64,000 nt of DNA. Origin: Microbacterium sp. Its GTDB lineage: Bacteria; Actinomycetota; Actinomycetes; Actinomycetales; Microbacteriaceae. The DNA is taken from assembly GCF_017305435.1 (NCBI RefSeq), contig NZ_JAFKIP010000008.1:123216-187215 (forward strand), read 5' to 3'. Positions 1 through 64,000 of this stretch are shown in pieces (within the stretch, counting starts at the first letter, position 1; every line of letters starts with the position of its first letter). The translations under genes and the position numbers were made by a program. The notes under the pieces are model-generated. The model ran no database searches, was not told the DNA's origin, and worked only from the letters and a program-made list of their open reading frames with translations.

Positions 1-768
1 CAGCAGGGCGTTGACCTTGTCGGCGGCGGCCTGGGCCTTCGCCGTGCTCGCGGCGGCGGTGACGGCGAACGGCTCGGGGGTGATCGAGATGTCGGTCTGG
101 CCGGCGGCGAGGGCGTCGTGGAGGGCTGCCCTGACCTGGTCGACGTCGATCCCCGTGCCGTCGACGGCGGGGGTGACGGCGAAGCCGGCCCCGGTGAACG
201 ACACGGCGGCGGGGGTCGGGTCGGTGTAGGCGGACGGGGCGGCGGCACGCAGCGCGTCGGTCGCGCGGTCGTCGTCGACCGTCACGGTGGCATCCAGCGG
301 ATCGCCGAACCACTGCGTGACGTTCCACATCGGCCGCTGCTGGAAGGCCGCGTCGGCGAGAGCGGCGGCGTCGACCTGAGCGCCCAGATCCGCGCCCGAG
401 ACTGTGGCCCCCGAGCCGTCGAGCGTGACGGAGGTCTCCGCGAGGCGCTGGTCGATGGCATCCGTCGCGGCCCCCGCGGTCATGAAGCCGACCGGCACGC
501 CGCCGATCGTCGTACCGGGCGCGATGAGCAGAGTGGATGCCGCGGCGACGCCCGCGACCACGAGCGCGACCGGGATGCCGATCCACAGCCACAGCTTCTT
601 GCGGCTGCGCTTCGCCGGCTCGGCGGGAGCCCATGCGACGGGGGCGGCGATCGCGTCGGAGGCCGCGGCGGCATCCAGTACGTGCGTGTCCATCCCCGCT
701 TCGGCGACCGGGGTCGCCGGCGTGGCCGACTCGCCGTCGGTCTCCGACTTCGAAGCCAGATCGGTCAT
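1..768 (-). CDS. Membrane-anchored cell-wall protein, L,D-transpeptidase or VanW type (3' part outside window)
   Basis: The frame begins at 768 and runs off the left edge, leaving 256 residues. An acidic, Ala-rich cytoplasmic head (1-52) is followed by a basic patch KRSRKK (53-58), one membrane span (about 59-82) and an outside region. That region has GTTIGGVPVGFMT straight after the membrane and FAVTPAVDGTGIDVD further on, which fits the PG_binding_4 fold. In actinobacteria this layout is usual for YkuD L,D-transpeptidases that crosslink peptidoglycan; VanW proteins share the same repeats. The catalytic region with its Cys is outside the window, so the choice between the two is open. The assignment to the cell envelope is firmer than the enzyme name. 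Confidence 0.6.
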   Translation of the reverse strand, partial: MTDLASKSETDGESATPATPVAEAGMDTHVLDAAAASDAIAAPVAWAPAEPAKRSRKKLWLWIGIPVALVVAGVAAASTLLIAPGTTIGGVPVGFMTAGAATDAIDQRLAETSVTLDGSGATVSGADLGAQVDAAALADAAFQQRPMWNVTQWFGDPLDATVTVDDDRATDALRAAAPSAYTDPTPAAVSFTGAGFAVTPAVDGTGIDVDQVRAALHDALAAGQTDISITPEPFAVTAAASTAKAQAAADKVNALL

Positions 769-884
769 TGCGCACCCCCCGGTCCAGGCGGATCGGCGCG
801 CGCACGCCCCGATCCGCCCCTCAATCGTACGCGAAAACCGCCCGGTCACCGGGGGAGACGGTGCCGCGAGACGTCACGGAAGCA

Positions 885-1352
885 TCACGAGGAGGGGCAC
901 AGCTTCGTGAAGGCGGTGAGGGAATGCTGGATGCCGGCGGTCGCGGACTGCAGCGCCGGCAACTGGGACAGGTCGCCGGACGCGATCGCGCCGAGCGCCG
1001 TGGCGCCCTGTGCGAAGCCCGCCTGCAGGTCCGGCAGGAGGCGTGCGATCTCGGGGTTGTCGACGGCGGTCGCGGCGTCGGCGAGGGAGGCGGCCACGTC
1101 GCTCATGACGCGGGCGGAGGCATCCGGATCCGTGACGTCGAGCTGCGTCAGGCGCTGTGCGGCATCCGCGACCTTCTCCCGCACCGCCGTGCACGCGGCG
1201 CCGACGTCCTGGGCGGATGCGGACGGGGCAGGGGAGGTGCCCGCGGCGCAGCCCGCGAGGGCGAGCGTCGTGGCGACGATGAGGGCGATGAGCGTGCGGG
1301 GGGTTCCGACGGTGCGGCCTCCTCGGTCCATGCGGTCTGTGCGGCGGGACAT
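885..1352 (-). CDS. Small secreted lipoprotein, unknown function
   Basis: 155 residues. A basic N-terminus and hydrophobic stretch (about 18-31) lead to a lipobox ending LAGC, with the lipidated Cys at 35. The mature part is an Ala-rich, mostly helical domain with one Cys near its start (GAACTAV) and one at the C-terminus (KLCPSS), which could pair. I do not recognise a family. The start at 1352 is chosen because GAGAGGAG lies about 8 bases upstream; the frame stays open upstream to 1592 but reads through the ROK gene and its operator, so the longer form is rejected. It is divergent from the ROK regulator gene and shares its promoter region. A second in-frame ATG at 1331 is possible. Confidence 0.7.
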   Translation of the reverse strand: MSRRTDRMDRGGRTVGTPRTLIALIVATTLALAGCAAGTSPAPSASAQDVGAACTAVREKVADAAQRLTQLDVTDPDASARVMSDVAASLADAATAVDNPEIARLLPDLQAGFAQGATALGAIASGDLSQLPALQSATAGIQHSLTAFTKLCPSS

Positions 1353-1428
1353 CCGGCCGGCTCCTCTCGATGGGATGACGTAACGGTTGTGTAAACGATG
1401 GGGCGATTCGCGGCGCGCGCTTGCGAAA

Positions 1429-1457
1429 GGTTTGTTCGTAAGGTTTACTAACAAACA
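1429..1457. promoter_or_regulatory. ROK-type operator overlapping the start of the ROK regulator gene
   Basis: An imperfect palindrome of 14-base arms centred on G1443 has 11 of 14 matched positions. The left arm reads GGTTTGTTCGTAAG and the right arm TTTACTAACAAACA. It overlaps the ATG at 1457 and lies about 75 bp from the divergent lipoprotein start, so it probably mediates autoregulation of the sugar operon. The same core (TTTGTT, seven bases, TTTAC) recurs in front of the hexosaminidase gene. Confidence 0.65.
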
Positions 1458-2638
1458 TGCCAGGATCGGATACGCAACGGAGCTCCTCCGCCGAGAACAC
1501 CCCGCGGACGGGGCGTTCCTTCGGGTCGAGCCGCGCGCTGCGTCAGGCCGCGAAGGTCCTTCCCGAGCACGCTCGGGCGCACAACCGATCACTCGTGCTG
1601 CAGACCCTCTTCCACCAGGGTGCCATGTCGCGCGCGGATCTCTCCCGGGAGACGGGCCTCACTCGCGTCACGATCTCTGATCTCGTCGCCGAGCTCATCG
1701 ATGACGGCTACGTCGCGGAGCGCGGCGTGCGCGAAGCCGCCGGGCCCGGAAAGCCCGCGATCCTCGTGGACCTCGACCGGGAGGGCCACCGCATCATCGG
1801 CGTCGACCTCTCACGCAGCGACCGCTTCCTCGGCGCCGTGCTCACGCTCGACGGCGAGATCGTCGCGCGTCACGACGTCGACGTCCCGGCCGAACGCTCC
1901 GACATCCTGCCGATGGTCATCGCCCTCGTCCGCGCCCTCGTCGACGATGCGCATGCCCCCGTACTCGGCATCGGCGTCGGCTCGCCGGGTATCGTCGACG
2001 ACCACGGCGTCGTGCTGACGGCGCCCAACTTCGGCTGGACCGCCGTCGACCTCGAGCACATCCTGAACGCAGAGGTGTCGCTCCCCGTTCTCGTCGCCAA
2101 CGACGCGAACGCCGCCGTACTCGCCGAGTACACCTTCGGCGGATCGGGCGAGGACGTCCTCCTCGTGCGCGTCGGCCGCGGTGTCGGCTCGGGTCTGCTC
2201 GCGAGCGGCCAGCCGATGCTCGGCAGTCGATTCGCCGCCGGTGAGATCGGGCACGTCACCGTCGGTACCGATGGCGGGCCGGTGTGCGTCTGCGGCAAGG
2301 TCGGATGCCTCGAGGCCTGGCTGTCCGAGCCGTCGCTCCGGCGCGCGCTCGCCGAGCCCGACGCCGACCGCGACGCGGTCCTGCGCGATGCGGGGGAGCG
2401 GCTGGGCATCGCGCTGGCGCCCGTCGTCGGCGCCCTCGACCTGTCGGAGATCGTCCTCTCCGGCCCCGAAGAGCTTCTCGACGGCCCTCTCGCCGAGGCG
2501 ACCGTCGAGACACTGCGTGCACGCACGCTCGCCGAGTTCCACGACGGCGTGCGGGTGCGGATGACGGCCGAAGGGCAGGACATCGTCCTGCGCGGCGCGG
2601 CCGTCATGGTCCTCTCCGGACAACTCGGGGTCTCATAG
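1457..2638 (+). CDS. ROK-family transcriptional repressor of amino-sugar genes
   Basis: 393 residues, usual for NagC/XylR-type ROK repressors. A winged helix-turn-helix sits at about 42-95 (MSRADLSRETGLTRVTISDL around 57-76). The sugar-binding ROK domain has GIGVGSPGIVDD and the zinc motif CVCGKVGC (Cys 276, 278, 283). It leads an operon with a sugar ABC transporter, a ROK kinase and nagB, so GlcNAc, GlcNAc-6-P or chitobiose is the likely inducer (inference). The ATG at 1457 lies inside the operator and has no ribosome site, so the transcript may be leaderless; a later start is possible because the first 35 residues are outside the conserved fold. Confidence 0.85.
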   Translation: MPGSDTQRSSSAENTPRTGRSFGSSRALRQAAKVLPEHARAHNRSLVLQTLFHQGAMSRADLSRETGLTRVTISDLVAELIDDGYVAERGVREAAGPGKPAILVDLDREGHRIIGVDLSRSDRFLGAVLTLDGEIVARHDVDVPAERSDILPMVIALVRALVDDAHAPVLGIGVGSPGIVDDHGVVLTAPNFGWTAVDLEHILNAEVSLPVLVANDANAAVLAEYTFGGSGEDVLLVRVGRGVGSGLLASGQPMLGSRFAAGEIGHVTVGTDGGPVCVCGKVGCLEAWLSEPSLRRALAEPDADRDAVLRDAGERLGIALAPVVGALDLSEIVLSGPEELLDGPLAEATVETLRARTLAEFHDGVRVRMTAEGQDIVLRGAAVMVLSGQLGVS

Positions 2639-2719
2639 CCCTCACCAATCCCCCCGGACGGTCGGTCGGAGTCCCGTCACCCGACCACACGGGAACACCA
2701 AGAAACAAAGGAAGACACC

Positions 2720-3988
2720 ATGAACAAGAAGCTCGGAGCCCTCGCGCTCCTCGGCGCTTCGGCTGTCGTTCTCGCCGGCTGCGCAGGCGGCACCTCCGGT
2801 GGCAACTCCGCCACGCCGGAGGCCGCAGAGCTGCGCGTCTGGCTCGTCGGCACCGACACGCCCCAGGACGCCCGCGACTACCTCACGAAGACCTTCGCCG
2901 AGGAGAACCCCGGTTCGAAGATCGTCATCGAGGAGCAGCAGTGGACGGGCCTCGTCGACAAGCTCACGACGAGCCTGTCCTCGAACGACACCCCGGACAT
3001 CGTCGAGATGGGCAACACGCAGGCCGCGGCGTTCACCTCGTCGGGCGCGCTGCTGGACATCTCCGACATCAAGTCCGACCTCGGCGGCGACGACCTGCTC
3101 CCCGGTTTCGTCGAGGCGGGTTCGTGGGACGGCAAGCTGTACGCTGCGCCGTACTACTCGGGCGCGCGCGTCGTGTTCTACAACACGGCCCAGTATCAGA
3201 CGGCCGGCGTCTCGGTTCCGACGACGCTCGGCGACTACGTCTCCAACGCGGGCAAGCTCGCGGCGGCGCTGCCGGGTGTCTCGGGCGTCTACTTCCCGGG
3301 CAAGGACTGGTACAACGCCCTCCCCTTCATCTGGGAGAACGGCGGCGAGATCGCCGTGCAGAAGGACGGCAAGTGGGACGCGCAGATGTCCAGCGACGCC
3401 TCCGTCGCCGGCATCACGCAGGTCCAGGAGGTCATGGCCTCCTCCCTCGCCCCGAAGGACGGCGACGAGACCGAGGCGTGGGTCCCGTTCCGCACCGAGA
3501 AGGCCGCGACCCTGTCCGCCCCGAGCTGGGCGTACTGGTCGATCGTCGCCGATGAGAACAAGGCCGACACGGCGCTGACCAACTCGCTCGGCTACTTCGC
3601 CCTCCCGGGCAAGGACGGCGGCGCGGCCAAGGTCTTCGCCGGCGGCTCGAACATCGGCATCGCGGCCAAGTCGTCGCACGCCGACCTCGCCAAGAGCGCG
3701 CTGAAGATCATGCTCAGCGACGACTACCAGGAGATCCTGGCCAAGGGCGGCCTCGTGCCGGCCAAGAAGTCGCTCGGCAAGGACGTCGCTGCGGCGACGC
3801 CCGAGCTCGCCAAGATCATCGCGGATGCCGCCGCGAACGCCAAGCTCACCCCGGCATCGCCCAAGTGGGCCGACGTCGAGGCGAAGGGCCTCCTGCAGGA
3901 CTTCTTCGTGAAGGTGGCGCAGGGCGGCGACGTCAAGGCGCTCGCGACGGACCTCGACACGCAGATCGAGTCCATCCTCAACGGCTGA
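2720..3988 (+). CDS. Sugar ABC transporter substrate-binding lipoprotein (chitobiose/GlcNAc type)
   Basis: 422 residues. The signal peptide ends in a lipobox LAGC with the lipidated Cys near 20. The rest follows the cluster-B extracellular solute-binding fold, with ELRVWLVGTDTPQDARDYL opening the first lobe and PDIVEMGNTQAAAF in the first crossover. It captures sugar outside the membrane for the two permeases just downstream. AAGGAAG provides a ribosome site before 2720. The neighbours (ROK repressor, ROK kinase, nagB) point to N,N'-diacetylchitobiose or GlcNAc, as for DasA/NgcE of Streptomyces; this is inferred from context, not read from the binding site. Confidence 0.88.
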   Translation: MNKKLGALALLGASAVVLAGCAGGTSGGNSATPEAAELRVWLVGTDTPQDARDYLTKTFAEENPGSKIVIEEQQWTGLVDKLTTSLSSNDTPDIVEMGNTQAAAFTSSGALLDISDIKSDLGGDDLLPGFVEAGSWDGKLYAAPYYSGARVVFYNTAQYQTAGVSVPTTLGDYVSNAGKLAAALPGVSGVYFPGKDWYNALPFIWENGGEIAVQKDGKWDAQMSSDASVAGITQVQEVMASSLAPKDGDETEAWVPFRTEKAATLSAPSWAYWSIVADENKADTALTNSLGYFALPGKDGGAAKVFAGGSNIGIAAKSSHADLAKSALKIMLSDDYQEILAKGGLVPAKKSLGKDVAAATPELAKIIADAAANAKLTPASPKWADVEAKGLLQDFFVKVAQGGDVKALATDLDTQIESILNG

Positions 3989-4092
3989 TCCCCTCAGCCT
4001 GACCCGGCGGGTCCTCCCGCCACCGGTTCCCCCGGGGTCCCGAAACCCCGGGGGAACCACCCCTCGACGCACCCACGGAAGGAGATCGTGCG

Positions 4093-5049
4093 ATGATCTC
4101 GACGACAATCTCCCCCGAGTTGACCGAGCCTTCGCCCGCGGCCCCCGCGCCGCGCCGCCGCCGTCCCTTCGACGGCACGCCGCTGGCGCTCTTGCTGCCC
4201 GCGCTGGTGATGCTCGTCGTCTTCATCGGCTGGCCGCTTCTGCAACTGATCATCATGTCGTTCCAGAAGTACGGCCGCGAACAGATCTTCGGAGCCCCGC
4301 CCAGCTTCGTCTGGTTCGACAACTACATCAAGGTCCTCACGGACTCGGAGTTCTGGACCGTCCTCGGGCGCAGCTTCGGTCTCATGGTCGTCTGCGCCGC
4401 GGCGACCATGGTGTTCGGCATCGCGATCGCCCTCATGATGAAGTCGCTCGGCAAGGTGATGCGCACGGTCGTCTCGGTCGGTCTCCTCCTCGCCTGGGCC
4501 ATGCCGGCCCTCACCGGCACGATCGTCTGGGGCTGGATCTTCGACACGTCCTACGGCCTCGTCAACTACGTGCTGACGCAGATCACGGGGCAGAACTGGA
4601 TCGGCCACAGCTGGCTGTCCGATCCCCTCAGCTTCTTCGGCGTCGCCGCCATCATCATCACGTGGGGCGCGATCCCCTTCGTCGCGTTCTCGACCTACGC
4701 GGGCCTCTCCCAGGTCCCCGACGAAGTGCTCGAAGCGGCATCCCTCGACGGGTCGAGCGCCTGGCAGCGCTTCCGGTTCATCGTGCTGCCCTACGTCCGC
4801 TCGATCCTCGTGGTCCTCCTCATCCTGCAGGTGATCTGGGACCTCCGCGTCTTCGCGCAGATCTACGCGCTGCAGACCGTCGGCGGCATCCGCGCCGACA
4901 CCAACACCATCGGCGTCTACATCTACTCGGTCTCGATGGCCACCGGTGACCTGGGCTCGGGTGGGGCGATCTCGGTGCTCCTCGTGATCATCCTGCTCGC
5001 GATCTCCGCGTACTACATCCGCACCATGCTGAAGGAGGACGAGTCGTGA
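4093..5049 (+). CDS. Sugar ABC transporter permease, MalF/UgpA type
   Basis: 318 residues with six predicted membrane spans after a Pro/Ala/Arg-rich cytoplasmic head. The EAA loop that docks on the ATPase is EAASLDGSSAWQRFRFIVLP at about 214-233. It pairs with the next permease to form the membrane channel for the binding protein encoded upstream. Its end overlaps the start of the next gene by 4 bases (GTGA), showing coupling. The start at 4093 is preceded by GAAGGAG. No ATPase gene is present in the operon, so the pair probably uses a shared MsiK-type ATPase encoded elsewhere. Confidence 0.9.
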   Translation: MISTTISPELTEPSPAAPAPRRRRPFDGTPLALLLPALVMLVVFIGWPLLQLIIMSFQKYGREQIFGAPPSFVWFDNYIKVLTDSEFWTVLGRSFGLMVVCAAATMVFGIAIALMMKSLGKVMRTVVSVGLLLAWAMPALTGTIVWGWIFDTSYGLVNYVLTQITGQNWIGHSWLSDPLSFFGVAAIIITWGAIPFVAFSTYAGLSQVPDEVLEAASLDGSSAWQRFRFIVLPYVRSILVVLLILQVIWDLRVFAQIYALQTVGGIRADTNTIGVYIYSVSMATGDLGSGGAISVLLVIILLAISAYYIRTMLKEDES

Positions 5050-5885
5050 GCGCCCGTACGCGCCGCACCGCCGGCCGTGTCGCCCTGAACGCCGCCGCCG
5101 TCGTGGTCTTCGTCTGCTCCGTGTTCCCGGTCTACTGGATGGTCAACACGGCCCTCCTGCCGGGCTCGGCGGTCAAGAGCGACGTGCCGCACTTCTGGCC
5201 CGACCAGTTCACGCTGAAGAGCTTCGAGGCGGCATGGAACGGCGGCTTCGTCCCCGCCCTCGGCATCTCGCTCGCGGTGACGCTCCTCACGCTCGTGACC
5301 GCCCTCGTCTTCGCGTTCCTCGCCTCGATCGCCGTCTCGCGCTATCGCTTCCGGTCCCGGAAGGCCTTCATCGTCGCGATCCTCGTCATCCAGATGATCC
5401 CCGCCGAGGCGATGATCATCTCGACGTTCCGCGTCCTCGACGGCTGGCAGCTGCTCAACACCGTCATCGGTCTCGCCGCGGTGTACATCGCGATGGTGCT
5501 GCCGTTCACGATCTGGACGCTGCGCGGTTTCGTGAACGGCATCCCCGCCGACCTCGAAGAAGCCGCCATGATCGACGGCTGCACGCGCACGCAGGCGTTC
5601 TGGCGGGTCACGTTCCCGCTCTTGGCGCCGGGCCTCGTCTCGACCGGCATCTTCGCCTTCATCCAGGCGTGGAACGAGTTCGTGTTCGCGCTCGTCATCA
5701 TGACGCGCCCCGAGATGGAGACGCTGCCGATCTGGCTGCGCAGCTTCGTGCAGGCGACGAAGGCCACCGACTGGGCGGTCGTCATGGCCGGGTCGACCCT
5801 CATGGCCATCCCCGTGATCGTCTTCTTCCTCATCGTGCAGGGCAAGATGACGAGCGGTCTCGTGTCGGGAGCGGTGAAGGGCTGA
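5046..5885 (+). CDS. Sugar ABC transporter permease, MalG type
   Basis: 279 residues, six predicted spans, starting with GTG at 5046 inside the end of the preceding permease. The EAA loop EEAAMIDGCTRTQAFWRVTF lies at about 171-190. It is the second half of the heterodimeric membrane channel. Its stop overlaps the ATG of the sugar kinase (TGATG at 5883-5887), so import and phosphorylation are translated together. Confidence 0.9.
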   Translation: MSARTRRTAGRVALNAAAVVVFVCSVFPVYWMVNTALLPGSAVKSDVPHFWPDQFTLKSFEAAWNGGFVPALGISLAVTLLTLVTALVFAFLASIAVSRYRFRSRKAFIVAILVIQMIPAEAMIISTFRVLDGWQLLNTVIGLAAVYIAMVLPFTIWTLRGFVNGIPADLEEAAMIDGCTRTQAFWRVTFPLLAPGLVSTGIFAFIQAWNEFVFALVIMTRPEMETLPIWLRSFVQATKATDWAVVMAGSTLMAIPVIVFFLIVQGKMTSGLVSGAVKG

Positions 5886-6883
5886 TGCGACTCGGATTCG
5901 ACGTCGGGGGCACCAAGACCGACGCCGTGGTCGTCGCGCCCGGCGAGGAGGTCCTCGCGCGGGTGCGGCGCCCCACCGGGTGGGGGCCCGACGCGGTCGT
6001 CACGACCGTGCTGGGCCTCGTCGCCGAGCTGGCCGACACCGTCGGCATCCGCCCCGCCGAGTTCCGTTCGATCGGCATCGGGATGCCGGGGCAGGTCGCC
6101 CCGGGGAGCGCCACGGTCACGCACGCGGTCAACCTCGGCGTCGACGAGCTCGATCTCGCGGCCGCCGTCGGCGGTGTCGTCGGGGTGCCGGTGCGCGCCG
6201 AGAACGATGTGAAGGCCGCCGCGATCGGCGCGTATGCGCTGCACGGAGCTTTCTCCGGGGCGTTCTCCGGCGTCATCCCGGATGCGACCTCCGCTGCGTT
6301 CTCCGGCGCCGAGCCGGCGGGGGCGCACACGCTCGCCTATCTCAACCTCGGCACCGGCGTCGCGGCGGGCTTCGTCCGCGACGGTGAGCTGTGGCGCGGC
6401 GCGCACGGCACGGCGGGCGAGGTCGGGCACATCTCCGTCGATCCGCACGGTCCGCTGTGCAAGTGCGGCCAGTTCGGCTGCATCGAAGCCTTCTGCGGCG
6501 GCGGCGCCATCGCCGAGCGCTGGGGTCGCGCGTCGGCGCTGCCCGTGCGCGACGTCTTCGACGCGGCGGATGCCGGGAACACCGAGGCGATCGCGCTGCG
6601 CGCCGGCCTCGCCCACGGCGTCGCGTCGGCCATCCGCGTGATCGTGCTGTCCGCAGACGTCGATCGCGTCATCCTCGGGGGAGGCGTCACCGCCCTCGGG
6701 GATCGTATGCTGAGCCTCGTGAAGGACGACCTCGCCGCGAGTGCCGCGGCATCGCCCTTCATGAGGTCCCTTCGCCTCCCCGACCGGGTGGAGCTGCTGC
6801 CTCCCGGGTCGCCGGCTGCGGCCGTCGGCGCGGCACTGGTCGGGGCCGGCGCAACCGAACAGGAGGCAGTCGCCCATGGCTGA
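5885..6883 (+). CDS. ROK-family sugar kinase, probably N-acetylglucosamine kinase
   Basis: 332 residues. The ATP-binding phosphate loop DVGGTKTD is at 6-13 and the ROK zinc site CKCGQFGC is near 193-200; AENDVKAAAIG holds the catalytic-region Asp. It should phosphorylate imported GlcNAc to GlcNAc-6-P, the substrate of NagA and then NagB. The start is fixed by the TGATG junction with the permease gene. Between the Asp region and the LNLGTG loop there is an extra Ala/Phe/Ser/Gly segment (about 120-145) with AFSG three times, not usual for the family. The end overlaps nagB by 8 bases. Confidence 0.85.
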   Translation: MRLGFDVGGTKTDAVVVAPGEEVLARVRRPTGWGPDAVVTTVLGLVAELADTVGIRPAEFRSIGIGMPGQVAPGSATVTHAVNLGVDELDLAAAVGGVVGVPVRAENDVKAAAIGAYALHGAFSGAFSGVIPDATSAAFSGAEPAGAHTLAYLNLGTGVAAGFVRDGELWRGAHGTAGEVGHISVDPHGPLCKCGQFGCIEAFCGGGAIAERWGRASALPVRDVFDAADAGNTEAIALRAGLAHGVASAIRVIVLSADVDRVILGGGVTALGDRMLSLVKDDLAASAAASPFMRSLRLPDRVELLPPGSPAAAVGAALVGAGATEQEAVAHG

Positions 6884-7655
6884 GATCGTCATCGTCCCGT
6901 CCGCCGCGGCAGCGGGGGTCCTCGTCGCCGACGAGATCGTGAAGCTCATCTCCGCGCGGCCCGATGCCGTCCTGGGGCTCGCGACGGGGTCGACGCCCCT
7001 CACCGTCTACGAAGCCCTGCGCCCGCGCGTCGCGGGCCTCGACCTCTCGCGCGTGCGGGGATTCGCGCTCGACGAGTACGTGGGCATCGATCCGAACCAC
7101 CCGGAGAGCTATCGATCGGTGATCACGAAGGAGGTCGTCGAGCCGCTCGGCCTCGACCCCGCGTTGATCCACACGCCGAACGGCGACCTGGCGACGATCT
7201 CGCACGCGGGCGAGGACTACGAGCGCGCGATCGCTGCGGCGGGCGGCATCGACCTGCAGATCCTGGGCATCGGGACATCCGGCCATATCGGCTTCAACGA
7301 GCCGGGTTCGTCGTTCGCGTCGCGGACGCGCGTGAAGACCCTCATCGAGCAGACCCGTGAGGACAACGCCCGCTTCTTCGACTCGGTCGACGACGTGCCG
7401 ATGCACTGCATCACGCAGGGGCTCGGGACGATCCTCGAGGCCAGGCACCTGTTCCTGCTCGCGTTCGGCGAGGGGAAGGCCGCCGCGGTCGCCGGCGCCG
7501 TCGAAGGGCCCGTGACGTCGTCGCTGCCCGGGTCGGCGATCCAGCTGCACCCGCACGTGACGGTCGTCGTCGACGAGGCGGCCGCCTCGAAGCTCGCGCA
7601 CGCCGACTACTACCGCTACGCGTTCGCCAACAAGCCCGCCTGGCAGGGTCTCTGA
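6876..7655 (+). CDS. nagB: Glucosamine-6-phosphate deaminase
   Basis: 259 residues, full length for NagB. It converts glucosamine-6-P to fructose-6-P and ammonia, the last step of the pathway before glycolysis. Key motifs are LGLATGSTPL (phosphate binding), FALDEYVG with the catalytic Asp near 67, and GIGTSGHIGFNEPGSS with the catalytic His. It starts inside the last codons of the ROK kinase gene, so the two are translationally coupled. The last codons and stop lie in the first copy of a 27-28 bp direct repeat. Confidence 0.95.
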   Translation: MAEIVIVPSAAAAGVLVADEIVKLISARPDAVLGLATGSTPLTVYEALRPRVAGLDLSRVRGFALDEYVGIDPNHPESYRSVITKEVVEPLGLDPALIHTPNGDLATISHAGEDYERAIAAAGGIDLQILGIGTSGHIGFNEPGSSFASRTRVKTLIEQTREDNARFFDSVDDVPMHCITQGLGTILEARHLFLLAFGEGKAAAVAGAVEGPVTSSLPGSAIQLHPHVTVVVDEAAASKLAHADYYRYAFANKPAWQGL

Positions 7656-7701
7656 CCCGCCCCGCCGCGGGCATGGTCTCTGACCCGCCCGGCGCGGGCA
7701 T
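7647..7701. repeat. 27-28 bp direct repeat covering the nagB stop codon
   Basis: Two near-identical copies, 7647-7674 and 7675-7701, each begin GGTCTCTGACCCGCCC and end GCGGGCAT. The first copy carries the real nagB stop; the second carries a silent copy of it. This looks like a recent tandem duplication. Confidence 0.7.
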
Positions 7702-7703
7702 GA

Positions 7704-7775
7704 ACTCCGCAGATCGTCGCGTACTCCGCAGGCATCCCTCCTCTCGCCTGCGGAGTACGTGCTTTTCTGCGGAGC
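7704..7775. repeat. Nested inverted array, 19-bp period (ACTCCGCAG core)
   Basis: The core ACTCCGCAG occurs directly at 7704 and 7723 and inverted (CTGCGGAG) at 7748 and 7767, so both pairs have a 19-bp period. The inner arms of 14 bp (7720-7733 with 7746-7759) pair perfectly and the outer arms (7704-7713 with 7766-7775) pair 9 of 10, leaving a 6x6 internal loop. It lies between nagB and the next + gene and may act as a terminator. The same core and period recur at 54816-54897. Confidence 0.75.
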
Positions 7776-7818
7776 ACGTCCCCCTCCTGACGCGGTGGTC
7801 GGCCGGTAGGGTGACCGT

Positions 7819-8457
7819 ATGACGGATGCCGAGGTCCGGACGCCCGTGCGCAGCTGGCTGGGGGGCGGCGCGCTGCTCGCCGCCGCGGCCGTGCTTCCGC
7901 TCGTGTTCGGCGCAGGGGTCGGCGTCGGCCTGATCCCGCGAACTCTGGGTCAGATGCTGGTTCTCGCGGCCATGGTCGTCTTCGCCTTCGGGCTGCGCGG
8001 AACGGGCTCGCTCGTCGCGCGCCGCCCCGTCGGCATGATCGCCCTGCTCGTGCTGGGGCTCGTGCCGCTGGTGTTCACGCTCGCGACGCCGTCGAGCGTG
8101 AGCGAGGACGAGGTGTGGCTCCTGCAGATCCTCGGCTACTCCGAGCTGGTCGTCAGCGTCGGTGCGGCGCTCGTCGCCGCGATCGAGATCGCTCGCGCAC
8201 GGGTCGTGCCGGATCCGTGGCGGTGGGCTCCCACAGTGGCGCTCGCGGTCATCGTGTTCGTGCAGGCAGCCGCGCAGGTGATCGGGGTCGCGGTGGGGTC
8301 GGAGCGTCTGCTGGACCTCGTCCCGGCGCTCAGCGCCGCGGGGTTCGCCACGGCTGTGCTGGTGCCTCTCGCCCTGGGCGTGATCGCGATGATGCTCGGC
8401 GCGCGCGGCCGGCAAGGCATCCCCGCGGCATCCCCGCAGGTCTATCCGCCCGCGTGA
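7819..8457 (+). CDS. Hypothetical polytopic membrane protein
   Basis: 212 residues. About six hydrophobic spans are visible, arranged as three pairs, with a charged loop (SSVSEDEVW) in the middle and a short Pro/Ala tail. I recognise no family, no catalytic motif and no metal site. The start at 7819 follows GGTAGGGTGACCGT; the TAGGGT in it could be a -10 box, which would make the transcript leaderless or nearly so. It stands alone between the nag operon and the convergent flavin oxidase gene. Confidence 0.65.
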   Translation: MTDAEVRTPVRSWLGGGALLAAAAVLPLVFGAGVGVGLIPRTLGQMLVLAAMVVFAFGLRGTGSLVARRPVGMIALLVLGLVPLVFTLATPSSVSEDEVWLLQILGYSELVVSVGAALVAAIEIARARVVPDPWRWAPTVALAVIVFVQAAAQVIGVAVGSERLLDLVPALSAAGFATAVLVPLALGVIAMMLGARGRQGIPAASPQVYPPA

Positions 8458-8476
8458 GGCCACGGCACCGCGCGCG

Positions 8477-9853
8477 TCAGGGCGCGAACACCTTGCCGGG
8501 GTTCAGGATGCCGGCGGGGTCGAACACGCGCGTGATCTGGCGCTGCAGCTCCCACTGATCGGGGCCGAGCTCGTCCTCGAGCCAGCGCCGCTTGAGAACT
8601 CCGACGCCGTGCTCGCCGGTGAGGGTGCCGCCGAGGCGCAGCGCTGCCTGGAACAACTCGCCCGCCGCCTCCCACACGCGCTCGGGCACGTCGGGCCCCT
8701 CGACGATGAAGTTCGGATGCAGGTTGCCGTCGCCGGCGTGGCAGACGGTCGGGATGACGAGCCCGTACGCGTGCTCGATCCGCGCGATCTCGTCGAACAT
8801 CTCGGGCAGGGCGCTGCGCGGCACAGAGACGTCCTCGATGAGGGCGGTGCCGAGGGTCTCCATCGCGGGGTGCATCGACCGGCGGATCCGCCAGAGCAGC
8901 TCGGCCTCCGCGTCGCTCTGCGCGAGGCGCACGGTGCCGCCGGACGCTTCGAGGGTCGCCGCGATCGACTCCGCCTCTTCAGATGCGGCCGGCCCGTCGG
9001 TCTGGATCGTCAGCTGCGCGGCGCCCGCCTCGGGGGCGGGCAGGTCGAGGAGGCGGTGGACGGCCGCGAGCGACGCGGCATCCATCAGCTCCATGATCGC
9101 CGGCTGGACGCCCGACGCCGTGACGGCCGCGGCCGCGCCGGCGGCGCGACGGACGTCGGGGAAGGATGCCGTGAGCGTGCGTGCGCGCCCGGCGACGACG
9201 CGCCGCAGCTTGAGCGTCGCCGAGACGATCACGCCGAGCGTGCCCTCGGAGCCGATCACGAGTGATGTGAGGTCGAGGCCGGTCACGCCCTTGACGCTCC
9301 GGTGGCCGAGGCGCAGCAGCCGCCCGTCGGCCAGGACGAGCTCGACGCCGAGGACCGCGTCGCGCACGACGCCGTACTTCGCGCAGAGGAGCCCGCCGGC
9401 GCCCGTGGCGATGTTGCCGCCGACGGTCGAGATCTCGCGGCTGGCCGGGTCGGGCGCCCACCACAGGCCGTCATCGGCGAGCGCGCGGTTCAGGTCGGCG
9501 TTGAGGATGCCGGGTTCGACGACGGCGATCAGGTCGTCGGGGCGCACTTCGAGGATGCGGTCCATGTCGCGCACGGACAGGACGATCTCGCCCGCACCCG
9601 CGTTCGCCCCACCGGCGAGGCCCGTGCCCGCTCCGCGGGTGACGACGGGGGTCCCGGTGGCGTGCGCGATGCGCAGCGTCTCCTGCACGTCCGCGACGGA
9701 TGCCGCGTGGACGATCGCCACCGGGCGGCCCGATGCGGCATGACCGGACTTGTCGGCTCGGGCGGCCTCGAGGCATGCCGGGTCGGTGTCGACGCGTCCG
9801 TCGAGCGCGAGGCGAAGGCGCTCGACGACGTCGGCCACGGATGCCGCCGTCAC
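8477..9853 (-). CDS. FAD-linked 2-hydroxyacid oxidase/dehydrogenase, GlcD/D-lactate type
   Basis: 458 residues. The FAD_binding_4 (PCMH) domain occupies about 30-215, with the pyrophosphate loop VTRGAGTGLAGGA and GGNIATGAGG. The FAD-oxidase C-terminal domain carries CHAGDGNLHPNF and GEHGVGVLKRRW, the usual metal/His region. The family oxidises glycolate, D-lactate or related 2-hydroxyacids at the membrane face; the substrate is not readable here. The GTG at 9853 overlaps the stop of the upstream DUF2568 gene (GTGA). The longer open frame upstream runs antisense-like through that gene and is rejected. Confidence 0.88.
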   Translation of the reverse strand: MTAASVADVVERLRLALDGRVDTDPACLEAARADKSGHAASGRPVAIVHAASVADVQETLRIAHATGTPVVTRGAGTGLAGGANAGAGEIVLSVRDMDRILEVRPDDLIAVVEPGILNADLNRALADDGLWWAPDPASREISTVGGNIATGAGGLLCAKYGVVRDAVLGVELVLADGRLLRLGHRSVKGVTGLDLTSLVIGSEGTLGVIVSATLKLRRVVAGRARTLTASFPDVRRAAGAAAAVTASGVQPAIMELMDAASLAAVHRLLDLPAPEAGAAQLTIQTDGPAASEEAESIAATLEASGGTVRLAQSDAEAELLWRIRRSMHPAMETLGTALIEDVSVPRSALPEMFDEIARIEHAYGLVIPTVCHAGDGNLHPNFIVEGPDVPERVWEAAGELFQAALRLGGTLTGEHGVGVLKRRWLEDELGPDQWELQRQITRVFDPAGILNPGKVFAP

Positions 9854-10254
9854 GAGAGGCGGCGACGCCCGGCGATGAGTCCGACCGACACCGCCACGAC
9901 GGCGAAGGCGATCCCGATCCACGCGCTGCCGCTCGTCCACCAGACGATCGTGGCCGCGGCGTAGACGAGCAGTTCGACGAGGGCGCGCGCGAACGGGTGC
10001 ACGGCGATGACCGCCCGGGGTGAGACGAACAGCGCCCAGAGGAGGATCGCGACGACGGGCGCGGCGATGCCGAGGGCGATGTTCCACGGGAACGGCCACG
10101 CCGTGAAGCCCCACACGGCGAGCGTGCCGAAGGCGAACAGCTCGCAGAGGAACGCGATGACGTCGACCGCGTCGAGCGCGGGACGGGTGCCGGCTGCGGT
10201 CGACGGCGCCGGCTGCTCGGGTGCGGCGGGTCGGACGTGGGGCAGCTCGGACAT
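9850..10254 (-). CDS. DUF2568 (YrdB-like) membrane protein
   Basis: 134 residues. After a Pro-rich head of about 28 residues come four hydrophobic spans, with WGFTAWPFPWNIALGIAAPVV and ALFVSPRAVI, the pattern of the DUF2568/YrdB family. The function is unknown. It is coupled to the GlcD-like gene downstream by a 4-base overlap, which suggests a shared operon but not a shared role. Confidence 0.75.
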   Translation of the reverse strand: MSELPHVRPAAPEQPAPSTAAGTRPALDAVDVIAFLCELFAFGTLAVWGFTAWPFPWNIALGIAAPVVAILLWALFVSPRAVIAVHPFARALVELLVYAAATIVWWTSGSAWIGIAFAVVAVSVGLIAGRRRLS

Positions 10255-10304
10255 GCTCCCAGTCTACGTGCGGGCGTGGTGCCGCGATCGGGCGCGGGTC
10301 AGGG

Positions 10305-12029
10305 TCAGGACGAGATCGTGATCTGCGCGGCTGCCCAGTCGCCGAAGACGTCTCCGTCGACGTATGCGACCTCGACGCCCTTGTTCAACAGCTCGGCCTG
10401 GCTCGTCTTCACGTGGAGCGTCACGCGCCCGTCGACGTTCAGCTGTCCGGTGGCTCGCACCTCGTCGCCCACGCGCACGGCGACCTCGGCGCCGGGTTCG
10501 CCGGTCACCTCCACGGCCGCGAGATAGCTGAACAGCGTGTAGCTGACCGTCGCCGTGGGCGGCTCGCTCGGGAGCGTCGGGGTGGGGGTCGGTGTCGGTG
10601 TCGGCGTCGGGGTTGGTGTCGGCGTAGGCGTCGGGCTCGGCGTCGGGGTGGGCGTGGAGGTCGGCGTCGGTGTGGGGGTCGGCGTCGGGCTCGGAGCCGG
10701 GGTCGGAGTGGGACTCGGTGTCCGGATCGGTGCGGCGGCAGGGTTCCGCACGGGCGTGGTAGACACCGGCGGCGCGTCCACGGGGTCCACCGGCGCCGTG
10801 GAGGTCATCGGGGCCGACGTCGCGGCGGGCGACGGAGGCACCGCGCTCGGGGAGGGTGCCGCGGCGAGAGGAGCGCCGTCGCCGGATCCGCTGTCGGATG
10901 CCGGGCCGGCCGAGCCGGCGCCGCTCGTCGCGGCATCCGCCACCTCCGTCTGCGGCAGGAGGCCGGGGATGGCGAAAGCAGCCACGGCGGCACCGACGAC
11001 GATCCCGGCGATGGCGGCCGTCCCGAGCGCCCCACCCGCGGCCCCGCCCGCTGCGCCCCCGGCAGCGCCGCCGCCGGCGGCTCCTCCACCGCCCGCGCTT
11101 CCGGTGCCCCCGGCGCCACCTGCCCCGGCGCCGCCCGCGCTCGCGGCGCCTGCACCGCCGCCGACGGTCACGGCTCCGGGCAGCGTCGGCGAGGCGCCTG
11201 CCGCCAGCGCGACGATCGGCACGCCGCCGCCCTGGACCGCCGCCGCGTAGGCGGCCGCCGCGCCGGCGCCGATCGTGAGGGGGAGGAGCACCAGCACGAG
11301 CCGGTGCGAGACATCTTTGGCCTCCGCGGCGACGATGGTGCAGCGCGCGCAGCCGCCGAGGTGGTCCTCGACCTTGCCGTGGTCGCGGCGCCCGAGGTTG
11401 CCGCGCGCGTAGGCGCCGAGCCGCTCGATCGTCCACTGGCAGTCCGAGCCGTCTGCGACCGACCGCAGGTGCGCCTGGATCCACGCTTCGCGCAGGCCCT
11501 CGCGGGCGCGGAAGGCGAGCTGGGCGACGGCCGTCGCCTTCATCCCGAGCAGGGGCGCGATCTCGGCGGGCTTCATCTGCTCGATCTCGGTGTACCAGAG
11601 CACTTCCTGCCAGCGCTCGGGCAGTGCGCGGAACGCCTGCGCGGTCAGGCCGCGATCAAGTGCGTCGTCGGTCGCGTGTGCCTCGGCATCCGGGTCCGGC
11701 AGGAACTCGAGCTCATCGATCGGGGTCTCGCGCCGCGCGCGCCCCCAGCCGGCGGCGGTGTTGCGGATGCTCGTGAAGAGGTAGGCGCGGAAGGACCCCG
11801 TCGGCCCGCCGCCGCGCACGATCGACTGGTAGATCCGCGCGTACGCCTCCTGCACGAGGTCGTCGGCGTCGAAGGTCGAGGTGATCGACCCGGCCACGAC
11901 GATGCCGGAGCGGTAGTGGCGTCGCCACAGCTCGCCGAAGGCGCCGCGATCGCCCGAGCGCGTGCGCAGCACGAGATCCGCGTCGGAGATGTCGGCGACA
12001 TCCTCGCGCGGTCCGTCGTGTTCGTCCAT
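10305..12029 (-). CDS. ECF sigma factor fused to a zinc-finger anti-sigma domain, membrane span and Thr-Pro-rich surface domain
   Basis: 574 residues. Sigma region 2 is at about 17-95 (FDADDLVQEAYARIYQSI) and region 4 at about 125-180 (LPERWQEVLWYTEIEQMKPA). A zinc-finger anti-sigma motif HLGGCARC follows near 222-229, then a membrane span, a long Gly/Ala-rich stretch with a second hydrophobic span, a (TP)n tract of about 60 residues, and a beta-rich C-terminal domain. A normal ECF sigma factor stops after about 190 residues, so sensor, anti-sigma and sigma seem joined in one chain. The start at 12029 has AGGACGAG upstream; ATGs at 12067 and 12092 in frame would add 13-21 residues. Confidence 0.8.
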   Translation of the reverse strand: MDEHDGPREDVADISDADLVLRTRSGDRGAFGELWRRHYRSGIVVAGSITSTFDADDLVQEAYARIYQSIVRGGGPTGSFRAYLFTSIRNTAAGWGRARRETPIDELEFLPDPDAEAHATDDALDRGLTAQAFRALPERWQEVLWYTEIEQMKPAEIAPLLGMKATAVAQLAFRAREGLREAWIQAHLRSVADGSDCQWTIERLGAYARGNLGRRDHGKVEDHLGGCARCTIVAAEAKDVSHRLVLVLLPLTIGAGAAAAYAAAVQGGGVPIVALAAGASPTLPGAVTVGGGAGAASAGGAGAGGAGGTGSAGGGGAAGGGAAGGAAGGAAGGALGTAAIAGIVVGAAVAAFAIPGLLPQTEVADAATSGAGSAGPASDSGSGDGAPLAAAPSPSAVPPSPAATSAPMTSTAPVDPVDAPPVSTTPVRNPAAAPIRTPSPTPTPAPSPTPTPTPTPTSTPTPTPSPTPTPTPTPTPTPTPTPTPTLPSEPPTATVSYTLFSYLAAVEVTGEPGAEVAVRVGDEVRATGQLNVDGRVTLHVKTSQAELLNKGVEVAYVDGDVFGDWAAAQITISS

Positions 12030-12415
12030 GCTCGTCCTGTTCTCGGGTCGTGATCGCGGTTCATCCATGAGACGCGCGTCCCGCGCGTTCATGACGCCGT
12101 TCTCTCCGTTCTCGCCATTCTCCCAGGCGCGTCGCCGCACGATCCCTGTGAGCCCGCCGCGGTGCGGGCACGGCGCCCCGGATCTTTTTCCGGAAGTCGC
12201 GTCATAGATCCTGCACGGGCGCATCTCATGGGTGTGCCGGAATCCGGGCGCGCCTCGGGGGAGGCGGGTGCGGCGTTGCGGTCAGAGGTACGGGAGCACC
12301 GTGCCGACGTCGGTCGCGACGGGGATACCGGGGGGAACGCCCCGACGCGACGGACAGGGGGACAGAGCGGGGCGGCAGGCGCGGGGGCGCCTCCCGCCCC
12401 GCTCGCTCGTCCGCG
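12030..12415. other. 386-bp spacer between the sigma-factor gene and nagA
   Basis: It holds the upstream region of the sigma-factor gene, with ENG-coding repeats in the alternative longer frame, and the nagA terminator at 12365-12404. I see no supported gene or RNA in the rest. Confidence 0.5.
12365..12404 (-). terminator. Strong hairpin downstream of nagA
   Basis: GAGCGGGGCGG (12365-12375) pairs with CCGCCCCGCTC (12394-12404), and AGGCGC pairs with GCGCCT inside it. The hairpin starts 12 bases beyond the nagA stop. There is no T-run, as is common for actinobacterial terminators. Confidence 0.6.
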
Positions 12416-13552
12416 TCAGATCCGCGTGCCGTCGACCCAGACCGCGGTGACCCGCAGCTCGGAATCGAGCAGCACGGCGTCGGCCGCGGCGCCCGGGCGC
12501 AGCGTGCCGTGCCGCTCCGCCACGCCGATCGCCCGTGCGGGCACGACGGTGACGGCCGCGACGGCGTCGGGCAGGGGCAGTCCGCCCGCGACGACGAGGC
12601 GCAGCGCGGCGTCCTGCGTCAGCGTCGACCCCGCGATCGCCCCGCCGTCGACGAGGCGCGCCTGGCCGTCGGTGACGCGCACGGCAAGGCCCCCCAGCTC
12701 GTAATCGCCGTCGGGGGCACCGGCGGCGGCCATCGCATCGGTGATGAGCGCGATGCGACCGGGAGCTCCCGCGAAGGCGAGCGCGATGACGTCGGGGTGG
12801 ACGTGGAACCCGTCCGCGATGAGCTCGAGCGTGACGCGGTGGTCGCGCATGGCCGCGAGGATGGGGCCCGGCGCGCGGTGATGGATGCCGGGCATCGCGT
12901 TGAACGCATGCGTCAGCAGCGTCGCCCCGGCGTCGAAGGCGGCGGATGCCTCGTCCTCCGTCGCGTTCGTGTGTCCGACGGCGACGGCGACCCCGCCCGC
13001 GACGAACCGGTGCACGGCGTCGATTCCGCCGGGGAGCTCGGGCGCGAGCGTCACCTGCCGCACGGTGCCGCGACCGGCGTCGATGAGACGATCGATGGCG
13101 GCGGCATCCGGCGTGCGCAGCAGGCTCGCGGTGTGCGCGCCTTTGTGGCCGGGGTCGAGGAAGGGCCCCTCCAGGTGCGATCCCAGGATCGTCCCGTCGT
13201 GCGCGGCGAGGTCGGCGATCAGCGCGACCCGTGCCGCGAGGTCGTCGATCGATGCGGTCACGAGGGAGAGCACGGCGCGGGTCGTGCCGTGGGCGCGATG
13301 GACCGCGCGGGCGATGCGGACGGCATCCGCGCCGTCGTCGAACGCCGCGCCGCCGCCTCCGTGCCCGTGGATGTCGACGAACCCGGGGGTCAGGTATGCG
13401 CCCGCGCCGTCGAAGGCGTCGCCGGCGGGGAGCGCGCGCCGCTCGTCGCCGACGCCGGTGCGCAGCACCGTGTCGCCCTCGAACGCGACCCAGGCATCCT
13501 CCGTGACGCCCCCGTCGTCGACGAGACGCACGGAATGGATGACGGTCGTCAT
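12416..13552 (-). CDS. nagA: N-acetylglucosamine-6-phosphate deacetylase
   Basis: 378 residues, normal length. It removes the acetyl group from GlcNAc-6-P to give glucosamine-6-P for NagB. Visible features are the amidohydrolase metal site VDIHGHGG (about 59-66), SHLEGPFLDPGHKGAH, VGHTNA, the DGFHVHPD loop and the catalytic Asp in LITDAMAAAG. The ATG at 13552 overlaps the hexosaminidase stop (ATGA), so the two genes form one operon transcribed away from glyA. Longer upstream reading is shadow of the hexosaminidase gene. Confidence 0.93.
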   Translation of the reverse strand: MTTVIHSVRLVDDGGVTEDAWVAFEGDTVLRTGVGDERRALPAGDAFDGAGAYLTPGFVDIHGHGGGGAAFDDGADAVRIARAVHRAHGTTRAVLSLVTASIDDLAARVALIADLAAHDGTILGSHLEGPFLDPGHKGAHTASLLRTPDAAAIDRLIDAGRGTVRQVTLAPELPGGIDAVHRFVAGGVAVAVGHTNATEDEASAAFDAGATLLTHAFNAMPGIHHRAPGPILAAMRDHRVTLELIADGFHVHPDVIALAFAGAPGRIALITDAMAAAGAPDGDYELGGLAVRVTDGQARLVDGGAIAGSTLTQDAALRLVVAGGLPLPDAVAAVTVVPARAIGVAERHGTLRPGAAADAVLLDSELRVTAVWVDGTRI

Positions 13553-15204
13553 GCCGGCACCGCGCCCGTCGCCTCGGCATCCGTCGCCGCGTCGATTCCC
13601 GGTGCCGGTGCTGGTGCCGCCGCCGGCCAGGGGATGCCGGGGAGCGGCGTGAACGCGATGCCCATGCTCGTCCACAGCGGCGCGAGCCCGGCGACGCGCT
13701 GCGCGAACGAGTCCCACGTGCGCAGCGCGCTCGCGCCCGCCGCGGGAGACCAGCCGGCTTCGGCGGCGGAGGCGATGCGGGGGAAGGCGAGCGTGTCGAT
13801 GTCGCTCAGCGTACGCGCGGTCTCCGCCCAGAGGGGAGCCTCCACGCCCAGGATCTCGTCGTCACCGATCCCGTCGATGACCGTCGCCGGATCCCACGCA
13901 TACGACTGCTGCGCGGAGACCACGCCCGCCCAGACGAGACCCAGCGCGGCATCCGCGTCGTACTTCATGTCGAGGTAGATCGCGTCGGCGGGGGAGAGGA
14001 TGATCTGGCCGCCGGCCGCGACGAAACCGCGGGTCTTCTCGTCCATGCCGTCGGTCGGGGTGCGGAAGCCCCAGTACTGCCCGACCGTGCCGGGCGCGAG
14101 GCGCTCGCCGACGACCCCCGCCTCGTGCCACGCGATCGGCGTCTTGCCGGTCGCCGCGACGATCGCGCTCGCGCGTTCCACGAAGTGGGCGAAGTCCTCG
14201 GGCGGGGTGCCCAGCGCCTCGTCGCCGCCGAGGTGGAGGTACGGCCCCGGCGTGAGCTCGGCGAGTTCGGTGAAGACATCGGTCACGAACGCGTAGGTCG
14301 CGTCGTCGTGGATCTTCAGCGAGGAGAAGCCGACCGCCATGCCGTCGTACGGGACGCCGTGCGCGGGGGCGTCGCCGCCGTAGTCGCGGATGATCTCGAG
14401 CATGTGCTCGTCGACCTTCGGCTGCTCGTTCAGTTCGGGGTAGGCGAGGGTCACGGCGTGCGTGTGCCCCGGCATGTCGAACTCGGGGACGACGATCATG
14501 TGATGCGCGGCGGCGTACGCGACGATCCCGCGGTAGTCCGCCTGCGTGTAGAAGCCTCCCGGGTCGCCGCCGACGGCCGTCGCGGACGCCTTCTCGGTCA
14601 GGAGCGGCCGAGAGCGCAGCTCGAGCCGCCAGCCCTGGTCGTCGCTCAGGTGCAGGTGCAGCGCGTTGAGCTTGAGGCTCGCGGCGCGATCGATGAGCGC
14701 CTTCACCGTCTCGACGCCGTGGAAGTGGCGGGCGACATCGAGCATGACGCCTCGGTAGCGGAATCTGGGGGCGTCGGCGATCTCCGCCGCGGGGATCCCC
14801 CACCCCCCGCCGTCCGTCTCGGCGATCAGCTGGCCGAGAGTCTGGATGCCGTAGAAGAGGCCCGCCGCGTCTGAGCCGATGACGGTGACGGATGCCGCGG
14901 AGGCGTGGAGCCGGTAGGACTCGGGGGTGCCGGCTCCGTCGATCCGGAGCGTGATCGCGGGGTCTGATCCCGTGGAGCCGGATGTCACGGGGCCTGATCC
15001 CGTGGAACCGGCACGCAGGTCGAGACCGGTGCGGGTCGCGATCAGGGCGCGGGCCGTCGCCGCGGCATCCGCGTCGCCGGCGATCTCGGTGTGCGCCGTG
15101 AGGGGGAAGGCCGCTCCGCCGGGCAGGGCGATCGAGGCGGGTGCGGGAACGACGGCGGGGAGGGCCACGATGCTCCATTCGGCGGGGTCGGGTGTGGCAT
15201 CCAT
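13549..15204 (-). CDS. GH20 beta-N-acetylhexosaminidase, apparently cytoplasmic
   Basis: 551 residues. An N-terminal GH20b domain (about 1-135) precedes the catalytic barrel, which has NALHLHLSDDQGWRLE, VVPEFDMPGHTHA and the catalytic pair Asp328-Glu329 in HLGGDEALG. It releases terminal GlcNAc from chito-oligosaccharides. There is no signal peptide, so it probably cleaves chitobiose after import by the ABC transporter at 2.7-5.9 kb. The ATG at 15204 is preceded by CGGAGA; the open frame extends upstream but has no homology there. A ROK-like site lies 20 bases upstream. Confidence 0.9.
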   Translation of the reverse strand: MDATPDPAEWSIVALPAVVPAPASIALPGGAAFPLTAHTEIAGDADAAATARALIATRTGLDLRAGSTGSGPVTSGSTGSDPAITLRIDGAGTPESYRLHASAASVTVIGSDAAGLFYGIQTLGQLIAETDGGGWGIPAAEIADAPRFRYRGVMLDVARHFHGVETVKALIDRAASLKLNALHLHLSDDQGWRLELRSRPLLTEKASATAVGGDPGGFYTQADYRGIVAYAAAHHMIVVPEFDMPGHTHAVTLAYPELNEQPKVDEHMLEIIRDYGGDAPAHGVPYDGMAVGFSSLKIHDDATYAFVTDVFTELAELTPGPYLHLGGDEALGTPPEDFAHFVERASAIVAATGKTPIAWHEAGVVGERLAPGTVGQYWGFRTPTDGMDEKTRGFVAAGGQIILSPADAIYLDMKYDADAALGLVWAGVVSAQQSYAWDPATVIDGIGDDEILGVEAPLWAETARTLSDIDTLAFPRIASAAEAGWSPAAGASALRTWDSFAQRVAGLAPLWTSMGIAFTPLPGIPWPAAAPAPAPGIDAATDAEATGAVPA

Positions 15205-15223
15205 TGTCTCCGAATCGATTCGA

Positions 15224-15244
15224 GTTGTAAAGCGCCCTAACAAA
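15224..15244. promoter_or_regulatory. Second ROK-like operator, upstream of the hexosaminidase-nagA operon
   Basis: Read on the minus strand, 15244 to 15224 is TTTGTT, seven bases, TTTAC, then AAC. The site at 1431-1452 has TTTGTT, seven bases, TTTAC, TAAC with exactly the same spacing. It is 20 bp from the ATG. A perfect 12-bp palindrome, CGAATCGATTCG, lies between it and the gene at 15211-15222 and may be a further site. Confidence 0.55.
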
Positions 15245-15292
15245 TACGTCAGGGTTCGGGATGGATCGTTCGCGCGGGCGGGGTGGGGCCGG

Positions 15293-15298
15293 TATGCT
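15293..15298 (+). promoter_or_regulatory. Probable -10 box of the glyA transcript
   Basis: TATGCT lies about 7 bases before the first base of the riboswitch, the expected place for a sigma-70-type -10 element. No clear -35 box is visible. Confidence 0.5.
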
Positions 15299-15302
15299 CG
15301 CT

Positions 15303-15376
15303 GTGTCGCGACTGGCGTTGAGGTGGGACACCACCGGGGAGCGACCACATGGCAATCGACCGTACGCCTGGGTCGG
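15303..15376 (+). promoter_or_regulatory. ZTP (pfl) riboswitch upstream of glyA
   Basis: The leader contains the invariant parts of the pfl motif in order: TCGCGACTGGCG (15306-15317), the GTGGGACACCACCGGGGAG hairpin (15323-15341), GCGACC closing the first stem, and after a short linker CGCCTGGG (15365-15372), which forms the pseudoknot and ligand site. The class senses ZTP/ZMP, which builds up when 10-formyl-tetrahydrofolate is short, and turns on one-carbon genes such as glyA and folD, exactly the genes downstream. Confidence 0.92.
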
Positions 15377-15378
15377 CC

Positions 15379-15420
15379 GTGGTTTCGATACACCGCCGCT
15401 GCGCGGCGGCACTCAACCAC
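15379..15420 (+). promoter_or_regulatory. Expression-platform hairpin of the ZTP riboswitch
   Basis: GTGGTT (15379-15384) pairs with AACCAC (15415-15420), and CCGCCGC (15393-15399) pairs with GCGGCGG (15403-15409). The hairpin sits between the aptamer and the glyA ribosome site AGGAG at 15431. There is no T-run, so control could be by terminator or by access to the ribosome site. Confidence 0.5.
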
Positions 15421-15446
15421 CGAGTCCGACAGGAGCCGTCACGATC

Positions 15447-16715
15447 ATGACCGATCCGTACTTCAACGCCCCGCTCGCCGAGGTCGACCCCGAGATCGCC
15501 CAGGTGCTCGAGCGCGAGCTCGAACGCCAGCGCCGGTACCTCGAGATGATCGCGTCGGAGAACTTCGTGCCCGTCTCGGTCCTGCAGTCGCAGGGGTCGG
15601 TCCTCACCAACAAGTACGCCGAGGGCTACCCGGGTCGCCGCTACTACGGCGGCTGCGAAGAGGTCGACGTCGCCGAGGAGCTCGCGATCGCCCGCGCCAA
15701 GAGCCTGTTCGGCGCCGAGTTCGCGAACGTGCAGCCGCACTCCGGGGCATCCGCCAACGCCGCCGTTCTCCACGCCATCGCGCGCCCCGGCGATACGCTG
15801 CTGGGCCTGTCACTCGACCACGGCGGGCACCTCACGCACGGCATGAAGATCAACTTCTCCGGCCGGCTGTACAACATCGTCGCGTACGGCGTGGACCCCG
15901 AGACCAGCGTGATCGACATGGACGAGGTCGAGCGCCTCGCCGTGGAACACTCGCCGAAGGTCATCATCGCCGGTTGGTCCGCGTACCCCCGCCAGCTCGA
16001 CTTCGCGCGGTTCCGCGAGATCGCCGACAAGGTGGGCGCTCTTCTGTGGGTCGACATGGCGCACTTCGCCGGTCTCGTCGCTGCGGGCCTGCACCCCTCG
16101 CCCGTGCCGCACGCGCACGTCGTCTCGTCGACCGTGCACAAGACGATCGGCGGCCCGCGCTCGGGCTTCATCCTCACGAACGACGCCGACCTCGCGAAGA
16201 AGATCAACACGGCCGTCTTCCCGGGTCAGCAGGGCGGCCCGCTCATGCACGTGATCGCCGCGAAGGCGACGGCGTTCAAGCTCGCCGCGACGCCCGAGTT
16301 CCGCGAGCGTCAGGAGCGCGTCGTGCGCGGCGCGGCGATCCTCGCCGAGCGGCTGGCGCAGCAGGACGTCGTGGATGCCGGGATCTCGGTGCGCTCGGGC
16401 GGCACCGACGTGCACCTCGTACTCGTCGACCTCCGGGACGCCGCGATCGACGGCAAGCAGGCCGAGGATCTGCTCCACGAGATCCACATCACGGTGAACC
16501 GCAACGCGGTGCCGAACGACCCGCGGCCGCCGATGGTGACCTCGGGCCTGCGGATCGGCACGCCCGCGCTCGCGACGCGCGGCTTCGGCGACGCCGAGTT
16601 CACCGAGGTGGCCGACATCATCGCGCTCGCGCTGCTACCCGGTGCCGACGTCGCGGCGCTGCGCACGCGCGTGGCATCCCTGACCGCCGCCTTCCCCCTG
16701 TACCCCACCCTCTAA
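15447..16715 (+). CDS. glyA: Serine hydroxymethyltransferase
   Basis: 422 residues, full length. This PLP enzyme interconverts serine and glycine while loading tetrahydrofolate with a one-carbon unit. Motifs are MIASENF near the start, [13 protein letters not shown], the PLP aspartate region [14 protein letters not shown], and the PLP lysine Lys232 in [13 protein letters not shown]. The start at 15447 is set by AGGAG 11 bases upstream and by the family N-terminus; the frame upstream is leader RNA. It is followed by folD, which uses its product. Confidence 0.97.
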
Positions 16716-16727
16716 CCCACGACACGA

Positions 16728-16800
16728 CCGCGAGACCGCATTGGTGCGCCGAGACTGCACGCACCGGCCGCAGTCTCGGCGCACCACTGAAGTCTCGCGG
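16728..16800. repeat. Nested inverted array, 19-bp period (CGAGAC core)
   Basis: CGAGAC with a following GCA occurs at 16731 and 16750, and inverted GTCTCG copies are at 16773 and 16792, again 19 bp apart. The inner arms of 17 bp (16742-16758 with 16770-16786) and outer arms of 9 bp (16728-16736 with 16792-16800) are all perfectly complementary, with a 5x5 internal loop. It lies between glyA and folD, 35 bases before the folD start, so in RNA it forms a strong hairpin within the operon. Confidence 0.8.
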
Positions 16801-16835
16801 GCGGGGCGAGGGGCGGGGGACGAGAAGGAGAGAGT

Positions 16836-17720
16836 ATGACGGCACAGAAGCTCGACGGGCGGGCGACCGCGGCGGCGATCAAGGCGGAGCTCGCCGAGCG
16901 CGTCGCGAAGCTGAAGGCGGCGGGGGTCACCCCGGGCATCGCGACGGTGCTCGTGGGCGCCGACCCGGCATCCCAGCTGTACGTCGGCATGAAGCATCGC
17001 GAGTCCGAGGCGATCGGCATGAACTCGATCCAGGTCGAGCTGCCGGCGGATGCCACGCAGGCGGACGTCGAGGCGGAGATCGACCGGCTGAACGCCGATC
17101 CCACGTGCCACGGCTACATCGTGCAGCTGCCGCTGCCCCGGCACCTCGACACGGATCGCATCCTCGAGCGGATCGACCCCGCGAAGGATGCCGACGGCCT
17201 GCACCCCACCAACCTCGGCAAGCTCGTGCTGAACGTGAACGACGACATCTCCTCGCCGCTGCCGTGCACGCCGCGCGCCGTCATCGAACTGCTCGAGCGC
17301 AATGGCTACGCGCTCGCCGGCACGCACGTCGTCGTGGTCGGGCGGGGCGTCACGATCGGGCGTTCGATCGGGCTGCTGCTCACGCGCCGCGCCGTCAACG
17401 CCACGGTGACGCTCACCCACACGGGCACGCGCGATCTCCCCTCGTATCTGCGGCAGGCCGATGTGATCGTGGGCGCGGCGGGCGTCAAGCACCTCGTGCG
17501 GCCCGAGGACGTCAAGCCCGGCGCTGCCGTGCTCGACGTGGGTGTGACGCGTGAGATCGACCCCGAGACCGGAAAGTCGAAGGTGTTCGGCGACATCGCG
17601 CCAGGGGTCGAGGAGGTCGCGGGCTGGCTCTCGCCGAACCCCGGCGGCGTGGGCCCGATGACGGTCGCGCTCCTCATGACCAACGTCGTCGAGGCCGCGG
17701 AGCGCACGATCCGCGCCTGA
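16836..17720 (+). CDS. folD: Bifunctional methylene-THF dehydrogenase/cyclohydrolase
   Basis: 294 residues, full length. It takes the methylene-THF made by GlyA to 10-formyl-THF, using NADP. The catalytic Tyr49-x-x-x-Lys53 is in [26 protein letters not shown] and [10 protein letters not shown] are the substrate loops; [15 protein letters not shown] is the dinucleotide-binding site (Val where many FolDs have Ser). AGAAGGAGAG precedes the ATG at 16836. It may be co-transcribed with glyA under the riboswitch, although a long hairpin array separates them. Confidence 0.96.
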
Positions 17721-17782
17721 GTCGGGTCAGGGCCGCGCGCGGGAGCCGGAGTTCATCCATCCCGGCGGACTGAGCGGCCGCG

Positions 17783-18613
17783 TCAGTGCGCCGCCCGCTC
17801 GCCGCGCAGGTGCGTCTGGACGAGTGTGTCGTGCTCCTCGTCGCTGAGCTCGTCGTAGGAGGATGCCTCTGCGCGGTCGAGCCGGCTCCAGCGCACGAGC
17901 AGGATGATGAGGATCGGCACGTCCGCCACCTCGGCGATGAACCAGAGGAAGTCGCCCGCGAGGTGCTGATCGTGGAGCGGGTTCGGCCACCACGCGGCGC
18001 CGGGCGCGAGCGTCGTGACGGCATCGACGATCCCGTCGTTCAGGCGCAGCAGGATGCCGGGGATCGAGTCGACCACGAGCTCGACGAACGCCAGCAGGAA
18101 CTCGATCGCGAGGAACGTGCTCGTGTGGAATCCGGTGAGCACCATGAGCGGCACGATCAGGAGCAGGCCGACGACGAGGGTCGCGACGCCGATGACCTCG
18201 CCGATGAGCGGTGAGGTGCGCAGCACCCCCGCGAGCGGCGTCAGGAAGAGACAGAACACGCCCGCAGCGACGAGCGTCGCGACCATCGCGTTGCCGAGGA
18301 CGCGGAAGAACCGGTACTGGATGATCCGGTCGAGTCGTTCCTGGCCGGCCGGGCCGAGGCCCGCGCGGAGCAGTTCGAGCGGCTTCCCGAGGCTCAGGAG
18401 GGCGGGGACGATCATCAGCAGCAGCGCGATGCGGGTGACGAACGCCCATCGCAGCCCGCTCGAGTACGTCCCGAGGAAGCCCAGCTCGATGACGGCGTAC
18501 GAGCCGAAGCCGAGCCCGAAGAACGCGGCGGTGCGGTGCCACGGCCAGGCGACGCCCGCCCGGGCGGCGCGACGGATGCCGAGGGCGTAGAGGACCGCGG
18601 CGACGACCAGCAC
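17783..18613 (-). CDS. CtaG-like cytochrome c oxidase assembly membrane protein (start uncertain)
   Basis: 276 residues from the GTG at 18613, with about seven membrane spans; WPWHRTAAFFGLG, the histidine-containing loops and the C-terminal Trp/Arg segment fit the Caa3_CtaG family, which helps insert copper into cytochrome oxidase. The frame stays open upstream and still encodes the family's conserved first segment (TPPLATLLTTWRADP, down to about 18670), but no ATG, GTG or TTG is in frame there. The ATG at 18641 is out of frame. A non-standard start or a small indel just upstream are the options. Confidence 0.75.
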   Translation of the reverse strand: MLVVAAVLYALGIRRAARAGVAWPWHRTAAFFGLGFGSYAVIELGFLGTYSSGLRWAFVTRIALLLMIVPALLSLGKPLELLRAGLGPAGQERLDRIIQYRFFRVLGNAMVATLVAAGVFCLFLTPLAGVLRTSPLIGEVIGVATLVVGLLLIVPLMVLTGFHTSTFLAIEFLLAFVELVVDSIPGILLRLNDGIVDAVTTLAPGAAWWPNPLHDQHLAGDFLWFIAEVADVPILIILLVRWSRLDRAEASSYDELSDEEHDTLVQTHLRGERAAH

Positions 18614-18753
18614 CGCGAGCGTCGCAGGGTCGGCGCGCCATGTCGTGAGGAGGGTAGCTAAGGGAGGCGTGCGGACAGCATACGCCGCCGACGTATGGGG
18701 TTGCCTCCGCGCGGCACGACGCGACCGAGCGGGGTCTGCCCCGGTCGTGCGGG

Positions 18754-19497
18754 TCAGCGGGTGACGCGTGCCAGCAGGGCGCGGGTGCGCGGGTGGGCGG
18801 GCGCGGCGAAGACGGATGCCGGGGGGCCCTCCTCGACGATCACGCCCTCGTCGAGGACGATCACGCGGTCGGCGACGTCGCGGGCGAAGGCCATCTCGTG
18901 GGTCGCCATGAGGATCGTCGCGCCGCCGTCGGCGATCGAGCGCACGAGGTCGAGGACCTCTCCGACGAGCTCGGGGTCGAGCGCCGAGGTGATCTCGTCG
19001 AGGAGGAGCACCTCGGGGTCCGTGACGATCGCGCGCACGATCGCGGTGCGCTGCTGCTGCCCGCCGGAGAGCCGATCGGGGTGTGCCTTCGCGAACTCCG
19101 AGAGCCCGACGCGGTCGAGGAGCTCGAGCGCGCGGGCCTCGGCATCCCGTCGCGGCTCCTTGTGCACGACGCGCGACGCGAGCGTCACGTTGTCGAGCAC
19201 CGACAGGTGCGGGAACAGGTTGTAGCTCTGGAACACCGCTCCCAGGCGCGCTCGCACGCGGTTCTGATCGACGCGCGGGTCGGAGATGTCGAGGTCGCCG
19301 AGCCACACGCGGCCGTCGTCGATCGGCTCGAGAAGGCCGAGGCACCGCAGTAGCGTCGACTTGCCCGACCCGGACGCGCCGATGAGCGCGACGACCTCGT
19401 GCGTCGCGAGCGACAGGGAGACTCCGCGCAGGACCTCGCGGTCGCCGAACGCCTTCCAGACGTCCTCCGCGCGCAGGATCGGTGGGGTGGCCGTCAC
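18754..19497 (-). CDS. Polar amino-acid ABC transporter ATPase
   Basis: 247 residues. Walker A is GASGSGKST (near 38-46), the Q-loop is VFQSYNLFPHL, the signature LSGGQQQR, Walker B VLLLDEITSALDPE and the switch His is in MATHEMAF, all typical of the HisP/GlnQ subfamily. It powers the permease and binding protein encoded just upstream. The GTG at 19497 overlaps the permease stop by 4 bases (GTGA). Confidence 0.92.
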   Translation of the reverse strand: MTATPPILRAEDVWKAFGDREVLRGVSLSLATHEVVALIGASGSGKSTLLRCLGLLEPIDDGRVWLGDLDISDPRVDQNRVRARLGAVFQSYNLFPHLSVLDNVTLASRVVHKEPRRDAEARALELLDRVGLSEFAKAHPDRLSGGQQQRTAIVRAIVTDPEVLLLDEITSALDPELVGEVLDLVRSIADGGATILMATHEMAFARDVADRVIVLDEGVIVEEGPPASVFAAPAHPRTRALLARVTR

Positions 19498-20339
19498 AGG
19501 ACCGCTCCGCTCTGCTCTCGCTCGCGCAGCCGCGCGGTGTACCAGTCGGTGAGGCGGATCGTGGGGATGGCGAGGAGCACGAAGAGCAGGCCCGCCACGA
19601 CGTAGGGCGTGAAGTTGTAGGTGAGGGATGCCACGGAGCGCGCCGCGGCGATCGCGTCGACCGCACCGAGGATCGAGATGAGTCCGACGTCCTTCTGCAT
19701 CGAGATGAAGTCGTTCATGAGCGGCGGGGTCATCTTGCGGAGCGCCTGCGGCAGCACGACGCGACGCATGGTCTGCCCGTGACCGAGACCGAGTGCGCGG
19801 GCGGCGAGACGCTGCGAGGGGTGCACGGCCTCGATCCCCGCGCGGATCACCTCGGCGACGTAGGACGAGTAGGTGAGCGTGACCGCGATGACGCCGAGGA
19901 CGACGACGGGGATGCGCACCCCGGCGATCGTCGGCAGGCCGTACCCGACGAGGTAGAGCACGATGATGAACGGGAATCCGCGGAAGAGGTCGGTGTACCC
20001 CGCGGCGAGGACCCGCAGCGGGAAGAACACGGGGCCCCGGAGGGTGCGGACGAGCGCGATCGCGAGGGCGAACGCGCTCACCGTCACGAGGGACAGCGCC
20101 AGCACCTGCAGATTGATCAGGAATCCGTCCCACACCTTCGGCAGCGCCCGCAGCGCGACCGCCGGGTCGAAGAACGCGCCCTGCACGCCCGCCCACCCGG
20201 GGGTGTTGATCACCGTCGCCCAGATGATGACGGCGAAGACGATCGTCGACGCGATCGCCACCACGACCGAGCGTCGCTCACGCCCGCGCCGATAGGCGCG
20301 CCGTTCGAGCTCGAGCGGGCTGGGGGGATGGCTGGTCAC
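19494..20339 (-). CDS. Polar amino-acid ABC transporter permease
   Basis: 281 residues with five to six membrane spans. The conserved HisM/GlnP segment FRGFPFIIVLYLVGYGLP and the ATPase-docking loop RAARALGLGHGQTMRRVVLP (residue numbers near 178-197, reading LAARALGLG) are visible. It forms a homodimeric channel with the ATPase downstream and the binding protein upstream, from which it is separated by 22 bases. The substrate within amino acids or amines is not readable. Confidence 0.9.
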   Translation of the reverse strand: MTSHPPSPLELERRAYRRGRERRSVVVAIASTIVFAVIIWATVINTPGWAGVQGAFFDPAVALRALPKVWDGFLINLQVLALSLVTVSAFALAIALVRTLRGPVFFPLRVLAAGYTDLFRGFPFIIVLYLVGYGLPTIAGVRIPVVVLGVIAVTLTYSSYVAEVIRAGIEAVHPSQRLAARALGLGHGQTMRRVVLPQALRKMTPPLMNDFISMQKDVGLISILGAVDAIAAARSVASLTYNFTPYVVAGLLFVLLAIPTIRLTDWYTARLREREQSGAVL

Positions 20340-20361
20340 GGGACGACGTTACCCGAGCCGG

Positions 20362-21213
20362 TCACTTCAGCTGCGGGATGCCGTCCGTCAGCACGCCGAG
20401 CCACTTCTGCTCGAGAGCGGCGAGGGTGCCGTCCGCGCGCAGCGCGTCGACGGCCTCGCTGACGCGAGCCGTGAGCGGCGAGTCCTTCGCCAGGACGAGT
20501 CCCCACTGGTCAGGGACACCGGCGGCGGGCAGCTGCCCGACGACGAAGGAGTTCTCGATGTAGGGGACCACGGTCGCGACGTACGCCGTGGGGGTGTCGA
20601 GCACGATCGCGTCGATCTGCCCCGCCTTGAGCGCCGCGACGGCATCCTCGTTGGAGCTGTAGTACTGCGCCGGCGTCGTCGGGGCGATGGCTTCTTCGAG
20701 CGTCGTGGCGCTCGTCGATCCGGTCATCGCGCCGAGCACGAGACCCTTGAGGCCCGCGAGGCCGGTCACGCCGTCGGCCTTGCCGCCCTTCACCGCGACG
20801 ACCGACTGGCTCGCCTCGTAGTACGGCGTCGAGAAGTCGACGGCCTGCTTGCGCTCATCGGTGATCGTGTACTGCTGGATGTTGACGTCGAAGTTCTTGG
20901 GTCCGGGAGCGATCGCCGACTCGAACGAGGTGCGCACCCACACGACGTCCTCCTTCGCGAAGCCGAGCTTCTCGGCCACCGCGTAGGCGACGGCGGCTTC
21001 GAAGCCCTCGCCGGAGGCAGGGTCGTCGTTCAGCACGTAGGGCTCGTACGCGGTCTCACCCGTCGCGAACGTCAGCTTTCCCGCCGTCACGTACCCGGCG
21101 TCGGCGTCGCCGGTCGAGGAGGCGGGCTCGGATCCTCCGGCGCAGCCGGCGAGGAGGAGGAGCGCGGCGGCCGCCGCGGTGGCGAGCGTGGTGCGCAGAA
21201 CGGGACGCGACAT
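20362..21213 (-). CDS. Amino-acid ABC transporter substrate-binding lipoprotein
   Basis: 283 residues. The lipobox is LAGC with Cys near 23. The mature domain is SBP_bac_3 (family 3): GEGFEAAVAYAVAEKLGF, FDVNIQQYTITDERKQAVDFSTPYY and the second-lobe GALKAGQIDAIVLD-like segment. It starts the three-gene transporter operon. The ATG at 21213 has GGAAGG upstream; the longer frame from 21282 lacks a signal peptide and is rejected. Confidence 0.92.
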   Translation of the reverse strand: MSRPVLRTTLATAAAAALLLLAGCAGGSEPASSTGDADAGYVTAGKLTFATGETAYEPYVLNDDPASGEGFEAAVAYAVAEKLGFAKEDVVWVRTSFESAIAPGPKNFDVNIQQYTITDERKQAVDFSTPYYEASQSVVAVKGGKADGVTGLAGLKGLVLGAMTGSTSATTLEEAIAPTTPAQYYSSNEDAVAALKAGQIDAIVLDTPTAYVATVVPYIENSFVVGQLPAAGVPDQWGLVLAKDSPLTARVSEAVDALRADGTLAALEQKWLGVLTDGIPQLK

Positions 21214-21354
21214 GGCGGTGACCTTCCGGTGGGGGACTGCGACCCGTCGAGTGCTGTGGACGGATGCCGCAGCATCCATCATCGCGGTCCCGCGCGGGCC
21301 CTCGGCCTCCCGGCGTCGGTTTGTTACAGGGTCGTCATGCGCCGCCGGCCCCGG

Positions 21355-21915
21355 TCAGCTCTTGCCGAGGTCGTCGAGCATCTTGCGCTGCTCGGGGGTG
21401 AGCCCGTCGTCGAGCTCGGTCCGCGCCGCCGCGCCGGTGGCGGGAGCGGTGGATGCCACGCCGCCGCCCGCACGGTTCGTGCCGCGGATCCCGGCCTCCG
21501 CCCGGTCGTAGTACCCGGCGGTCTTCGCCTCGACGCGATCGTCGATCTTGGAGTACACGAAACACCCGATCGCGATGATGACGGGCGGCAGCACGTACGC
21601 CCAGAACCAGCTGCCGCGGGCGTTGACGCCCGTCAGGAGCAGCGTGATCACCCAGATGATGGCGGCCACCGCGAGCACGATGAGCCCCTGCACGAGCGCT
21701 TCGCCCGCGCGGGTGCGTTCGCCGGCCGACTTCGCGGCGGAGCGCCGGAACATCCCCTGCAGAAGCGGCTTCACGAAGAGCTCGGCGAGGGTGAGGATGA
21801 CGGATGCCCAGATCACCGCCCACCCGACGTGCGCGGGCGTCAACAGGCCGATGAGGAGCAGCACGACGACGTTGAACACATACAGCGAGACGAATCGCAC
21901 GATCCAGGCCTTCAT
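21355..21915 (-). CDS. Hypothetical membrane protein
   Basis: 186 residues. Four hydrophobic spans are visible in the first 115 residues (two pairs separated by a basic loop with KPLLQGMFRRSAAKSAGERTR), then a soluble tail ending in a short coiled segment LTPEQRKMLDDLGKS. No known enzyme motif. The tail helix with TPEQRKML resembles SHOCT-like oligomerisation tails, but I would not name a family on that alone. It stands between the transporter operon and the divergent decarboxylase gene. Confidence 0.6.
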   Translation of the reverse strand: MKAWIVRFVSLYVFNVVVLLLIGLLTPAHVGWAVIWASVILTLAELFVKPLLQGMFRRSAAKSAGERTRAGEALVQGLIVLAVAAIIWVITLLLTGVNARGSWFWAYVLPPVIIAIGCFVYSKIDDRVEAKTAGYYDRAEAGIRGTNRAGGGVASTAPATGAAARTELDDGLTPEQRKMLDDLGKS

Positions 21916-22030
21916 GACCCCAGCGTGGCATGGCCGGCGTCTCGGGGGGAAGAGCCGCGCACGCGTTTGGGCGTGGGGGTTCCGACGACGACGGTCCCGG
22001 TCCTAAGGTCGGCAGCAGGCCGGAAGGAAT

Positions 22031-23422
22031 ATGATGACGCGCAGCGACGCCTCCGAGGAGTATCCCGACCTGACGTCGGTGTTCGACCGTTCCCTCGAAG
22101 CGCACCCGGTGTCGGCCCGGCACCGTCTGCCCGACCACGAGTCGCTCCCGTCGACGGCCTACCAGGTCGTCCACGACGAGGCGATGCTCGACGGCAACGC
22201 GCGGCTGAACCTGGCGACCTTCGTCACGACGTGGATGGACGATCACGCGGCACGCCTCTACGCCGAGGCCGCCGACAAGAACATGATCGACAAGGACGAG
22301 TATCCGGCCACGGCGGGCGTCGAGGAGGCGTGCTGGCACATCCTCGCCGACTTGTGGAATGCGCCCGACCCCGAGAAGGCCGTCGGCACCTCGACGATCG
22401 GATCGTCGGAGGCGTGCATGCTCGGCGGACTCGCGCTCAAGCGCCGCTGGCAGCACGCGCGCCGGGCGGCGGGCGCCTCCACCGACCGGCCGAATCTCGT
22501 GATGTCGAGCGCCGTGCAGGTGTGCTGGGAGAAGTTCTGCAACTACTTCGACGTCGAAGCCCGCTTCGTCCCGATCACCGAGGAGCACCCGACCCTCGAC
22601 GGTCACGACATCGACCGCTACATCGACGAGAACACGATCGGCGTCGTCGCCATCATGGGCGTCACCTACACCGGCATGTACGAACCGGTGGCGCGCATCG
22701 CGGCGGCGCTCGACGACCTCCACGCCCGCACGGGCCTGGACGTCCCGATCCATGTGGACGGGGCATCCGGAGCGATGATCGCGCCCTTCCTGCAGCCCGA
22801 CCTGGAATGGGACTTCCGCCTCGAGCGCGTGCACTCCATCAACACCTCGGGGCACAAGTACGGCCTCGTCTACCCCGGCCTCGGGTGGGTGGTCTGGCGC
22901 GACGCGTCGCTGCTGCCCGACGACCTCGTCTTCCGGGTGAGCTACCTCGGCGGGCAGATGCCGACGTTCGCGCTCAACTTCTCCCGCCCGGGCGCGCAGG
23001 TGCTGCTGCAGTACTACTCGTTCCTGCGGCTCGGGCGGCGGGGGTTCACCGCCGTGCAGCGAGAGTCGCAGACGGTCGCACGGCACCTGGCGGCCGGCAT
23101 CGCGCGGCTCGGGCCGTTCGAGCTCTGGAACGACGGCAGCGACATCCCGGTGTTCGCGTGGCGGCTGCGCGAGGGCGACGCGCGCAACTGGAGCCTCTAC
23201 GACCTGCAGGACCGGCTGCGGATGAAGGGATGGCTCGTCCCCGCCTACCCCCTGCCCGACGACCTCGCCGACCGCACGGTGCAGCGGATCGTGGTGCGCC
23301 AGGGCCTCAGCATGGACCTGGCGGAGAGGTTCCTCGTCGACCTGCGCGCGGAGACGGCGTATCTCGAACTCCTGACGACGCCGCTCCCCGACATCGCCGA
23401 GCGCAGCGCCTTCCACCACTGA
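22031..23422 (+). CDS. gadB: Glutamate decarboxylase
   Basis: 463 residues, full length for bacterial GAD. It converts glutamate to GABA and uses up a proton, usually for acid resistance. VGTSTIGSSEACMLGGLA and IHVDGASGAMIAPF are substrate and PLP segments; the PLP lysine is Lys276 in INTSGHKYGLVYPG. GGAAGGA precedes the two ATGs at 22031 and 22034, and either could start translation. No glutamate/GABA antiporter gene is adjacent, so its role here may be GABA supply rather than a complete acid-resistance system. Confidence 0.95.
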   Translation: MMTRSDASEEYPDLTSVFDRSLEAHPVSARHRLPDHESLPSTAYQVVHDEAMLDGNARLNLATFVTTWMDDHAARLYAEAADKNMIDKDEYPATAGVEEACWHILADLWNAPDPEKAVGTSTIGSSEACMLGGLALKRRWQHARRAAGASTDRPNLVMSSAVQVCWEKFCNYFDVEARFVPITEEHPTLDGHDIDRYIDENTIGVVAIMGVTYTGMYEPVARIAAALDDLHARTGLDVPIHVDGASGAMIAPFLQPDLEWDFRLERVHSINTSGHKYGLVYPGLGWVVWRDASLLPDDLVFRVSYLGGQMPTFALNFSRPGAQVLLQYYSFLRLGRRGFTAVQRESQTVARHLAAGIARLGPFELWNDGSDIPVFAWRLREGDARNWSLYDLQDRLRMKGWLVPAYPLPDDLADRTVQRIVVRQGLSMDLAERFLVDLRAETAYLELLTTPLPDIAERSAFHH

Positions 23423-23424
23423 CC

Positions 23425-23458
23425 GGTCGGCCGTTGCGCGGCGGCGGGCGGCCGGACC
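23425..23458. terminator. Bidirectional hairpin between gadB and the transglutaminase-like gene
   Basis: GGTCGGCCG (23425-23433) pairs with CGGCCGGACC (23449-23458) with one bulged base. It sits between two converging genes, 3 bases after the gadB stop. Confidence 0.5.
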
Positions 23459-23476
23459 TCGGGCGTGCCGCCGTGG

Positions 23477-24292
23477 TCAGCCGATCGAGACGAGTTCCGT
23501 CACGTCATCGGCCGGCAGGACGTCGGCCGTCGCCGTGACCTCGACCTCCACGAGATCGGCCCGGCCGCTCATGACGTTGAGGAAGGCGGTGTCCGCGGCA
23601 TCCCTCCCCGTCGCGGTCCGCACGAGCGTGCTGCGCGGCGCCAGCGCGGTGGCGTCGACGACGCGCCACGCCCCGTCGATCCACGCCTCCGCCACGGCGT
23701 GGAAGTCCATCGGATCGAGCCCCGGCGCGTAGACCGCGACGAGCCGGGCCGGGATGCCGCGGGCACGCAGCAGCGCGATGCACAGGTGGCTGTAGTCGCG
23801 GCAGACGCCCTGGCGGTTCAGGAGTGTGCGGGTGGCGCCGTCGGTGGGGAGGCTCGACCCGCTGACGTACGCCAGACGGGTGCCGACCCACGACGAGACG
23901 GCGGCCAGCAGATCGGCGGGCTCGTCGACCCCGACGAACTCGGCCGCGGCGGTCGGTGCGAGGGCGTCGGACTCGGCGTAACGGCTCGGACGGCCGTAGA
24001 CGAGCAGCTCCGCCTCGTCGGCGTCGCCCGCGGTGCTCCCCGCGGAGGGGTCGACCCGGCCGTCGATCGTCGCGGCGTAGTGGAGGGTCAGCCGTCCGGG
24101 GCGTGACGTCACCCGGTGCAGCCGCGTGCCGTGCGCGTCGGCGAGCTCGCGGACCTCGACGGGGGCGCCGTCGAGGTCGACGGACACGGTCTCGGATGCC
24201 GGGGCATACGCCGTCGCGACCGCGACGGCGAACACGAGGTCGGCCGTCTCGGTGACGTCGAGGACCACGCGGCTGGTGACGATGCGCTGCAT
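23477..24292 (-). CDS. Transglutaminase-like domain protein
   Basis: 271 residues. An N-terminal beta-rich domain (about 1-110) precedes a transglutaminase core with the full triad: Cys164 in GVCRDYSHL, His198 in DFHAVAEAW and Asp213 in WRVVDATA. Bacterial members with this layout are peptidase or amidase-like and cytoplasmic; the substrate is unknown. There is no signal peptide. The ATG at 24292 is chosen because the family N-terminus starts there; an ATG at 24334 adds 14 poor residues. Confidence 0.8.
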   Translation of the reverse strand: MQRIVTSRVVLDVTETADLVFAVAVATAYAPASETVSVDLDGAPVEVRELADAHGTRLHRVTSRPGRLTLHYAATIDGRVDPSAGSTAGDADEAELLVYGRPSRYAESDALAPTAAAEFVGVDEPADLLAAVSSWVGTRLAYVSGSSLPTDGATRTLLNRQGVCRDYSHLCIALLRARGIPARLVAVYAPGLDPMDFHAVAEAWIDGAWRVVDATALAPRSTLVRTATGRDAADTAFLNVMSGRADLVEVEVTATADVLPADDVTELVSIG

Positions 24293-24406
24293 GATCCTCA
24301 GGGTCGCACACCCGGGCGTCGCACGCGCACACACGGGCCGCTAGCACCCGTGCGGACGGCGCGCAATCCCCGTGGCACGCCTCCGCTCACCGCCTACCGT
24401 CGAAGC

Positions 24407-24949
24407 ATGGCCACGACGACAACGACGAAGAACAAGCGCAAGCCTGCGCACGGGGCACGACTCACGGGCGAGCAGAACGCCGAGAGCGGGTTCACCGCGT
24501 CGGAGACGCTCAGCGACAATCTGCAGAAGGTGCTCGTCGACCTCATCGAGCTCGCCTCGCAGGGCAAGCAGGCGCACTGGAACGTCATCGGCACGAACTT
24601 CCGCGACACGCACCTCCAGCTCGACGAGATCATCGACGCGGCACGCGAGTTCAGTGACACGATCGCCGAGCGCATGCGCGCACTGCACGCCCTGCCCGAC
24701 GGGCGCAGCGACACCGTCGCCGAGTCGACGACGCTCCCCGAGTTCCCGCAGGGCGAGATCGCGACGACCAAGGTCGTCGACCTCATCACGGCGCGACTGG
24801 AGGATGCCGTCGGCACCTGCCGCGTCGTGCACGACGCCGTCGACGACGAGGATCCGACGAGCGCCGACATCCTGCACGCGGTCATCGAGAAGCTCGAGCA
24901 GTTCGCCTGGATGATCAGTGCCGAGAACCGGACGGCGCGTTCGTCGTAG
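24407..24949 (+). CDS. dps: Dps-family DNA-binding ferritin-like protein
   Basis: 180 residues. A Thr/Lys-rich head of about 25 residues suits DNA binding. The ferritin-like four-helix core has SQGKQAHWNVIGTNFRDTHLQLDEI with the ferroxidase His, Asp and Glu, and LEQFAWMISAEN at the last helix. It stores iron and shields DNA from peroxide. TACCGT at 24394-24399 ends 7 bases before the ATG and there is no ribosome site, so the mRNA may be leaderless. Confidence 0.92.
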   Translation: MATTTTTKNKRKPAHGARLTGEQNAESGFTASETLSDNLQKVLVDLIELASQGKQAHWNVIGTNFRDTHLQLDEIIDAAREFSDTIAERMRALHALPDGRSDTVAESTTLPEFPQGEIATTKVVDLITARLEDAVGTCRVVHDAVDDEDPTSADILHAVIEKLEQFAWMISAENRTARSS

Positions 24950-24956
24950 CCGGCAT

Positions 24957-24980
24957 GCCGACCGCGCGGGAGCGGTCGGC
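24957..24980 (+). terminator. Terminator of dps
   Basis: A perfect 9-bp stem, GCCGACCGC with GCGGTCGGC, closes a 6-base loop and begins 7 bases after the dps stop. There is no T-run. Confidence 0.65.
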
Positions 24981-25004
24981 CGGTGCGGCGCTCCGGCGCG
25001 TGCG

Positions 25005-25114
25005 CGTTCGGTATTCAGTCTCGGCGATGTGCGGCGACGCGCGGCGCGCGCCGCGGAGGCGCGATTCCGGGGCGCGGCCCCGGCGTGCGTGGCGCGCGGA
25101 CTGAATACGGTACG
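25005..25114. repeat. Long dyad with GTATTCAGTC arms
   Basis: Arms of 16 bp (25005-25020 and 25099-25114) match at 14 positions, including a perfect GTATTCAGTC/GACTGAATAC core that is strikingly AT-rich for this genome. The 78-bp interior is very GC-rich and holds a perfect CCGGGGC/GCCCCGG hairpin at 25067-25083. It lies between converging genes (dps and the aldolase gene). Confidence 0.65.
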
Positions 25115-25164
25115 CCCGTGCGCGTCGCCTGCCCGCGCGTCGCCTGCACCCGCACGGGGACGGG

Positions 25165-25983
25165 TCAGTACCCGGCGCGCTGCGTGTCGTCGGCGGTCGG
25201 GATCCAGCGGGCGGCGAGGGCCTCCGAGCCGCGGGCGAGGAGCGCCACGTCGGCTCCGACGAGCACGAACGAGGCCCCGGCGTCGAGATACGACTGAGCG
25301 ACCGCGGGGTCGAAGGCGTTCACGCCGACGGGCTTGCCGGCGGCGCGCACGGCCTTGAACGCGCGCAGCACCCCGGCGGTGACGTCGGGGTGCGTCTGCT
25401 GGCCGATGAGACCGAGGGATGCCGCGAGGTCGCTCGGCCCCACGAAGACGCCGTCGACGCCGTCGACGGCGGCGATCTCCGCCGCGGCATCCACCCCGGC
25501 CGCCGTCTCGATCTGGACGAAGACCGACACGTAGGCATCCGCGTTCGTCAGGTAGTCGTCGACGCGGTTCCAGCGCGCCGAGCGCGCGAGCGCCGAGCCG
25601 ACCCCGCGCCGCCCGCGCGGTGGATAGCGCACCGCCGCGACGATCGCCTCGGCCTCGGCCGCGGAGGAGACCATCGGCACGAGGACGTTCTGCGCGCCGA
25701 GGTCGAGCACCTGCTTGATCGTGACGACGTCGCCCACCGGCACGCGGACGACGGGGACGGCGGGCGACCCGCCGATCGCCTGCAGCTGCGCGAGCACCGT
25801 GTCGAGCGTGTTCGGGCCGTGCTCCATGTCGACGAGGAGCCAGTCGAGGCCCGACCCCGCCATGATCTCGGCCACGAGGGGCGACCCCGAGCACACCCAC
25901 CCGCCGGCGAGCGCCCGCGGCTGGGGCTGCTCCTGCGCTGCAGAGATCCGATCCCGGAAGGTCTCGCTCAGGAAAAGCGGCAT
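25165..25983 (-). CDS. hpaI: HpcH/HpaI-family aldolase (4-hydroxy-2-oxo-heptanedioate aldolase)
   Basis: 272 residues. This class II pyruvate aldolase should split the last homoprotocatechuate-pathway intermediate into pyruvate and succinate semialdehyde. [10 protein letters not shown] carries the catalytic His; [11 protein letters not shown] and [12 protein letters not shown] carry the metal-binding Glu and Asp. It is last in a minus-strand catabolic operon and overlaps the hydratase gene by 16 bases. The start at 25983 fits the family N-terminus. Confidence 0.88.
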
Positions 25984-26753
25984 TCGATGACTCCCATCGG
26001 CCCGAAGTCGGCGCGGACCTCGTCTCCGGCCGACACCCACATCGGGCGGGTGAACGACCCGGCGAGGATGATCTCGCCGGCTTCGAGTCTGGCACCGTGC
26101 CGCGCGAACGTGTTGGCGAGCCACGCGACACCCGTCGCGGGGTGGCCGAGGACACCCGCCGCGACACCGGTCTCCTCGATCTCGCCGTTGCGGCTGAGCA
26201 CGCCGGGCACCCAGCGCAGGTCGATCTCGTCAGGGCGCTTGTGCACGTCGCCCAGGACCATCGCGCCGTAGGCGGCGTTGTCGCTGATCGTGTCGACGAT
26301 CGTGCGGCCCTCGAGCTCGATGTGCGAGTTCAGTACCTCGAGCGCCGGGACGGCGTAGTCGATCGCGGCGAGGGCGTCTTCGAGCGTGCAGTCGGGGCCC
26401 TCGAGCGCCGTGCGAAGCACGAACGCGAGCTCGACCTCGATCCGCACGTTCGAGAAGTGGCTCGTCGGGATGGTGTCGCCGGAGCGGTAGACGGTGTCGT
26501 CGAACATGACGCCGTAGTCGGGCTCGGTGATGCCGGTCGCCTGCTGCATCGCCTTGGACGTCAGCCCGATCTTGCGCCCCACGAGGGTGCGGCCCGCCGC
26601 GATCATGCGGTCGCGCCACACCCCCTGGATCGCGTAGGAATCCTCGATCGTGGCATCCGGATACCGCGCCGTGATCCGCGGGATCACGGAGTGTGCGCGG
26701 TCGGCTTCGGCGAGCTCCTCGGCGATCGAGGCGATCTGCGCGGGGGTCAACAT
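25968..26753 (-). CDS. hpaH: 2-oxo-hept-3-ene-1,7-dioate hydratase
   Basis: 261 residues, usual for HpaH/MhpD hydratases. It adds water to the product of HpaG to give the HpaI substrate. [23 protein letters not shown] (the Glu-x-Glu metal pair) and [12 protein letters not shown] are the family motifs. The ATG at 26753 matches the family start; the 13 extra residues from 26792 fall in a repeat array and are rejected. The next gene upstream is 157 bp away, across that array. Confidence 0.9.
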
Positions 26754-26783
26754 GTGCGTCCGGTCGCTGCCGGCGAGGCATCC

Positions 26784-26877
26784 ATGTCCCACATCTGGCT
26801 GGTTTCGCGCCGCCAGACCAGCCGTTTATGGGACATTCTCCGCACCAAGTGGGACATTCTCCGTACCGAGTGGGACG
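26784..26877. repeat. TGGGAC array, 21-bp period, inside the hpa operon
   Basis: An inverted copy TGTCCCA at 26785 is followed 44 bases on by TGGGAC at 26829, 26850 and 26871, exactly 21 bp apart. ATGTCCCA (26784-26791) pairs with TGGGACAT (26829-26836), and GGCTGGT (26797-26803) with ACCAGCC (26817-26823), leaving a 5x5 internal loop. The spacing is identical to the array at 48829-48922. It lies between the dioxygenase and hydratase genes. Confidence 0.8.
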
Positions 26878-26910
26878 ACCCGGGAGCGGAAGAGGGAGGG
26901 GGAGGAAGGG

Positions 26911-28077
26911 TCACAGCTGGTGGCCCAGCTTGTATTCGCCCTGCTTCCACTCGGGCATGGATGCCTCGCCCTCGTCCGCACGCGTGTAGCTGAAGCCGTC
27001 CGCGCCGATCGTGACGGCCATCTCGCTGTCGTCGGTGCGGGCGACCACGGGCTGCGGGTTGCCGTCGAGGTCGAGCACGAGCGATGCGTCGGTGTACCAC
27101 GACGGGACGACGGGGTTGCCCCACCAGTCGCGGCGCTGGTTGTCGTGCACGTCCCACGTGACGACCGGGTTGTCGGGGTCGCCGGTGTAGTAGTCCTGCG
27201 TGTAGATCTCGACCCGGTGGCCGTCGGGGTCGCGCAGGTACAGGTAGAACGCGTTGCTCACGCCGTGGCGGCCGGGGCCGCGCTCGATGGCATCCGACCG
27301 GCGGAGCGCGCCGAGCTTGTCGCAGATCGCGAGGATGTTGTGCTTCTCGTGCGTCGCGAAGGCGACGTGGTGCATGCGCGGGCCGTCTCCGCCGGTCGCG
27401 GCGGTGTCGTGCACCGTGGGCTTGCGGCGCAGCCACGCGGCGTACACGGTGCCCGCCTCGTCCTGGATGTCCTCCGTCACGCGGAAGCCGAGGTCCTGGT
27501 AATGGCGCACGGCGCGCGGCACATCGGGGGTGACCTGATTGAAGTGGTCGAGCCGGACGAGCTCACCCGGCGTGTGCAGGTCGTAGCGCCAGCTCAGGCG
27601 CTCGACGTGGGTCGTCTCGAAGAAGAACTCGTACGGGAAGCCCAGCGGGTCCTCGACGCGCACCGAGTCGCCGATGCCCTTGACGAACCCCTCCGGGCGG
27701 CGCTCGACGCGGCATCCCAGTTCCGTGTAGAACGCGACCGCGCGGTCGAGGTCCTCCGCCGAGCGCACGCGGTAGCTGAACGCCGCGACCGCCGCGACGG
27801 GACCCTTGCGGAGCACGAGGTTGTGGTGGATGAACTCCTCAGTGGAGCGCAGGTAGATCGCCTCGTCATCCTCTTCGGTCACGTACAGTCCGAGCACGTC
27901 GACGTAGAAGGTGCGGGATGCCGCGAGGTCGGTCACCACGAGCTCCATGTACGCGCAGCGCAGGATGTCGGGCGGGGAGGACTGCGGGGTCGTCACCGGG
28001 TCGTCGGAGTGGATGGGCGCCTCGGCGCTCACGTAGTAGCCCGACGAGGTCAGGGTCATGTTGTCGCGACTGGTCAT
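26911..28077 (-). CDS. hpaD: Homoprotocatechuate 2,3-dioxygenase (3,4-dihydroxyphenylacetate 2,3-dioxygenase)
   Basis: 388 residues, close to the Brevibacterium fuscum enzyme, a type I extradiol dioxygenase with two vicinal-oxygen-chelate domains. The metal ligands are readable: His in RLDHFNQVTPD, His in MHHVAFATHEKHNI and Glu in HRVEIYTQDYY. It opens the ring of homoprotocatechuate next to the hydroxyls, giving 5-carboxymethyl-2-hydroxymuconate semialdehyde for the dehydrogenase encoded upstream. The ATG at 28077 has AAGGA upstream. Confidence 0.92.
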   Translation of the reverse strand: MTSRDNMTLTSSGYYVSAEAPIHSDDPVTTPQSSPPDILRCAYMELVVTDLAASRTFYVDVLGLYVTEEDDEAIYLRSTEEFIHHNLVLRKGPVAAVAAFSYRVRSAEDLDRAVAFYTELGCRVERRPEGFVKGIGDSVRVEDPLGFPYEFFFETTHVERLSWRYDLHTPGELVRLDHFNQVTPDVPRAVRHYQDLGFRVTEDIQDEAGTVYAAWLRRKPTVHDTAATGGDGPRMHHVAFATHEKHNILAICDKLGALRRSDAIERGPGRHGVSNAFYLYLRDPDGHRVEIYTQDYYTGDPDNPVVTWDVHDNQRRDWWGNPVVPSWYTDASLVLDLDGNPQPVVARTDDSEMAVTIGADGFSYTRADEGEASMPEWKQGEYKLGHQL

Positions 28078-28108
28078 ATCAGCGTCCTTGCTTTTATTCG
28101 TGTGCCGG

Positions 28109-28170
28109 GCCGAGTGTCCAAGACACGCGGAGCGCGGGTGGCGCGGGTCGGCGTGTTCTGGACACTCGGC
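28109..28170. repeat. 20-bp inverted repeat between hpaE and hpaD
   Basis: Arms 28109-28128 and 28151-28170 match at 18 of 20 positions, with a perfect GCCGAGTGTCCA/TGGACACTCGGC part and a 22-bp loop. It lies 32 bp upstream of the dioxygenase start, in the operon. Confidence 0.7.
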
Positions 28171-28195
28171 GGGGGCGGAGAGGGGTGGAGAGGGG

Positions 28196-29716
28196 TCAGT
28201 TCTTGCCGAAGGTGGGGTTGTGGACCTTGCCGAGCGTGATGTGCACGGCCTGCTGATCGGTGTAGAAGTCGATCGAGCGGTAGCCGCCCTCGTGCCCGAG
28301 GCCCGAGGCCTTCACGCCGCCGAACGGGGTGCGGAGGTCGCGCACGTTGTTCGAGTTCAGCCACACCATGCCCGCCTCGACGGCCTGCGCGAAGTTGTGC
28401 GCGCGCTTGAGGTCGTTCGTCCAGACATAGGCGGCGAGGCCGTACTTCGTGTCGTTGGCGAGCGCGAGGGCCTCTTCGTCGGTGTCGAACGGGGTGATCG
28501 CGACGACCGGGCCGAAGATCTCCTCCTGGAAGATCCGCGCGGAAGGCGCGACGTCGGCGAACACCGTCGGGGCGACGAAGTTGCCGAACTCGAACCCCTC
28601 CGGCTGGCCGCCGCCGGCGACGAGGCGGCCCTCGCCCTTACCGATCTCGACGTAGCTCATGACCTTCTCGAAGTGCTCGGGGTGCACGAGCGCGCCGACC
28701 TCGGTCGCGGGGTCGTGCGGGTAGCCGACCTTCACGCGCCGAGCCTGCGCGGCGTACCGCTCGACGAACTCGTCGTAGACGTCCCGCTGCACGAGGATGC
28801 GCGATCCCGCCGTGCAGCGCTCGCCGTTGAGCGAGAAGACGCCGAAGATGGTCGCGTCGATCGCGGCATCCAGATCGGCGTCGGCGAAGACGATCGCGGG
28901 GCTCTTGCCGCCGAGCTCCATCGACAGGCCCTTGAGGAACGGGGCGGCGTTGCCGAAGATGATCTGGCCCGTGCGGCTCTCGCCCGTGAACGAGATGAGC
29001 GGCACGTCGGGGTGCTTCACGAGCGCGTCGCCGGCGTCCTCGCCGAGGCCGTTGACGAGGTTGAAGACGCCCTGGGGGAGGCCCGCCTCTTCGAAGATCT
29101 CGGCCCAGAGGGATGCCGAGAGGGGCGTGAACTCGGCGGGCTTCAGCACGACCGTGTTGCCCGTCGCGAGCGCGGGGCCGAGCTTCCACGACTCGAGCAT
29201 GAACGGTGTGTTCCACGGGGTGATGAGGCCCGCGACGCCGATCGGCTTGCGGTTGACGTAGTTGATCTGGCGTCCCGGCACCTTGAACGTGTCGTCGGAC
29301 TGGGCGACGATCAGGTCCGCGAAGAAGCGGAAGTTCTCGGCCGCGCGGCGGGCCTGGCCGAGTGCCTGCGTGATCGGCAGGCCCGAGTCGAAGGATTCGA
29401 GCTCGGCGAGGCGCGCGTCACGCGACTCGACGATGTCGGCGATCCGGTGCAGGATGCGCGAACGCTCGCGGGGCAGCATCTTCGGCCACGGACCGTCGGT
29501 GAACGCGCGGCGCGCCGCGGCGACGGCGAGGTCGATGTCGGCCTTCTTGCCGGCGGATGCCTGGACGTAGACCTCGTTCGAGACCGGCTCGAGCACGTCG
29601 AACGTGTCGCCGTCCTGTGAATCGACGAACGCGCCGTCGATGTAGTGCCGGATGCGGTCGGGGAGGTCCGCCGGGACGTGGCGGGCATCGAGCGCGGGGG
29701 AGGTGGTGTCGGTCAT
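28196..29716 (-). CDS. hpaE: 5-carboxymethyl-2-hydroxymuconate semialdehyde dehydrogenase
   Basis: 506 residues, the size of HpaE. It is an NAD-dependent aldehyde dehydrogenase: VTPW-type loop LITPWNTPFMLESWKLGPAL, catalytic Glu in SMELGGKSP and catalytic Cys near 301 in NGERCTAGSRI. It oxidises the ring-cleavage semialdehyde to the dicarboxylate. Its ATG overlaps the stop of the GntR gene (ATGA at 29713-29716). Confidence 0.92.
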   Translation of the reverse strand: MTDTTSPALDARHVPADLPDRIRHYIDGAFVDSQDGDTFDVLEPVSNEVYVQASAGKKADIDLAVAAARRAFTDGPWPKMLPRERSRILHRIADIVESRDARLAELESFDSGLPITQALGQARRAAENFRFFADLIVAQSDDTFKVPGRQINYVNRKPIGVAGLITPWNTPFMLESWKLGPALATGNTVVLKPAEFTPLSASLWAEIFEEAGLPQGVFNLVNGLGEDAGDALVKHPDVPLISFTGESRTGQIIFGNAAPFLKGLSMELGGKSPAIVFADADLDAAIDATIFGVFSLNGERCTAGSRILVQRDVYDEFVERYAAQARRVKVGYPHDPATEVGALVHPEHFEKVMSYVEIGKGEGRLVAGGGQPEGFEFGNFVAPTVFADVAPSARIFQEEIFGPVVAITPFDTDEEALALANDTKYGLAAYVWTNDLKRAHNFAQAVEAGMVWLNSNNVRDLRTPFGGVKASGLGHEGGYRSIDFYTDQQAVHITLGKVHNPTFGKN

Positions 29717-30396
29717 GGTGTCTCCGTCGTGGGTGTGGCGTCGTTGTGGCGTGCCGAGAGGAACGCGTCGAGTGTGCGCAGGCGGTGGTTGCGCGTGAAC
29801 AGCTCGAGCTCGTCGGCATCCGCTCCCGTGCGGATGAGCTCGAGGATGCGGTCGTGCTCCTCGACCGAATGCCGGGGCCTCGACGGGATCAGCGCGAAGC
29901 TCGTGTCGCGCAGTCCCGCGAGGCGCGACCAGCCGCGGCCGACGAGATCGAGGATGTGCGGGTTCGGGCAGCGGTCGAAGAGCACCGCGTGGAAGCGCTG
30001 GTTGAGCTGCGTGTACGCGTGCGGGTCGAAGTCGTCGATGAGCCGGTGCATGCGGGCGTTGATCTCCGCAGCCTGCGCGAGATCGTCGGCCGTGATGAAG
30101 GGCGCGGCGAGGCGGGTCGCATAGCCCTCGACGAGGCTGAGGGTCTGCATCGTGTGGACATAGGCCTCTTCGTCGACGACCGACACGCGCGCGCCGACGT
30201 TCTTCTCGAACGTGACGAGGTGCTCCGCCTCCAGGCGGCGGATCGCCTCCCGCACCGGGACGACGCTCATGTCGAGCTCGGTCGCGATCGTGCCGAGGAC
30301 GAGCCGGTAGCCGGGCCCGTACTCGTGGTTCGCGATGCGCGCGCGGATCCAGTCGTAGGCGACCTCGGACTTGCTGCCGGCGGTGACCGTGCTCAT
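29713..30396 (-). CDS. GntR-family (FCD) regulator of the aromatic operon
   Basis: 227 residues. A winged helix-turn-helix at about 8-72 (TIATELDMSVVPVREAIRRLE) is followed by an all-helical FCD effector domain with the metal-binding His residues near RMHRLIDDFD and QRFHAVLFD. FCD regulators usually bind small carboxylic acids. It sits within the operon, overlapping both neighbours by 4 bases, so it is made with the enzymes it probably controls. A candidate operator is the TCGTATA-type site at 32037. Confidence 0.88.
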   Translation of the reverse strand: MSTVTAGSKSEVAYDWIRARIANHEYGPGYRLVLGTIATELDMSVVPVREAIRRLEAEHLVTFEKNVGARVSVVDEEAYVHTMQTLSLVEGYATRLAAPFITADDLAQAAEINARMHRLIDDFDPHAYTQLNQRFHAVLFDRCPNPHILDLVGRGWSRLAGLRDTSFALIPSRPRHSVEEHDRILELIRTGADADELELFTRNHRLRTLDAFLSARHNDATPTTETP

Positions 30397-32006
30397 GCGG
30401 ACGCCCCCTTCTCGGCCTCGTAGCGTTCCCGCCAGGCCGTGTTCATCGGGAAGAGCCCGTCGACCGCGTGCCCTTCGGCAACGCGGGCGGCGATCCAGGC
30501 ATCCTCGTCCTCCTGCGCGAGGGCCGCGTCGGCGACCTCTTCGGCGAGCGCCGGCGGGATCACGATGACGCCGTCGGCGTCGCCGACGATGATGTCGCCC
30601 GGCTGCACCGTCGTGCCGCCGCACGCGATCGTGACGTCGTGGTCCCACGGGACGTGTTTGCGGCCGAGGACGGCCGGGTGCGCGCCGACGGTGTACACGG
30701 GAATGCCCACCGCGGTGACCGCGTCGGCATCGCGCACGCCGCCGTCGGTGACGATGCCGGCCGCCCCCCGCGCGTGCGCGCGGATCGCGAGGATGTCGCC
30801 GAGCGTTCCCGATCCGGCTTCGCCGCGGGCCTCGATGACGATGACCTCGCCCTCGCCGACGGCGTCGAACGCGCGCTTCTGCGCGTTGTAGCCGCCGCCG
30901 TGGCTCGCGAAGAGGTCCTCGCGGGCGGGGACGAAGCGGAGCGTCTTCGCCGTGCCGACGAGCTTCCGCTCGGGGTGGAGCGGACGCACGCCGTCGATCG
31001 TGACGTTGTTCAGCCCGCGCTTGCGCAGCTGCTGCGAGAGCCCCGCGACCGGGACGCGCTCGAGCTTCGCGCGCAGCCCCGCGCCGAGGGTGTCTTCGTT
31101 TGCGCCGAGGGTGTCTTCGTTTGCGCTGACGGTGCTCTCGTCGCGCCGCGGGAGTGCACCCTCGCGCGAAACGAGGGCACCCTCGGGTGAAACGAGGGCA
31201 CCCTCGGGCGATGCGGGCGGCAGGTTCGCGGCTTCGCGCGACCCCCAGGCCTCCTCGCGCTGCGTGTCGTCGACGGCGGGGAGGGAGCCCACCGTCTCGT
31301 CGAACGCGACCTCCGGCCCCGCGACGACGGTCGTCACGAGGCGACCCGACGTGGCGCCGGATGCCGGGGCATCCACCTCGACCTCGACGACGTCTCCGGG
31401 CACGATGACCGACGAACCCGCCGGTGTGCCGGTGAGGATGACGTCGCCCGGCTCGAGCGTGAAGTGCTGGGAGAGGTCGGCGACGAACTGCGCGAGCGGG
31501 AAGATGAGCCCCGCCGTCGTGTCGTCCTGCCGCAGGTCGCCGTTGACCCACGTGCGCACGCGGAGTGCCGTGGGGTCGATGGTGCGGGCGTCGATGAGGT
31601 GCGGGCCGATCGGCGTATAGCCGTCGCCGCCCTTGGACCGCACGTTCGAGCCCTTGTCGTTCTGGCGCAGGTCGTAGAGGCCGAGGTCGTTGGATGCCGT
31701 GACCCAGGCGACGTGGTTCCAGGCGTCGGCGAGGGACACGCGGCGCGCGCTCTCGCCGATGACGAGGGCGATCTCGCCCTCGAAGGCGAGCAGCTCGGTG
31801 CCGGCGGGGCGCTCCACGATGCCGCCCGAGGCTGCGACCGAGCTGGACGCCTTGAAGAAGTACGACGGCGCGGCGGGTCGGCGCCCGCGCTGATCCGCGC
31901 GCGACGAGTAGCTCAAGTGCACCGCGATGATCTTGCCGGGCCGGCCGGGGAGGCCGGTGTAGCGGTCGTCTGCCGAGGCGGCATCCGTGGTCTGGTCGAT
32001 GGTCAT
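30393..32006 (-). CDS. Fusion of fumarylacetoacetate-hydrolase-fold enzyme (HpaG-like) and RraA-like aldolase domain
   Basis: 537 residues. Residues 1-265 are an FAH-fold isomerase/decarboxylase: FEGEIALVIG supplies the metal-binding Glu pair, then NDKGSNVRSKGGDGYTPIGP and DVILTGTPAGS. Residues about 315-525 are an RraA/HMG-aldolase-like domain with GIVTDGGVRDADAV. Between them, 266-309 are seven-residue repeats (PEGALVS and ANEDTLG units) encoded by an inverted DNA array. The FAH part probably decarboxylates and isomerises the HpaE product; the RraA part could act as a pyruvate-type aldolase or decarboxylase. First gene of the operon; GGGAG precedes its ATG. Confidence 0.85.
   Translation of the reverse strand: MTIDQTTDAASADDRYTGLPGRPGKIIAVHLSYSSRADQRGRRPAAPSYFFKASSSVAASGGIVERPAGTELLAFEGEIALVIGESARRVSLADAWNHVAWVTASNDLGLYDLRQNDKGSNVRSKGGDGYTPIGPHLIDARTIDPTALRVRTWVNGDLRQDDTTAGLIFPLAQFVADLSQHFTLEPGDVILTGTPAGSSVIVPGDVVEVEVDAPASGATSGRLVTTVVAGPEVAFDETVGSLPAVDDTQREEAWGSREAANLPPASPEGALVSPEGALVSREGALPRRDESTVSANEDTLGANEDTLGAGLRAKLERVPVAGLSQQLRKRGLNNVTIDGVRPLHPERKLVGTAKTLRFVPAREDLFASHGGGYNAQKRAFDAVGEGEVIVIEARGEAGSGTLGDILAIRAHARGAAGIVTDGGVRDADAVTAVGIPVYTVGAHPAVLGRKHVPWDHDVTIACGGTTVQPGDIIVGDADGVIVIPPALAEEVADAALAQEDEDAWIAARVAEGHAVDGLFPMNTAWRERYEAEKGASA
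31081..31209. repeat. Translated inverted array, 21-bp period
   Basis: GAGGGTGTC-type units start at 31086, 31107 and 31128 (the third degenerate), and inverted CACCCTC units at 31157, 31178 and 31199. All steps are exactly 21 bp, which is seven codons, so the reading frame is kept. It encodes residues 266-309 of the FAH-RraA fusion. Confidence 0.85.
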
Positions 32007-32025
32007 GAGCTCCCTCGCTCTTGCG

Positions 32026-32050
32026 TCGTATTCGAAATCGTATATGATCT
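32026..32050. promoter_or_regulatory. Candidate GntR operator between the FAH-RraA gene and the MHS transporter gene
   Basis: ATCGTATATGAT (32037-32048) is a palindrome matched at 10 of 12 positions; TCGTAT also occurs at 32026. The core TCGTATAyGATCT recurs at 34353 and 61994. It lies about 30 bp from the ATG at 32006 and about 75 bp from the divergent transporter gene. Confidence 0.55.
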
Positions 32051-32121
32051 ACCGCAGGCGGGCAAGAGCAACCTTCCCGCCTCCGAGACGAAGACGTCAC
32101 ATCGACACTGGAGTCACCGCC

Positions 32122-33510
32122 ATGAGCGCACAACACCCTGATCCCGCCGGATTCACCCCCACCGGCACCATCGCCTCCCACGCCGACCGCCGCCGCGTCG
32201 TCTTCGCGACCGTCGTCGGAACGACGGTCGAGTGGTACGACTTCTTCATCTACGCGTCCGCGGCCGGACTCGTGTTCGGCCAGCTGTTCTTCGCCCCCGC
32301 CGGCGAGGGATTCGCGCAGGTGCTGTCGTTCATCACGGTCGGCATCAGCTTCCTCTTCCGCCCGTTCGGCGCCTTCCTCGCGGGGCACTACGGCGACAAA
32401 TACGGCCGCCGCGTCGTCCTCATGATCACGCTGATCCTCATGGGCATCGCGACGACGCTCGTCGGCCTCCTGCCGACGTATGCCGCGATCGGCATCGCAG
32501 CGCCGATCCTGCTGATCCTCCTGCGCATCCTGCAGGGCGTCTCGGCCGGCGGCGAGTGGGGCGGCGCGGTCCTGATGGCCGTCGAGCATGCCCCGCGCAC
32601 GAAGCGCGGCCTCTTCGGGGCATCCCCGCAGATGGGCGTTCCCCTCGGGCTCCTGCTCGCCTCCGGCATCCTCGCGCTCATGGCGCTGATCGCACCAGGC
32701 GAGGCCTTCATGCAGTGGGGCTGGCGCGTGCCGTTCCTGCTGTCGTTCGTCCTCATCGTCATCGGCTACTACGTCCGCCGTCGCGTCGAGGAGAGCCCGG
32801 TGTTCACCGAGCTCGCCGAGCGCAAGGAGGAGACGCGGATGCCGATCGTGCAGCTCTTCCGCAAGCACGCCCTCCTCGTGATCATCGCGGCGCTCGTCTT
32901 CGCCGGCAACAACGCAGTGGGCTACATGACCACCGGCGGGTACATCCAGCGCTACGCGACGGACCCGAAGGGCCCGATCGGTCTCGCGACGGCGGACGTC
33001 CTGGGAGCAGTCACCCTCTCGGCGATCACCTGGCTGCTGTTCACGTTCCTCTCGGGGTGGATCTCCGACCGGATCGGGCGTCGCACGACCTACCTCGTGG
33101 GCTGGATCATGCAGCTCGTCGGCGTCTTCCTCCTCTTCCCGCTCGTGAACACCGGCTCGATCGTGATGCTGACCCTCGGTCTCGTCATCCTCACCGTCGG
33201 GCTCGGCTTCACCTACGGTCCGCAGGCGGCGCTGTACTCGGAGCTGTTCCCGGCATCCATCCGGTTCTCCGGCGTCTCGATCTCCTACGCGATCGGCGCG
33301 ATCCTGGGCGGGGCGTTCGCGCCGACGATCGCACAGGCGATCGTGCAGGCGACCGGATCGACCGTCGGTGTGACGTGGTACCTCGCCGGGATGACGGTGC
33401 TCGGCCTCATCGCGACGCTGCTGCTGCGCGACCGCAGCGGCATCCCGCTCGGGCCCGACCACGAGGCCGAGCAGGCGAAGAGCCCCATCTACGGCGTCGC
33501 GAAGGCCTGA
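32122..33510 (+). CDS. MHS-family (MFS) aromatic/dicarboxylic acid:H+ symporter
   Basis: 462 residues, twelve membrane spans. ATVVGTTVEWYDFFIYASAA opens span 1, as in ShiA, ProP and PcaT-type metabolite:H+ symporters, and HYGDKYGRRVVL and SDRIGRRTTYLVG are the two MFS loop motifs. It is divergent from the homoprotocatechuate operon and shares its control region, so it most likely imports the aromatic acid or a related carboxylate. The ATG at 32122 matches the family start; no strong ribosome site is visible. Confidence 0.88.
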   Translation: MSAQHPDPAGFTPTGTIASHADRRRVVFATVVGTTVEWYDFFIYASAAGLVFGQLFFAPAGEGFAQVLSFITVGISFLFRPFGAFLAGHYGDKYGRRVVLMITLILMGIATTLVGLLPTYAAIGIAAPILLILLRILQGVSAGGEWGGAVLMAVEHAPRTKRGLFGASPQMGVPLGLLLASGILALMALIAPGEAFMQWGWRVPFLLSFVLIVIGYYVRRRVEESPVFTELAERKEETRMPIVQLFRKHALLVIIAALVFAGNNAVGYMTTGGYIQRYATDPKGPIGLATADVLGAVTLSAITWLLFTFLSGWISDRIGRRTTYLVGWIMQLVGVFLLFPLVNTGSIVMLTLGLVILTVGLGFTYGPQAALYSELFPASIRFSGVSISYAIGAILGGAFAPTIAQAIVQATGSTVGVTWYLAGMTVLGLIATLLLRDRSGIPLGPDHEAEQAKSPIYGVAKA

Positions 33511-33530
33511 TCGCCCCGCCGCCGCGCCGA

Positions 33531-33610
33531 CCCGCACCGATCCGCGCCGACGCGCACCGATCCGCGCCGACGCGCACCGATCCGCGCCGATCAGCGCCGA
33601 TCCGCGGCGC
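33531..33610. repeat. Four tandem 20-bp repeats
   Basis: The unit CGCGCACCGATCCGCGCCGA recurs at 33531, 33551, 33571 and, degenerate, 33591. Copies two and three are identical. It lies between the converging transporter and IclR genes. Confidence 0.85.
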
Positions 33611-33622
33611 GCTGAGGCTCGG

Positions 33623-34342
33623 TCAGGACGCCGAGCCGCCCAGCGCGCCGCGGATCGCCGCTGCGGAGAGCTCGAGCCGCGCCGCGAGGGCGGCCGGGTC
33701 GGCGTCGGTCCCGACGTGGACGACCGCGATCGCCGCGGGACGATGCGGTCGCTGCGACCCCCGCAGTCGCAGCGGCACCGCGACGGCCTGGACCGTCGGG
33801 ATCACCTCGTCGTGGCTCGTCGCGTAGCCGCGTTCGCGCGCGTCGTCGATCTGCGCGCGGAGCACCGGTGACGGGTCGACCGGCCATTCCCCTGCGGGGA
33901 GGGCCGAGAGGATCGCCTTGCTCGGCGCCCCCACCGTGATCGAGTGACGCGCTCCCGGCCGCTGTGCGACCGACGCGATCGCGTGCCGCGGCTCCACGCT
34001 CGCGAGCGTGATGCACTCGTCGCGGTCGAGCACCGCGAGGAAGCACGTCATGCCGAGCTCGTTCGCGACGGCGGTGAGCTCGGGCAGCGCCTCGGCCTGC
34101 AGGTCCTGCGACACGCCCGCCGCGAGCGCCGCCATCCGCGCGCCCAGCGCGAGTCGTCCGGCCGCGTCGCGCGAGACGAGGGCATGGTCCTCCAGCGTCC
34201 GCAGCAGGCGATAGGCGATCGAGCGGTGCACCCCGAGCTCGGCGGCGAGCTCGTCGATCGTCAGCGGTGCGCGCGCGTCGGCGAGGATCTCGAGGATCCG
34301 GATGCCGCGGCTGAGCGTCTGGGAGGCGGGTGCTTGTGCCAT
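33623..34342 (-). CDS. IclR-family transcriptional regulator
   Basis: 239 residues. The N-terminal winged helix (about 8-70, LTIDELAAELGVHRSIAYRL) and the IclR effector domain (about 90-235, with RPGARHSITVGAPSKAILSAL and RERGYATSHDEVIP) are complete. IclR proteins often control ring-hydroxylation and beta-ketoadipate genes. It is divergent from a phenolic monooxygenase gene; two GTTC-N8-GAAC palindromes lie between them. The ATG at 34342 matches the family start; the extension to 34402 reads through these sites. Confidence 0.9.
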   Translation of the reverse strand: MAQAPASQTLSRGIRILEILADARAPLTIDELAAELGVHRSIAYRLLRTLEDHALVSRDAAGRLALGARMAALAAGVSQDLQAEALPELTAVANELGMTCFLAVLDRDECITLASVEPRHAIASVAQRPGARHSITVGAPSKAILSALPAGEWPVDPSPVLRAQIDDARERGYATSHDEVIPTVQAVAVPLRLRGSQRPHRPAAIAVVHVGTDADPAALAARLELSAAAIRGALGGSAS

Positions 34343-34352
34343 GGCATCCCCT

Positions 34353-34366
34353 TCGTATACGATCTG
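34353..34366. promoter_or_regulatory. TCGTATACGATCTG site upstream of the IclR gene
   Basis: This carries the same 14-base word as at 61994-62007 and the same core as at 32038. GTATAC is its palindromic centre. It lies 11 bp upstream of the IclR start and overlaps the edge of the IclR-type palindromes, so two regulators may meet here. Confidence 0.5.
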
Positions 34367-34400
34367 TTCAATAGTAGAACGGTATGTTCGAATATAGAAC
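34365..34400. promoter_or_regulatory. Two tandem GTTC-N8-GAAC palindromes, likely IclR operators
   Basis: TGTTCAATAGTAGAAC (34365-34380) and TGTTCGAATATAGAAC (34385-34400) match at 11 or 12 of 16 positions, are each a dyad, and are 20 bp apart. They lie between the divergent IclR and monooxygenase genes and are AT-rich for this genome. Confidence 0.6.
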
Positions 34401-34457
34401 ACTATCGCTCACGACAGCAACCCTCGACATCGCCGTCCGAGGAAGGAATCGACAACG

Positions 34458-36329
34458 ATGCAGTTCCACCACCACGGATACGTCTCCGCTGACCCGCGCC
34501 TCCAGCCCGCCGCCGGAACCGGGATCGACCGACACGTCGAGATCCCCGACGAGGTCGACGTCCTCATCGTCGGGTCGGGACCGGCTGGCATGCTGCTCGC
34601 GGCCCAGCTCTCGCAGTACCCCGGCGTCGTGACGCGGATCGTCGAACGGCGCGAGGGGCGCCTCGAGATCGGGCAGGCCGACGGCATCCAGCCACGCAGC
34701 GTCGAGACCTTCCAGGCCTTCGGCTTCGCGGAGCGCATCGTCGCCGAGGCGTACAACATCGGCTGGATGAACTTCTGGGGCCCCGACCCCGCCGACCCGA
34801 GCCGCATCGTCCGCCGCTCGCGCACCGCCGACTACGCGTACGACATCAGCGAGTTCCCGCACCTCATCGTCAACCAGGCGCGCGTGCTCGACTACTTCGC
34901 CGAGGCCGCGGCGCAGGGCCCGGGCCGCATCGTCCCGGACTACGGGGTGGAGTTCCTCGGGCTCACCGTGCCGGCCGACGACGCGCTCCCGGTCGACGTG
35001 CGCCTGAAGGATGCCGCGGGCACCGAACGCACCGTCCGCGCCCGCTACGTCGTCGGCTGCGACGGGGCGCGCAGCCGCGTGCGCTCGGAGATCGGGCGCG
35101 TGCACGTCGGCGACATCTCGCAGCACGCGTGGGGGGTCATGGACGTGCTCGTCGAGACCGACTTCCCCGACTGGCGCATCAAGTGCGCCATCAACGCGGA
35201 GGCGGGGAACATCCTGCACATCCCGCGCGAGGGCGGCTACCTCAGCCGCGTCTACGTCGACCTCGGCGCGGTCGCCGCCGACGACGACCACCGCGTGCGG
35301 CAGACGCCGATCGAGGAGATCATCCGGCGCGCGAACGAGATCCTGCACCCGTACACGCTCGACGTGCAGGACGTCGCGTGGCACAGCGTCTACGAGGTCG
35401 GGCACCGGGTCACCGACGGCTTCGACGACGCGCACGGCACCGACCGTGCGCCGCGCGTGTTCCTCACCGGCGACGCGTGCCACACCCACAGCGCCAAGGC
35501 GGGCCAGGGCATGAACGTCTCGATGCAGGACGGCTTCAACCTCGGATGGAAGCTCGGGTCCGTCGTCACCGGCCTCGCCCCGGCATCCCTCCTGTCGACC
35601 TATTCCGCGGAGCGCCGCCCCGTCGCGCAGCAGCTCATCGACTTCGACAAGGAGTGGTCGTCGCTCATGGCGCGCAAGCCCGAGGAGATCAGCGACCCCG
35701 AGGACCTCGCCACGTACTACCTCGCGACGGCCGAGTTCCCCTCCGGCTTCATGACGCAGTACGCGGCGGGCGCGGGCGTCGTCGGCGACGGAGCGCACCA
35801 GGGGCTCGCGACGGGGTTCCCGATCGGCAAGCGCTTCAAGAGCGCGCCCGTCACCCTCGCGGCGGACGGCAACGTCGTGCACCTCGGCCACCACGCCAAG
35901 GCGGACGGCCGGTGGCGGATCTACGCCTTCGCGGATGCCGCGGGCACGGCGCTCGCCGACTTCGCGGCCTGGCTCGGTGAGGCACCCGACTCGCCCGTCG
36001 TGCGCCACACTCCCGCTGGTGCCGACGTCGACGCGGTCTTCGATGCGAAGGTCATCTATCCCGGAGGGTATGACGAGATCGACGTGACGCGCGTGCCGGC
36101 GATCTTCCGCCCGCGCACGGGCCCGCTGCACCTCACCGATTGGGAGAAGGTCTTCGCCGCCGCGCCGAACCGGTGGAACGAGACCGACATCTACGCCGAG
36201 CGCGGGCTGTCACGGGACGGTGTCGTCGTCGTCGTGCGTCCGGACCAGTACGTCGCCGCGGTGCTCCCGCTCGAGGGCACCGACGAGCTGGCGGCGTTCT
36301 TCGAGGCGTGGCTGCAGCCGCAGGTCTGA
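34458..36329 (+). CDS. FAD-dependent phenolic monooxygenase, 3-hydroxybenzoate 4-hydroxylase/phenol hydroxylase type
   Basis: 623 residues. FAD-binding motifs are VLIVGSGPAGM (35-45), YVVGCDGARSRVR and VFLTGDACHTHSAKAGQGMN. The C-terminal third (about 435-620) is the thioredoxin-like domain of the MobA/phenol 2-monooxygenase group. With NAD(P)H it would add a hydroxyl next to an existing ring hydroxyl. Near the homoprotocatechuate operon it could feed a catechol into ring cleavage, for example from a hydroxyphenylacetate, but 3-hydroxybenzoate is the best-known substrate of the group. AGGAAGG precedes the ATG. Confidence 0.87.
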   Translation: MQFHHHGYVSADPRLQPAAGTGIDRHVEIPDEVDVLIVGSGPAGMLLAAQLSQYPGVVTRIVERREGRLEIGQADGIQPRSVETFQAFGFAERIVAEAYNIGWMNFWGPDPADPSRIVRRSRTADYAYDISEFPHLIVNQARVLDYFAEAAAQGPGRIVPDYGVEFLGLTVPADDALPVDVRLKDAAGTERTVRARYVVGCDGARSRVRSEIGRVHVGDISQHAWGVMDVLVETDFPDWRIKCAINAEAGNILHIPREGGYLSRVYVDLGAVAADDDHRVRQTPIEEIIRRANEILHPYTLDVQDVAWHSVYEVGHRVTDGFDDAHGTDRAPRVFLTGDACHTHSAKAGQGMNVSMQDGFNLGWKLGSVVTGLAPASLLSTYSAERRPVAQQLIDFDKEWSSLMARKPEEISDPEDLATYYLATAEFPSGFMTQYAAGAGVVGDGAHQGLATGFPIGKRFKSAPVTLAADGNVVHLGHHAKADGRWRIYAFADAAGTALADFAAWLGEAPDSPVVRHTPAGADVDAVFDAKVIYPGGYDEIDVTRVPAIFRPRTGPLHLTDWEKVFAAAPNRWNETDIYAERGLSRDGVVVVVRPDQYVAAVLPLEGTDELAAFFEAWLQPQV

Positions 36330-36365
36330 GGCGGGCGGCGGCCGCGGTCTCGCTGCAGGTCGTCG

Positions 36366-38135
36366 TCAGGCTCCGTCGGCCTGATCCAGACCCCGCAGGC
36401 GCAGCTCGTCGATGTCGAGGTGGCCTTCGATCCGCCGGACGACGAGGTCGTCGATCGTGCCCTCACGCCGCAGGCGCTGGAGCACGGCGCGCTTGCGGTC
36501 GAGGACGGCCAGCCGCAGCCGCGTCGCCTCCTCGAATCGGGTGATCGGAGAGCGCTGGGTGAGATCGATGCCGTCGCTCGTCGCGATCATCTCGAGCGGC
36601 GCGGCAGGGGATGCCGCGACGGCCGGCGCCGCCGTCAGGGCGACCGGGTTCGCCCCGGCCACGGCTCCTGCGGCATCCCCTGAGGTGTCCGGCGCCCCGA
36701 GCATGGTCTCGAGCTCGGCGATGGATGCTGCGTCGGCGCGGCTCTGCCGGGCGTAGGCGCGGGCGTTGGCCAGCTCGAGGTACTCGTACGTCTCGCGGCG
36801 GGCGCGGTCGCGGACCTCGTTGCTGATGCCGTGCTCGGCGGCGAGGTCGTCCAGGGCGGCGACGGCGGCGCCCGTGATCGTGCGCTGCGCCAGCTCGTAC
36901 TCGTCGGCCGCGCTCTCGTCGGCGGGCAGGCGCGCCCAACGGACGATCGCGGGGAGCAGCGGGCCCTGCACGAGGAGGCTCAGCAGGATCACGCCGCCCG
37001 TGACGAACACGACGATGTCGCGCCCGGTCAGTTCGCCGGGCTCGCCGATCCCTGCGACCGACGCCGGCACCGACAGGGCGATCGCGAGCGAGACCGCGCC
37101 GCGGAACCCCGCGAACGTGTTCACGACGCGCCCGCGGTGGTGCCCGAACCGCGGCGCTCCGGACGGCCGTGAGAACGGCGCGAACAGCAGTTGGAACAGA
37201 TACCGCACGACGATCAGGGCGATCCACGTCGCGATCGTGATGACCACGAGGATGCCGAGCTGCCGCGCCGGCACGTCGTGGACGACGTACTGCACTTCGA
37301 GTCCGATGAGGACGAACAGTGCGCCGTTGAGGAGGTACACGCCGAACGGCCATGCCGACAGCGCCTGTCGCCGCGACGTCGCGGTCGTGATGCGCGCGTG
37401 CGACCACGCGACGATGAGGCCGGCGAACACGACCGCGAGCACGCCGGAGGCGCCGATGATCTCCGCGAGGAGGAACGCGACGAACGGCACGAGCAGCAGC
37501 GTCGTGTTGATGACGAGCGCGTGGTGTGCGCGGCGCAGGAGGACATAGGCGAGCGCGGCGACGGCGATTCCGGCGGCGGCTCCGCCCAGGTAGGAGACGG
37601 CGATCATCCCGGTGATCGACCATCCCGTGACGTTCTCGCCGAGGGCGAGCGAGAGGGCGATCGCGTAGAGCACGAGCGCCGTGCCGTCGTTCGTCAGGCT
37701 CTCCGCCTTGAGCTTCATGAACATGCGCTCGGGGAGCAGGCGCCCGAGGGCGGCGACGGCCGTGGCATCCGGCGGGGCGACGGCGGCACCGAGGAGGAGC
37801 GCCGTGTGGAAGGGCACGCCGAAGAGGGTCGCGATCCACGCGACCGCGAACGCCGAAGCGACGACGAGGAGCGTCGACATCGGCACGATGTAGCGCAGCG
37901 AGCGGCGCACCGCGCGCAGCGACGTCGTGAGGCTCTCCCAGAAGAGCATGACCGGCAGGAAGAGGAGCAGCACGGTCTCGGGCGGCAGCTGGATGTCGCG
38001 CAGCGCCGGGACGAATCCGAGCAGCAGCCCGATCACGACGAGCACGAGGGGCGTCGCAATCCGCAGGCGCGGGGCGAGCGCCGTCCCGACCAGGATCGCG
38101 ATTCCCAGCAGTACCGTGACCTCGAGTCCTGCCAT
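36366..38135 (-). CDS. CPA1-family Na+/H+ antiporter
   Basis: 589 residues. About 12 membrane spans in the first 400 residues include VAPPDATAVAALGRLLPER and ESLTNDGTALVLYAIAL, the conserved ion-binding Asp region of NhaP/NhaG-type antiporters, and GFRGAVSLAIALSVP. A soluble C-terminal tail of about 170 residues contains helical, charged segments, probably regulatory. The ATG at 38135 is preceded by GGGAGGGG; an ATG at 38156 is less likely. It stands alone between two catabolic genes. Confidence 0.9.
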   Translation of the reverse strand: MAGLEVTVLLGIAILVGTALAPRLRIATPLVLVVIGLLLGFVPALRDIQLPPETVLLLFLPVMLFWESLTTSLRAVRRSLRYIVPMSTLLVVASAFAVAWIATLFGVPFHTALLLGAAVAPPDATAVAALGRLLPERMFMKLKAESLTNDGTALVLYAIALSLALGENVTGWSITGMIAVSYLGGAAAGIAVAALAYVLLRRAHHALVINTTLLLVPFVAFLLAEIIGASGVLAVVFAGLIVAWSHARITTATSRRQALSAWPFGVYLLNGALFVLIGLEVQYVVHDVPARQLGILVVITIATWIALIVVRYLFQLLFAPFSRPSGAPRFGHHRGRVVNTFAGFRGAVSLAIALSVPASVAGIGEPGELTGRDIVVFVTGGVILLSLLVQGPLLPAIVRWARLPADESAADEYELAQRTITGAAVAALDDLAAEHGISNEVRDRARRETYEYLELANARAYARQSRADAASIAELETMLGAPDTSGDAAGAVAGANPVALTAAPAVAASPAAPLEMIATSDGIDLTQRSPITRFEEATRLRLAVLDRKRAVLQRLRREGTIDDLVVRRIEGHLDIDELRLRGLDQADGA

Positions 38136-38239
38136 GGCATCCCCTCCCGTTCGCACTCAGTGTGCGCTCAGGGTTCAGCGCCGCGCCAGCCTCCGGCATT
38201 CCCGACGGCGGGAAGCAAGGGCCGCCGGCAGACGGGTCG

Positions 38240-39913
38240 TCAGGAGTTCACGCGGATGATCTCCTGCTGGTACGGCGCGATGACGTCGCCGGAGATGCGG
38301 CAGTCGAGGAGGAGGAACGGGCGATCGGATGCCGCGGTGGCGGCCCATTCCGCGAGCGCGTCGAGATCGGCCAGCGTCCGCACGACGACCCCGCGGGCGC
38401 CGACCGAGGCGGCGAGCCCCGCGAAGTCGACCTCGGGGATCAGCATCGGTGCGCGGGCGAGGCCCTGCAGGCCGTACAGGTTGACCTCGGCGCCGTAGGC
38501 CGCGTCGTTCCAGACGACCGCGAGTCCGCGGCCGCCTGCGACGCGCACCGCGGACTCGAGGTCGGCGAGGGCCATGAGCCCGCCGCCGTCGCCCGTCGAG
38601 AGGACGATCGTGGCCTCCGGTTTGGCGAGCGCGGCGCCGGGCACCGACGGGAAGCCGAGACCGATCGACTGGTAGGCCGTTCCGACCATCATCATGCGGT
38701 CGGGGGCGGCGACCGGCCAGTACATGTTCGCCCAGCCGAGGAAGTGGCCGCCGTCCGTTACGACGACGCGGTCGCGGGTCGAGGCATCCGACTCCAGGAG
38801 TTCGCCGATGCGCACCGCGACCGAGCGCGGGTCGAGCCGCCCGTCGGGGGCGAGGGCGTCGCCGGGCTCGCGGGCGCGGAGCGTGGCGACGTGCGCGGCG
38901 CTCACCCAGCGCTCGCGCGGCTCGTGGTCGGCGAGGCGGTCGAGCACCGCCTCCGCGACGACCCGCGCATCGCCGCGGATGAAGCCGCCCACGTGCGGGT
39001 GGGTCGCCGCCGGGGCGATGTCGACCTGCACGACGCGCGTGCCGGGCGAGAAGAGTGCGCCGAACCGCATCGTGAACTGGTTGAGGCCGGCGCCGAACAC
39101 GACGGCGACGTCGGCGGTCCCGATGAGCTCCATCGCGGCCTCGGCGCCGAAGCCGCCGGTGACCCCGAGGTCGAAGTCCCCGCGCGGGAAGATTCCGCGC
39201 CCGAGCGCCGTCGTCGCCGTGAGGGCGCCCGTCGCATCCGCGAGGCGGCCGAGCGCGTCGCCGGCGCCCGCGAGCCACGCCCCGCGGCCGGCGAGGAGGA
39301 CCGGACGCCGAGCGGATGCCAGGGCGCGCGCGAGCTCGTCGACTGCCGCGGCGGCGAACGGCGACGTTGGGGCGAGCGGGCCGGGCAGGTGCGGGTCGGG
39401 CAGCTGCGCGGCATCCGGAACCTCGCCCGCGTCGAGCTTGGCGACGTCGTACGGGATCGCGAGCACCGTGGGCACGCGGTAGGAGAGAGCGTGCTCGATC
39501 GCGATGACGGTCGTCGCCGCGGCATCCGCCCGCCCGACCGTGTACGTGCGTGCGCCGACGGCGGAGGCGAGGGCGATCTGATCGACGTCCCAGGGGCGCG
39601 GGCCCGACGTCGGCTCATCGCCGACGACGAGGATGAGCGGCACGTGCGCCTGCACCGCCTCGGCGAGGGCGGTCAGGGTGTTGGTGAAGCCCGCGCCGTA
39701 GGTCGCGGTCGCGGCGGCGATGCTGCCCGACGCGCGAAAGTACGCGTCGGCGGCGACGACCCCGCCCGCCTCGTGCCGCATGGCGGTGTAGTGCACGTCG
39801 GTGGAACGCTCGAGCGCGTCGAGGAAGTGGGCGTTGCCGTTGCCCATGACGCCGAAGACGTGGTCGATGTGGCGGGCGAGGGTCTGGGCGACGTGCGCGG
39901 AGACGGTGGGCAT
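38240..39913 (-). CDS. Thiamine-diphosphate-dependent decarboxylase/synthase, IlvB-like, unknown substrate
   Basis: 557 residues with the three domains of the acetolactate synthase/benzoylformate decarboxylase superfamily. The activating Glu is in MRHEAGGVVAADAYFR (about residue 48), and the diphosphate-binding GDGGG motif with its Asn is in STGDGGGLMALADLESAVR to WNDAAYG. The loops that set substrate choice do not match a family I can name. The ATG at 39913 has GAGGAG upstream. The location beside aromatic genes suggests a 2-oxo acid such as an arylpyruvate, but this is a guess. Confidence 0.82.
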   Translation of the reverse strand: MPTVSAHVAQTLARHIDHVFGVMGNGNAHFLDALERSTDVHYTAMRHEAGGVVAADAYFRASGSIAAATATYGAGFTNTLTALAEAVQAHVPLILVVGDEPTSGPRPWDVDQIALASAVGARTYTVGRADAAATTVIAIEHALSYRVPTVLAIPYDVAKLDAGEVPDAAQLPDPHLPGPLAPTSPFAAAAVDELARALASARRPVLLAGRGAWLAGAGDALGRLADATGALTATTALGRGIFPRGDFDLGVTGGFGAEAAMELIGTADVAVVFGAGLNQFTMRFGALFSPGTRVVQVDIAPAATHPHVGGFIRGDARVVAEAVLDRLADHEPRERWVSAAHVATLRAREPGDALAPDGRLDPRSVAVRIGELLESDASTRDRVVVTDGGHFLGWANMYWPVAAPDRMMMVGTAYQSIGLGFPSVPGAALAKPEATIVLSTGDGGGLMALADLESAVRVAGGRGLAVVWNDAAYGAEVNLYGLQGLARAPMLIPEVDFAGLAASVGARGVVVRTLADLDALAEWAATAASDRPFLLLDCRISGDVIAPYQQEIIRVNS

Positions 39914-39933
39914 GGGACTCCTCGGAGGCGAGA

Positions 39934-39950
39934 ACGGTATGGGATGCCGT
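39934..39950. promoter_or_regulatory. Dyad upstream of the thiamine-diphosphate enzyme gene
   Basis: ACGGTAT, GGG, ATGCCGT form a palindrome matched at 6 of 7 positions, 20 bp from the ATG at 39913 and between divergent genes. It may be an operator of an unidentified regulator. Confidence 0.35.
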
Positions 39951-40098
39951 ATATGTCTCGCGTGCCCCTTTTTCGAGCACCGGTGCGCGTCGTCGCGGCG
40001 CCGGACGATTCGATTATAGACGTCGAGGGAATCGCCCTCACGGCGCTGGCGGGTGCGGTGCCGAGAGCGATGTCGGCGGGGCGGGCCATGATGGGGGG

Positions 40099-41178
40099 AT
40101 GGACGTCGCCGAGCTCCGTACGGCGCGACTGCGCGCCCATCGCCTGACGTCCCCCGCCGCGAGCATCGCCGAGGCCGCCGCGCACATGCTCGCCGTTCAG
40201 GCGCAGGAGTTCTCGGGCGGGCGTTGGGCCCTCGGGGCACGGACGACCGGTGCGGCGACGCTGTCCGACGTCGACGCGGCCTTCGATGCGGGAACGCTCG
40301 TGCGCACCTGGACGCAGCGCGGCACGATCCATATCGTGCCCGCAGCCGATCTCGCCTGGGTGCTCCGGGTCACCTCAGATCGTCAGCAGCGCGCCGTGCC
40401 GGCGCGGCTGCGCGAACTCGGCATCGACGACGAACTGCTCGCCCGCGCCGAGCGGGTCGCCCGCGCGGCGCTGCGCGGTGGTGCGCGGCTCACCCGCGCC
40501 GAGCTGTTCGCCGTGTGGGATGCCGCGGGCATCGATCCGAGCGCCCAGCGCGGAGTGCACGTTCTGCGCATGCTGTCGCTGCGGTCGGTGCTCGTGCACG
40601 GACCGATCGTCCCCCGAGACGACGGCGCGCCGACCCGGCAGCAGTACATCGTGCTCGCGAACGAGTGGATCACGTCGTCCGTCGCACCCGCGGACCCGGT
40701 GGCCGAGTTCTTCGCGCGCTACGTCGACGGTCATGGCCCCGCGACGGCGGAAGATTTCGCCTGGTGGTCCGGTCTGCCGCTCGGAGCGGCGCGGCGCGCG
40801 GCCGCGGCTGCCGGCGAACTCTGCGACGACCTCGTCGACCTCGGCGAAGGGCTCTTTCAGTCGCGGCACCTCCCCGCCGCCGATCCGGACACCGCCCGGC
40901 TTCTCGCGCTGCCCTCGTTCGAGGAGTACTACCTGTCCTACCGCGACCGGGCGTCCGGCATGCCGGCCGAAGTAGCTCGCGCGGTCGGCCCGGGTGCGAA
41001 CGGCATGGTGCGGCCGATCCTCGTCGCCGCCGGCGAGATCGTCGGCGTCTGGACGCACTCGCTCGCCGTCGGACGCCACGACGGCGACCCCGCGCCCGCG
41101 CTCCTCGTCCCCGGTGCGGCGTCGGATGCCGAGATCGCGGCCGCGCTCGAGAGGTACCACCACTTCATCACGGGCTGA
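40099..41178 (+). CDS. Winged-helix DNA-binding domain protein (HTH_42, YcaQ-like group)
   Basis: 359 residues. LRAHRLTSP, AAHMLAVQAQEFSGGRWALGAR and RTWTQRGTIHIVPAADLAWVL are the typical opening of the HTH_42 family, whose better-known members (YcaQ/AlkX) are DNA glycosylases acting on alkylated or crosslinked bases. The second half has the QSRHLP-type and LPSFEEYYLSYRDR segments of the family. DNA-repair activity for this subgroup is not established. It is divergent from the thiamine enzyme gene and convergent with efeB. Confidence 0.78.
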   Translation: MDVAELRTARLRAHRLTSPAASIAEAAAHMLAVQAQEFSGGRWALGARTTGAATLSDVDAAFDAGTLVRTWTQRGTIHIVPAADLAWVLRVTSDRQQRAVPARLRELGIDDELLARAERVARAALRGGARLTRAELFAVWDAAGIDPSAQRGVHVLRMLSLRSVLVHGPIVPRDDGAPTRQQYIVLANEWITSSVAPADPVAEFFARYVDGHGPATAEDFAWWSGLPLGAARRAAAAAGELCDDLVDLGEGLFQSRHLPAADPDTARLLALPSFEEYYLSYRDRASGMPAEVARAVGPGANGMVRPILVAAGEIVGVWTHSLAVGRHDGDPAPALLVPGAASDAEIAAALERYHHFITG

Positions 41179-41194
41179 GCCCGCGACATCCTGG

Positions 41195-41232
41195 ACCCGG
41201 CGCTGTGCCGCACGTGCCCACGGGCGCCGGGT
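41195..41232. terminator. Bidirectional terminator between the winged-helix gene and efeB
   Basis: ACCCGGCGC (41195-41203) pairs perfectly with GCGCCGGGT (41224-41232) around a 20-base loop. It ends at the efeB stop codon and begins 17 bases after the other gene's stop. Confidence 0.6.
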
Positions 41233-42573
41233 TCAGACGAACAGCCCGGCGCCGACGTACGACCCCGCGGCAGCCCCCGGCGGGACGGCCCAGAGCCCCG
41301 AGCCGATGTGCGTCAAGTACTCGTTCATGAGGTCGGTCGACAGCGCCTTCTGCAGCCCGACGAACTGCGCGGGCGAGCGCTGATAGGAGAGGAAGAACAG
41401 CCCGGCATCCAGCCGGCCGAGGCCCGTGTTGCCGTCGACGTAGTTGTAGCCGCGACGGAGGATCCGCACGCCGTCGTTGAGGTCGGGGTGCGCGAGGCGC
41501 ACGTGGCTGTGCGCGTCGATGGCCGTCGCGCCCGTCGCGGCCGGACCCGCCGCCGCCGAGGACGCCGCGAAATCGGGCGCTGTCGTCTCGACCCCGCCCG
41601 ACAGCGGCGCACCCTGACCCTTGTCGCGGCCGATGATGCGCTCCTGTTCGGCGAGGCGCACGCGGTCCCACACCTCGATGTGCATCGCGATCTTCCGCGC
41701 CACGAGGTACGAACCGCCCGCCATCCACGCCGGCTCGTCGCCGGCGCCGACCCAGACGTGCTCGTCCAGCGCGGCGGTGTCGTCGGCGAGGATATTCGCG
41801 GTGCCGTCCTTGAAGCCGAACAGGTTCCGCGGCGTCGCCTGGTCCGCCGTCGTCTTGGAGGTCTTGCCGAATCCGAGCTGCGACCAGCGCAGCGTCGCCC
41901 GCCCGAACGCGATGCGGCTGAGGTTGCGGACGGCGTGCACGGCCACCTGGGGGTCGTCGGCGCAGGCCTGGACGAACAGGTCGCCGCCGGAGCCCAGCGG
42001 GTCGAGGTCGTCGCCGAGGAACGGGGGGAGCTTCTCCAGCTGTGGGGGACGCTGCGCGGCGATGCCGTAGCGGTCGACGCCGTCCTCCGTCTGGAAGAGC
42101 GTCGGACCGAAACCGATCGTGATGGTCAGCCCGTTCGCCGCGAGCCCGAGCGCTTCGCCCGTGTCGTCGGGCGGAGCCTCCGGCGACCCGCCGACCGCGC
42201 CCGTCGCGCTGACGTCGAGCCCCTGCGACATACGCGCCGCGGCATACGACCAGTCCTGCAGCAGCTCGATGAGATCCTCGCGGGTCGCCCGGGCCCCCAT
42301 GTCGAACGATGCGAAGTGCAGATGATCCTGCACGGGCGTCGTGATGCCCGCCTGATGCGCGCCGAAGAACGGGTAGACGGATGCCGCGGCATGCGCCGCG
42401 CGGCTCCGACCGACGGCGACCCCCGCGGTCGCCCCGGCGCCCGCGCCGAGTGCGAGGCCCGCCGCGCCGACCCCGGCCGCGAGGCCGAGGAGACCGCGGC
42501 GGCTGAGGCCGGGCGTGGGTGCGGGCGATTCCTCCGCGGGGGCCGCGCCTGCGGCATCCGTCTCGTTCGTCAT
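41233..42573 (-). CDS. efeB: Dye-decolorising peroxidase of the iron-uptake system, Tat-exported
   Basis: 446 residues. The twin-arginine signal LSRRGLLGLAAG is at about 23-34. The DyP heme domain has FGFKDGTAN, the GxxDG motif with the catalytic Asp, and HSHVRLAHPD further on. EfeB works outside the membrane with EfeO and EfeU in ferrous-iron oxidation and uptake, or in heme-iron release. Its ATG shares bases with the efeO stop (TGATG at 42571-42575). Confidence 0.93.
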   Translation of the reverse strand: MTNETDAAGAAPAEESPAPTPGLSRRGLLGLAAGVGAAGLALGAGAGATAGVAVGRSRAAHAAASVYPFFGAHQAGITTPVQDHLHFASFDMGARATREDLIELLQDWSYAAARMSQGLDVSATGAVGGSPEAPPDDTGEALGLAANGLTITIGFGPTLFQTEDGVDRYGIAAQRPPQLEKLPPFLGDDLDPLGSGGDLFVQACADDPQVAVHAVRNLSRIAFGRATLRWSQLGFGKTSKTTADQATPRNLFGFKDGTANILADDTAALDEHVWVGAGDEPAWMAGGSYLVARKIAMHIEVWDRVRLAEQERIIGRDKGQGAPLSGGVETTAPDFAASSAAAGPAATGATAIDAHSHVRLAHPDLNDGVRILRRGYNYVDGNTGLGRLDAGLFFLSYQRSPAQFVGLQKALSTDLMNEYLTHIGSGLWAVPPGAAAGSYVGAGLFV

Positions 42574-43802
42574 CACTCCAGGATGGTGGATGTCAGCTGG
42601 GAGAGCGGCTCGGCGAGCGCGTTGATGAGGTCGGTGAACTCGCGCTTGTCGGCCTCGGTCAGCTGGCTGTAGTTCACGAACCCGGCCGTGAGCGAGCCGT
42701 GCGCAGCGAGCGACGCGTCGAGGTCGTCGTAGCCCTGCTGGATCTTCGTCACGAGCGCGGCGCCCTTGTCGCCGGAGGAGGTGGCGAAGTCCTGCACGAG
42801 CGAGAACGCCATCTTCGAGCCTTCGACGTTCGCGGCGAAGTCGTACAGGTCGGTGCCGCTCCACCAGTCCTCCTCGCCGGAGATCTTGCCGGTGGCGACC
42901 TCGTCGAGCAGGCCGATCGCACCGTTGGAGATGCCGCCGATGCCCTGCGCGTCGAGCGCGTCGAGGAAGTCCTGCGAGTGGACGTAGGTGTTGAGCTCGG
43001 CGACGTCCGCGACGAGCTGGTCGGCGTAGGCCTGACGCTCGGCCGGCGTCGACGGCTGCCAGTCCTTCCACGCGGGGGTCTCGCCGTCGGCGTTCAGGGC
43101 GTCCTGCGCGGGAACCCAGAGGTCCTTCTCGATGCGGTGGAAGCCCGTCCAGTCGAGGCCTTCGGCGACGGCATCCACTTCGCGGTAGTCGATGCGCGGG
43201 TCGAGGTCGCCGAGCGACTCCGCGACCGGCTCGATGCGCTCGTAGAAGGCGCGGGTCGTCGGGAAGAGCTGCTTCGCGGTGGCGTCGTCGCCCGATGCGT
43301 ACGCGGTCGTGAAGGCGTCGACGGCGGGCACGAGCTGCTCGACCTGGTCCTTGACGAACGCGGCGTAGAGGTCGACGGCCTTCTGCTTCTGCTCGGCGTC
43401 GTCGCCGGTCGCGGCGATCTTCTCGCCCGAGACCGAGAACGCGGCCTTGCCGACGCCCTCACCGACCATGCCGGGCTTGCAGAGCGTGTAGTAGTCGCCC
43501 GGCTGAGCGACGACGGTGAGGCTGCGCGACGCGCCGGGGGCGATGTTCTCGACCTCGCCGACGATACGCAGGCCGTCGTCGGCGAGCAGGTAGAACTCGC
43601 TCACGTCCGATCCCGAGTTCGTCACGTCGAAGGTCAGGGTGCCGCTCGTCGCGGCCGCGGTCGACACGTCGCAGGCGCTGTCGGTCGACGAGACGGTGAG
43701 CGCGCCGGATGCCGCGGCATCCGTCTTCGCGACGCATCCCGCGAGGGCGAGGGCGGAAAGGCCCACGGCCGCAACGGCGGCCAGGGTGCGGGAACGGTTC
43801 AT
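42573..43802 (-). CDS. efeO: Iron-uptake lipoprotein with cupredoxin and M75 domains
   Basis: 409 residues. The lipobox LAGC puts the lipid on Cys near 23. A cupredoxin-like domain (about 35-130; SDACDVSTAAATSGTLTFDV) is followed by the imelysin/M75 domain with the metal motif HRIEKDLW (HxxE). It binds iron outside the membrane and hands it to EfeU. It starts inside the last codon of efeU (ATGA), so the three genes are one operon. Confidence 0.93.
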   Translation of the reverse strand: MNRSRTLAAVAAVGLSALALAGCVAKTDAAASGALTVSSTDSACDVSTAAATSGTLTFDVTNSGSDVSEFYLLADDGLRIVGEVENIAPGASRSLTVVAQPGDYYTLCKPGMVGEGVGKAAFSVSGEKIAATGDDAEQKQKAVDLYAAFVKDQVEQLVPAVDAFTTAYASGDDATAKQLFPTTRAFYERIEPVAESLGDLDPRIDYREVDAVAEGLDWTGFHRIEKDLWVPAQDALNADGETPAWKDWQPSTPAERQAYADQLVADVAELNTYVHSQDFLDALDAQGIGGISNGAIGLLDEVATGKISGEEDWWSGTDLYDFAANVEGSKMAFSLVQDFATSSGDKGAALVTKIQQGYDDLDASLAAHGSLTAGFVNYSQLTEADKREFTDLINALAEPLSQLTSTILE

Positions 43803-44809
43803 GATGCTCCTTGCGGATTCGGTGCGGAGAGTCCGGAAGGCGAGGTCGCCTGACGGTCGTCGGGCGTCGGCGCCGCGGGCGCCGGGGTGGAAGACGCCGG
43901 GCTGGAAGGCGCCGGGGTCGAGGTGTCGGAGGACGTCGCCGGGCGGCGTCGGAGCCCGCGCACGAAGATCGTGCCGACGACGGCGAGGTACAGGACCCAG
44001 GCGACGACCTGCAACCAGGTCATCTGCGGCATGAAGCCGACCGTCGCCTGGAGGAGGGCGGCGAGAGGCGAGGTCGGCGGGATCGCCCCTCGCACATCGA
44101 ACGCCCAGCCGAACGGGAAGGCCGCCCAGCCGGTCGCGACGGCACCCGTGGCATCCACCGGCGCTGCCGCCGTGAAGGGGCCGGGGAGCGCGCCCGCCTC
44201 CTGCAGGTCGTGGATTGCGTAGGCGAGCACGCCCGCCGCGACCACCACGAGGAACGCGCCCGTCCACGCGAAGAAGACGCGGAGGTCCACCTTCACCATG
44301 CCGCGCGCGAGGAGCCACCCCAGGAGGACGGCCGCGGCGAGACCGAGGAGCGCACCGAGCAGAGTCGACGGCGTGTCCCCGAAGGACTGCACCATCGACC
44401 ACAGCAGCAGCGTCGTCTCGATGCCCTCGCGGGCCACCGAGATGAACCCGATCGCGACGATCGCCCATGCGCCGCCGGCGGACAGGGCACGATCGACCTC
44501 GCCCTCGAGCGTGCGCTTCATCGTGCGCGCCGTCTTCTGCATCCAGAAGATCATCCAGGTCACCATCGCGACGGTGAGGAGCGACAGGATGCCGCCGAGC
44601 AGCTCCTGCGCCTCGAAGGTCAGGGCATATGCGCCGAACGTGAGGATCGCGCCGATGCCGAGCGCGAGGGCGATCGCGAGCGAGATGCCGATCCACAAGC
44701 GGGGGAGGACGTCGCGGCGGCCGACCCGGGTGAGGTAGGCGACGAGGATGCCGACGACGAGGGCGGCTTCGAGACCTTCGCGGAGGCCGATCAGGAAAGT
44801 GGCGAGCAC
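43799..44809 (-). CDS. efeU: Ferrous-iron permease, FTR1/EfeU family
   Basis: 336 residues, seven membrane spans. The two RExxE iron-binding motifs are REGLEA (10-15) and REGIET (about 129-134). It imports iron with EfeO and EfeB. The C-terminal tail of about 45 residues is Pro/Ala/Ser-rich. It is the first gene of efeUOB; an iron-box-like dyad lies 24 bp upstream. Confidence 0.93.
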   Translation of the reverse strand: MLATFLIGLREGLEAALVVGILVAYLTRVGRRDVLPRLWIGISLAIALALGIGAILTFGAYALTFEAQELLGGILSLLTVAMVTWMIFWMQKTARTMKRTLEGEVDRALSAGGAWAIVAIGFISVAREGIETTLLLWSMVQSFGDTPSTLLGALLGLAAAVLLGWLLARGMVKVDLRVFFAWTGAFLVVVAAGVLAYAIHDLQEAGALPGPFTAAAPVDATGAVATGWAAFPFGWAFDVRGAIPPTSPLAALLQATVGFMPQMTWLQVVAWVLYLAVVGTIFVRGLRRRPATSSDTSTPAPSSPASSTPAPAAPTPDDRQATSPSGLSAPNPQGAS

Positions 44810-44832
44810 GGCGTGGGATTTCGGGAGAAGAG

Positions 44833-44853
44833 TTAGGTAAGGGGAGCCTTACC
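44833..44853. promoter_or_regulatory. Iron-box-like operator upstream of efeU
   Basis: GGTAAGG (44836-44842) and CCTTACC (44847-44853) form a perfect dyad with a 4-base spacer, and the left part TTAGGTAAG fits the half-site of DtxR/IdeR boxes. The centre is longer than the textbook box, so the match is partial. Iron repression of efeUOB would be expected. Confidence 0.6.
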
Positions 44854-45048
44854 AGCGCATTGAGAGTACACCCGTGCGTCCGCCCCTTCCAACACGCGCA
44901 TGCCGGCCGGCGCCGGGGTCATCCGTCGGGGCATCCGTTCGCACTGAGGCAATTCCCGCGCACGATGCGACAATCCGCCGCCGTGCCGCGTCCGCACAAT
45001 GAGATCACCGGCCGCACCGCCGCTCGCCGCTCTGTGAAGGAGACACCG

Positions 45049-46491
45049 ATGTCCGACTCCCCGACCGTTCTCGATGAGACGACTCTCCTCGACCGGGTCA
45101 CCGCGCCCGAGGGCGAAGGCCGTGAGATCCTCGACGCCGCCACGCGCGAGGTCATCGGCCGCGCGCCGGTGCAGAGCGAGGACGAGCTCGACGCCGCCGT
45201 CGCGCGGGCCAAGGCGGCCCAGCCGGGCTGGGATGCCCTCGGTCACGAGAAGCGCTCGCAGCTGCTCGTCGCCGCAGCGGACGCGATCGACGCGCACGCG
45301 GAGGCACTCGCGCGCATCCTCTCCCGCGAGCAGGGCAAGCCCCTCAACGGCCCGAACGCCCGCTTCGAGGTGGGTGCGTGCTCGGCATGGCTGCGGGCCA
45401 ACGCGGCGACCGTCCTCGACCCGCAGGTGCTCGTCGACGACGAGAACCTGCACGCCGAGCTCGTCTACAAGGCGGCCGGCGTCGTCGGCGCGATCAGCCC
45501 GTGGAACTGGCCGATGATGATCTCGATCTGGCAGATCGGGCCGTCCCTGCGCATGGGCAACACCGTCGTCATCAAGCCCTCGAGCAACACGCCGCTGAGC
45601 GTGCTCGCGCTCGTCGCGGTCATGAACGAGGTGCTGCCGGCCGACGTCCTCATCTCGATCGCGGGACCGGGAGCCATCGGCGGGCGCCTCGCCGCGCACC
45701 CCGACGTCGCGAAGGTCATGTTCACCGGCTCGACGGAGGTGGGGCGTCAGATCATCGAGAGCTCGGCGGGCAATCTCGCGCGGCTCACGCTGGAGCTCGG
45801 CGGCAACGACGCGGGCATCGTCCTGCCCGGCACCGACGTGACGCAGATCGCCCAGGACCTCTTCTGGGGCGCGTTCATCAACACGGGTCAGACGTGCGCC
45901 GCGCTCAAGCGCCTCTACGTGCACGACTCCGTCTACGACGACGTCGTCGCTGCGCTCGCCGAGATCGCGGAGCAGACGCCGATGGGGCCGGGGCTCGACG
46001 AGGCCAACGTCCTCGGTCCGGTGCAGAACAAGAGCCAGTTCGACATCATCGCGCACCTCGTCGAGGACGCGAAGGCCCGTGGCGGTCGCGTCGTCACGGG
46101 CGGCGAGGCCGCGCCGGAGCTCGGCGAGCTCTTCTACCGGCCGACGATCGTCGCCGACGTGACGGACGGCATCGCGCTCGTCGACGAGGAGCAGTTCGGC
46201 CCCGTCCTCCCCGTCATCCGCTACACCGATGTCGACGACGCGTTCGCACGCGCCAACGCCGCGGACGTGGGTCTGGGCGCATCGGTGTGGTCGAGCGACC
46301 CCGCCGAGGCGGCGTCCTACGCGACGCGGATGCAGTCCGGCACCGTCTGGGTCAACTCGCACGGCGGGCTCCACCCGATGGTCCCCTTCGGGGGTGTGAA
46401 GGGCTCCGGCTACGGCCTGGAGTTCGGCGTCGAGGGCCTCAAGGCCGCGGCCGTCCCGCAGGTCGTCTCGACCCCCGGCCGGAAGGGCTGA
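45049..46491 (+). CDS. NAD(P)-dependent aldehyde dehydrogenase
   Basis: 480 residues. SPWNWPMMISIWQIGPSLRMG is the cofactor region (AISPWNWP at about 150), the catalytic Glu is in LTLELGGNDAGI and the catalytic Cys in NTGQTCAALKRLYV. The substrate is unknown. It leads a three-gene run with a GMC oxidoreductase and an SDR, so an alcohol-to-aldehyde-to-acid route is likely. GAAGGAGA precedes the ATG at 45049; the frame upstream to 44860 lacks homology. Confidence 0.9.
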   Translation: MSDSPTVLDETTLLDRVTAPEGEGREILDAATREVIGRAPVQSEDELDAAVARAKAAQPGWDALGHEKRSQLLVAAADAIDAHAEALARILSREQGKPLNGPNARFEVGACSAWLRANAATVLDPQVLVDDENLHAELVYKAAGVVGAISPWNWPMMISIWQIGPSLRMGNTVVIKPSSNTPLSVLALVAVMNEVLPADVLISIAGPGAIGGRLAAHPDVAKVMFTGSTEVGRQIIESSAGNLARLTLELGGNDAGIVLPGTDVTQIAQDLFWGAFINTGQTCAALKRLYVHDSVYDDVVAALAEIAEQTPMGPGLDEANVLGPVQNKSQFDIIAHLVEDAKARGGRVVTGGEAAPELGELFYRPTIVADVTDGIALVDEEQFGPVLPVIRYTDVDDAFARANAADVGLGASVWSSDPAEAASYATRMQSGTVWVNSHGGLHPMVPFGGVKGSGYGLEFGVEGLKAAAVPQVVSTPGRKG

Positions 46492-46494
46492 GCG

Positions 46495-48021
46495 ATGACG
46501 AGCGCGATCGTCGTCGGGGCGGGTTCGTCCGGCTGCGTCGTCGCACGGCGACTGGTGGATGCCGGGGTGACCGTCACCCTCTTCGAAGCCGGCGGTGAGG
46601 ACACCAACCCCGCGATCCACGACCCCATGCGGATGGGCGAGCTGTGGCACAGCGCGGACGACTGGGACTACCGCACCGTGCCGCAGGAGCACGCCGCGAA
46701 CCGACGGCTGCATCTGCCGCGCGGGAAGGTGCTGGGCGGATCGCACGCGCTCAACGCGATGATCTGGGTGCGCTGCGCTCCACAGGACTTCGACCACTGG
46801 GTGTCGCTCGGCAACGTCGGGTGGGCGTGGGAGGACGTCCTTCCGGTCTACCGCGACATCGAGACGTTCTCGGGGGGCGCCTCCGAGCTGCACGGCGACA
46901 GCGGCATCCTGCCCGTCACCGACGACTACGCGCTCTCGCCGATCCAGCAGTCGATCATCGACGCGGGCGTCGAGGAGGGCCTCGAGCACAACGCCGACTA
47001 CAACGGCGATCACCTCGACGGCATCTCGCAGCAGCAGATCACCGTGCGCGGAGGGCGGCGGGCGAACACGTGGACCGAGTACCTGAAGCCCGTGCGCGAC
47101 CGACTGGACATCGAGACCGGATGCCACGTGCACTCGGTGATCGTCGAGGGCGGCCGCGCCGTCGGCATCCGGTACCGCCAGGGCGGTGCCGACCTCGAGG
47201 CGCGCGCCGATGTCGTCGTGCTGAGCGCGGGCGCGCTGGACTCCCCGGCGATCCTGCTGCGATCGGGCATCGGTCCGGCGGCCGACCTCGACGCGCTCGG
47301 GATCGATGTCGTCCGCGACGCGCCGGATGTGGGTCGCCATCTGCACGACCACCTGCTGTCGCCCGTCATCTTCACGACGACCGCGAAGCCCGTCGGCGCG
47401 CCGACGCCCGGGGTGTCGGTGACACAGACGCACCTGTTCTGGAAGTCGCTGCCCGAGCTCGAGGTGCCGGACACGCAGCCGATCAACTTCTCGGTCCCGA
47501 TGTACGGCGAGAACCTCGAGCCGGTGTCGGACGACGGCTTCTCGCTGATGGCGGGGATCGTCACGCCGAAGAGCCGCGGCACGCTGACTCTCAGCGGCCC
47601 GGGGCTCGACGATCCGATCCAGATCGATCTGCAGGCGCTCGCCGACCCCGACGACGTCCGTTCGCTCGTGGCATCCGTGCGCCAGTGCCGTTCGATCGGA
47701 CGCCGCCCGGCCCTCGCCGAGGAGTGGGGCGCCGTCGAGGTGTACCCCGGTCCCGACGTGTCCGACGATGATCTCGAGGACCACGTGCGCCGCACCGTCG
47801 CGACCTACCACCACCAGGTCGGCACGTGCCGGATGGGCGTCGACGACGAGGCCGTGGTCGACCCCCGCCTGCGGGTGCACGGCATCGACGGCCTCCGCGT
47901 CGTCGACGCGTCGATCATGCCGCGCATCACGACGGGCAACACCAATGCGCCGGCGGTGCTCATCGGCGAGCAGGGTGCGCGCTTCCTGCTCGAGGACCTC
48001 GGCGTGTCCGCGTCGGTGTGA
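46495..48021 (+). CDS. GMC-family FAD alcohol oxidase/dehydrogenase (choline-dehydrogenase-like)
   Basis: 508 residues. The FAD fold starts with IVVGAGSSGCVVARRL (5-20), then HLPRGKVLGGSHALNAMIWV, the GMC signature, and VVVLSAGALDSPAILLRSGIGP. The active-site His region is in YHHQVGTCRMG, and TTGNTNAPAVLIGE closes the fold. It would oxidise an alcohol to the aldehyde used by the dehydrogenase encoded 3 bases upstream. The end overlaps the SDR start (GTGA). Confidence 0.9.
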   Translation: MTSAIVVGAGSSGCVVARRLVDAGVTVTLFEAGGEDTNPAIHDPMRMGELWHSADDWDYRTVPQEHAANRRLHLPRGKVLGGSHALNAMIWVRCAPQDFDHWVSLGNVGWAWEDVLPVYRDIETFSGGASELHGDSGILPVTDDYALSPIQQSIIDAGVEEGLEHNADYNGDHLDGISQQQITVRGGRRANTWTEYLKPVRDRLDIETGCHVHSVIVEGGRAVGIRYRQGGADLEARADVVVLSAGALDSPAILLRSGIGPAADLDALGIDVVRDAPDVGRHLHDHLLSPVIFTTTAKPVGAPTPGVSVTQTHLFWKSLPELEVPDTQPINFSVPMYGENLEPVSDDGFSLMAGIVTPKSRGTLTLSGPGLDDPIQIDLQALADPDDVRSLVASVRQCRSIGRRPALAEEWGAVEVYPGPDVSDDDLEDHVRRTVATYHHQVGTCRMGVDDEAVVDPRLRVHGIDGLRVVDASIMPRITTGNTNAPAVLIGEQGARFLLEDLGVSASV

Positions 48022-48776
48022 GTGCCCCCGTGAGTGCCTTCCGACCGGGCCTGTATGCCGGCAAGGTCGCGGTCGTCACGGGCGGGACGTCCGGGATCGG
48101 CGCCGCCGTCGCGATCGTGCTCGCCGAGCTGGGCGCGACCGTCCATGCGGTGGGGCTCGGGGTGGAGCGCGGCGTGGAGCGCGCGCAGTTCCCGTCCGAG
48201 CTCGCGATCACGGTGGACGAGCTGGATGTCACCGACGATGCGGCAATGACCGCGCTGTTCGCCGGTCTCGATCGGCTGGACGTGTTCGTGCCCGCGGCGG
48301 GCATCAGCCTGGGGGAGCGCGAACTGGAGTGGGACTCGTTCCAACGGGTGGTGCAGATCCAGCTGCTCGCGGTGTACCGCGGCATCCAACTGGCTCGCCC
48401 GCTCCTGGCCCGCGCGCACGGCTCCGTCGTCACCATCGCGTCGATGTACGCGACGTTCGGGGGTGGGGAGATCGCCGCCTACTCGGCCGCCAAGGGCGGG
48501 ATCGTGCAACTCACGAAGTCGCTCGCCGAGGTGTATGCCGCAGACGGCATCCGCGTCAACTCCGTCGCGCCGGGGTGGATCGACACACCGCTCCTGGAAG
48601 CGCTCAAGAACGATCCCCGTATCCACGAGAGGCTCCTCTCGCGCACGCCGCTCGGACGCTACGGCGACCCGCGCGAGGTGGGCGAGGCGGTCGCATTCCT
48701 GGCGTCGGATGCCGCGGCGTTCGTCACCGGAGCGGTCCTGCCCGTCGACGGCGGCTACCTCGTCGTCGGCATCTGA
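48018..48776 (+). CDS. Short-chain dehydrogenase/reductase
   Basis: 252 residues. The NAD(P) motif TGGTSGIG is at about 20-27, DVFVPAAGISLGE replaces the usual NNAG, and the catalytic Tyr-x-x-x-Lys is in IAAYSAAKGGI. The GTG at 48018 gives a 4-base overlap with the GMC gene; a second GTG at 48030 would lose four residues. The third step of the operon is probably an alcohol or ketone oxidoreduction, but the substrate is unknown. Confidence 0.88.
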   Translation: MSAPVSAFRPGLYAGKVAVVTGGTSGIGAAVAIVLAELGATVHAVGLGVERGVERAQFPSELAITVDELDVTDDAAMTALFAGLDRLDVFVPAAGISLGERELEWDSFQRVVQIQLLAVYRGIQLARPLLARAHGSVVTIASMYATFGGGEIAAYSAAKGGIVQLTKSLAEVYAADGIRVNSVAPGWIDTPLLEALKNDPRIHERLLSRTPLGRYGDPREVGEAVAFLASDAAAFVTGAVLPVDGGYLVVGI

Positions 48777-48828
48777 TCCCGCGACGGAGGGGGGTGAGGA
48801 TGCGCCCCCTCGCGCGTCTGCAAAGAGC

Positions 48829-48922
48829 ATGTCCCAGAAGTGGTCGTTTGGAGCGCCCTGAACCAGCTGTAAGTGGGACGAGGTCTGCCCCGAGTGGGAC
48901 GACGCCCGCCGTAAGTGGGACG
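48829..48922. repeat. TGGGAC array, 21-bp period (second copy)
   Basis: TGTCCCA at 48830 is followed 44 bases on by TGGGAC at 48874, 48895 and 48916, the same 44-21-21 spacing as at 26784-26877. The intervening bases differ between the two loci except for scattered matches. It lies between converging genes (SDR and amidohydrolase). Confidence 0.8.
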
Positions 48923-48953
48923 ACGGGTGGGGAGGACGGGCGAGGAGGGGGCC

Positions 48954-50612
48954 TCAGCTCTCGTCGGCGCGGTAGACGACTCGGCCGGCGAACCACGTCT
49001 CGAGCACCCGACCGTCGATGATCTCGTCGGGGGAGCCGGCGATCACGTCGCGATCGAGGACGACGAAGTCCGCGGACTTGCCGACGGCGATGCTGCCGGT
49101 CTCGGCATCCAGCCCCATCGCCCGCGCCGCGTTCACGGTGAATGCCTCGAGGGCCTCCTCCGCGGCGATCGCCTGCTCGAGCCACAGGGTGCCCGCGGCA
49201 CGGCGCAGCGGGTCGGCGCGCGTGACGAGACCCTGGATGCCCTCGAGCGGGTTCGGGGACTCGCTGACCGGCCAGTCCGAGCCGCCAGCGACGAGCCCGC
49301 CGGTGTCGATGATCGCGCGGTTGGGCTGGGAGTGCCCCGCGCGGTCGTCGCCGAGTGCGTCGGCGAGGGCCTGCGGGATGACGCCCGGGAACCAGATGAA
49401 CGGCGAGATGTCGGCGGCGACGCCGAGCTGCGCGAGGCGAGGGATGTCCTCGCTCGCGAGGAACTGGCCGTGCGCGATCTGGAACCTCGCATCGGCGAAC
49501 CCCTCGCCCCGCAGCCGCTCGACCGTGTCGAGCAGCAGCCGCGCCGACCCGTCGCCCGTGCAGTGCACCTTGGCGCCGAGTCCTCGCTCGGCGACGGCGC
49601 GCAGCCACGTGTACAGCTCGTCGCCGCTCATCGTCGTCGTACCGCGGAAGTGCGCGCCGTGCGCCTCGTCGGGAACGTACGGATCGAGGAACAGCGCCGT
49701 CCGCGCCGGCGGCACCCCGTCGAGGAAGATCTTCACGAAGTCGGGGCGGTGATGCGTCGTGCGGAAGCGCTCGCCCAGCTCGACGAGCGGCTGTCCGACC
49801 GGTTCGAACCCGAAGATCTCATCGTTGATCGTCAGACTCGACACGACCCAGGCGTCGAGCTCCCCGTCCTCGTCGAGCCCGTGCAGGGCGGCCAGGATCT
49901 CCGCCGACACGGCGGCGTCCTGGAAGGCGGTCACGCCGAAGCCGTTCAGCAGCTCGACGCCCCGGGCGCTCGCGCGGCGGTGCTGGTCGGCCGTGAGCGC
50001 GCCTTCGCGCGCCTGCGCATGCGCCACGGGGATGCCGGCGGCTTCGAGCAGGACGCCCGTCGGCTCGCCGTCCTCGGGGTCGAGGAGCGTCACACCCTCG
50101 GCGGGGAGCGTCGCGGCGGAGATCCCGGCGAGCTCGAGCGCGCGCGAGTTCGCCCAGCGGTTGTGGTGGCTGTCGTCGGAGAGGACGACGGGGCGGCCGC
50201 CGGATGCCTCGTCCAGTCGACGCCGTATGGCGGATGAGTTCAGCTCGTCCATGAGCGTGCTCGCCCAGGAGCCGCCCGTCACCCAGGCATCCGCCGGCAG
50301 TCCGGCGGCGTGCGCGCGCACACGCTCGAGGATCTCGTCCAGCCCGAGCGCGGTGCCGAACGACAGTTCGTACAGGTCGGTGATCCCCGCGATCGCATGG
50401 TGGTTGTGCACGTCGACGAACCCCGGATACAGCGCCGCGCCGCCGAGGTCGTGCACCGCCGTACCCGCTCCGCGGTGGGCGGCGAGCACGTCGGCCGCGG
50501 CGCCGACGGCGATGATGCGCCCGCCGGTGACGGCGACCGCCTCGGCGAGGGGCCGGGCGCGATCGGCCGTGCGGACGACCCCTCCGACGAAGACGACGTC
50601 GGCATCCGCCAT
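48954..50612 (-). CDS. YtcJ-type amidohydrolase
   Basis: 552 residues, the usual size for the Amidohydro_3/YtcJ group. YPGFVDVHNHHA carries the metal His pair, HCTGDGSARLLLD and IAHGQFLASEDI further metal ligands, and GSDWPVSESPNPLEGIQGLV the last Asp. These enzymes hydrolyse C-N bonds in diverse amides; the substrate is not predictable. The ATG at 50612 lies 2 bases after the stop of the MoaF-like gene, so the two are coupled. Confidence 0.88.
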   Translation of the reverse strand: MADADVVFVGGVVRTADRARPLAEAVAVTGGRIIAVGAAADVLAAHRGAGTAVHDLGGAALYPGFVDVHNHHAIAGITDLYELSFGTALGLDEILERVRAHAAGLPADAWVTGGSWASTLMDELNSSAIRRRLDEASGGRPVVLSDDSHHNRWANSRALELAGISAATLPAEGVTLLDPEDGEPTGVLLEAAGIPVAHAQAREGALTADQHRRASARGVELLNGFGVTAFQDAAVSAEILAALHGLDEDGELDAWVVSSLTINDEIFGFEPVGQPLVELGERFRTTHHRPDFVKIFLDGVPPARTALFLDPYVPDEAHGAHFRGTTTMSGDELYTWLRAVAERGLGAKVHCTGDGSARLLLDTVERLRGEGFADARFQIAHGQFLASEDIPRLAQLGVAADISPFIWFPGVIPQALADALGDDRAGHSQPNRAIIDTGGLVAGGSDWPVSESPNPLEGIQGLVTRADPLRRAAGTLWLEQAIAAEEALEAFTVNAARAMGLDAETGSIAVGKSADFVVLDRDVIAGSPDEIIDGRVLETWFAGRVVYRADES

Positions 50613-50614
50613 GG

Positions 50615-51451
50615 TCAGCGCTCCAGCGCCCGCGACGGGTCGAACTCGGCCGGGTGGACCGTGTTCGAGAGCAGACGCCCGTGGGCGCCGAAGGTGAAGT
50701 GCGTCGGCGTCGCCGCGGCACCGTCGCCTTCGCCGAACAGCACGCCGTGCGAGCGCAGTGCGCGCTGATCGCGGTGGTCGGCGATCGTCACGGATCCGCA
50801 GGGGATCACCTTCTCGCGCCACGTGAAGACGTAGATGCCCGGGCGCACGCGCCAGACGGTGTTCTCGTCGGTGTCGGCGAGACCCTGCTCGGGACCGGCG
50901 AGGCACTGCCAGGTGTACCAGTGCGGCGACAGGTAGACGTGCTCGTACGCGTGCTCGCTCGAGTACACCCAGAGCACGCGACGTCCGATGAGCTCGCTCG
51001 TCGGGGCGGGCGCGTCGCCGTGCTGCTCGAGCTCCTCGATGCGCGAGACGCCGAACAGGTGCTGCACGGCGACGTGCTCCGAGGTCTTCTCGCCGAGGAC
51101 GCTCAGGACGGCGAGGGCGTAGCCGCTGCGGAGGTCGAGGATGAGCGAGACGGCCTCGTTCGGCAGGTAGTCGTGGTGGAACTGCGCGTAGTACAGGTCG
51201 TCGTCGACGCGGAAGACCTCGCACGCATCCGTCTGCGCGGCGGCCGCGGTGGGGTCGGATGCCCCGGGCCGGTAGTCCCACGCGACCGCACCGGCCGAGA
51301 AGGTGTGCGCGATGCGGGTGCCGCGATCGTCGACGAGGGTGAAGGTGCGGCCGTCGAGATCGCCGGTCACCTCCGCCTTGGAGGCGTCGAAGCCGGGTGC
51401 GAGGCCGTCCAGCGGCAGCCAGGTGGACGTGTCGGACAGGTTGACGGTCAT
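50615..51451 (-). CDS. MoaF-family protein (first copy)
   Basis: 278 residues. The N-terminal half (about 25-120) and the C-terminal half, with RRVLWVYSSEHAYEHVYLS and WYTWQCLAGPEQGLADTDE, follow the two-domain MoaF family, calycin-like beta barrels. Databases often label the family molybdenum cofactor biosynthesis, but Klebsiella moaF was described in monoamine-inducible gene control. No molybdenum gene is nearby. The GGAGACCCC before the ATG sets the start at 51451. A paralogue lies at 60001-60828. Confidence 0.82.
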   Translation of the reverse strand: MTVNLSDTSTWLPLDGLAPGFDASKAEVTGDLDGRTFTLVDDRGTRIAHTFSAGAVAWDYRPGASDPTAAAAQTDACEVFRVDDDLYYAQFHHDYLPNEAVSLILDLRSGYALAVLSVLGEKTSEHVAVQHLFGVSRIEELEQHGDAPAPTSELIGRRVLWVYSSEHAYEHVYLSPHWYTWQCLAGPEQGLADTDENTVWRVRPGIYVFTWREKVIPCGSVTIADHRDQRALRSHGVLFGEGDGAAATPTHFTFGAHGRLLSNTVHPAEFDPSRALER

Positions 51452-51503
51452 GGGGTCTCCTTCGGAGGGGCGGATGCGGGGGCGGGGCGCGACGCGACCG
51501 GCG

Positions 51504-52979
51504 TCAGACGTTGGGCTCGGGGATGTGGGCCGCGCCGCCGTCGTGCGAGACGTGCACGTTGAACTTCTCGATGTCGGTGGCGAGCGCGTCGTACACGGCG
51601 GGCTTGGACCGCTTGAGGTAGGCGGCGTAGATGACACCGACGACGGCGGCGACGACGAGCAGGAGCGGCAGCATCAGGATCGCGGGTTCCTCCGAGCCCG
51701 CGACGATGTTGAAGTTGAACACGGCGAGAAGGACGATCGACAACAGGCCGAGGAAGCCGATGCCCGGTGCGACCAGCGTGCTCCACAGTCGCGGATCGCG
51801 CCGGCGCCGGAACCACACGATGATGGAAGCGGCCGCGAGCACCTGCAGGATGAGGACGGAGAGGGTGCCGAAGCCGAGCATCGCGGGGACGAGGGTCACG
51901 ATCGGGACGAGCCCGGCGAGGGCGAACGCCAGGGCGACGAGTGCCGCGAAGATCGCCTGCACCGCTCCGGCGACGGCGGGGGCGCCGTTGGACCGCGTGC
52001 GGGCGAGGACCGCGGGCAGGATGCGCGCACGGCCGAGCGAGTACAGATAGCGGGTGGCGGAGTTGTGGAACGCGAGCATCGCCGCGAACAGGCTCACCAG
52101 CAGCAGGATCTGCATCACGATCGTCATACCGGAGCCGAGGTAGGTCTCGGCGAGCGAGAAGATCAGGTCGCCGTTCGCGAGGTGGTCGACGGCGGTCTGC
52201 TGGGCCTGCGCCACGCCCGTGGCGCTGACGACCGCCCACGTCGTGACGCCGAAGATCACGCCGATCGCGATGATCGAGGTGTAGGTCGCGCGGGGGATCG
52301 TCTTCAGCGGGTTGCGCGCCTCCTCGCTGAACAGCGCCGTCGCCTCGAAACCGAGGAATCCGGTCGCCGCCAGCAGCAGACCGATGGGAAGCGAGCCGGA
52401 GAAGATCGCGGCGGGGCTGAACGCGGAGATGTCGTATCCGGTCTTCAGCAGCACCGACACGTCGAAGACGACGAGGATCAGCACCTCGAGCACGAGCGAG
52501 ACACCGAGCACCTTCGAGGAGAAATCGACTCCCGTGCGGGCCATCACGAAGCACACGATGATCGACAGCAGCCCCCACACGTACCAGTGCAGGTCGAAGC
52601 CGGTGAGCTCGGCGATGATCGTCTGCATGAAGAAGCCGCTCGTGCCGATCGTGCCGACGACGAAGAAGTTGTAGCCGAGCGTCGCGATGAGCCCCGCGAT
52701 GAGTCCGCCGGTGCGGCCGAGCCCCTTCACCACGAAGGCGTAGAACCCGCCCGCGTTGACGAGCTGCTTCGACATCTGCGCATATCCGACGGCGAACAGC
52801 AGAAGGATGATCGCGACGATGAAGAAGGATGCCGGGGTGCCGCCACCGTTGCCGAGTGCGATCGCGAGCGAGGCCACCACGACGATGCCCGTGAGCGGCG
52901 CGACCGCGGCGAGGACGAGGAACACGATCCCCGCCACCCCCAGTGCGCCGCGCCGGAGCGCGTTCTGCTGATCTGACAT
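51504..52979 (-). CDS. APC-superfamily amino-acid/amine permease
   Basis: 491 residues, twelve membrane spans. LAAVAPLTGIVVVASLAIALG opens the fold, and FLGFEATALFSEEARNPLKTIPRA is the conserved substrate-proximal loop of APC transporters. It should import the amine or amino-acid substrate of the cluster by ion symport. The ATG at 52979 has a weak GAAGGAG upstream; longer reading toward 53105 has no membrane or signal features. It is first in the operon with the MoaF and amidohydrolase genes. Confidence 0.9.
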   Translation of the reverse strand: MSDQQNALRRGALGVAGIVFLVLAAVAPLTGIVVVASLAIALGNGGGTPASFFIVAIILLLFAVGYAQMSKQLVNAGGFYAFVVKGLGRTGGLIAGLIATLGYNFFVVGTIGTSGFFMQTIIAELTGFDLHWYVWGLLSIIVCFVMARTGVDFSSKVLGVSLVLEVLILVVFDVSVLLKTGYDISAFSPAAIFSGSLPIGLLLAATGFLGFEATALFSEEARNPLKTIPRATYTSIIAIGVIFGVTTWAVVSATGVAQAQQTAVDHLANGDLIFSLAETYLGSGMTIVMQILLLVSLFAAMLAFHNSATRYLYSLGRARILPAVLARTRSNGAPAVAGAVQAIFAALVALAFALAGLVPIVTLVPAMLGFGTLSVLILQVLAAASIIVWFRRRRDPRLWSTLVAPGIGFLGLLSIVLLAVFNFNIVAGSEEPAILMLPLLLVVAAVVGVIYAAYLKRSKPAVYDALATDIEKFNVHVSHDGGAAHIPEPNV

Positions 52980-53061
52980 CGTGGTGGCTCCTTCGCCGAG
53001 GTCGGGTTCGACCGGGAGTGCCCGCGTCCGCGGCACCGGACGCGGGCGCGCCCTGCACAGA

Positions 53062-53105
53062 TTGTGCGCCGCACGCCGACGCCGCAGTTGGCGTACGGCG
53101 CACAA
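53062..53105. repeat. 16-bp dyad between divergent permease and SDR genes
   Basis: Arms 53062-53077 and 53090-53105 (starting TTGTGCGCCG and ending CGGCGCACAA) match at 15 of 16 positions around a 12-bp loop. As it lies between divergent promoters, it could be an operator as well as a hairpin. Confidence 0.65.
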
Positions 53106-53194
53106 CGGTGTTTCCGGAGCGCAGACCGCGGCATCCGCCCGGCGTCTGCGCGGCAGGATGACGGCGAGGGCGAAGACGCCCGGGAGGACGAGCG

Positions 53195-53944
53195 ATGGAT
53201 CTGCAGATCGCGGGACGAGTGGCGCTGATCACGGGTGCGGCGGGCGGCGTCGGCCGAGCCGTCGCGGAAGCCTTGGGCGACGAGGGTGCCGCTCTCGCGC
53301 TCCTCGATCGCGCGGCGCCGCGAGCGCTCGCCGACGACCTTCGCGCCCGCGGGGTCGATGCGCACGCGTTCGCCGCCGATGCGACCGACGACGCGCAGGC
53401 CGCGGCCGCCGTGGACGCGGCCGTCACGCGCTTCGGCGGCATCGACCTCGTGGCCGGATGCGCCGGCATCTCCGGCCCCGTCGGCACCCGGCTCGAGGAC
53501 ACCCTCCCGGACCAGTGGGACGAGGTCTTCGCCGTCAACGTACGCGGGTCCTATCTGCTGCTGCGGCACACGCTGCCGCTGCTGCGTGGGCGCGCACGTG
53601 CGGCTGTCGTGCTCGTGGCGAGCGATTCCGCCCTCGTCGCGTCGGGCGGCATGGCGCCGTACTGCGCCTCGAAGGCTGCTGTCGTCCAGCTGGCGCGTGC
53701 CGCGTCGGTGGAGAACCCTGGGGTGCGCATCAACGCGATCTGTCCCTCGATCATCGACACCCCGATGAGCCGCGGGGACCTCGAGCTCGCGGACGGCTTC
53801 GACGAGGTCGCCTACCCCGTGCAGAGCGCGGCGGAGGTGGCATCCACCGTCGCCTATCTGCTGTCACCGCGCGCTCGCCCCGTCGACGCGGCGGCGCTCG
53901 TCAGCGACTTCGGCTACACGGCTCGCAGCGGATTCCCCGCGTAG
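53195..53944 (+). CDS. Short-chain dehydrogenase/reductase
   Basis: 249 residues. VALITGAAGGVGRAVAEAL holds the dinucleotide loop, GCAGISGPVG the structural motif, and the catalytic Tyr-Cys-Ala-Ser-Lys is at PYCASKAAVV. GGGAGGACGAGCG precedes the ATG. It is followed 50 bases on by another SDR gene; both are divergent from the permease gene. The substrate is unknown. Confidence 0.88.
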   Translation: MDLQIAGRVALITGAAGGVGRAVAEALGDEGAALALLDRAAPRALADDLRARGVDAHAFAADATDDAQAAAAVDAAVTRFGGIDLVAGCAGISGPVGTRLEDTLPDQWDEVFAVNVRGSYLLLRHTLPLLRGRARAAVVLVASDSALVASGGMAPYCASKAAVVQLARAASVENPGVRINAICPSIIDTPMSRGDLELADGFDEVAYPVQSAAEVASTVAYLLSPRARPVDAAALVSDFGYTARSGFPA

Positions 53945-53994
53945 CGACGACCGCGGCTCGGACGCGGGCACAGATCCTCAGGAAAGGAACGACC

Positions 53995-54807
53995 ATGGGA
54001 TACGCAGGCAGCACCGTGGCAGGGAAGGTCGTCGTCGTCACCGGCGGGGGCACGGGCATCGGGGCGGCGATCGCCGAGCGGTTCGCCGCGGAAGGGGCGC
54101 ACGTCGTCGTCGTCGGCCGCCGCGGAGGGCCGCTCGACGAGGTCGCCGCGGCCGTCGGTGCCGTGCCGCTCGTCGCCGATGCGGCGGATGCCGCGGACGC
54201 GCGCGGCGTCGTCGACGAGGTCCTCACCCGGTTCGGCCGGCTGGACGTGCTCGTCAACAACGCCGGCGGGCACGGTTTCGCCCCCGTCGGCGAGACCGAC
54301 GACGAGGGGTGGGCGGCATCCTTGCGCGCGAACCTCACGACGGCGTTCACGATGTCGCGCGAGGCGCTGCCGCCGCTCATCGAGGCGAAGGGGCAGATCG
54401 TCGTGATCTCCTCGCTCGCCGGGCTGTTCGCGGGGCCGTCGGTGGCCGGCTACACGGTCGGCAAGCACGCCCTGATCGGGCTCACCAAGACGCTCGCCCG
54501 TGACTACGGGCGGCACGGCGTGCGCGTGAACGCGGTGTGCCCGGGCTGGGTCCAGACGCCGATGGCGGATGCCGAGATGGACGAGTTCTCGGCGCACGCT
54601 GGCCTCGACGGGCGCGAGACCGCGTATGCGACGGTCACGGCGGACGTGCCGCTGCGCCGGGCGGCTGCGCCGTCCGAGATCGCGTCGATCGTGCGCTTCC
54701 TCGGGTCGGGGGAGTCGTCGTACATGACGGGTTCCGTCCTCGTCGCCGACGGCGGCGCGCACATCGTCGACCTCCCGACGACGGCGTTCGAGCACGCCGG
54801 CATGTGA
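53995..54807 (+). CDS. Short-chain dehydrogenase/reductase
   Basis: 270 residues. VVVTGGGTGIGAAIAERF is the cofactor loop, VLVNNAGGHGF the NNAG motif, and the catalytic Tyr-x-x-x-Lys is in AGYTVGKHALIG. It resembles the 3-oxoacyl/glucose dehydrogenase type. AGGAAAGGA precedes the ATG at 53995. It is the second of a two-SDR operon in the unknown catabolic cluster. Confidence 0.9.
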   Translation: MGYAGSTVAGKVVVVTGGGTGIGAAIAERFAAEGAHVVVVGRRGGPLDEVAAAVGAVPLVADAADAADARGVVDEVLTRFGRLDVLVNNAGGHGFAPVGETDDEGWAASLRANLTTAFTMSREALPPLIEAKGQIVVISSLAGLFAGPSVAGYTVGKHALIGLTKTLARDYGRHGVRVNAVCPGWVQTPMADAEMDEFSAHAGLDGRETAYATVTADVPLRRAAAPSEIASIVRFLGSGESSYMTGSVLVADGGAHIVDLPTTAFEHAGM

Positions 54808-54815
54808 GCGCCGAG

Positions 54816-54897
54816 CACGAACTCCGCAGTTCGTCACGTACTCCGCACCGCGCATGGCATGTCGGTGCGGAGTACGTGCGATTCTGCGGAGTTCGTG
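54816..54897. repeat. Nested inverted array, 19-bp period (CACGnACTCCGCA core)
   Basis: The core lies at 54816 and 54835 and, inverted, TGCGGAGT at 54866 and 54885; both steps are 19 bp. The inner 16-bp arms (54835-54850 with 54863-54878) and outer 14-bp arms (54816-54829 with 54884-54897) are perfect, with a 5x5 internal loop. It is homologous to the array at 7704-7775. It lies between converging genes, where it could terminate both. Confidence 0.85.
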
Positions 54898-54934
54898 GGC
54901 GGGTGTGCCCAGCCGGCCGGACGGCCGGACGGCC

Positions 54935-55645
54935 TCAGGCCGCGGCGCCGCCGAGGTAGGCGCGGCGCAGCAGCTCGGGATCGGCCTCGAGGCGCGCGGC
55001 GGGCCCCTGGTACGCCACCCGGCCGCCGGCGACGACGAGCGCTTCGCCCGCGAGCCCCAGCGCGAGGTGCGTGAACTGCTCGACGAGGAGCACGCCGACG
55101 CCGGATTCCGCGAGGGTGCGGATGAGGGGGAACAGGCGCGTGAAGACGACCGGGGCGAGGCCCAGCGACATCTCGTCGACGAGGAGGAACGCGGGGCGCG
55201 CCGCGAAGGCGCGCGCGAGCACGACCATCTGCTGCTCGCCGCCGGAGAGCAGCGCCGTCGGCGCGTCGATGCGCTTCTCGAGCTCGGGGAAGTGCGCGAG
55301 CGCCTCCTCGATCTCCGGCTCGGTGCGCGCCGTGAGGGACAGGTTCTCCCGCACGGTCAACGACGGGAAGACGGCACGGCCCTGCTCGATGTGGACGATG
55401 CCCGCCCGCGCCCGGTTCACCCGCGACCACGTGGAGATCGGGGTGTCGCCGAGCAGGATCGACCCGGTCGCGTGCGGCGTGACACCCGAGATCGCCTCGA
55501 TGAGGCTCGTCTTGCCGGCGCCGTTCGGGCCGACGAGCGCGGTCACCTCTCCGCGGCGCACGGTCAGGCTCACGCCCGAGATCACGGGGCCTGCGCCCCG
55601 GTTGACGCTCACGTCGTCGAGGGTCAGCGTGTTCGCGGCATCCAT
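54935..55645 (-). CDS. livF: Branched-chain-type ABC transporter ATPase, LivF
   Basis: 236 residues. Walker A is GPNGAGKTS, the signature is LSGGEQQMVVLARAF and Walker B is FLLVDEMSLGLAP, with the LivF-specific MSLGLAP. It shares a TGATG junction with the upstream fusion gene, making it the second ATPase of the transporter. Its place in the cluster suggests uptake of the cluster's substrate rather than of leucine. Confidence 0.92.
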   Translation of the reverse strand: MDAANTLTLDDVSVNRGAGPVISGVSLTVRRGEVTALVGPNGAGKTSLIEAISGVTPHATGSILLGDTPISTWSRVNRARAGIVHIEQGRAVFPSLTVRENLSLTARTEPEIEEALAHFPELEKRIDAPTALLSGGEQQMVVLARAFAARPAFLLVDEMSLGLAPVVFTRLFPLIRTLAESGVGVLLVEQFTHLALGLAGEALVVAGGRVAYQGPAARLEADPELLRRAYLGGAAA

Positions 55646-57405
55646 CACAGCAGCTCCGTCTCGCCCATGTAGGCCTTGATCACGGCGGGGTTCTCGAGCA
55701 CCTCGGCCTGCGGACCGGACGCGAGCACGCGCCCGAAGTCGAGGACCGTGAGTCGCGGGCAGACCGAGCGGACGAGGTCGAGGTCGTGCTCGATGATCAC
55801 GACCGAGATCCCGAAGCGCTCCGGCAGCTCGCGGATGCGCATCGCGAGGGCGAGGTGCTCTTCGTGGGAGAGTCCCGCGGCCGGTTCGTCGAGGACGAGC
55901 AGTCTCGGGCGCGCGAGCACGTTCGCGGCGACCTCGACGAGCCGGCGCGTGCCGACGTCGACGCTCGTGAGTCGCGTCGCGGCCGGCGGGCATCCGAAGA
56001 ACGCGAGCGTCTTCTCGACATCCACGCGATCGACCCGGCGGCGTGCGACGAAGCGCACGTACCCGCCGACCGTGAGCGACGGCGGAACGCGATCCTGCTG
56101 GAACGTGCGTCGCAGGCCGTGACGGGCGCGACGCGTCGGCGACATGCCGGCGAGGTCCTGGCCGGCCACGAGCACGCGCCCGCCGTGCCGGGGGAGGAAA
56201 CCGCTGATCGCGTCGACGAACGTCGACTTGCCCGCGCCGTTCGGACCGATGAGACCCATGATCGACCCCGCCGGCACCTCCAGCGAGACGTCGTCGAGGG
56301 CCTTCAGCGCGCCGAACTGGACGGTCAGCCCCTCGACGACCAGCACCGGCGCGCCGGTCGCCTCGGCGGGGTCGAGCGTCGCGACGGTGGTCGTCGTGAT
56401 GCGGGGCCCGGTCGGGGCGACGTCGGTATCGTCGACGGCCGGGGGCGGCGTCGGGCGCTGCCGCCGATACCAGAGGTTGCGCAGGCCCTGGCCGAGGTTC
56501 GTGCCGCTCGTGAGCGCCTGCACGCCAAGGATGCCGAAGATCACGAACGCCCAGTCCTGCGGCACCCCCCAGCGCTTGAGGAGCTCGGGCACGAGCACCC
56601 AGAGGAACCCGCCGAAGATCGCCATGTCGATGAGATAGGCGCCCGACATGATCGCCAGCACGTACAGCGCGAGCGATTGCAGTGGCGTGAAGCTCGACGC
56701 GAACGGCAGCTGCACCTGACCGGCGATGAGGCCGCCCGAGATGCCGCCGAGTGCGGCGCTCACCGCGAAGGCTGTGAGCTTCGCGCCGGCGACGCTCTGC
56801 CCGACCGACGCCGTGCCGCGCTCGGAGAATGCGACGGCCTTCCAGCTCGCGCCCCAGCGGCCGCGCTGCAGCCAGAACACGAGGAGCGCGCAGAGGGCGA
56901 GCACGATGATCGTGAAGAAGAAGTACGACCGGTCGCTCTGGAACATGCTCGGTCGGTCGACGGGGGTGCCGTCCGCAGAGCCGGGGAACTGGATCTGCAC
57001 GAGCGTGACGTCCGCCGCGGCGGCGAAGCCGAGGGTCACGACGGCGAGGTTCACGCCGCGCAGCCGCAGGGCCGGCAGGCCCACGAGTACGCCGGCGAGT
57101 CCGGCGCCGAGGCCGCCCAGGACGAGCCAGAGGACGAATCCGCCGGGGGCCTGGATGTAGCTGAGGCCCGCGACGATCCACGCCCCGATCGCGGCGAAGG
57201 TGAGCTGGCAGAGGGCGATCATCCCGGCCGAGCCCGTGACGACGCCGAGCCCGAGGATCGCGATCGCGGCGGTCACGGCGCTCACCGCGAGGAAGACGAA
57301 ATAGCTGTCGAGGCCCACGCTCAGTGCGAAGCCGACGGCGATGCCGACGGCCGCGACGGCGAGCGGCCACGTGAGACGGAACCAGGGGCGGTCAGCGAGC
57401 GGCAT
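55645..57405 (-). CDS. LivM permease fused to LivG ATPase
   Basis: 586 residues. Residues 1-300 are a LivM-type permease (eight or nine spans, GLVGLPALRLRGVNLAVVTL-like loop at VGLPALRLRGVNLAVVTLG). A 45-residue Pro/Thr-rich linker leads to a LivG-type ATPase with Walker A GPNGAGKST, Walker B LLVLDEPAAGLS and His in IIEHDLDLV. The signature region reads VGTRRLVEVA instead of YGQQRRLEIA. The fusion removes one gene from the usual five-gene set. Its start overlaps the livH end by 14 bases. Confidence 0.9.
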   Translation of the reverse strand: MPLADRPWFRLTWPLAVAAVGIAVGFALSVGLDSYFVFLAVSAVTAAIAILGLGVVTGSAGMIALCQLTFAAIGAWIVAGLSYIQAPGGFVLWLVLGGLGAGLAGVLVGLPALRLRGVNLAVVTLGFAAAADVTLVQIQFPGSADGTPVDRPSMFQSDRSYFFFTIIVLALCALLVFWLQRGRWGASWKAVAFSERGTASVGQSVAGAKLTAFAVSAALGGISGGLIAGQVQLPFASSFTPLQSLALYVLAIMSGAYLIDMAIFGGFLWVLVPELLKRWGVPQDWAFVIFGILGVQALTSGTNLGQGLRNLWYRRQRPTPPPAVDDTDVAPTGPRITTTTVATLDPAEATGAPVLVVEGLTVQFGALKALDDVSLEVPAGSIMGLIGPNGAGKSTFVDAISGFLPRHGGRVLVAGQDLAGMSPTRRARHGLRRTFQQDRVPPSLTVGGYVRFVARRRVDRVDVEKTLAFFGCPPAATRLTSVDVGTRRLVEVAANVLARPRLLVLDEPAAGLSHEEHLALAMRIRELPERFGISVVIIEHDLDLVRSVCPRLTVLDFGRVLASGPQAEVLENPAVIKAYMGETELL

Positions 57406-58252
57406 CCCACACCTCCTTGCGCTGCGTCCACAGCAGCAGGACGACGATGAACAGGAACGGCAGGAAGTTGCGCACGAGCGCGACCTGGTCGATCTGGGCG
57501 ACGAGCCCGCCGAGGAGGCCGAGCGCCAAGCCGCCGACGACCGTGAGGTCGAGGCGGGAGAAACCGCCGAGCAGCGAGGCCGCGGCGGCGGGGATGATGA
57601 GCATCGACAGGCTCGTCGCGTCGTTGGACTGCGAGGGCGCGACGATCACGATGACGATCGCGCTGATCACGCCCGTGACGAACCACACTGCGATGGACAG
57701 CGGCCGAGAACGGATGCCGAGCAGCTCCGCCGTCGTCGGGCGCTCCGAGAGCGCCCGCAGCTGAGTGCCGATGCGGGTGCGGGTCAGCACGAGTCGCGCA
57801 CCGACGGCGACGACGATCGCCATGACGACCGTCGCGACGGTGACCTGGCTGACGACGACGCCGCCGAGGGTGAACGCCGGGCCGCCGATGAGCGGGGCGA
57901 ACGGCTGCGGCTTGTTGCCGAAGAGGATGAAGGAGAGCGAGATGAGGAGCAGGAGCGGGCCGACCGTCATCGCGGAGCGGGTGGTCGTGGATGCCTCGGA
58001 CAGCCACGTCGCGGCGATCCAGCCGATCGCGGCCGACAGCAACCCCCCGAGGACGACGCCGAGCGTGGCCGCCAGCCACACCGGCATCCCGGCGGAGGTC
58101 ACGAGCCACACGGCGCAGAAGCCGCCGAACATACCCGTCGCGGCCTGGGAGAAGTTGACGACGCGCACGAGGCGAGACATCAGGGTGAGGCAGACGCCGA
58201 GGACGGCGTAGAGGCCGCCGGCGGCGAGGCCGGCGATGGCGCCTTCGATCAT
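57392..58252 (-). CDS. livH: Branched-chain-type ABC transporter permease, LivH
   Basis: 286 residues, eight hydrophobic spans. GLAAGGLYAVLGVCLTLMSRL and VNFSQAATGMFGGF are the LivH opening, and LRALSERPTTAELLGI is the ATPase-docking loop. The ATG at 58252 has AAGGAG upstream. It pairs with the LivM half of the fusion protein. Confidence 0.9.
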   Translation of the reverse strand: MIEGAIAGLAAGGLYAVLGVCLTLMSRLVRVVNFSQAATGMFGGFCAVWLVTSAGMPVWLAATLGVVLGGLLSAAIGWIAATWLSEASTTTRSAMTVGPLLLLISLSFILFGNKPQPFAPLIGGPAFTLGGVVVSQVTVATVVMAIVVAVGARLVLTRTRIGTQLRALSERPTTAELLGIRSRPLSIAVWFVTGVISAIVIVIVAPSQSNDATSLSMLIIPAAAASLLGGFSRLDLTVVGGLALGLLGGLVAQIDQVALVRNFLPFLFIVVLLLWTQRKEVWDAAR

Positions 58253-58278
58253 TTCGCTCCTTCGGGCGAGGGGAGGGT

Positions 58279-58335
58279 GGGGTGGCCTGCGCACCTGCAC
58301 ACCGGTGTGCGGGCCACCCCGATGTGCAGGTGCGC
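58279..58335. repeat. Interleaved inverted repeats (pseudoknot-like order)
   Basis: GGGGTGGCC (58279-58287) is complementary to GGCCACCCC (58312-58320), while GCGCACCTGCACA (58289-58301) is complementary to TGTGCAGGTGCGC (58323-58335). The order A, B, A', B' is that of an H-type pseudoknot, not of nested stems. A local palindrome CACACCGGTGTG (58298-58309) competes. It lies between the binding-protein gene and livH. Confidence 0.75.
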
Positions 58336-58358
58336 GGCAGGTGCCGCTCAGGCGGGGA

Positions 58359-59531
58359 TCAGGGGATCCGCAGCCAGTCGTCGGCGATCTTCTCCCACGC
58401 GTGGGTGCCGCTCTTCAGGACGATCGGCCAACCTGCCGTCGGGATCGTGCCGAAGGTGTACGGGTCGCCGACCATGGGGTTCTCGATCGGGTCCATCGCC
58501 TTGATGGCCTTGGACACCGACTCGCGCGTGACATCCCCATCGACCTTCTTCAGCGCCTCGATGAAGTAGGTCGCGGCGAGGAACCCGCCCTGGCTGAAGG
58601 AGGTCAGCGGGATGTTGTTCTTCGTCATGAGGTCGCGCCACTCCTTGTTGATGTCGCTGTCCTCGGTGAACGGGTAGAACTCGGCGGGAACGTAGATGCC
58701 GGCACCGGCGTCGTCGATCGCCTTCGCGAAGTTCTCGCTGTAGACGCTCGTGAGGTACAGCCACGTCACGTCGTTCCAGCCCTGCGCGTTCGCGGCCTTG
58801 ACCTGACCGATCGCGTCGGGTTCGACGGGGTTGATCGCGAGCGCCTTGCAGCCCTGCTGACGGGCCTTCACGATGTACGGCGTGTAGTCCGAGGCGCCGT
58901 AGGGCACGGTGTCATCGATGTACAGCGGCTTCTTGCCGGTGATCTCGGTCCACTTGTCGATCGCGGCCTGGTAGGCGGGGCGGGTGGAGCCGGCGATCTC
59001 GAGCAGCACGCAGATGTCGTCGAGCTTCAGCTCCTCCGAGCCGTACAGGAGCGTCAGCGTGAGGTCGTTGAACGGCCCGACGTTGGCCGGCGAGATCGTG
59101 TCGGTGTTGTCGAAGCAGCCCGTGTCGACGCCGACTCCGGGGATGGAGAGGATGCCCTCCTGTGCGTAGTACTTGGCGTTGAGGTCGCACTCGATGAGGC
59201 TCGCGGAGCCGACCATCGCGACGGCGCCGTCGCTGCCGACGATCTCGCGGGCGCTCGCGGTCGCGGTCGCCGGGTCGCCCTTGTCGTCGAGCGCCTTGTA
59301 CGAGATCTTGCGGCCGTTGAGGCCGCCCGCCTCGTTGAACGCGTCGAAGACGGCGGCAGCCGCCTGGGATGCCTCGGGGAACGTCGCTGCGCCGCTGATG
59401 GTGTTGACCGAGCCGACGACGATGTCGCCTCCGCCCCCGCTGCCGCTGTCGCCGCCCGACCCGGCGCAGCCGGAGAGCGCGAGCGCGGCGGCGACGGCGA
59501 ACGCCGCGGCCGGGATGATCTTTCGCTGCAT
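58359..59531 (-). CDS. Branched-chain-type ABC transporter substrate-binding lipoprotein
   Basis: 390 residues. The lipobox is LSGC with Cys near 23, followed by a Gly/Ser/Asp linker. The mature part is a Peripla_BP_6 (LivK/AmiC) fold: IVVGSVNTISGAATFPEAS, VAMVGSASLIECDLNAKYY and GVGVDTGCFDNTDTISPA. It contains several Cys that may pair. It is probably the specificity component for the livHMGF set downstream. The ATG at 59531 fits the signal peptide; longer reading upstream is not secretory. Confidence 0.9.
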   Translation of the reverse strand: MQRKIIPAAAFAVAAALALSGCAGSGGDSGSGGGGDIVVGSVNTISGAATFPEASQAAAAVFDAFNEAGGLNGRKISYKALDDKGDPATATASAREIVGSDGAVAMVGSASLIECDLNAKYYAQEGILSIPGVGVDTGCFDNTDTISPANVGPFNDLTLTLLYGSEELKLDDICVLLEIAGSTRPAYQAAIDKWTEITGKKPLYIDDTVPYGASDYTPYIVKARQQGCKALAINPVEPDAIGQVKAANAQGWNDVTWLYLTSVYSENFAKAIDDAGAGIYVPAEFYPFTEDSDINKEWRDLMTKNNIPLTSFSQGGFLAATYFIEALKKVDGDVTRESVSKAIKAMDPIENPMVGDPYTFGTIPTAGWPIVLKSGTHAWEKIADDWLRIP

Positions 59532-59593
59532 GGTGTCCTGCCTCTCTTGGTGCCGCATGGTGCGGCGTCTCGGGTGCCGGTTCTCGGCGTGCG

Positions 59594-59983
59594 TCATCCG
59601 CGCACGGCGCGGTTGACGAGTTCGGTGTCGGTGAACTGCTCGAAGGCGACGACGCGACCGCTCTCGAGTCGCCACACGTGCGCGACCCGGGCGGCGAAGA
59701 AGCGCCCGGTGCCGCGATGGGTGCCGGAGTACGTCCCGATCCCGACGACGACATCGCCGCCGTCGACGATCTCGTCGATCGACAGGGTGTAGCCGTCCCA
59801 GTCGTCCTGCAGGCGGGAGAACACGCCCGCGACGACGGCTTCCGCTCCGACGTAGGTGCCCGCGTAGGGGAAGCCCGCCGCTTCGGTCCATCGGACGGCG
59901 GGGTCCAGATCGGCGATCATGCCGTCGACGTCGCCGCGGTCGGACGCGTCGTAGTGGCGGCGGATGATGTCTGCGTGGCTCAT
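59594..59983 (-). CDS. SnoaL/NTF2-like protein
   Basis: 129 residues, a complete SnoaL-type cone fold: IIRRHYDASDRGDVDGMIADLDPAVRW opening, TYVGAEAVVAG, and HVWRLESGRVVAFEQFTD at the end. Members include small isomerases, hydrolases and ligand-binding proteins. It is 17 bases downstream of the second MoaF-like gene, so they are probably one operon. No catalytic role can be read. Confidence 0.82.
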   Translation of the reverse strand: MSHADIIRRHYDASDRGDVDGMIADLDPAVRWTEAAGFPYAGTYVGAEAVVAGVFSRLQDDWDGYTLSIDEIVDGGDVVVGIGTYSGTHRGTGRFFAARVAHVWRLESGRVVAFEQFTDTELVNRAVRG

Positions 59984-60000
59984 GAGGGATGCCTCGATCG

Positions 60001-60828
60001 TCAGACGGGCTGCGCGTCGGGGTAGCTGACGGAGCCGAGCGGGTAGATGTGGCCGCCGGCACGCGAGTGCTCCGAGGCGCCGGCGCCGTTCAGGCCGAGG
60101 AAGATGCCGGTCGTCCGCAGCGCGTAGCCGAGATCGTGCAGCCACACACTGGCGACGGCGATCCGGAACTCCCGGAAGCAGAAGAGGTAGAGGCCGTCGT
60201 CGAAGCGCCACACGGTCGACAGATCGGTGTCGCCGTGGCCGCGCTGCACGCCCTGCAGGCACTGCCAGCTGTAGCGCTGGCTGGAGAGGTACACGTGCTC
60301 GTAGAGGTGGTTCGGACTGTAGCGGTAGATGTTGCGCTTGCCGATGAGATCGCGGCTGGGGGCGGGTGCGGAACCCGTGGGCTCGCCGCCGTCGAGGGTG
60401 CCGGCGAGGAACTGCTGGGTCACCTGCGGTGTGCCCTCGACGGGCTCGGCGGCGATCCGCGAGACGACGGCGAGGGCGCGGCGCGTGCGCGTGGACCAGA
60501 TCAGAGTGACCGCTTCCCGCTCGCGGCTCGTCAGCGGGAGGTTCACGAAGAGGACGTCGTCACGGACGGCGACGGCGTCGTAGGGGTCGCGCGTACCGGC
60601 ATCCACCTGGATGGCGCCGCCGGCCGACCACGTGACCTCGTCGGTGTCGAACGCGAGGTCGATGCGGGTGCCGTCGTCGAGCGTGAGGTTCACGCGCTCG
60701 CCGGCGAGCGCGGCATTCGGCAGACGGAAGGTGTCGATGCCGGCGGCGAACTCGTCGTACGTGCGCCATTCGTCGAGAGCCGGATCGGACGTCGCGTCAG
60801 GCGCTGCGGGTGCGGAGAGGTCAGTCAT
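60001..60828 (-). CDS. MoaF-family protein (second copy)
   Basis: 275 residues. It has the same two-domain layout as the protein at 50615-51451: LIGKRNIYRYSPNHLYEHVYLS and YSWQCLQGVQRGHGDTDLS align with LIGRRVLWVYSSEHAYEHVYLS and YTWQCLAGPEQGLADTDE. The rest is clearly diverged, so the duplication is old. AAGGAGCCCATCGC precedes the ATG at 60828. It starts the operon with the SnoaL protein and the ABC transporter. Confidence 0.82.
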   Translation of the reverse strand: MTDLSAPAAPDATSDPALDEWRTYDEFAAGIDTFRLPNAALAGERVNLTLDDGTRIDLAFDTDEVTWSAGGAIQVDAGTRDPYDAVAVRDDVLFVNLPLTSREREAVTLIWSTRTRRALAVVSRIAAEPVEGTPQVTQQFLAGTLDGGEPTGSAPAPSRDLIGKRNIYRYSPNHLYEHVYLSSQRYSWQCLQGVQRGHGDTDLSTVWRFDDGLYLFCFREFRIAVASVWLHDLGYALRTTGIFLGLNGAGASEHSRAGGHIYPLGSVSYPDAQPV

Positions 60829-61009
60829 GCGATGGGCTCCTTCGACCGATTCCGCGGCGGTGCGGAACCTGTGCCCATCGTCGAACCCGCGCCCACGGCG
60901 CTCAAGGTGTTCGCGGGGTTCGCGCGCGGTCAGTCAACCGGCGTGCCCGCAGCGGCAAGCCCGGTCACGGTCCGGCAACGGCGCCCGCGTCGCCCGCGTC
61001 ACCGACGGG

Positions 61010-61960
61010 TCAGTGCGCGGCGCGGAACTCGCTCGGCGACACGTCGAACGCGGTCTTGAAAGCGCGGCTGAAGTGCGCGGCGTCCACGAAGCCCCAGCGC
61101 GCGGCGATCGCCGCGACCGGACGGTCTGCCAGCACGGGGTCGATCAGGTCGCGGCGGCACTGTTCGAGCCGGCGTGTGCGGATCCACGTCGACACCGTCG
61201 TGCCCTGCGCCTGGAACAGGCCGTGCAGATGCCGCGTGGAGATGAAGTGCGCCGCCGCGATCGACGTCGGTCCGAGATCGGCGGACGCGAGGTTGCGCTC
61301 GATGTGCGAGCGGATCCGCTGCATGAGGGCCCGATGCGGGTCGGCGAGGGCGTCGTCGAGCCCGAGCTCGCGGGTGAAGACGGTCGTGACGAGATCGAGC
61401 GCGCTGTGGGCGAGGCGCGCCCCCGTCGAGCCGCGGAACTGGTCCAGATTCGCCGCCAGCTGCATGAGGTAGGGGCTGACGACGGCGCCGAGCCCCTCCG
61501 ATCCCGCGATGCGCACGGCGGTCAACTGCCCCACCATGTCGGCGGGGAGGGTGATGAGGTGGCGGGGGAACATCACCACCATCGTGCGGAAGTCTTCGTC
61601 GAACGTGAGCGTGTACGGGCGGCTCGTGTCGTACACGGCGAGGTCGCCGGGGGTGAGGACGGCCTCGCGGTCGTCCTGGATCAGGAGGCCCGTGCCGGCC
61701 AGCATGAGGCTGACCTTGAAGTGCGGGCGGTCGTCGCGTGCGATGAGCTCGGGCGTGCGCTCGACGACGTGCTCGGTCGCGCGGACGTCGCTGATGTGCA
61801 CCTCGTCGATCCCGGCGCCGCGGATGACGCCGCGGAAGCGGTCGGAGCGGCGGGAAGTCACGTGCAGAGGCACGAACGAGTCGTTGACCGCCGCGCGGAA
61901 GGCGCTGATGTCGCGCGCGATCGTGGTGGAGACCACCGCATCACGGAAAGTCGTCGGCAT
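61010..61960 (-). CDS. AraC-family activator, FeaR-like
   Basis: 316 residues. An N-terminal AraC_binding_2 sensor domain (about 20-190; VSLMLAGTGLLIQDDREAVLTPGDLAVYDTSRPY) is followed by two helix-turn-helix units at about 215-314, ending RWGFVDAAHFSRAFKTAFDVSPSEFR. This layout is that of FeaR, which activates aromatic-amine oxidation in E. coli. It lies directly upstream of the MoaF-transporter operon and probably activates it. A TCGTATACGATCTG site lies 33 bp upstream of its start. Confidence 0.87.
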   Translation of the reverse strand: MPTTFRDAVVSTTIARDISAFRAAVNDSFVPLHVTSRRSDRFRGVIRGAGIDEVHISDVRATEHVVERTPELIARDDRPHFKVSLMLAGTGLLIQDDREAVLTPGDLAVYDTSRPYTLTFDEDFRTMVVMFPRHLITLPADMVGQLTAVRIAGSEGLGAVVSPYLMQLAANLDQFRGSTGARLAHSALDLVTTVFTRELGLDDALADPHRALMQRIRSHIERNLASADLGPTSIAAAHFISTRHLHGLFQAQGTTVSTWIRTRRLEQCRRDLIDPVLADRPVAAIAARWGFVDAAHFSRAFKTAFDVSPSEFRAAH

Positions 61961-61992
61961 CGCCGGAACCTCGATTCTGGACCGTGGACGTC

Positions 61993-62007
61993 ATCGTATA
62001 CGATCTG
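61993..62007. promoter_or_regulatory. Perfect palindrome ATCGTATACGAT upstream of the AraC gene
   Basis: The 12-bp perfect dyad at 61993-62004 is part of TCGTATACGATCTG (61994-62007), a word identical to that at 34353-34366. It lies between the AraC gene and the sulfatase gene end. Confidence 0.55.
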
Positions 62008-62096
62008 ATGTCCGCCCATGATAGCTCTTTCCGCCGCCCACGGCCAATGATTCGGGTCCGTGCCGGCTCGAGGGAGAGAGGTGCTCATCGTGCCGT

Positions 62097-64000
62097 TCAG
62101 TCCGCAAGGGCACTCACGGCCTCGTCGATGGCGCGCAGCACGCCAGGATCGAACGGCGAGCGCGCTCCGGGAACGTAGCGCACGCGTCTGAGATCGCCGC
62201 CGGTGAAGCGTGACGCGCCGGTGCGTTCGTACCGGTCCCAGTCGACGGGGCTGCCGTAGTCGTATCCGACGCTGATCCCGGTGAAGGGCGCCATCCCGAG
62301 AAGCATCGGCACGCTTCCCAGTCCGACGAGGCTCCGACCGGCGGCGAGGACGGTGAGCGACCAGCGCAGCTCGGGCTGCTCGTCGAACACCAGCACGAGC
62401 TCGTGTCTCCCCGGCGGGAGCGGCTCTGAGGTCGCCCGATGCATGAGCCCGTATGCGTTGTAGGCGAGGGCCAGCCGACCGTCCTCCAGCGCGAGCGAGT
62501 AGCCGCCGCCCTGGTCGCCGTGAGCGAGGAGCACGCCGGTCGACAGCGGTGTCGTCTCGATGTCGATCTCGACACGGAACGACCGGAGGACCGTGAGCTT
62601 CGCCGATCGGAAGCGCTCGAGGGGCGGACGGAATGCGGGCAGTGTCACGGGCTCGGCGAGGACCGCCTCCGTCTCGGGGCGCACCGTTCCGAGCGACCCG
62701 TCATCGTCGAGGGGGAAGACCGTGTTGGACCACGCCTCCTCGCGCCACTGCGCGGCGAGACGCGCCACCGTGCCGGGGTCGCCGTCGGCGAGATCCCTCG
62801 TCTCGGTGGGGTCGGTGCGGAGGTCGTACAGTTCCCAGCGTCCTCCCGCGGCGCCTTCCTCCTTGCGGGGCGCGGTGGGGGAGACGACTTTCAGGCCGTT
62901 CTCGTACAGCGCGCGCTGACCGCCGACCTCGAAGTACTGACGGGTGCGGGAAACGGATGCCGGGTCTTCGAGGGCGTGCACGAACGACCGACCGTCGACG
63001 TCGGTGGCCGGTACCCCCGCGCGTTGGACGAGCGGTGCGACGCCGACGAGGTCGAGCACGGTCGGCGCGATGTCGGAGACGAAGACGAACTGACGCCGGA
63101 GGCCGGCCAGTTCGGCGCGCGGTGCGTTCGGCCAGGACAGCACGAGCGGAGCGTGCACCCCGCCCTCGTAGGGAGTCGACTTGAAAGCGCGGAACGGTGT
63201 GTTCGAGACGCGCGCCCAGCCCGACGGGTACTGGCTGAACATCCGGGGACCGCCGATCAGTGACGGGTCCCGCGGCGCGTCTGCGATCCATCCCTCCGGC
63301 AGTGGAGTGTCGATGCCGAACTGGGCGAAGTAACTGCGCGTTCCCGACGGGCCGCCCTCCGCGGTGCCACCGTTGTCGCTCGTCACGATGATGATGGTGT
63401 CCTCACGCTCTCCGAGCTCGTCGAGGCGGGCCAGGAGACGTCCGATGCTCTGATCGATCTCGTCGACGGCGGCGGCGTAGGCCTCCATGTGACGCGCGAA
63501 GAGCTCGTGCTCAGAGGGGGAGAGGTCCTCCCAGGGACGGATGCCCGCGGCATCCGGATCATCGTCGGCCGGCAGGGTGGCGTCCTCCGAGACGATCCCC
63601 GCATGACGCTGCCGCTCGAACCGCTCCGCACGCAGCACGTTCCAGCCCGCTTCATAGCGGCCGCGGTACTTCGCGATGTCGATGTCCTTGGCCTGGATCG
63701 GGCCGTGGACGGAGGTGTGGGCGAAGTAGAGGAAGAACGGGCGGTGCGGGTCGTTCGTGCGGAGGTCGTCGATCATCCCGATGGCCCGGTCGGTGAGGTC
63801 GTCGGTGAGGAAGTACTCCGGCGCGAACTCGGGCACGTCGAGCGGGGAGTTGTCCGACACCAGGCGGTGCGGATGGTGCAGCGAGGTGAAGCCGTCCATG
63901 CACCCGAAATAGCGGTCGAATCCCCGCTGGAGCGGCCATGACGACTTGTCCGCCGCATCGTGCAGTCGGGACTCGACGGTGAGGTGCCACTTACCGACCA
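62097..64000 (-). CDS. Arylsulfatase (5' end outside window)
   Basis: At least 634 residues. Reading in from the right edge gives GKWHL and RGFDRYFGCMDG, then FFLYFAHTSVHGPIQA, IIIVTSDNGG and TPYEGGVHAPLVLSWPN, all classic type I sulfatase motifs. The formylglycine signature (Cys/Ser-x-Pro-x-Arg) lies upstream, outside the window. A C-terminal beta-sandwich domain of about 150 residues follows the sulfatase core. It hydrolyses sulfate esters, perhaps of phenols. The apparent ATG at 63899 is internal, because the homology continues to the edge. Confidence 0.9.
   Translation of the reverse strand, partial: VGKWHLTVESRLHDAADKSSWPLQRGFDRYFGCMDGFTSLHHPHRLVSDNSPLDVPEFAPEYFLTDDLTDRAIGMIDDLRTNDPHRPFFLYFAHTSVHGPIQAKDIDIAKYRGRYEAGWNVLRAERFERQRHAGIVSEDATLPADDDPDAAGIRPWEDLSPSEHELFARHMEAYAAAVDEIDQSIGRLLARLDELGEREDTIIIVTSDNGGTAEGGPSGTRSYFAQFGIDTPLPEGWIADAPRDPSLIGGPRMFSQYPSGWARVSNTPFRAFKSTPYEGGVHAPLVLSWPNAPRAELAGLRRQFVFVSDIAPTVLDLVGVAPLVQRAGVPATDVDGRSFVHALEDPASVSRTRQYFEVGGQRALYENGLKVVSPTAPRKEEGAAGGRWELYDLRTDPTETRDLADGDPGTVARLAAQWREEAWSNTVFPLDDDGSLGTVRPETEAVLAEPVTLPAFRPPLERFRSAKLTVLRSFRVEIDIETTPLSTGVLLAHGDQGGGYSLALEDGRLALAYNAYGLMHRATSEPLPPGRHELVLVFDEQPELRWSLTVLAAGRSLVGLGSVPMLLGMAPFTGISVGYDYGSPVDWDRYERTGASRFTGGDLRRVRYVPGARSPFDPGVLRAIDEAVSALAD

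Follow-up and report, generated by a model that had tools for sequence, protein, structure and literature searches.

A family of dispersed, polar palindromes in Microbacterium and the predicted nuclease gene bracketed by its copies

The window analysed here, a 64,000-nt stretch of a Microbacterium sp. contig, carries two copies of a polar repeat. Copy 1 consists of a 51-bp palindrome at 26785-26835 (+ strand), which forms its head, followed by a tail of two direct 21-bp TGGGAC units at 26836-26877 (+), and copy 2 of a 51-bp palindrome at 48830-48880 (+) with a tail of two direct 21-bp units at 48881-48922 (+). Copy 1 lies in surroundings that the earlier note named hpa, between a gene without a Pfam match at 1e-5 beside its head (26230-26781, - strand) and a glyoxalase/dioxygenase-family gene whose stop codon faces its tail (26911-28077, -). 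A short-chain dehydrogenase gene (47826-48776, +) and an amidohydrolase-family gene (48954-51281, -, ORF start approximate) converge on copy 2. The earlier note had described these sites as one TGTCCCA, at 26785 and at 48830, followed by TGGGAC at +44, +65 and +86, which is exact for both. On the + strand of the window, the spacings of TGGGAC within 120 bp of TGTCCCA are solely 44, 65 and 86, each found twice, and the window shows no excess of TGGGAC by itself (28 observed vs 33 expected). The statement that the bases between the motifs are largely different stood only in part: the two 93-bp arrays are identical at 56 of 93 positions, so that the filler is partly constrained.

A genome-wide search, as the earlier note had proposed, recovered many more copies (40 and 42 strand matches for the two patterns) in the host genome (G000; 3.50 Mb, 10 contigs). 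TGGGAC-N15-TGGGAC was found 40 times, against none for the reversed-pattern control, and TGTCCCA-N{25,50}-TGGGAC 22 times on the forward and 20 times on the reverse strand, against 0 and 1 for its reversed control; every one of the latter matches among those listed measured 50 bp. These spacing controls rule out a chance origin of the spacing. When one mismatch was tolerated, 25 distinct copies could be gathered where only two loci had been claimed. In each copy, the first half of the array is an imperfect 51-bp palindrome, TGTCCCA-N37-TGGGACA, composed of two inverted 21-bp half-sites around a 9-bp centre (21-9-21), and is extended on a single side by 1-3 direct 21-bp units, to which the +65 and +86 motifs belong. 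The arms read TGTCCCA-n5-GG-(CT/TC/TT)-G, the inner pair being CT in 27, TC in 18 and TT in 5 of the 50 arms. Among the 44 tail units the usual sequence is YGTCCCACTT-nn-GG, without the inner subsite of the arms; most share CTTnnGG. Total length is constant among the copies of this genome and all of them are polar. Given this constant length, something probably reads the motif at a fixed phase, as had been suggested. The accompanying view that the arrays are unlike a copied repeat was not borne out: they belong to a dispersed family of diverged copies whose inner sequence is partly conserved.

The copies are intergenic in 24 of 25 cases, despite a coding fraction of 0.92 in the window; these placement counts rely on gene calls by a home-made codon scorer. 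Eleven of the 24 lie between convergent genes, 13 between co-directional genes and none between divergent genes, as compared to 9 convergent, 36 co-directional and 9 divergent spacers in the window (Fisher p = 0.011 for the convergent excess and 0.05 for the lack of divergent placements). In 10 of the 13 co-directional spacers the tail points towards the stop codon of the upstream gene.

The host genome contains a second palindrome family, AGTGTCCA-N38-TGGACACT, represented by 14 copies, all of 54 bp (control 0), one of which lies in the window at 28113-28166 (listed without strand). Two more strong palindromes of the window, at 16739-16789 and 53061-53106, resemble one another in their outer parts (TTGGTGCGCCG and TTGTGCGCCG) and may represent a third family; a further strong palindrome is located at 58289.

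Outside the window, two copies of the TGTCCCA element enclose a single gene (C5:108061-108972), with the palindromes inside and the tails outside. Its neighbours, read by eye, resemble pfkA and an oligopeptidase gene. The same layout with outward tails was found in G080, a gene enclosed by palindromes without tails in G031, and one copy on either side of the gene in G047 (locus L130). An initial guess that the palindromes were IS481-type ends was dropped, the bracketed gene not being a transposase. The protein of about 304 aa gives an AbiEi match over residues 15-151 (PADLOC, E 8.1e-8), as do the homologues at L091 (E 5.9e-4) and L330 (E 1.9e-13). Pfam yields no AbiEi match for the own-genome protein, and AbiEi_4 appears below cut-off in 3 of 6 proteins of a second DUF559 subfamily. 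At the C terminus, REase_MTES_1575 (PF18741) scores below the Pfam cut-off in 14 proteins (14.5-36.6 bits vs 38.2). DUF559 (PF04480) is above cut-off in L091 and in all six second-subfamily proteins tested; the own gene, four own paralogues, L092 and L093 score below it or are unlisted. A structure model built on the L130 protein, which is 84% identical, reached a mean pLDDT of 93.6. Its best PDB match is the catalytic domain of I-Bth0305I (3r3p; E 0.04, Foldseek probability 1.00, TM 0.79 on target), and no PDB match was obtained at E 0.001 or better. The C-terminal domain is thus a predicted Vsr/EDxHD-type nuclease with a weak fold match. Residues E198, D231, E242, D244, G245, R246, H248, Q254, D258 and R261, among others, are invariant in an alignment of 56 proteins chosen from the 80 homologues described below. 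No Y1 transposase was detected among the Pfam, PADLOC and fold-search matches, which pointed to AbiEi and REase/Vsr instead.

Homologous loci were then compared, 80 being kept of 130 confirmed relatives. The 51-bp TGTCCCA pattern (at most 2 mismatches) occurs on both sides of the gene in 31 of the 80 and on one side in 10 more, and all of its matches across the 80 loci are located within 700 bp of the gene. Other homologues are accompanied by palindromes with different ends (TGTCTCA, TGTCGCA, AGTGTCCA, GGTCCAGG and, in Rathayibacter, CTCCAGAAGTTGTCGTA). Ten loci with insufficient flank were left out of a comparison of the left and right flanks; in 61 of the 70 usable loci, the similarity exceeded that of all 66 far controls (median 63.5 vs 27), and in 9 it did not. 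The same limit was passed by 4 of 207 gene-sized window blocks taken as a further control. When the upstream flank of each locus was compared with all 70 downstream flanks, its own ranked first for 24 loci and among the top three for 38. Palindrome and protein similarity were furthermore correlated in a Mantel-type test, uncorrected for shared ancestry (rho 0.44, null maximum 0.17 in 300 permutations, n=65, five loci with short sequence or stops being left out). Since the upstream flank of one locus was compared with the downstream flank of another, this correlation is not simple synteny. By segment, rho was 0.47 (residues 61-120), 0.44 (residues 121-190), 0.30 (nuclease part) and 0.27 (front part). 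The strongest correlation, shared ancestry included, thereby falls in the middle, AbiEi-like region and points to this region as the putative reader of the palindrome.

Nine matches to the family profile were found in the host genome, five with clear private repeats on both sides and four without; three of the 14 second-family copies flank one of the five (G000:C4:247866-248726). Two neighbouring half matches at G000:C6:145681-146641 are perhaps one frameshifted paralogue. Among 149 congeners, 40 carry the TGTCCCA pattern, with a maximum of 85 copies in G056, and the supposition that other cores with the same spacing exist was borne out by relatives in which different cores share the ends and the spacing. 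A gene at E<=1e-79, a cut that we set ourselves, is present in 19 of 23 congeners with at least 3 copies vs 31 of 126 others, and in 23 of 27 with at least 2 copies vs 27 of 122 others; as gene-flanking copies were counted too, this co-occurrence is partly built in. The exact palindrome of the TGTCCCA pattern is missing from 21 of the 50 genomes with a close gene, and G011, G106, G114 and G136 have 4-10 copies each and no close gene. In eight genomes, 22 of 37 dispersed cores taken from the matches listed were best matched, counting ties, by the flank of the genome's own gene; within the same set, the test failed in G047 (none of 5 outright) and in G108 (none of 2). In a phylum sample, 52 of 296 genomes gave a profile match at 1e-15. 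Of 29 loci sampled from genus to phylum (1 from the same genus, 2 from the same family, the rest farther), L349 was excluded for having only 178 bp of one flank. Flank similarity reached at least 42 in 17 of the 28 usable loci and in none of 28 controls; in several of the 17, the repeats are direct or inverted and form no clear palindrome. A half-palindrome pattern taken from the gene of one of these loci was found in the distant genomes G311 (10 times) and G257 (9 times), counts that include the copies at the gene, and once or twice in each of four others (control 0).

Conservation of the spacing at orthologous spacers as such, which the earlier note would have predicted, was not found: among the hpa loci of 24 relatives, TGTCCCA elements are present in G006 only. 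The hpa spacer is compact and without the element in seven congeners (G002, G005, G008, G011, G014, G015, G022), which also speaks against the denial of a copied repeat. In nine others (G007, G010, G012, G013, G016-G020) it contains different palindromes or repeats as judged by eye, and the remaining seven loci were left unclassed (G001, G004, G009, G021, G150, G153, G154). The hpa-spacer repeats matched the flanks of the genome's own nuclease gene in 2 of 10 genomes (G017, G012), the full flank being missing for 3 of 4 G016 genes and for some in G006 and G018; those of G006 matched the nuclease gene of another genome instead. The palindromes in the hpa spacers of G020 and G013 (L220, L224) differ in their outer arms and share the inner GGACAATCGGGG...GTCCCCGCTCTTGTCC; they did not match the nuclease genes found in those genomes. 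At the second window locus, no element was detected in the loci of seven relatives, and the dehydrogenase side was non-syntenic in the four checked; none of the relatives examined there offered a comparable spacer. Visual inspection of the aligned spacers revealed no target-site duplication; their sequences diverge too far for a junction to be placed exactly.

The sites of the gene itself are few. Of the 80 nuclease genes, 74 occupy three chromosomal sites, and the gene is therefore not visibly hopping often; the pfkA site has 23 genes oriented one way and 15 the opposite way. Among 22 genomes, the pfkA site contains no gene in 7, a close homologue in 5, a member of the second DUF559 subfamily in 7 and something else in 3, and in the seven gene-free sites 12-169 bp separate pfkA from the oligopeptidase gene. 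Five of the seven second-subfamily genes at pfkA have a flank similarity of at least 42. By eye, the arms at four second-subfamily loci (L361, L364, L366, L368) apparently hold two direct GAACAGG/ATCAGG-like units each, about 17 bp apart, a layout that parallels the 21-bp units of the TGTCCCA elements. The spacers are used repeatedly and the gene is mostly resident.

Could the element act as RNA or as a single-stranded hairpin, that is, as a terminator, an mRNA stabiliser or a REP for an HUH transposase? It is palindromic and lies behind genes, in convergent and co-directional spacers, as such a role would have it. However, the inner positions of the two arms pair about as often as column composition alone would predict, both in family 1 (254/450 vs 250.7) and in family 2 (166/266 vs 171.3). 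The arms thus vary independently and the hairpin is not the conserved feature. The fixed total length and the one-sided direct units also speak against a hairpin, as does Rfam, which at gathering score gave a single match in the whole window and none at the element; we regard this explanation as very unlikely. That single match is a ZMP/ZTP riboswitch at 15298-15380 (58.5 bits). Constant length and phase without arm covariation fit two half-sites that would be read by a protein. Binding to 23-bp inverted repeats within the promoter of its own gene is described both for AbiEi of Streptococcus agalactiae and for a homologue from mycobacteria (PMC7319586). The S. agalactiae protein binds two of them 3 bp apart (PMC7319586), an arrangement (23-3-23) close to the 21-9-21 layout of the palindromes described here.

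This likeness, together with the copy upstream of the nuclease gene and the N-terminal AbiEi match, is what favours the main rival, an operator-only model. In that model the protein would act as an autoregulator of the AbiEi type, or as a defence nuclease, with the palindromes serving as its operators; the scattered copies would make up a regulon or would have been dispersed passively through recombination, and the nuclease would mobilise nothing. Most of the 70 loci nevertheless have a matching copy downstream of the gene, for which an operator would have no use. None of the 24 intergenic copies lies between divergent genes, the expected place of regulatory sites, and the copies at the hpa spacer are species-specific. 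We consider this model unlikely, if still deserving some weight. The least probable explanation in our estimation is that the palindromes terminate a conventional insertion sequence or MITE served by an unrelated transposase, the nuclease gene being a passenger. The copies that end the gene-bearing unit of about 1.2 kb do resemble terminal inverted repeats and the unit is found in both orientations beside pfkA, but one nuclease family recurs throughout, the palindrome sequence changes along with the gene, and no target duplication was noticed (by eye, in divergent spacers).

The observed anatomy, dispersal, gene-matched brackets and differences between species are, we think, probably those of a system resembling REP/RAYT that works with a different enzyme, in which a dispersed polar element is paired with an AbiEi-like/Vsr-like nuclease. 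From comparison of sequences, we infer that the nuclease protein binds, cuts and spreads the element. The AbiEi-like part would bind each 21-bp half-site as duplex DNA, two of them inverted in the palindrome and further ones in phase along the tail; the nuclease domain would cut at or near half-sites; and repair or transposition-like copying of palindrome and tail would seed the spacers behind genes. As the gene stays mostly at few chromosomal sites, it resembles a resident or domesticated enzyme, like RAYTs for REPs.

REP/RAYT systems (REPtrons, TIRtrons), as far as the consulted part of PMC3733652 describes them, likewise combine species-specific intergenic palindromes in tens of copies with a resident gene enclosed by the same palindromes, TIR-bracketed variants included, and a gene bracketed by a dispersed, species-specific palindrome is what we found here. 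In contrast to REP/RAYT, the enzyme is AbiEi-like and Vsr/REase-like instead of an HUH/Y1 tyrosine transposase, the palindromes are about 50 bp long with 21-bp tail units, the arms do not covary in the two own-genome families, and the ends are TGTCCCA, AGTGTCCA and others, with no GTAG (or CGTC). As three defining features of REP/RAYT are absent, we do not class the system there, although it would work alike. With the EDxHD/Vsr-like homing endonuclease I-Bth0305I it may have the predicted nuclease fold in common (weak match at E 0.04); unlike in that case, the nuclease gene is enclosed by its own palindromes, of which many copies are scattered. It shares with AbiEi antitoxins of type IV toxin-antitoxin systems the N-terminal part, recognised by PADLOC, and differs from them by the C-terminal nuclease domain and by sites scattered across the genome. 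The C-terminal domain also resembles that of the MTES_1575/DUF559 Pfam families. The protein that bears the name MTES_1575 is a large fusion of HEPN, helicase and Vsr parts (PMC3710099), whereas the protein described here has about 300 aa and gene-matched flanking palindromes, repeats that the consulted part of that paper does not mention.

No description of such a palindrome-nuclease system was found among the papers that the literature searches listed. We tentatively propose, at rather less confidence than the REP/RAYT-like reading itself, that it may constitute a separate selfish class, widespread in actinobacteria, in which an AbiEi-type reader joined to a Vsr-like nuclease would spread its own duplex palindromes and co-diverge with them, each paralogue having a private family. 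Such a system would provide a likely enzyme and a reading rule for orphan intergenic palindromes of actinobacteria, a function for proteins annotated merely as DUF559 or endonuclease-domain proteins, and many natural pairs of reader and matched site for decoding DNA specificity; the spread of short repeats without a classical transposase would become testable.

Two Microbacterium-like nuclease loci (L132 and L180) come from records that bear the names Stenotrophomonas maltophilia and Planococcus sp., which may reflect contamination or misnaming. Additionally, palindromes arranged in tandem, with a period of 63 or 115 bp, were observed beside the gene or elsewhere at L143, L145, L158 and L179 and in places of G056.
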